Source of the DNA: Nitrospira sp.
GTDB lineage: Bacteria > Nitrospirota > Nitrospiria > Nitrospirales > Nitrospiraceae
NCBI GenBank assembly: GCA_015904045.1
Contig: JABMDG010000062.1
Location: 6,392 to 16,268 of the forward strand
Reading direction: 5' to 3'
Length of the DNA stretch: 9,877 nt
Positions within the stretch are counted from its first letter, which is position 1, and each line of letters starts with the position of its first letter. The notes beneath the pieces are model-generated. The model was given only the letters and a program-made list of their open reading frames with translations. It did no database searches and had not been told where the DNA came from. A program made the translations under genes and the position numbers. Below, piece after piece: positions 1-9,877 of this stretch.

Positions 1-71
1 TCTTCATTGACGCTCCGGACGGCTACGAGATTGAACTGATCGAACGACCGGCCGGCGTGAAGATCGTGTAA
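1..71 (+). CDS. VOC/glyoxalase-like protein, C-terminal end (copy 1, partial)
   Basis: The window opens inside a gene read from position 3, with 22 codons before a TAA stop at 69-71. The peptide ends in GYEIELIERPAGVKIV. This matches the C-terminus of the complete VOC-family protein at 5589-5987 with one difference (Ala for Thr). The segment includes the IEL glutamate that is the last metal ligand in glyoxalase I-like VOC enzymes. The stop lies 26 bases before the dapF-family start, so the two genes are probably co-transcribed. The rest of the gene lies outside the window, so intactness cannot be judged. Confidence 0.85.
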   Translation, partial: FIDAPDGYEIELIERPAGVKIV

Positions 72-97
72 CGAGACATTCCACAAGGAGATAGCCG

Positions 98-967
98 ATG
101 AAGAACGGGTTTTTCCGCGGGCATGGGCTCGGCAACGACTATATCGTCATGGACCCCAAAGAATTGACCTTTACGCTCACACCCAAGAACATCGAGCTGA
201 TCTGCAACCGCAACTGGGGCCTCGGCAGCGACGGGATTCTGGCCCTGGTCCCCTCAAAAAAAGCCGATTTCGGGCTGCGCATTTTCAACCCGGACGGCAG
301 CGAAGCGGAAAAATCCGGGAACGGCCTCCGGATCTTCGCACGCTATCTCCACGCGACCGGCAAGACGAAGAAGAAACACTTCACAGTGGAGACAAAGGGC
401 GGGCTCGTGACGATCGCGTTGCACCTGGATCGCCATGGCGACGCCGGCGCGGCGACCGTCGAAATGGGACAGGCCACCTTCAAGCCGTCCGCGCTTCCCT
501 GCACGCTCGATGTCCCGGAATTGATCCAGCAGCCGATCGACGCCGCAGGCCGCGCGTTGACCTTCACCGGCCTGAGCGTGGGCAATCCCCATTGCGTCGT
601 CTTCAAGCCAACAGGCGAGTCCTGGTCGCGGGAAGAACTGTTGGCCCTCGGACCGGCGTTGGAGAACCACCGCCTGTTTCCGAAACGGACCAATGTCCAG
701 TTGGCTGTTCCGACTGGGCCGAAGGACATCTTTATCCTCATCTGGGAACGCGGCGCCGGAGAAACCCAAGCCTCCGGCTCGTCGTCGTGCGCCGCGGCCA
801 GTGCCGCGGTGCGTCTGGGACTGGTGAACAGCCCCGTCACGGTCAACATGCCGGGCGGCAGGCTGAACATCGACGTGGCTCCTGACTTCAATCTCACCAT
901 GAAAGGTCCCGTCGCCGAAGTCGCACGGGGCACATTAAGCCCGTCATTCGTGCGATCGCTGAAGTAG
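98..967 (+). CDS. dapF: DapF-family protein (diaminopimelate epimerase fold) with both catalytic Cys replaced by Ser
   Basis: The 289-residue protein has the full two-domain DapF fold signature. Family members interconvert LL- and meso-diaminopimelate in the cytoplasm for lysine and peptidoglycan synthesis, using two cysteines as acid and base without a cofactor. Substrate-site motifs are present: HGLGND (9-14, Asn13), FNPDGSE (Asn64), GNPHCV (162-167), RTN (Asn199) and ERGAGET (217-223). The catalytic positions are changed: the usual CGNG is SGNG (Ser73, codon TCC at 314-316), and the usual ACGSG is ASGSS (Ser226, codon TCC at 773-775). The start at 98 has AAGGAG at 85-90, seven bases upstream. 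It follows a VOC gene by 26 bases and precedes uvrC. The fold assignment is secure. DAP epimerase activity is doubtful, so the symbol marks family rather than proven function. Alternatives are a weak or repurposed isomerase, an elimination enzyme or a non-catalytic binding protein. Confidence 0.9.
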   Translation: MKNGFFRGHGLGNDYIVMDPKELTFTLTPKNIELICNRNWGLGSDGILALVPSKKADFGLRIFNPDGSEAEKSGNGLRIFARYLHATGKTKKKHFTVETKGGLVTIALHLDRHGDAGAATVEMGQATFKPSALPCTLDVPELIQQPIDAAGRALTFTGLSVGNPHCVVFKPTGESWSREELLALGPALENHRLFPKRTNVQLAVPTGPKDIFILIWERGAGETQASGSSSCAAASAAVRLGLVNSPVTVNMPGGRLNIDVAPDFNLTMKGPVAEVARGTLSPSFVRSLK

Positions 968-982
968 CCTGCCTTCAGCAAA

Positions 983-1101
983 CAGCCGTCAGCCCTCAGC
1001 TTGAATGGTATCCTCCGGATTGCTCGCCACCGCTCCGCACCGTACAATGTCAGGTATCACCCTGTTGTTTCTCTTACCTGAAAGCTGAAGGCTGATCGCT
1101 G
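983..1101. repeat. Imperfect inverted repeat between dapF and uvrC
   Basis: The left arm (983-1002, CAGCCGTCAGCCCTCAGCTT) matches the reverse complement of the right arm (1082-1101) at 17 of 20 positions, with 79 bases between them. The right arm ends exactly one base before the uvrC ATG at 1102. The arms are built from GCTGA/TCAGC units and resemble dispersed intergenic repeats common in Nitrospira-type genomes; that comparison is from general knowledge and was not searched here. It could fold into an RNA stem-loop in the uvrC leader. Confidence 0.6.
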
Positions 1102-2970
1102 ATGGCCGCCTCATCGGATTTACAATCCAAACTCGCCCATCTGCCCGACAACCCCGGTGTGTATCTGTTCAAGAACGCGCAGGGAGAGATCGTCTACATC
1201 GGAAAAGCCGCGGTGCTCGCCGACCGCGTCCGGTCCTACTTTCAGAAAGGCACCGACCAGAGTCCCAAAACCGCGCTGCTCGTCGGCCAGGTGGCCGACC
1301 TGGAAACGATGGTGACCCGATCCGAACTCGAAGCCCTCATTCTCGAAAGCAATCTGGTCAAGCGCCACAAACCCCGTTTCAACATCGTCCTGCGGGACGA
1401 CAAGCAATACCCCTATGTGCGGCTGCCCATCAAGGATGACTTCCCGCGGTTGTCGATCGTGCGCCGCGTCCAGAAGGATGGTGCGTTGTACTATGGGCCC
1501 TATACCCCGGCCAACGCCTTGCGCGAAACCTTGAAGGTGATCAAGCACGTCTTCCCGTTGGCGACCTGTACCATCGATATCGACGGGACCGCCGATCGCG
1601 CCTGCATCGAGTTTGAAATCAAACGCTGTATGGCCCCCTGCACCGGCAACCAGTCGAAGGAGGAGTACCATCAGATCGTCAAACAGGTCCGACAATTTCT
1701 CGAAGGACGGGACCATGAGTTGTTGGACGGCCTTCGCGCCAAGATGGAGGCCGCGGCCGAGCGGGAAGAGTTCGAGGAGGCCGCGCGCGTGCGGGACCGC
1801 TTATTCAAGATCGAACGGATGCTGGAGAAACAGCGTATCACGCAGACCTCGGCGACCGAACAGGATGTGATCGGCTTGGCCCGACAAGGCGCCGGGGTGG
1901 ATCTCCAAATCCTCTTTGTGCGCGGTGGGTTGCTGATCGGCCGCAAGGATTTCTTCTGGCCTCAATCGGCCGATGTGCCGGATGAGGAACTGGTTCGATC
2001 CGCTATCGAACAGTTCTACAACAAAGACGGCCAGCCGCCGAAAGAAGTCCTGATCCCCATCAATCTCGAAGACACGGCGCTGATCGAACAGTGGCTGTCC
2101 GACAAGCGCGGAGAATCCGTCCGCGTTCTGGCGCCGGAACGCGGCGTGAAACATCAGTTGGTGTTGCTGGCCGAGGAGAATGCGGCGGCCGCCGCCGCCG
2201 GCCATTTGCGCGACGAAGAATTGGATCGGCAAGCCGGTGAAGAGCTGAAACGGCTGCTGCGATTGGACCAAGCCCCGCGTCGGATTGAGGGTTTCGACAT
2301 CTCCAATACCCTAGGCAACCAGTCCGTCGCCTCAATGGTCGTCTGGGAAGACGGCCAGTTGAAGAAGGCAGATTACCGGCGGTTCACGATCCAGACGGTC
2401 GAGGGAGCCAATGACTTCGCAAGCATGAAAGAGGTGGTTACGCGGCGCTACGGACGGGAGGAGAACTTGGTTCAGCCGGATCTGATCCTCATCGACGGTG
2501 GACTCGGCCAACTAGGTGCCGCATTGGAAGGGCTGAAAGAGACCGGGCACCAGACCTTGCCGATCCTCGGATTGGCGAAGGCCCGCGGCGATAAGGAGGA
2601 GCGGGTGTTTCTGGCGGGGAGAAAGAACCCGATCATACTCAAGCCGCACTCCCCGGCCACCCACCTGCTTCAGCGGATTCGCGACGAAGCGCACCGCTTT
2701 GCGATCACCTTCCATCGGAAGCTGCGGGGGCAGGCGCTCCTGGGATCGGTGCTGGATCAGATTACCGGCATCGGGGCGAGGCGGCGCAATCGGCTTCTGA
2801 ATCAGTTCGGAAGTCTTGAGCTTCTGGCAGCGGCCAGCGACGATGCCCTTCGTGCCGCAGGATTGAGCACCGACACCGTTCTGCGCCTACGGGAGGCGTT
2901 GAAACACCCATCTGCGCCATCAGGAACTGCACCGACCATCCAGGTACGCTCCAAATCCCGCTTAAAATAA
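1102..2970 (+). CDS. uvrC: Excinuclease ABC subunit C (UvrC)
   Basis: At 622 residues this is a full-length UvrC, the nuclease that cuts DNA on both sides of a lesion after UvrA/UvrB loading in nucleotide excision repair. The GIY-YIG nuclease domain spans about 14-92, with GVY (19-21), YIGK (32-35) and Arg42. Four cysteines at 156, 168, 176 and 180 reproduce the spacing of the UvrC iron-sulfur cluster. A UVR motif that contacts UvrB lies near 220-240 (EFEEAARVRDRL). The RNase H-like domain that makes the 5' cut has Asp399 (GFDIS), Asp465 (LIDGG) and His531 (DEAHRF). A tandem helix-hairpin-helix region covers about 550-602. An alanine run (361-366) sits in a GC-rich linker. A weak GAAGG lies about ten bases before the ATG, inside the right arm of the inverted repeat. 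The last nine bases overlap the convergent fadL remnant. Confidence 0.97.
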   Translation: MAASSDLQSKLAHLPDNPGVYLFKNAQGEIVYIGKAAVLADRVRSYFQKGTDQSPKTALLVGQVADLETMVTRSELEALILESNLVKRHKPRFNIVLRDDKQYPYVRLPIKDDFPRLSIVRRVQKDGALYYGPYTPANALRETLKVIKHVFPLATCTIDIDGTADRACIEFEIKRCMAPCTGNQSKEEYHQIVKQVRQFLEGRDHELLDGLRAKMEAAAEREEFEEAARVRDRLFKIERMLEKQRITQTSATEQDVIGLARQGAGVDLQILFVRGGLLIGRKDFFWPQSADVPDEELVRSAIEQFYNKDGQPPKEVLIPINLEDTALIEQWLSDKRGESVRVLAPERGVKHQLVLLAEENAAAAAAGHLRDEELDRQAGEELKRLLRLDQAPRRIEGFDISNTLGNQSVASMVVWEDGQLKKADYRRFTIQTVEGANDFASMKEVVTRRYGREENLVQPDLILIDGGLGQLGAALEGLKETGHQTLPILGLAKARGDKEERVFLAGRKNPIILKPHSPATHLLQRIRDEAHRFAITFHRKLRGQALLGSVLDQITGIGARRRNRLLNQFGSLELLAAASDDALRAAGLSTDTVLRLREALKHPSAPSGTAPTIQVRSKSRLK

Positions 2971-3501
2971 ATATTTGAAGCTGAACGTGCCCAGATGAAT
3001 GCTCGCATCGTAGGATCCATCGACCGTCGGATTCACATTACCGGCCACGCTGAATGAGTCATAGACCCATTCTTGAAAGGCCGCATCGAATCCAATCGCC
3101 TTCGGCCACAAGGCGGATTCACTGCCGCACGGAATCAGTCCAAGGAACTTTCCCGGCCCCTTGCAAAGAAACCCCATCCCAACGGAGAGCGTGTGGGCGG
3201 AAAGGGAAATTGTGGCAGGGTTGAATGTCGCAGCGGGCACAGGGTTTTCTGTCCTCGTATAACCGGATCGCACGGCGATGTCCCAATGCGGGAGCCAGCT
3301 CGGATCGAGCCACTTGTACTCAGTCCCGACCGCCACGACCGGGACGTTTTTCCATCCTGCCGGTTGTGGAATCATGGCTCCGTTGGACAACTGCACATCG
3401 AGATTCCGAAATGAGCCCCACCCCACAAACTCGGCATTGACCTCGATTTTCCACTCGCGATCAGAAGTCCGAACCGGCCACACCGCGACAGCCCCGGTCA
3501 C
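2962..3501 (-). pseudogene. OmpP1/FadL-type outer-membrane protein, C-terminal half only
   Basis: About 180 residues look like the C-terminal beta-strands of an OmpP1/FadL hydrophobic-substrate channel. Alternating strand patterns are visible, such as EWKIEVNAEFVGW and WLPHWDIAVRSGYTRTENP, and the end is FSFKYLF with the terminal Phe used by the BAM insertion machinery. The only start is a GTG (3499-3501) that overlaps the protease stop. There is no signal peptide, and half of the usual length of roughly 400 or more residues is missing. The FadL-like frame stays open upstream of the GTG to about 3520 (reading DVSLPQLVTG), so the homology runs into the last codons of the neighbouring protease gene. 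This places a deletion junction at about 3510-3522. Without a signal peptide the product could not reach the outer membrane. The family call is by recognition and was not confirmed by a search. Confidence 0.75.
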
Positions 3502-4226
3502 GAGTTGGGGAAGAGAAACATCCCGATGAAGACCACCCAGCTGCCGTTCGATGCCATCGAGGAATCCAACTTGCCCATCAACGCCCCGACAAGTACCGTA
3601 AGCCCCAGCACACCAAGCAACACGCCGAATCCAAGACCGACGACGGCCGCCTGTTTGGTCGCCCGATAGAAGTCCTTCCCCCAGGCCCAGAGTCCTGCGC
3701 GTAATACCCGCCCCCCATCCAAGGGAAATCCAGGAATCAAATTGAAAAGCCCAAGCTGGAGGTTCACCATCCCCAACAAGGCCCCAAGCATGACCACGCC
3801 TTGAATATCGCGCGGCGATTGAATCGATTCAGCGAGCGCGGCCAATCCGAAACAAGCCGCCCCCAGCACAAAGCTCACGATGGGACCAGCCACGGCAATG
3901 AGAAATTCCGCTCGGGGAGTGGGGGCTTCCTTCCGCATATGGGCCACACCCCCGAAAATGAACAGGGTGATCCGTTCGATGGGAATGCAATAACGTAGCG
4001 CCACATAGGAATGGCCGAGTTCGTGCAACAGAACGGAGAGAAACAAGAGAAGCGCAGCAACGCCGCCCATCGCCCAATAGCGCGTGGGCGAGAGACCCGG
4101 CAACTCCTCCGGCAAATACCCGGTCGCCAACGTCCAGGTCACGAGGAGAAAGATCAGAAACCAAGACGCATGAACGCGAATGGGTATCCCCAATGCGCGA
4201 CCGATTTGCCAGGAGGGCCATTGCAT
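3498..4226 (-). CDS. Site-2-protease-like membrane zinc metalloprotease, C-terminus altered
   Basis: This is a polytopic inner-membrane protease of the M50 (S2P/SpoIVFB-like) family, which cuts substrates within the membrane. Counting from the ATG at 4226 it has 242 residues, with an N-terminal GIPIRVHASW motif, about six hydrophobic segments, the zinc motif HELGH at 68-72, FGGVAHM at 91-97 and NLIPGFPLDGGR at 162-173 (third ligand Asp170). An ATG at 4247 would add seven residues. I prefer 4226 because family members begin near MxWxxQIGR and neither start has a good Shine-Dalgarno. Many relatives continue after WVFIGLFL into paired CBS domains. Here the protein ends FIGMFLFPNS and stops, and those last codons are out-of-frame fadL sequence. 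The catalytic core is intact, so the shortened enzyme may still work. No substrate is indicated. Confidence 0.88.
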   Translation of the reverse strand: MQWPSWQIGRALGIPIRVHASWFLIFLLVTWTLATGYLPEELPGLSPTRYWAMGGVAALLLFLSVLLHELGHSYVALRYCIPIERITLFIFGGVAHMRKEAPTPRAEFLIAVAGPIVSFVLGAACFGLAALAESIQSPRDIQGVVMLGALLGMVNLQLGLFNLIPGFPLDGGRVLRAGLWAWGKDFYRATKQAAVVGLGFGVLLGVLGLTVLVGALMGKLDSSMASNGSWVVFIGMFLFPNS

Positions 4227-4287
4227 AAACACACCGTAACAGTTCATAAAAAGAGGGTCAATTTATCGCGCCAAGCCGGGCTTCAGG

Positions 4288-4293
4288 TATACT
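4288..4293 (+). promoter_or_regulatory. Probable -10 element TATACT placed for a leaderless deacetylase transcript
   Basis: TATACT ends seven bases before the ATG at 4301, so transcription would start at or next to the start codon. The -35 region is weak; TTTATC/TTATCG around 4262-4268 is the best candidate, with a long spacer. No Shine-Dalgarno precedes the ATG, which fits leaderless translation. The signal peptide that starts at this ATG argues against a later start codon. Confidence 0.45.
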
Positions 4294-4300
4294 AGCTCTC

Positions 4301-5014
4301 ATGGTCCTGCGATCCCCCACATGGGTTCTCAGCCTCCTGCTTATCGGCAGCTGGCTGCTCGGCATTCCAGCCACGAGCGCAGCCCAAGTCATCAAGTCCG
4401 GTCCACCTGCCTGCCCGGGCGTTGCACTGACGTTCGACCTCTGCCCTGTCAAGAAGGGCTCAGGCTATGACAAGCCACTGATGGAGTTTTTGATCCAACA
4501 CCGAATCCCTTCAACCTTTTTCATGTCCGGCAAGTGGGCGGCCAAACACGAAGAAGATGTACGCCATCTGCTCGGCATAGAGTTTTTTGAAATCGGGACC
4601 CATGGCGAGGTACATGCCCATCTACCGATGCACGATGCTGCAGAACAGCGGGCTGAAATTCTCCGCCCTGTTACGATGCTGCATGAGCGCTATGCCCACA
4701 CAGCCACGTTGTTTCGCCCTCCCTATGGTGAATATAACGATGTGACCATCGATGTTGTGAAAGCACTTGGCCTCCGGTTTATCCAATGGAACATCGAGTC
4801 CGGCGACCCGGACCCGACGCTATCGGCCGATCAGATCCTGAGCCGCATTGAGCAACGCGCCAAGCCGGGCAGCATCGTGGTGCTGCATGCCAATGGGAAG
4901 GGGAAACAGACCAGAGCGGTGATCGAACGATTGACGACGGACGTGCTACCCCGCAAAGGACTGCGGCCCATGACCGTCAGTGATCTGTTGAATTGCACAC
5001 CACCAGCCCCATGA
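4301..5014 (+). CDS. Exported polysaccharide deacetylase-like protein (NodB/CE4 family)
   Basis: This 237-residue protein starts with a signal peptide: MVLR, a hydrophobic core at about 7-22, then ATSAAQ with likely cleavage near residue 27-28. The mature part is a NodB-homology domain; the family removes N- or O-acetyl groups from cell-wall or capsule sugars outside the cytoplasm. Visible motifs are TFD (44-46), HGEVH (101-105), RPPYG (139-143) and VVLH (193-196). Motif 1 reads TFDLCP, so the second Asp of TFDDG, normally a metal ligand, is Leu. This variant is seen in a divergent subfamily and leaves the metal site less certain. The gene is divergent from the protease and overlaps the acetyltransferase start by four bases (ATGA), so the two are likely translated together. 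Substrate is unknown. Confidence 0.88.
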   Translation: MVLRSPTWVLSLLLIGSWLLGIPATSAAQVIKSGPPACPGVALTFDLCPVKKGSGYDKPLMEFLIQHRIPSTFFMSGKWAAKHEEDVRHLLGIEFFEIGTHGEVHAHLPMHDAAEQRAEILRPVTMLHERYAHTATLFRPPYGEYNDVTIDVVKALGLRFIQWNIESGDPDPTLSADQILSRIEQRAKPGSIVVLHANGKGKQTRAVIERLTTDVLPRKGLRPMTVSDLLNCTPPAP

Positions 5015-5487
5015 ACGATCCCCGAATCAGAGCCATGCAAGCCGAAGACCGCGCTGAGATCGTTCAGCTGTTGGGCGAATCCGATCCTTGGAGGACGCTG
5101 GGCTACACGATCGCCGATTGGAATCGGATTTTTTGTCCCCTGCCGCAAGGGCGGGACAGTTATGTGGCTGAACTTGACGGGCGCGTGGCGGGTGTCGCCC
5201 TTGTGAAGCAGAAGTTTCTGCTCGGTGACTATCTGGAACTCCTGGGCGTAGCCGAATGGGCCCGCCAAAAAGGAATCGGCAGCCTGCTGCTCAAACACGT
5301 TGAACAACTTGTCTTCGAACGAACAAAAAATCTCTTCGCTTGCGTCTCGGACTTCAACCAATCGGCGCGAGACTTTTACAAGAAACAGGGCTATCAGGAA
5401 ATCGGTCCGATGCCGAACTTTCTGATTCCAGGCAGCGCGGAAATACTCCTGCGCAAAACGGCGGGACCAACTAGAAAAACGCCATAA
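5011..5487 (+). CDS. GNAT-family N-acetyltransferase
   Basis: The 158-residue protein has a single GNAT fold that transfers an acetyl group from acetyl-CoA to an amine. The pyrophosphate-binding loop is RQKGIG (85-90) at the start of helix 3, and the C-terminal motif NQSARDFYKKQGYQEIG (116-132) is typical of the RimI-like branch. The ATG at 5011 is chosen because it overlaps the deacetylase stop as ATGA, the usual translational coupling arrangement; an upstream TTG at 4993 would add six residues without support. The acceptor substrate cannot be read from the sequence. The link to the deacetylase is positional only. Confidence 0.9.
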   Translation: MNDPRIRAMQAEDRAEIVQLLGESDPWRTLGYTIADWNRIFCPLPQGRDSYVAELDGRVAGVALVKQKFLLGDYLELLGVAEWARQKGIGSLLLKHVEQLVFERTKNLFACVSDFNQSARDFYKKQGYQEIGPMPNFLIPGSAEILLRKTAGPTRKTP

Positions 5488-5550
5488 CTCGTCACCGAGC
5501 GCATGTCACACGCAAGAGACTCACTATGGAAAGCAATTTCCCCGTTGCGA

Positions 5551-5580
5551 TTGACTCATGACGTGTGCCGGAAGTACAAA
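5551..5580 (+). promoter_or_regulatory. Possible sigma-70 promoter for VOC copy 2
   Basis: TTGACT (5551-5556) and TACAAA (5575-5580) are separated by 18 bases. The -35 box is strong and the -10 box matches four of six consensus bases. The predicted start of transcription, near 5587, is almost at the ATG at 5589. The only purine-rich stretch (GGAAG, 5570-5574) is too far upstream to serve as a normal ribosome binding site. The evidence is by eye only. Confidence 0.35.
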
Positions 5581-5588
5581 TCCATACG

Positions 5589-5987
5589 ATGAACGTCACA
5601 AAGCTTCTTCATACCCGCATGCGCGTGAGCGACCTGGATCAGACGATCCAATTCTATACGAGCGTGCTGGGCCTGGAAGTAATCGAGCACAAGATCTCGC
5701 CCCGCGGGTCGCAGCTGGCTTTCTTAAAGGTCCCCAACAGTGACGAACTCATCGAGTTGACCAGCTTCCCTCCCAGTGGGCCGGTAACAGTCCAGGAGGA
5801 TCTCGTCCATCTTGCCTTTCAAGTCGAAAGTCTCGAGCAAACAATCGCATCGCTCAATGCGCAGGGGATCAAGATCACCGATGGTCCGACGAAGACTTCC
5901 TCCGGCAGCCAGTTTATCTTCATCGACGCCCCGGATGGCTATGAAATCGAGCTGATCGAACGCCCGACCGGTGTGAAGATCGTCTAG
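5589..5987 (+). CDS. VOC-family (glyoxalase I-like) metalloenzyme, copy 2
   Basis: The 132-residue protein is a vicinal-oxygen-chelate fold made of two beta-alpha-beta-beta-beta modules. The four glyoxalase I metal-ligand positions are all present: His8 (LLHTRMRV), Glu56 (IELT), His74 (DLVHLAF) and Glu121 (YEIELIE). This fits lactoylglutathione lyase or a related metal-dependent lyase or isomerase. The first module (FYTSVLGLEV) and the ending GYEIELIE are very typical. The start at 5589 (MNVTKLLHTRMRVSD) is chosen because family homology begins there; a GTG at 5565 would add eight unsupported residues. The C-terminal 22 residues are almost identical to the partial gene at 1-71. Both copies are followed by a dapF-family gene, so the pair was duplicated as a unit. 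The exact substrate is uncertain. Confidence 0.88.
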   Translation: MNVTKLLHTRMRVSDLDQTIQFYTSVLGLEVIEHKISPRGSQLAFLKVPNSDELIELTSFPPSGPVTVQEDLVHLAFQVESLEQTIASLNAQGIKITDGPTKTSSGSQFIFIDAPDGYEIELIERPTGVKIV

Positions 5988-6127
5988 CCCCATAGTCAAG
6001 GGTCGGAATTTCTCTATGATTAATACCCCTTGACTGCTGACCGCCTTTCCCGCAGCTATTGACCATTGACCACCACCCCAGTAAGGTTTCTCACGCTTCA
6101 CGAACGACGAGATGCAAAGGAGGAGAA
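5988..6127. other. 140-base spacer between VOC copy 2 and the second dapF
   Basis: In copy 1 the equivalent spacer is only 26 bases, so this one has been enlarged. It holds a tandem 7-mer ATTGACC (6058-6071) and a further TTGACT (6030-6035). At 6117-6125 it contains a strong AAAGGAGGA ribosome binding site that fixes the dapF copy 2 start at 6128. A TATGAT at 6014-6019 could be a -10 box, but no good -35 is seen. No ORF is supported. Confidence 0.4.
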
Positions 6128-6562
6128 ATGAAGAACGGCTTTTTCCGCGGCCACGGCCTCGGCAATGATTACGTCGTCATGGACCCCAAGGAGCTGAGTT
6201 TCAAGCTGATACCAAAGACCATCAAAGCAATTTGTGACCGGAATTGGGGGCTCGGCAGCGACGGGATTTTGGCGTTGGTACCCTCCAGGAAGGCTGATTT
6301 CGGCCTGCGCATTTTCAATCCGGACGGCAGCGAAGCGGAAAAGTCCGGAAACGGACTCAGGATCTTTGCCCGCTATCTCCACGCCACCGGCAAAACAAAG
6401 AAAACGCATTTCACGGTCGAGACGAAAGGCGGACTCGTCACCATCGATCTGCACCTCGATCGGCATCGAGATGCCGGCGCCGCCACCGTTGAAATGGGGC
6501 AAGCCACGTTCAAGCCGGCTGCCCTTCCCTGCTGCGCGACAAGAAAGGATTCCGTATTCTGA
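6128..6562 (+). pseudogene. Second dapF-family copy, truncated to the N-terminal domain
   Basis: Starting at the ATG at 6128, just after a strong AAAGGAGGA site, the frame encodes 144 residues. Residues 1-135 match the full-length copy at 98-967 with 13 differences (about 90% identity). The last nine residues (CATRKDSVF) are unrelated. Homology ends near 6532, right after the shared GCCCTTCCCTGC-like sequence. The C-terminal domain, with the second catalytic position and the substrate contacts GNPH, RTN and ERGAGET, is absent. Position 73 is Ser, as in copy 1, so the Cys-to-Ser change predates the duplication or was kept by gene conversion. DapF's active site lies between its two domains, so this fragment should have no epimerase activity. 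A stable half-protein with another role cannot be excluded. Confidence 0.85.
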
Positions 6563-6672
6563 ACGGGTTTCGGCATTCTGCACTCAATGCGCGTTCGAAT
6601 CACGCGCCATGGCCTTCACAGCGCACGGAACGCTCGTCCGTCTACCGTGAAAGTCCAGGGATGGAGGATCCG
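6563..6672. other. Junction region between the truncated dapF and the histidine kinase
   Basis: This short stretch belongs to neither neighbour. It contains a perfect 6-bp hairpin (GCGCGT at 6589-6594, ACGCGC at 6602-6607, seven-base loop) without a following T run. The kinase reading frame is open through the whole stretch, back to a TGA at 6490-6492, but has no ATG before 6661. This could be the remains of a longer kinase gene cut at the dapF junction, or chance. No promoter was recognised. Confidence 0.35.
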
Positions 6673-7338
6673 ATGGATACACTCCGGGCGATGGAACAAC
6701 GACTGTCAGCCTTGCTGGAAGACCGCACCCATATCGGACGCGATCTTCACGACTGCATCCTCCAATCGCTCTACGCAATCGGCTTGAATATCGAGGCCGA
6801 GTGGCGGAAGCACCGCCACACCACTCCGGAATCGGAACAGACTCACGCCCACACCATTGAGCAGATCAATCGGCTCATTCACGACATACGCCAGATGATT
6901 CACGGACTCGATGAGGGTGTTGTGCAGGAATTCGACCTGATGACAGAACTCCAGACGTTGAAATCGGCCTACGATCAGATTGGCCACGTGCGGATCAGCT
7001 TGGATCTTCACCCCGCTGCCATTGAGGTTCTGACCAAGGAAGAAGAACGGGAGATTCTAAGCATTGCGCGGGAGGCCCTTAGCAACTGTGTCCGCCATGC
7101 CAGGGCTGCCCATGCCGCGATCTCGATCCGCAGGCGCGGCGACAGAATCCGTCTGCAGATCAGCGACGACGGACGAGGCTTCGCTACGGGAGATGGCCGG
7201 CCGCAGGGCTACGGCCTTGCCAACATGACCGCTCGCGCAAAAAAGATCGGCGGAACATTGCGCATTCAATCCGAGGAAGGCCGATTCACCGATATCATTG
7301 CGGAATTCTTGTTGGAGCCTATTCTGACGCCTGTATGA
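6673..7338 (+). CDS. Sensor-less histidine kinase (HisKA_3/NarX-DesK type)
   Basis: This 221-residue cytoplasmic kinase consists almost entirely of the transmitter. It has a HisKA_3 dimerisation/phosphoacceptor helix with RDLHDCILQSLYAIGLN and phospho-His26, followed by a HATPase_c domain with N-box EALSNCVRHA (Asn138), DDGRGF (165-170) and GYGLANM (179-185). There is no transmembrane segment and no PAS, GAF or HAMP domain, so the signal must come from a partner or from lost N-terminal sequence. The ATG at 6673 is chosen because GGAGG (6663-6667) lies five bases before it; the ATG at 6661 lacks a usable site and would add four residues. The stop overlaps the regulator's ATG (ATGA at 7335-7338), so the pair is one operon. 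It should phosphorylate the regulator at 7335-8018. Confidence 0.92.
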   Translation: MDTLRAMEQRLSALLEDRTHIGRDLHDCILQSLYAIGLNIEAEWRKHRHTTPESEQTHAHTIEQINRLIHDIRQMIHGLDEGVVQEFDLMTELQTLKSAYDQIGHVRISLDLHPAAIEVLTKEEEREILSIAREALSNCVRHARAAHAAISIRRRGDRIRLQISDDGRGFATGDGRPQGYGLANMTARAKKIGGTLRIQSEEGRFTDIIAEFLLEPILTPV

Positions 7339-8018
7339 AACGCGCTATTCGCATTGTAATTCTTGACGATCACGAACTCGTCCGGAAGGGGCTCCGTACC
7401 TTCCTCGATCGTGAACCGGACCTCCTGGTGGTGGGGGAAGCGGGGACCTTGGCTGATGCACTGCCACTCGTGGCGCGTCTTCATCCACATCTGATGCTGC
7501 TCGACATGAAGTTACCCGATGTCTCCGGTATAGAATCCTGCCGGCGGCTTCTTGCTGCCGCGCCCAATCTACGAGTCCTGGTCCTGACCGGTCATGCTGA
7601 GGCCACCACCGTTTCCGCAGCCATCAAAAGCGGCGCCCATGGCTACATTCTGAAAGACGTGAAACTAGACGATCTCGCTCAGGCCATTCGAACAGTTGCA
7701 GCAGGCCGCGGCTACCTCGATCCTCGCGTTACCCAGTATGCGTTACATTGGATTCGCACCGGGGTATCCCAGACATCCCTCCTTCAGGGACTGAGAGCGC
7801 TGTCGCCCCAGGAGCGCCTGATTATGCCCCTACTGGCACAGGGTAAAACCAATAAGGAAATTGCCGTTCAGCTGAAGCTGAGTGACAAAACCGTCAAGAA
7901 TTATCTCGTCAACATTTATACCAAGCTCAACGTGAACCGCCGCACGGAAGCCGTGGCCTGGTTCATGCGCGAATGTCCTTCCAGCGAAGCCGAAAATCCC
8001 ATCAGCCCGTCTGCCTGA
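7335..8018 (+). CDS. NarL/FixJ-family response regulator
   Basis: The 227-residue protein has an N-terminal receiver domain (about 5-120) and a C-terminal LuxR-type helix-turn-helix (about 155-211). The phosphorylation site is intact: acidic pair Asp11-Asp12, phospho-acceptor Asp57 (LLDMKLPD), Thr85 and Lys107. The DNA-binding domain shows LSPQERLIMPLLAQGKTNKE with the recognition helix in LSDKTVKNYLVNIYTKL. Its start codon overlaps the kinase stop (ATGA), so it is almost certainly the kinase's cognate transcription factor. Target promoters are unknown. A small GC hairpin (CCGTC 8007-8011 / GACGG 8017-8021) spans the stop codon but lacks a U tract, so it is weak as a terminator. The convergent FIST gene ends 29 bases downstream. 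Confidence 0.95.
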   Translation: MKRAIRIVILDDHELVRKGLRTFLDREPDLLVVGEAGTLADALPLVARLHPHLMLLDMKLPDVSGIESCRRLLAAAPNLRVLVLTGHAEATTVSAAIKSGAHGYILKDVKLDDLAQAIRTVAAGRGYLDPRVTQYALHWIRTGVSQTSLLQGLRALSPQERLIMPLLAQGKTNKEIAVQLKLSDKTVKNYLVNIYTKLNVNRRTEAVAWFMRECPSSEAENPISPSA

Positions 8019-8046
8019 CGGCGATCCGTACAACATCACGGTGTAT

Positions 8047-9126
8047 TCACAATATTTCCGGCTTCGAGTCGTGAACTACCGGACATTGATCTGTTAACGT
8101 CATGGTCTGATTGTGCAAATCGCACGTTCCCACCGCATAGGGAGAAGTCTCACCGTAGGAGTAGAATCCGACCTGCTGCGTCCCTTTGGGCAGCACATCG
8201 GCAGTGGCCTCGATCTCCTCTTCCGTCCTTCCGCCTAACACCAGACGGCGCCCCACACAACTGATGGCGATGGCGAGCGTTGAGCCGGTGTCGTCGGTCG
8301 GCCACCGCGTGGAGGATGCCGCCCCCGAGGCCCCTTGGACCAACCGGTCGAAATTCGCCTCCATCAGTTGCGCGAAAGATCCTTCCGGAATATCTCCCGC
8401 GAACGTCAGCGATTGGTCATCTTCGTTGACCGCCAAGATCGTCCTGACCAGGCTCTTGGGGTCCGTGAGGCTGGCCCGCAAGGACAGCGGGAAGAGGAGC
8501 CCTGTGGCCGGCAGTCCGGACGCTCGATCGCCCAGATATTCCTTGTAGAGTTGAAGCGCGGGGCGATTATCGAGTTCGAAGAGAACATTGCCTTTGGACC
8601 GTGTGACCAGGCGCTCAGGACCGAACCGATCCCAGCCGCCTTTTGAGCCATGACCGATCCGAATCCGATCGCCGTACAAACCGACGGCCGTCACAAAGCC
8701 TGTTTGAGGCCGCCGGTCTTGCAACACCCAGGTACGGCGGAATCGGTCTCCATCGCCGGCCAATCCTCCGGTTACCACAACAGAGGCGGATACCACCGCG
8801 TTCAGCCCCCGCACCAATTCGCTCCCATTCACGCGAAGGCCGTCGGAAAGAACGAGGACGCCTTTCAATGTTGGATCATTAAGCTGTCGCGCGATAGTCT
8901 CTCCAGCCGCAAATGAATCCTCCGAGGACTCGGCCGGGGCGCTGGCGACCCTAACAGTGGTGTGATCGAACCGTACAATGGCCGCGCTGAGACTTTCATC
9001 GAAAATCTGTGTTCCGAAAATTTCTCCGGCTGTTGAACAGCCGATTACCGTGGCCTGAGGATATCTCTCGATAAACTCGCTGATCGGGTCCGCCGAATCG
9101 ATGAAACTGGACGATCCGAACAGCAC
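8047..9126 (-). CDS. FIST-domain sensory protein (FIST_N + FIST_C), reading frame after an amber codon
   Basis: The open frame of 359 codons from a GTG at 9126 holds a FIST_N domain (VIGCSTAGEIFGTQ near 27-40) and a FIST_C domain ending in FYSYGETSPYAVGTCDLHNQTMTLT. FIST proteins are thought to be small-ligand (possibly amino-acid) sensors tied to signal transduction. Homology continues upstream of the GTG to an ATG at 9211-9213 (MEIHTLRYDRKDR-stop-SVKDWPQLDSRQTLIV), which has a good AAGGAA ribosome site. An in-frame TAG at codon 14 interrupts that frame. The GTG has no ribosome site and would start inside the first beta-strand. The gene may therefore be inactive, weakly expressed from a later start, or rescued by readthrough. 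It converges with the kinase/regulator operon and could have been its sensor; that link is inference. Confidence 0.85.
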   Translation of the reverse strand: MLFGSSSFIDSADPISEFIERYPQATVIGCSTAGEIFGTQIFDESLSAAIVRFDHTTVRVASAPAESSEDSFAAGETIARQLNDPTLKGVLVLSDGLRVNGSELVRGLNAVVSASVVVTGGLAGDGDRFRRTWVLQDRRPQTGFVTAVGLYGDRIRIGHGSKGGWDRFGPERLVTRSKGNVLFELDNRPALQLYKEYLGDRASGLPATGLLFPLSLRASLTDPKSLVRTILAVNEDDQSLTFAGDIPEGSFAQLMEANFDRLVQGASGAASSTRWPTDDTGSTLAIAISCVGRRLVLGGRTEEEIEATADVLPKGTQQVGFYSYGETSPYAVGTCDLHNQTMTLTDQCPVVHDSKPEIL

Positions 9127-9213
9127 AATCAGCGTCTGCCGGGAATCGAGCTGTGGCCAGTCCTTGACGGACTACCGGTCCTTCCGATCATAACGAAGCG
9201 TATGGATCTCCAT
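9127..9213 (-). other. Original 5' end of the FIST gene with in-frame amber codon (TAG at 9172-9174)
   Basis: Read on the minus strand, an ATG at 9211-9213 opens 13 codons (MEIHTLRYDRKDR), then TAG, then 15 codons (SVKDWPQLDSRQTLI) that run in frame into the GTG at 9126. The residues on both sides of the stop look like a typical FIST N-terminus, where Trp often stands at this place. A single TGG-to-TAG change would explain it. Confidence 0.75.
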
Positions 9214-9603
9214 CGCGTGATTTCCTTTTCATCTACATCCTAGACTGCGCGGCCAACTGACTCCCCGGCCGCAGGCCGCTGCCTATCACTGAGCCGTAGG
9301 GCAAACCAATCCCACGATGGCGTCGCAGTCATTCCTCACTCTCCAGTGAATGACCTTGAGGAAGGGCACCTCAGAGCCGCAAGACAGGGCTCAGGACCGA
9401 CCGCATGAACGGATGCCGCAATAGATACATCGCCATTCGTCGATTGCGAACCGAATTGCGAGCAAACCAACTCGGTACTATGTCGGTTTTCAAATCACAA
9501 AACTTGATGGGAACTAGAGGAGGAAATGTACGACAGAGCTATTCCGTGCGGCGTGGGGGGAAACCTCCGTCAGACAGCGAGATCCGATCAGCCCAGATCC
9601 ATA
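9214..9603. other. 390-base gene-free region with clustered small inverted repeats
   Basis: No convincing gene is seen here. Short plus-strand frames (ATGs at 9405 and 9526) run into the antisense 3' end of the next gene and have no recognisable content. An AGGAGG at 9518-9523 lies only two bases before the ATG at 9526, too close to be a normal site. The region contains a CGGCC-GCA-GGCCG hairpin (9266-9278). At 9328-9392 are three consecutive inverted repeats: GTCATT/AATGAC with inner CACT/AGTG (9328-9354), TGAGG/CCTCA (9357-9373) and GAGCC/GGCTC (9374-9392). The FIST gene's promoter should lie here, but no clear -35/-10 pair was recognised. Confidence 0.5.
9222..9227 (-). promoter_or_regulatory. 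Ribosome binding site AAGGAA of the FIST gene
   Basis: AAGGAA on the minus strand lies eight bases before the ATG at 9211-9213. It supports that ATG, and not the GTG at 9126, as the ancestral start, and so supports reading the intervening TAG as a nonsense mutation. Confidence 0.6.
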
Positions 9604-9877
9604 TCATTGCCAGGCAGGCGTCAGCTGCCCATTGCGATCCCGCCAGTGAGGAGTCCAGACCAGCGCCACAAGTTTGACGGCAATGTTGGCCTTGGTAGGT
9701 TTGATTGAAATAGTTTCAAGCTTTTCGTTCAAGGGATCAGTTGCCGCAGCCAGTGCGTCACTCTCCGACTTGAATTGCGCTTCAAGATCGGCCAGCTGCT
9801 GTTGAAGCACCGCCACGTTTTCTTCCGCCGCCCCGACATCCTGAGACTCTTTCATGACCCGGCCTGCACTCCGGACC
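9604..9877 (-). CDS. C-terminal end of a probable large ATP-binding (HerA/DUF87-like) protein, partial
   Basis: The frame is open from the window edge to a TGA at 9604-9606, giving about 90 residues of a C-terminus. The first part is a strongly charged, heptad-like helix (AEENVAVLQQQLADLEAQFKSE), probably a coiled coil. The end, with IKPTKANIAVKLVALVWTP followed by LTPAW, resembles the conserved tail of large bacterial ATP-binding proteins of the HerA/DUF87 type. That assignment is from memory of the family, and the ATPase domain itself lies outside the window. The ATG at 9853-9855 is probably internal, because the frame stays open upstream (VRSAGRV) with the same helical character. The role is unknown. 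Confidence 0.55.
   Translation of the reverse strand, partial: VRSAGRVMKESQDVGAAEENVAVLQQQLADLEAQFKSESDALAAATDPLNEKLETISIKPTKANIAVKLVALVWTPHWRDRNGQLTPAWQ

Follow-up and report, generated by a model that had tools for sequence, protein, structure and literature searches.

The catalytic pair of H. influenzae DapF consists of Cys73 and Cys217. Elsewhere, the superfamily of proline racemases, hydroxyproline epimerases and dehydratases (PF05544) shows replacement of a single cysteine rather than of both, and PhzF (PF02567) is an isomerase acting on another substrate. According to the available parts of two papers, cofactor-independent epimerases of amino acids have a cysteine pair at the core of catalysis (PMC8142540, PMC12039745), and exchange of cysteine for serine or alanine in cysteine enzymes is described, in the portions available, as strongly lowering activity (PMC11602996, PMC5296763). 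For C. glutamicum DapF (CgDapF), the accessible text reports that alanine at N15, N74, N85, N159, N194, E212, R213, or T223 nearly abolishes activity, and proposes that thiol oxidation switches the enzyme off (PMC5296763).

The stretch of DNA analyzed here (the window; 9,877 nucleotides from a Nitrospira sp.) encodes a DapF relative with serine at both catalytic cysteine positions (Table 1). In the translation of ORF 98–967, Ser73 lies within EKSGNGLR and Ser226 within ETQASGSSSC, and the interval 314–775 has the two serine codons as its exact ends. Translation and alignment to solved DapF chains, in which the two serines align with both catalytic cysteines, confirmed the claim of an earlier note on this DNA that both sites are serine and both codons TCC. 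The contact residues listed there as kept (N13, N64, N163, N199, E217, and R218) are likewise all present. The product scored 221.5 bits with the DapF equivalog model TIGR00652 (cut-off 114.65) and 182 bits with PF01678. It thus resembles DapF in predicted fold, length, score over the cut-off, and contact residues (Glu, Arg, and a set of Asn, as well as the Asn that follows the first site), and LysA and MurE are present in such genomes. The Ser/Ser type differs from DapF in the replacement of both cysteines by serine, of Phe15 by Tyr, Met72 by Lys, Cys79 by Ile, and mostly of Gly229 and of Thr228, the second-loop Thr, by Ser, the latter as in the product of ORF 98–967 (Ser228). One defining DapF feature, the two cysteines, is therefore absent from a protein that has the profile score, fold, and binding residues of the family, and "DapF-like" should be its proper name pending proof of activity.

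Table 1. Positions of the features of the window on which the comparison is based.
Feature	Position	Strand	Remark
Ser/Ser DapF-like gene	98..967	+	289 aa; ORF
Ser73 codon TCC, first catalytic Cys site	314..316	+	alignment to solved DapF chains
Ser226 codon TCC, second catalytic Cys site	773..775	+	alignment to solved DapF chains
Tyr15 codon TAT	140..142	+	Tyr in every aligned Ser/Ser row, Phe in every other
Lys72 codon AAA	311..313	+	Lys in every aligned Ser/Ser row; Met/Phe elsewhere
VOC (glyoxalase-fold) gene, 3' end	1..70	+	directly upstream of dapF; 84% identical to 5917-5986
uvrC-like gene	1102..2970	+	downstream of dapF; usual neighbor of Ser/Ser dapF in Nitrospira
Intact VOC (glyoxalase) gene of second VOC-dapF unit	5565..5987	+	PF00903 76.9 bits
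Second dapF copy, cut at about residue 135	6128..6562	+	keeps Tyr15, Lys72, Ser73; without the Ser226 half

Other families of similar fold were compared as well. At E ≤ 0.001, PF01678 was the only one of the three Pfam families found in the product of ORF 98–967, with no match to PF02567 (PhzC-PhzF), which sets it apart from PhzF, or to PF05544. In some other members of the Ser/Ser clade, a precomputed PF05544 annotation accompanies PF01678; proteins of that superfamily act on other substrates and, among the structural matches listed, are only about 11–17% identical to the Ser/Ser protein. The predicted model of ORF 98–967 fitted best to an inhibitor-bound DAP epimerase (9mro), and its third-best structural match was O-ureidoserine racemase (7vdy), an enzyme with a different substrate whose Cys residues are mentioned in the available text of PMC8142540.

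The lists of relatives were compiled as the best matches of Ser/Ser queries and are therefore biased toward the Ser/Ser type, giving no measure of its frequency per phylum. All 359 listed relatives, ORF 98–967 included, are Ser/Ser (358 parsed by script and P0265 read by eye), and 358 of them parse as Tyr/Lys/Ser/Ser, P0265 being without its N-terminus. The best 120 matches of ORF 98–967 are all Ser/Ser, and the named ones belong to Nitrospira or Nitrospiraceae, bar one filed under a mayfly. This entry (P0111) is a Nitrospira-like Ser/Ser DapF from a contig of 3.3 Mb assigned to Ephemera danica and probably reflects bacterial contamination. A genome scan gave 81 DapF rows in the best 80 of 295 loci, all Ser/Ser, under titles naming Nitrospira, Nitrospiraceae, Nitrospirae, or Nitrospirota, with two Nitrosospira. 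Searches from two distant members, L166 and L207, likewise returned only Ser/Ser proteins among the best 120 matches of each, with names from Armatimonadota, Candidatus Binatia, Candidatus Rokubacteria, Thermodesulfobacteriota, Candidatus Dadabacteria, candidate division WOR-3, and Leptospirillum. A DapF match was found in 178 of 198 Nitrospirota genomes, and an HMM of the Ser/Ser type split the genomes into 66 scoring at least 352 bits and the rest scoring at most 304 bits. Serine occupies both positions in all 66 (65 read directly and G028 through protein P0122).

In phylogenetic trees, the Ser/Ser type formed one side of one branch (aLRT 99 with 37 Ser/Ser rows; SH-like 99 with 291), so that the clade sought among related DapF proteins does exist, and the change is that of a clade and no isolated loss. 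A single origin is likely; the stem is long (1.77 in the tree with 37 Ser/Ser rows), and the tree program cautions that joins between long branches can be spurious. Between ORF 98–967 and nine Nitrospira relatives, dN/dS was 0.03–0.12, with dS above 1 in six of the nine comparisons. Together with the presence of Ser/Ser in the relatives, these values rule out sequencing error and recent decay, in agreement with the earlier note, which had held the change to be persistent and had pointed to Ser73 in the duplicate copy (6128–6562), also found here. The duplicate ends at about residue 135 and is thus uninformative on position 226. Among 130 distinct genes, Ser73 is encoded by both serine codon boxes (TCN in 112, AGY in 18) and Ser226 by TCN in all 130. 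In G070, G152, and G174 (loci L176, L173, and L180), only the first cysteine has changed, and independently; the DapF of these genomes forms a separate clade with Ser73/Cys226. Like the Ser/Ser type, this protein has serine at the first thiol site and is the sole DapF found; unlike it, it retains Cys226 and Phe15, has Phe72, and is encoded near argH, lysA, dapA, and dapB.

Conservation was examined in an alignment of 172 Ser/Ser and 62 Cys/Cys rows and in a position table of 122 Ser/Ser, 62 Cys/Cys, and three Ser73/Cys226 rows, some of which repeat one gene. Three other cysteines, C231, C166, and C36, were considered as substitutes. C231, five residues past Ser226, is Cys in 85% of the 172 Ser/Ser rows and in 20 of the 62 Cys/Cys rows. 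At C166, which follows NPH, 90% of Ser/Ser rows have Cys, a residue that is rare there among Cys/Cys rows; the aligned E. coli DapF also carries NPHC, and the position is Phe or Ala in Leptospirillum-type and G018-type proteins. C36 is conserved in both types alike. None of these patterns supports another cysteine standing in for position 73 or 226.

Two further replacements accompany the serines. Position 15 is Tyr in all 122 Ser/Ser rows and Phe in all 65 others of the position table, while position 72 is Lys in all 122, Met in 61 and Phe in one of the Cys/Cys rows, and Phe in the three Ser73/Cys226 rows. Ser73 by itself does not bring the pair with it, for the Ser73/Cys226 clade is without Tyr15 and Lys72; the pair accompanies the absence of both thiols. 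The Ser/Ser type also has Ile79 where the Cys/Cys type has Cys, and in the 172-row alignment Ser228 (87%) for Thr and Ser229 (97%) for Gly. Conversely, N13, N64, N75, N163, N199, E217, and R218 are kept in all 122 Ser/Ser rows, position 163 being Val in part of the Cys/Cys rows and in the Ser73/Cys226 rows. The CgDapF residues sensitive to alanine have the same counterparts in ORF 98–967, with the exception of T223 (Ser228). The available text on C. trachomatis DapF assigns F22 to the active site and M71 to the pocket (PMC5885031); by adjacency to N20 and C72, these would correspond to positions 15 and 72. A variable loop of DapF, Pro-Glu-Met or Val-Ser-Gln, is described in the accessible part of PMC12039745 as curving round the substrate with no direct hydrogen bond to the ligand, and we take this loop to be residues 70–72 of ORF 98–967. 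Tyr and Lys are the base pair of PLP-dependent alanine racemase, according to the available portion of PMC8142540; Lys72 and Tyr15 are thus chemically able to serve, although alanine racemase has PLP. The coupled appearance of Tyr15 and Lys72 suggests that catalysis has been rebuilt and that the site is not dead.

The pathway genes of the Ser/Ser genomes were then considered. Of the 66 Ser/Ser Nitrospirota genomes, 63 yielded no DapF other than the Ser/Ser type, and hence no Cys/Cys DapF; N. moscoviensis and N. defluvii, both titled complete, are among them. Both types occur only in G018, G028, and G037. A paralog beside a normal DapF, one of the options in the earlier note, is therefore rejected for most genomes; the note's account of the lost thiols and the kept binding site holds, the Ser/Ser clade that it suggested looking for exists, and the coupled Tyr15 and Lys72 were not mentioned in it. 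Two Ser/Ser copies are present in G008 and G040, those of G008 (L072) in a tandem VOC-dapF-VOC-dapF arrangement with both dapF genes full-length and Ser/Ser. LysA was found at E ≤ 1e-60 in all 66 genomes (weakest in G028, 2.6e-65). All 22 Ser/Ser genomes examined for MurE, 15 from the 66 and seven from elsewhere, have it with the DNPR motif, which we take as the mark of a meso-DAP-adding MurE. The LL-DAP aminotransferase family (TIGR03540) exceeded its cut-off in 17 of these 22 genomes; G031 fell narrowly below it, and G018, G028, G037, and G081 gave weaker matches only.

Another source of meso-DAP was sought in DAP dehydrogenase (Ddh). N. defluvii has a Ddh of type II, whose best PDB matches are DAP dehydrogenases. 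This type was found in 10 of the 198 Nitrospirota genomes, namely G001 (L124) and nine more (10 of the 66 Ser/Ser and none of the 132 others), a distribution that excludes it as a general bypass. Because it is confined to these 10 genomes, 53 of the 63 Ser/Ser-only genomes are without it; homology searches, which would miss very divergent or unfamiliar enzymes, thus gave no Cys/Cys DapF and no type II Ddh in these 53. Type I Ddh exceeded its cut-off in none of 12 Ser/Ser genomes searched (five of them among the 66); matches below the cut-off were obtained in eight of the 12, four of them full-length, and the one checked is near type II. N. moscoviensis is without Cys/Cys DapF, type II Ddh, and type I Ddh over the cut-off.

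The genomic context separates the two types further. With flanks of about 1.5 or up to 4 kb, dapF is near lysA, dapA, or dapB in 58 of 62 Cys/Cys loci and in none of 25 Ser/Ser loci. Proximity to these genes is thus usual for dapF in this phylum and not required, and the Ser/Ser gene departs from it, being located away from the lysine cluster in the loci read. Translations of the lysA-dapA stretch of N. moscoviensis and N. defluvii, read by eye, contained no dapF. In G018 and G037, the Cys/Cys dapF lies about 0.5 kb from lysA and the Ser/Ser gene is on another contig. The usual order in Nitrospira loci is VOC, Ser/Ser dapF, and the uvrC-like gene, the last of which is named from its translation and is presumably uvrC.

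Bacteria with the Ser/Ser type either run DAP epimerization by different chemistry or make meso-DAP in another way. The genes for LL-DAP aminotransferase family proteins before this step, and for LysA and MurE after it, argue for a pathway need for an epimerase. From the computed features (the replacements, their joint occurrence in the aligned rows, the grouping in one clade, the low dN/dS, the fold, and the pathway gene pattern), we infer that the Ser/Ser protein acts on DAP and that Lys72 and Tyr15 may do the chemistry. On balance, judging from sequence comparison, the protein is probably an active, thiol-free LL-DAP epimerase with the DapF fold, placed between a DapL-type aminotransferase and LysA/MurE. 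In the proposed mechanism, the distal L-center of DAP would be held as in DapF by N64, N163, N199, E217, and R218. At the reacting carbon, the thiolate/thiol pair would be replaced by Lys72 and Tyr15 acting with Ser73 and Ser226, which would lie at the two helix ends, and these four residues would remove and return the alpha-proton in a two-face transfer without thiols. The DapL-type aminotransferase would act upstream, and the product meso-DAP would feed LysA and MurE. More tentatively, the protein may represent a thiol-free, multi-phylum branch of DAP epimerases in which Lys72 and Tyr15, with Ser73 and Ser226, take the proton from an unactivated amino-acid alpha-carbon, and be the sole meso-DAP supplier in most Nitrospira and Leptospirillum-type bacteria. 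Against the epimerase reading stand the precedents for loss of activity upon Cys to Ser exchange, in the parts of those reports available, the three genomes with both types, and the location of the gene outside the lysine cluster.

The main rival to a thiol-free epimerase is that another enzyme makes meso-DAP. DAP epimerization would then have been lost, the Ser/Ser protein would act in another way on a DAP-like amino acid (by elimination or isomerization, for example, or by racemizing another substrate), and meso-DAP would come from a novel, non-homologous epimerase or, where a genome has one, from a Ddh. We regard this as unlikely. It would account for the absence of both thiols, for the location away from the lysine cluster in all 25 loci, and for the Cys/Cys DapF that G018 and G037 keep close to lysA and that G028 also has. 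The contact residues for DAP tested, however, are kept in every Ser/Ser row of the position table. The genomes with type II Ddh are all Ser/Ser, and type I was tested in 12 only; set against this are the 53 Ser/Ser-only genomes without type II. PhzF-family proteins, of the same fold and with other chemistry, were found in 13 of 14 Ser/Ser genomes tested, and proteins with the Asp/Glu-racemase fold in three of the 14. A replacement must, however, hold in both Nitrospira and Leptospirillum-type genomes, and G031 gave no PhzF-family match. O-ureidoserine racemase, as the third-best structural match, also agrees with another reaction.

Glutamate epimerization offers a different role. With the glutamate racemase MurI (TIGR00067) over the cut-off in none of 50 Nitrospira-type Ser/Ser genomes (five weak matches of 19–23 bits) and none in G018, G028, and G037, the protein could be a dual DAP/glutamate epimerase that replaces the missing MurI in Nitrospira. 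The accessible text on C. trachomatis DapF describes such a DapF relative, which makes D-Glu with PLP and, unlike the Ser/Ser protein, retains both cysteines (PMC5885031). MurI is present in all 13 Leptospirillum-type Ser/Ser genomes, so glutamate epimerization is no shared role of the clade, and the model for bifunctional DapF/Glu racemases, NF038284, gave only 55.4 bits for ORF 98–967 (cut-off 350); this dual function is improbable. A non-catalytic protein that binds or senses DAP, or a structural partner of another enzyme, would explain kept binding residues with lost thiols, and the gene adjoins a VOC gene in Nitrospira. The invariant new polar residues Tyr15 and Lys72 fit catalysis better, and there is no fused domain; the neighbors of the intact copy are the VOC and uvrC-like genes, though a kinase/regulator pair follows the truncated copy. 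We consider such a role very improbable.

A search of titles and abstract openings in the open-access literature, with most subscription journals outside its range, found no report of a Ser/Ser DapF. If the Ser/Ser protein is an epimerase, a conserved natural thiol-free branch would show another way to abstract a proton with a pKa of about 29, and the enzyme should resist both thiol oxidation and thiol-directed DapF inhibitors; resistance to oxidation would be a plausible benefit for nitrite and iron oxidizers. If it is not the epimerase, many such genomes need another, novel source of meso-DAP. In either case, Ser/Ser proteins score above the curated threshold of the DapF profile, and many are annotated in databases as diaminopimelate epimerase.

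The window itself is a mosaic. Positions 1–3513 match L001 and L002 at 92–93% nucleotide identity and L004 at only 71–79%, while 3511–6531 match L004 at 95.9% and 6537–8092 at 93.2%, about 6.2 kb of L004 being absent in between. Either Nitrospira species have recombined here or the contig is a chimera. A FadL/TodX-type outer-membrane gene (2962–3501, minus strand) ends at the first mosaic junction, and its ORF covers only positions 276–367 of the 421-position FadL/TodX profile, below the cut-off. After the truncated dapF copy, positions 6661–8018 encode a histidine kinase and a LuxR-type response regulator.
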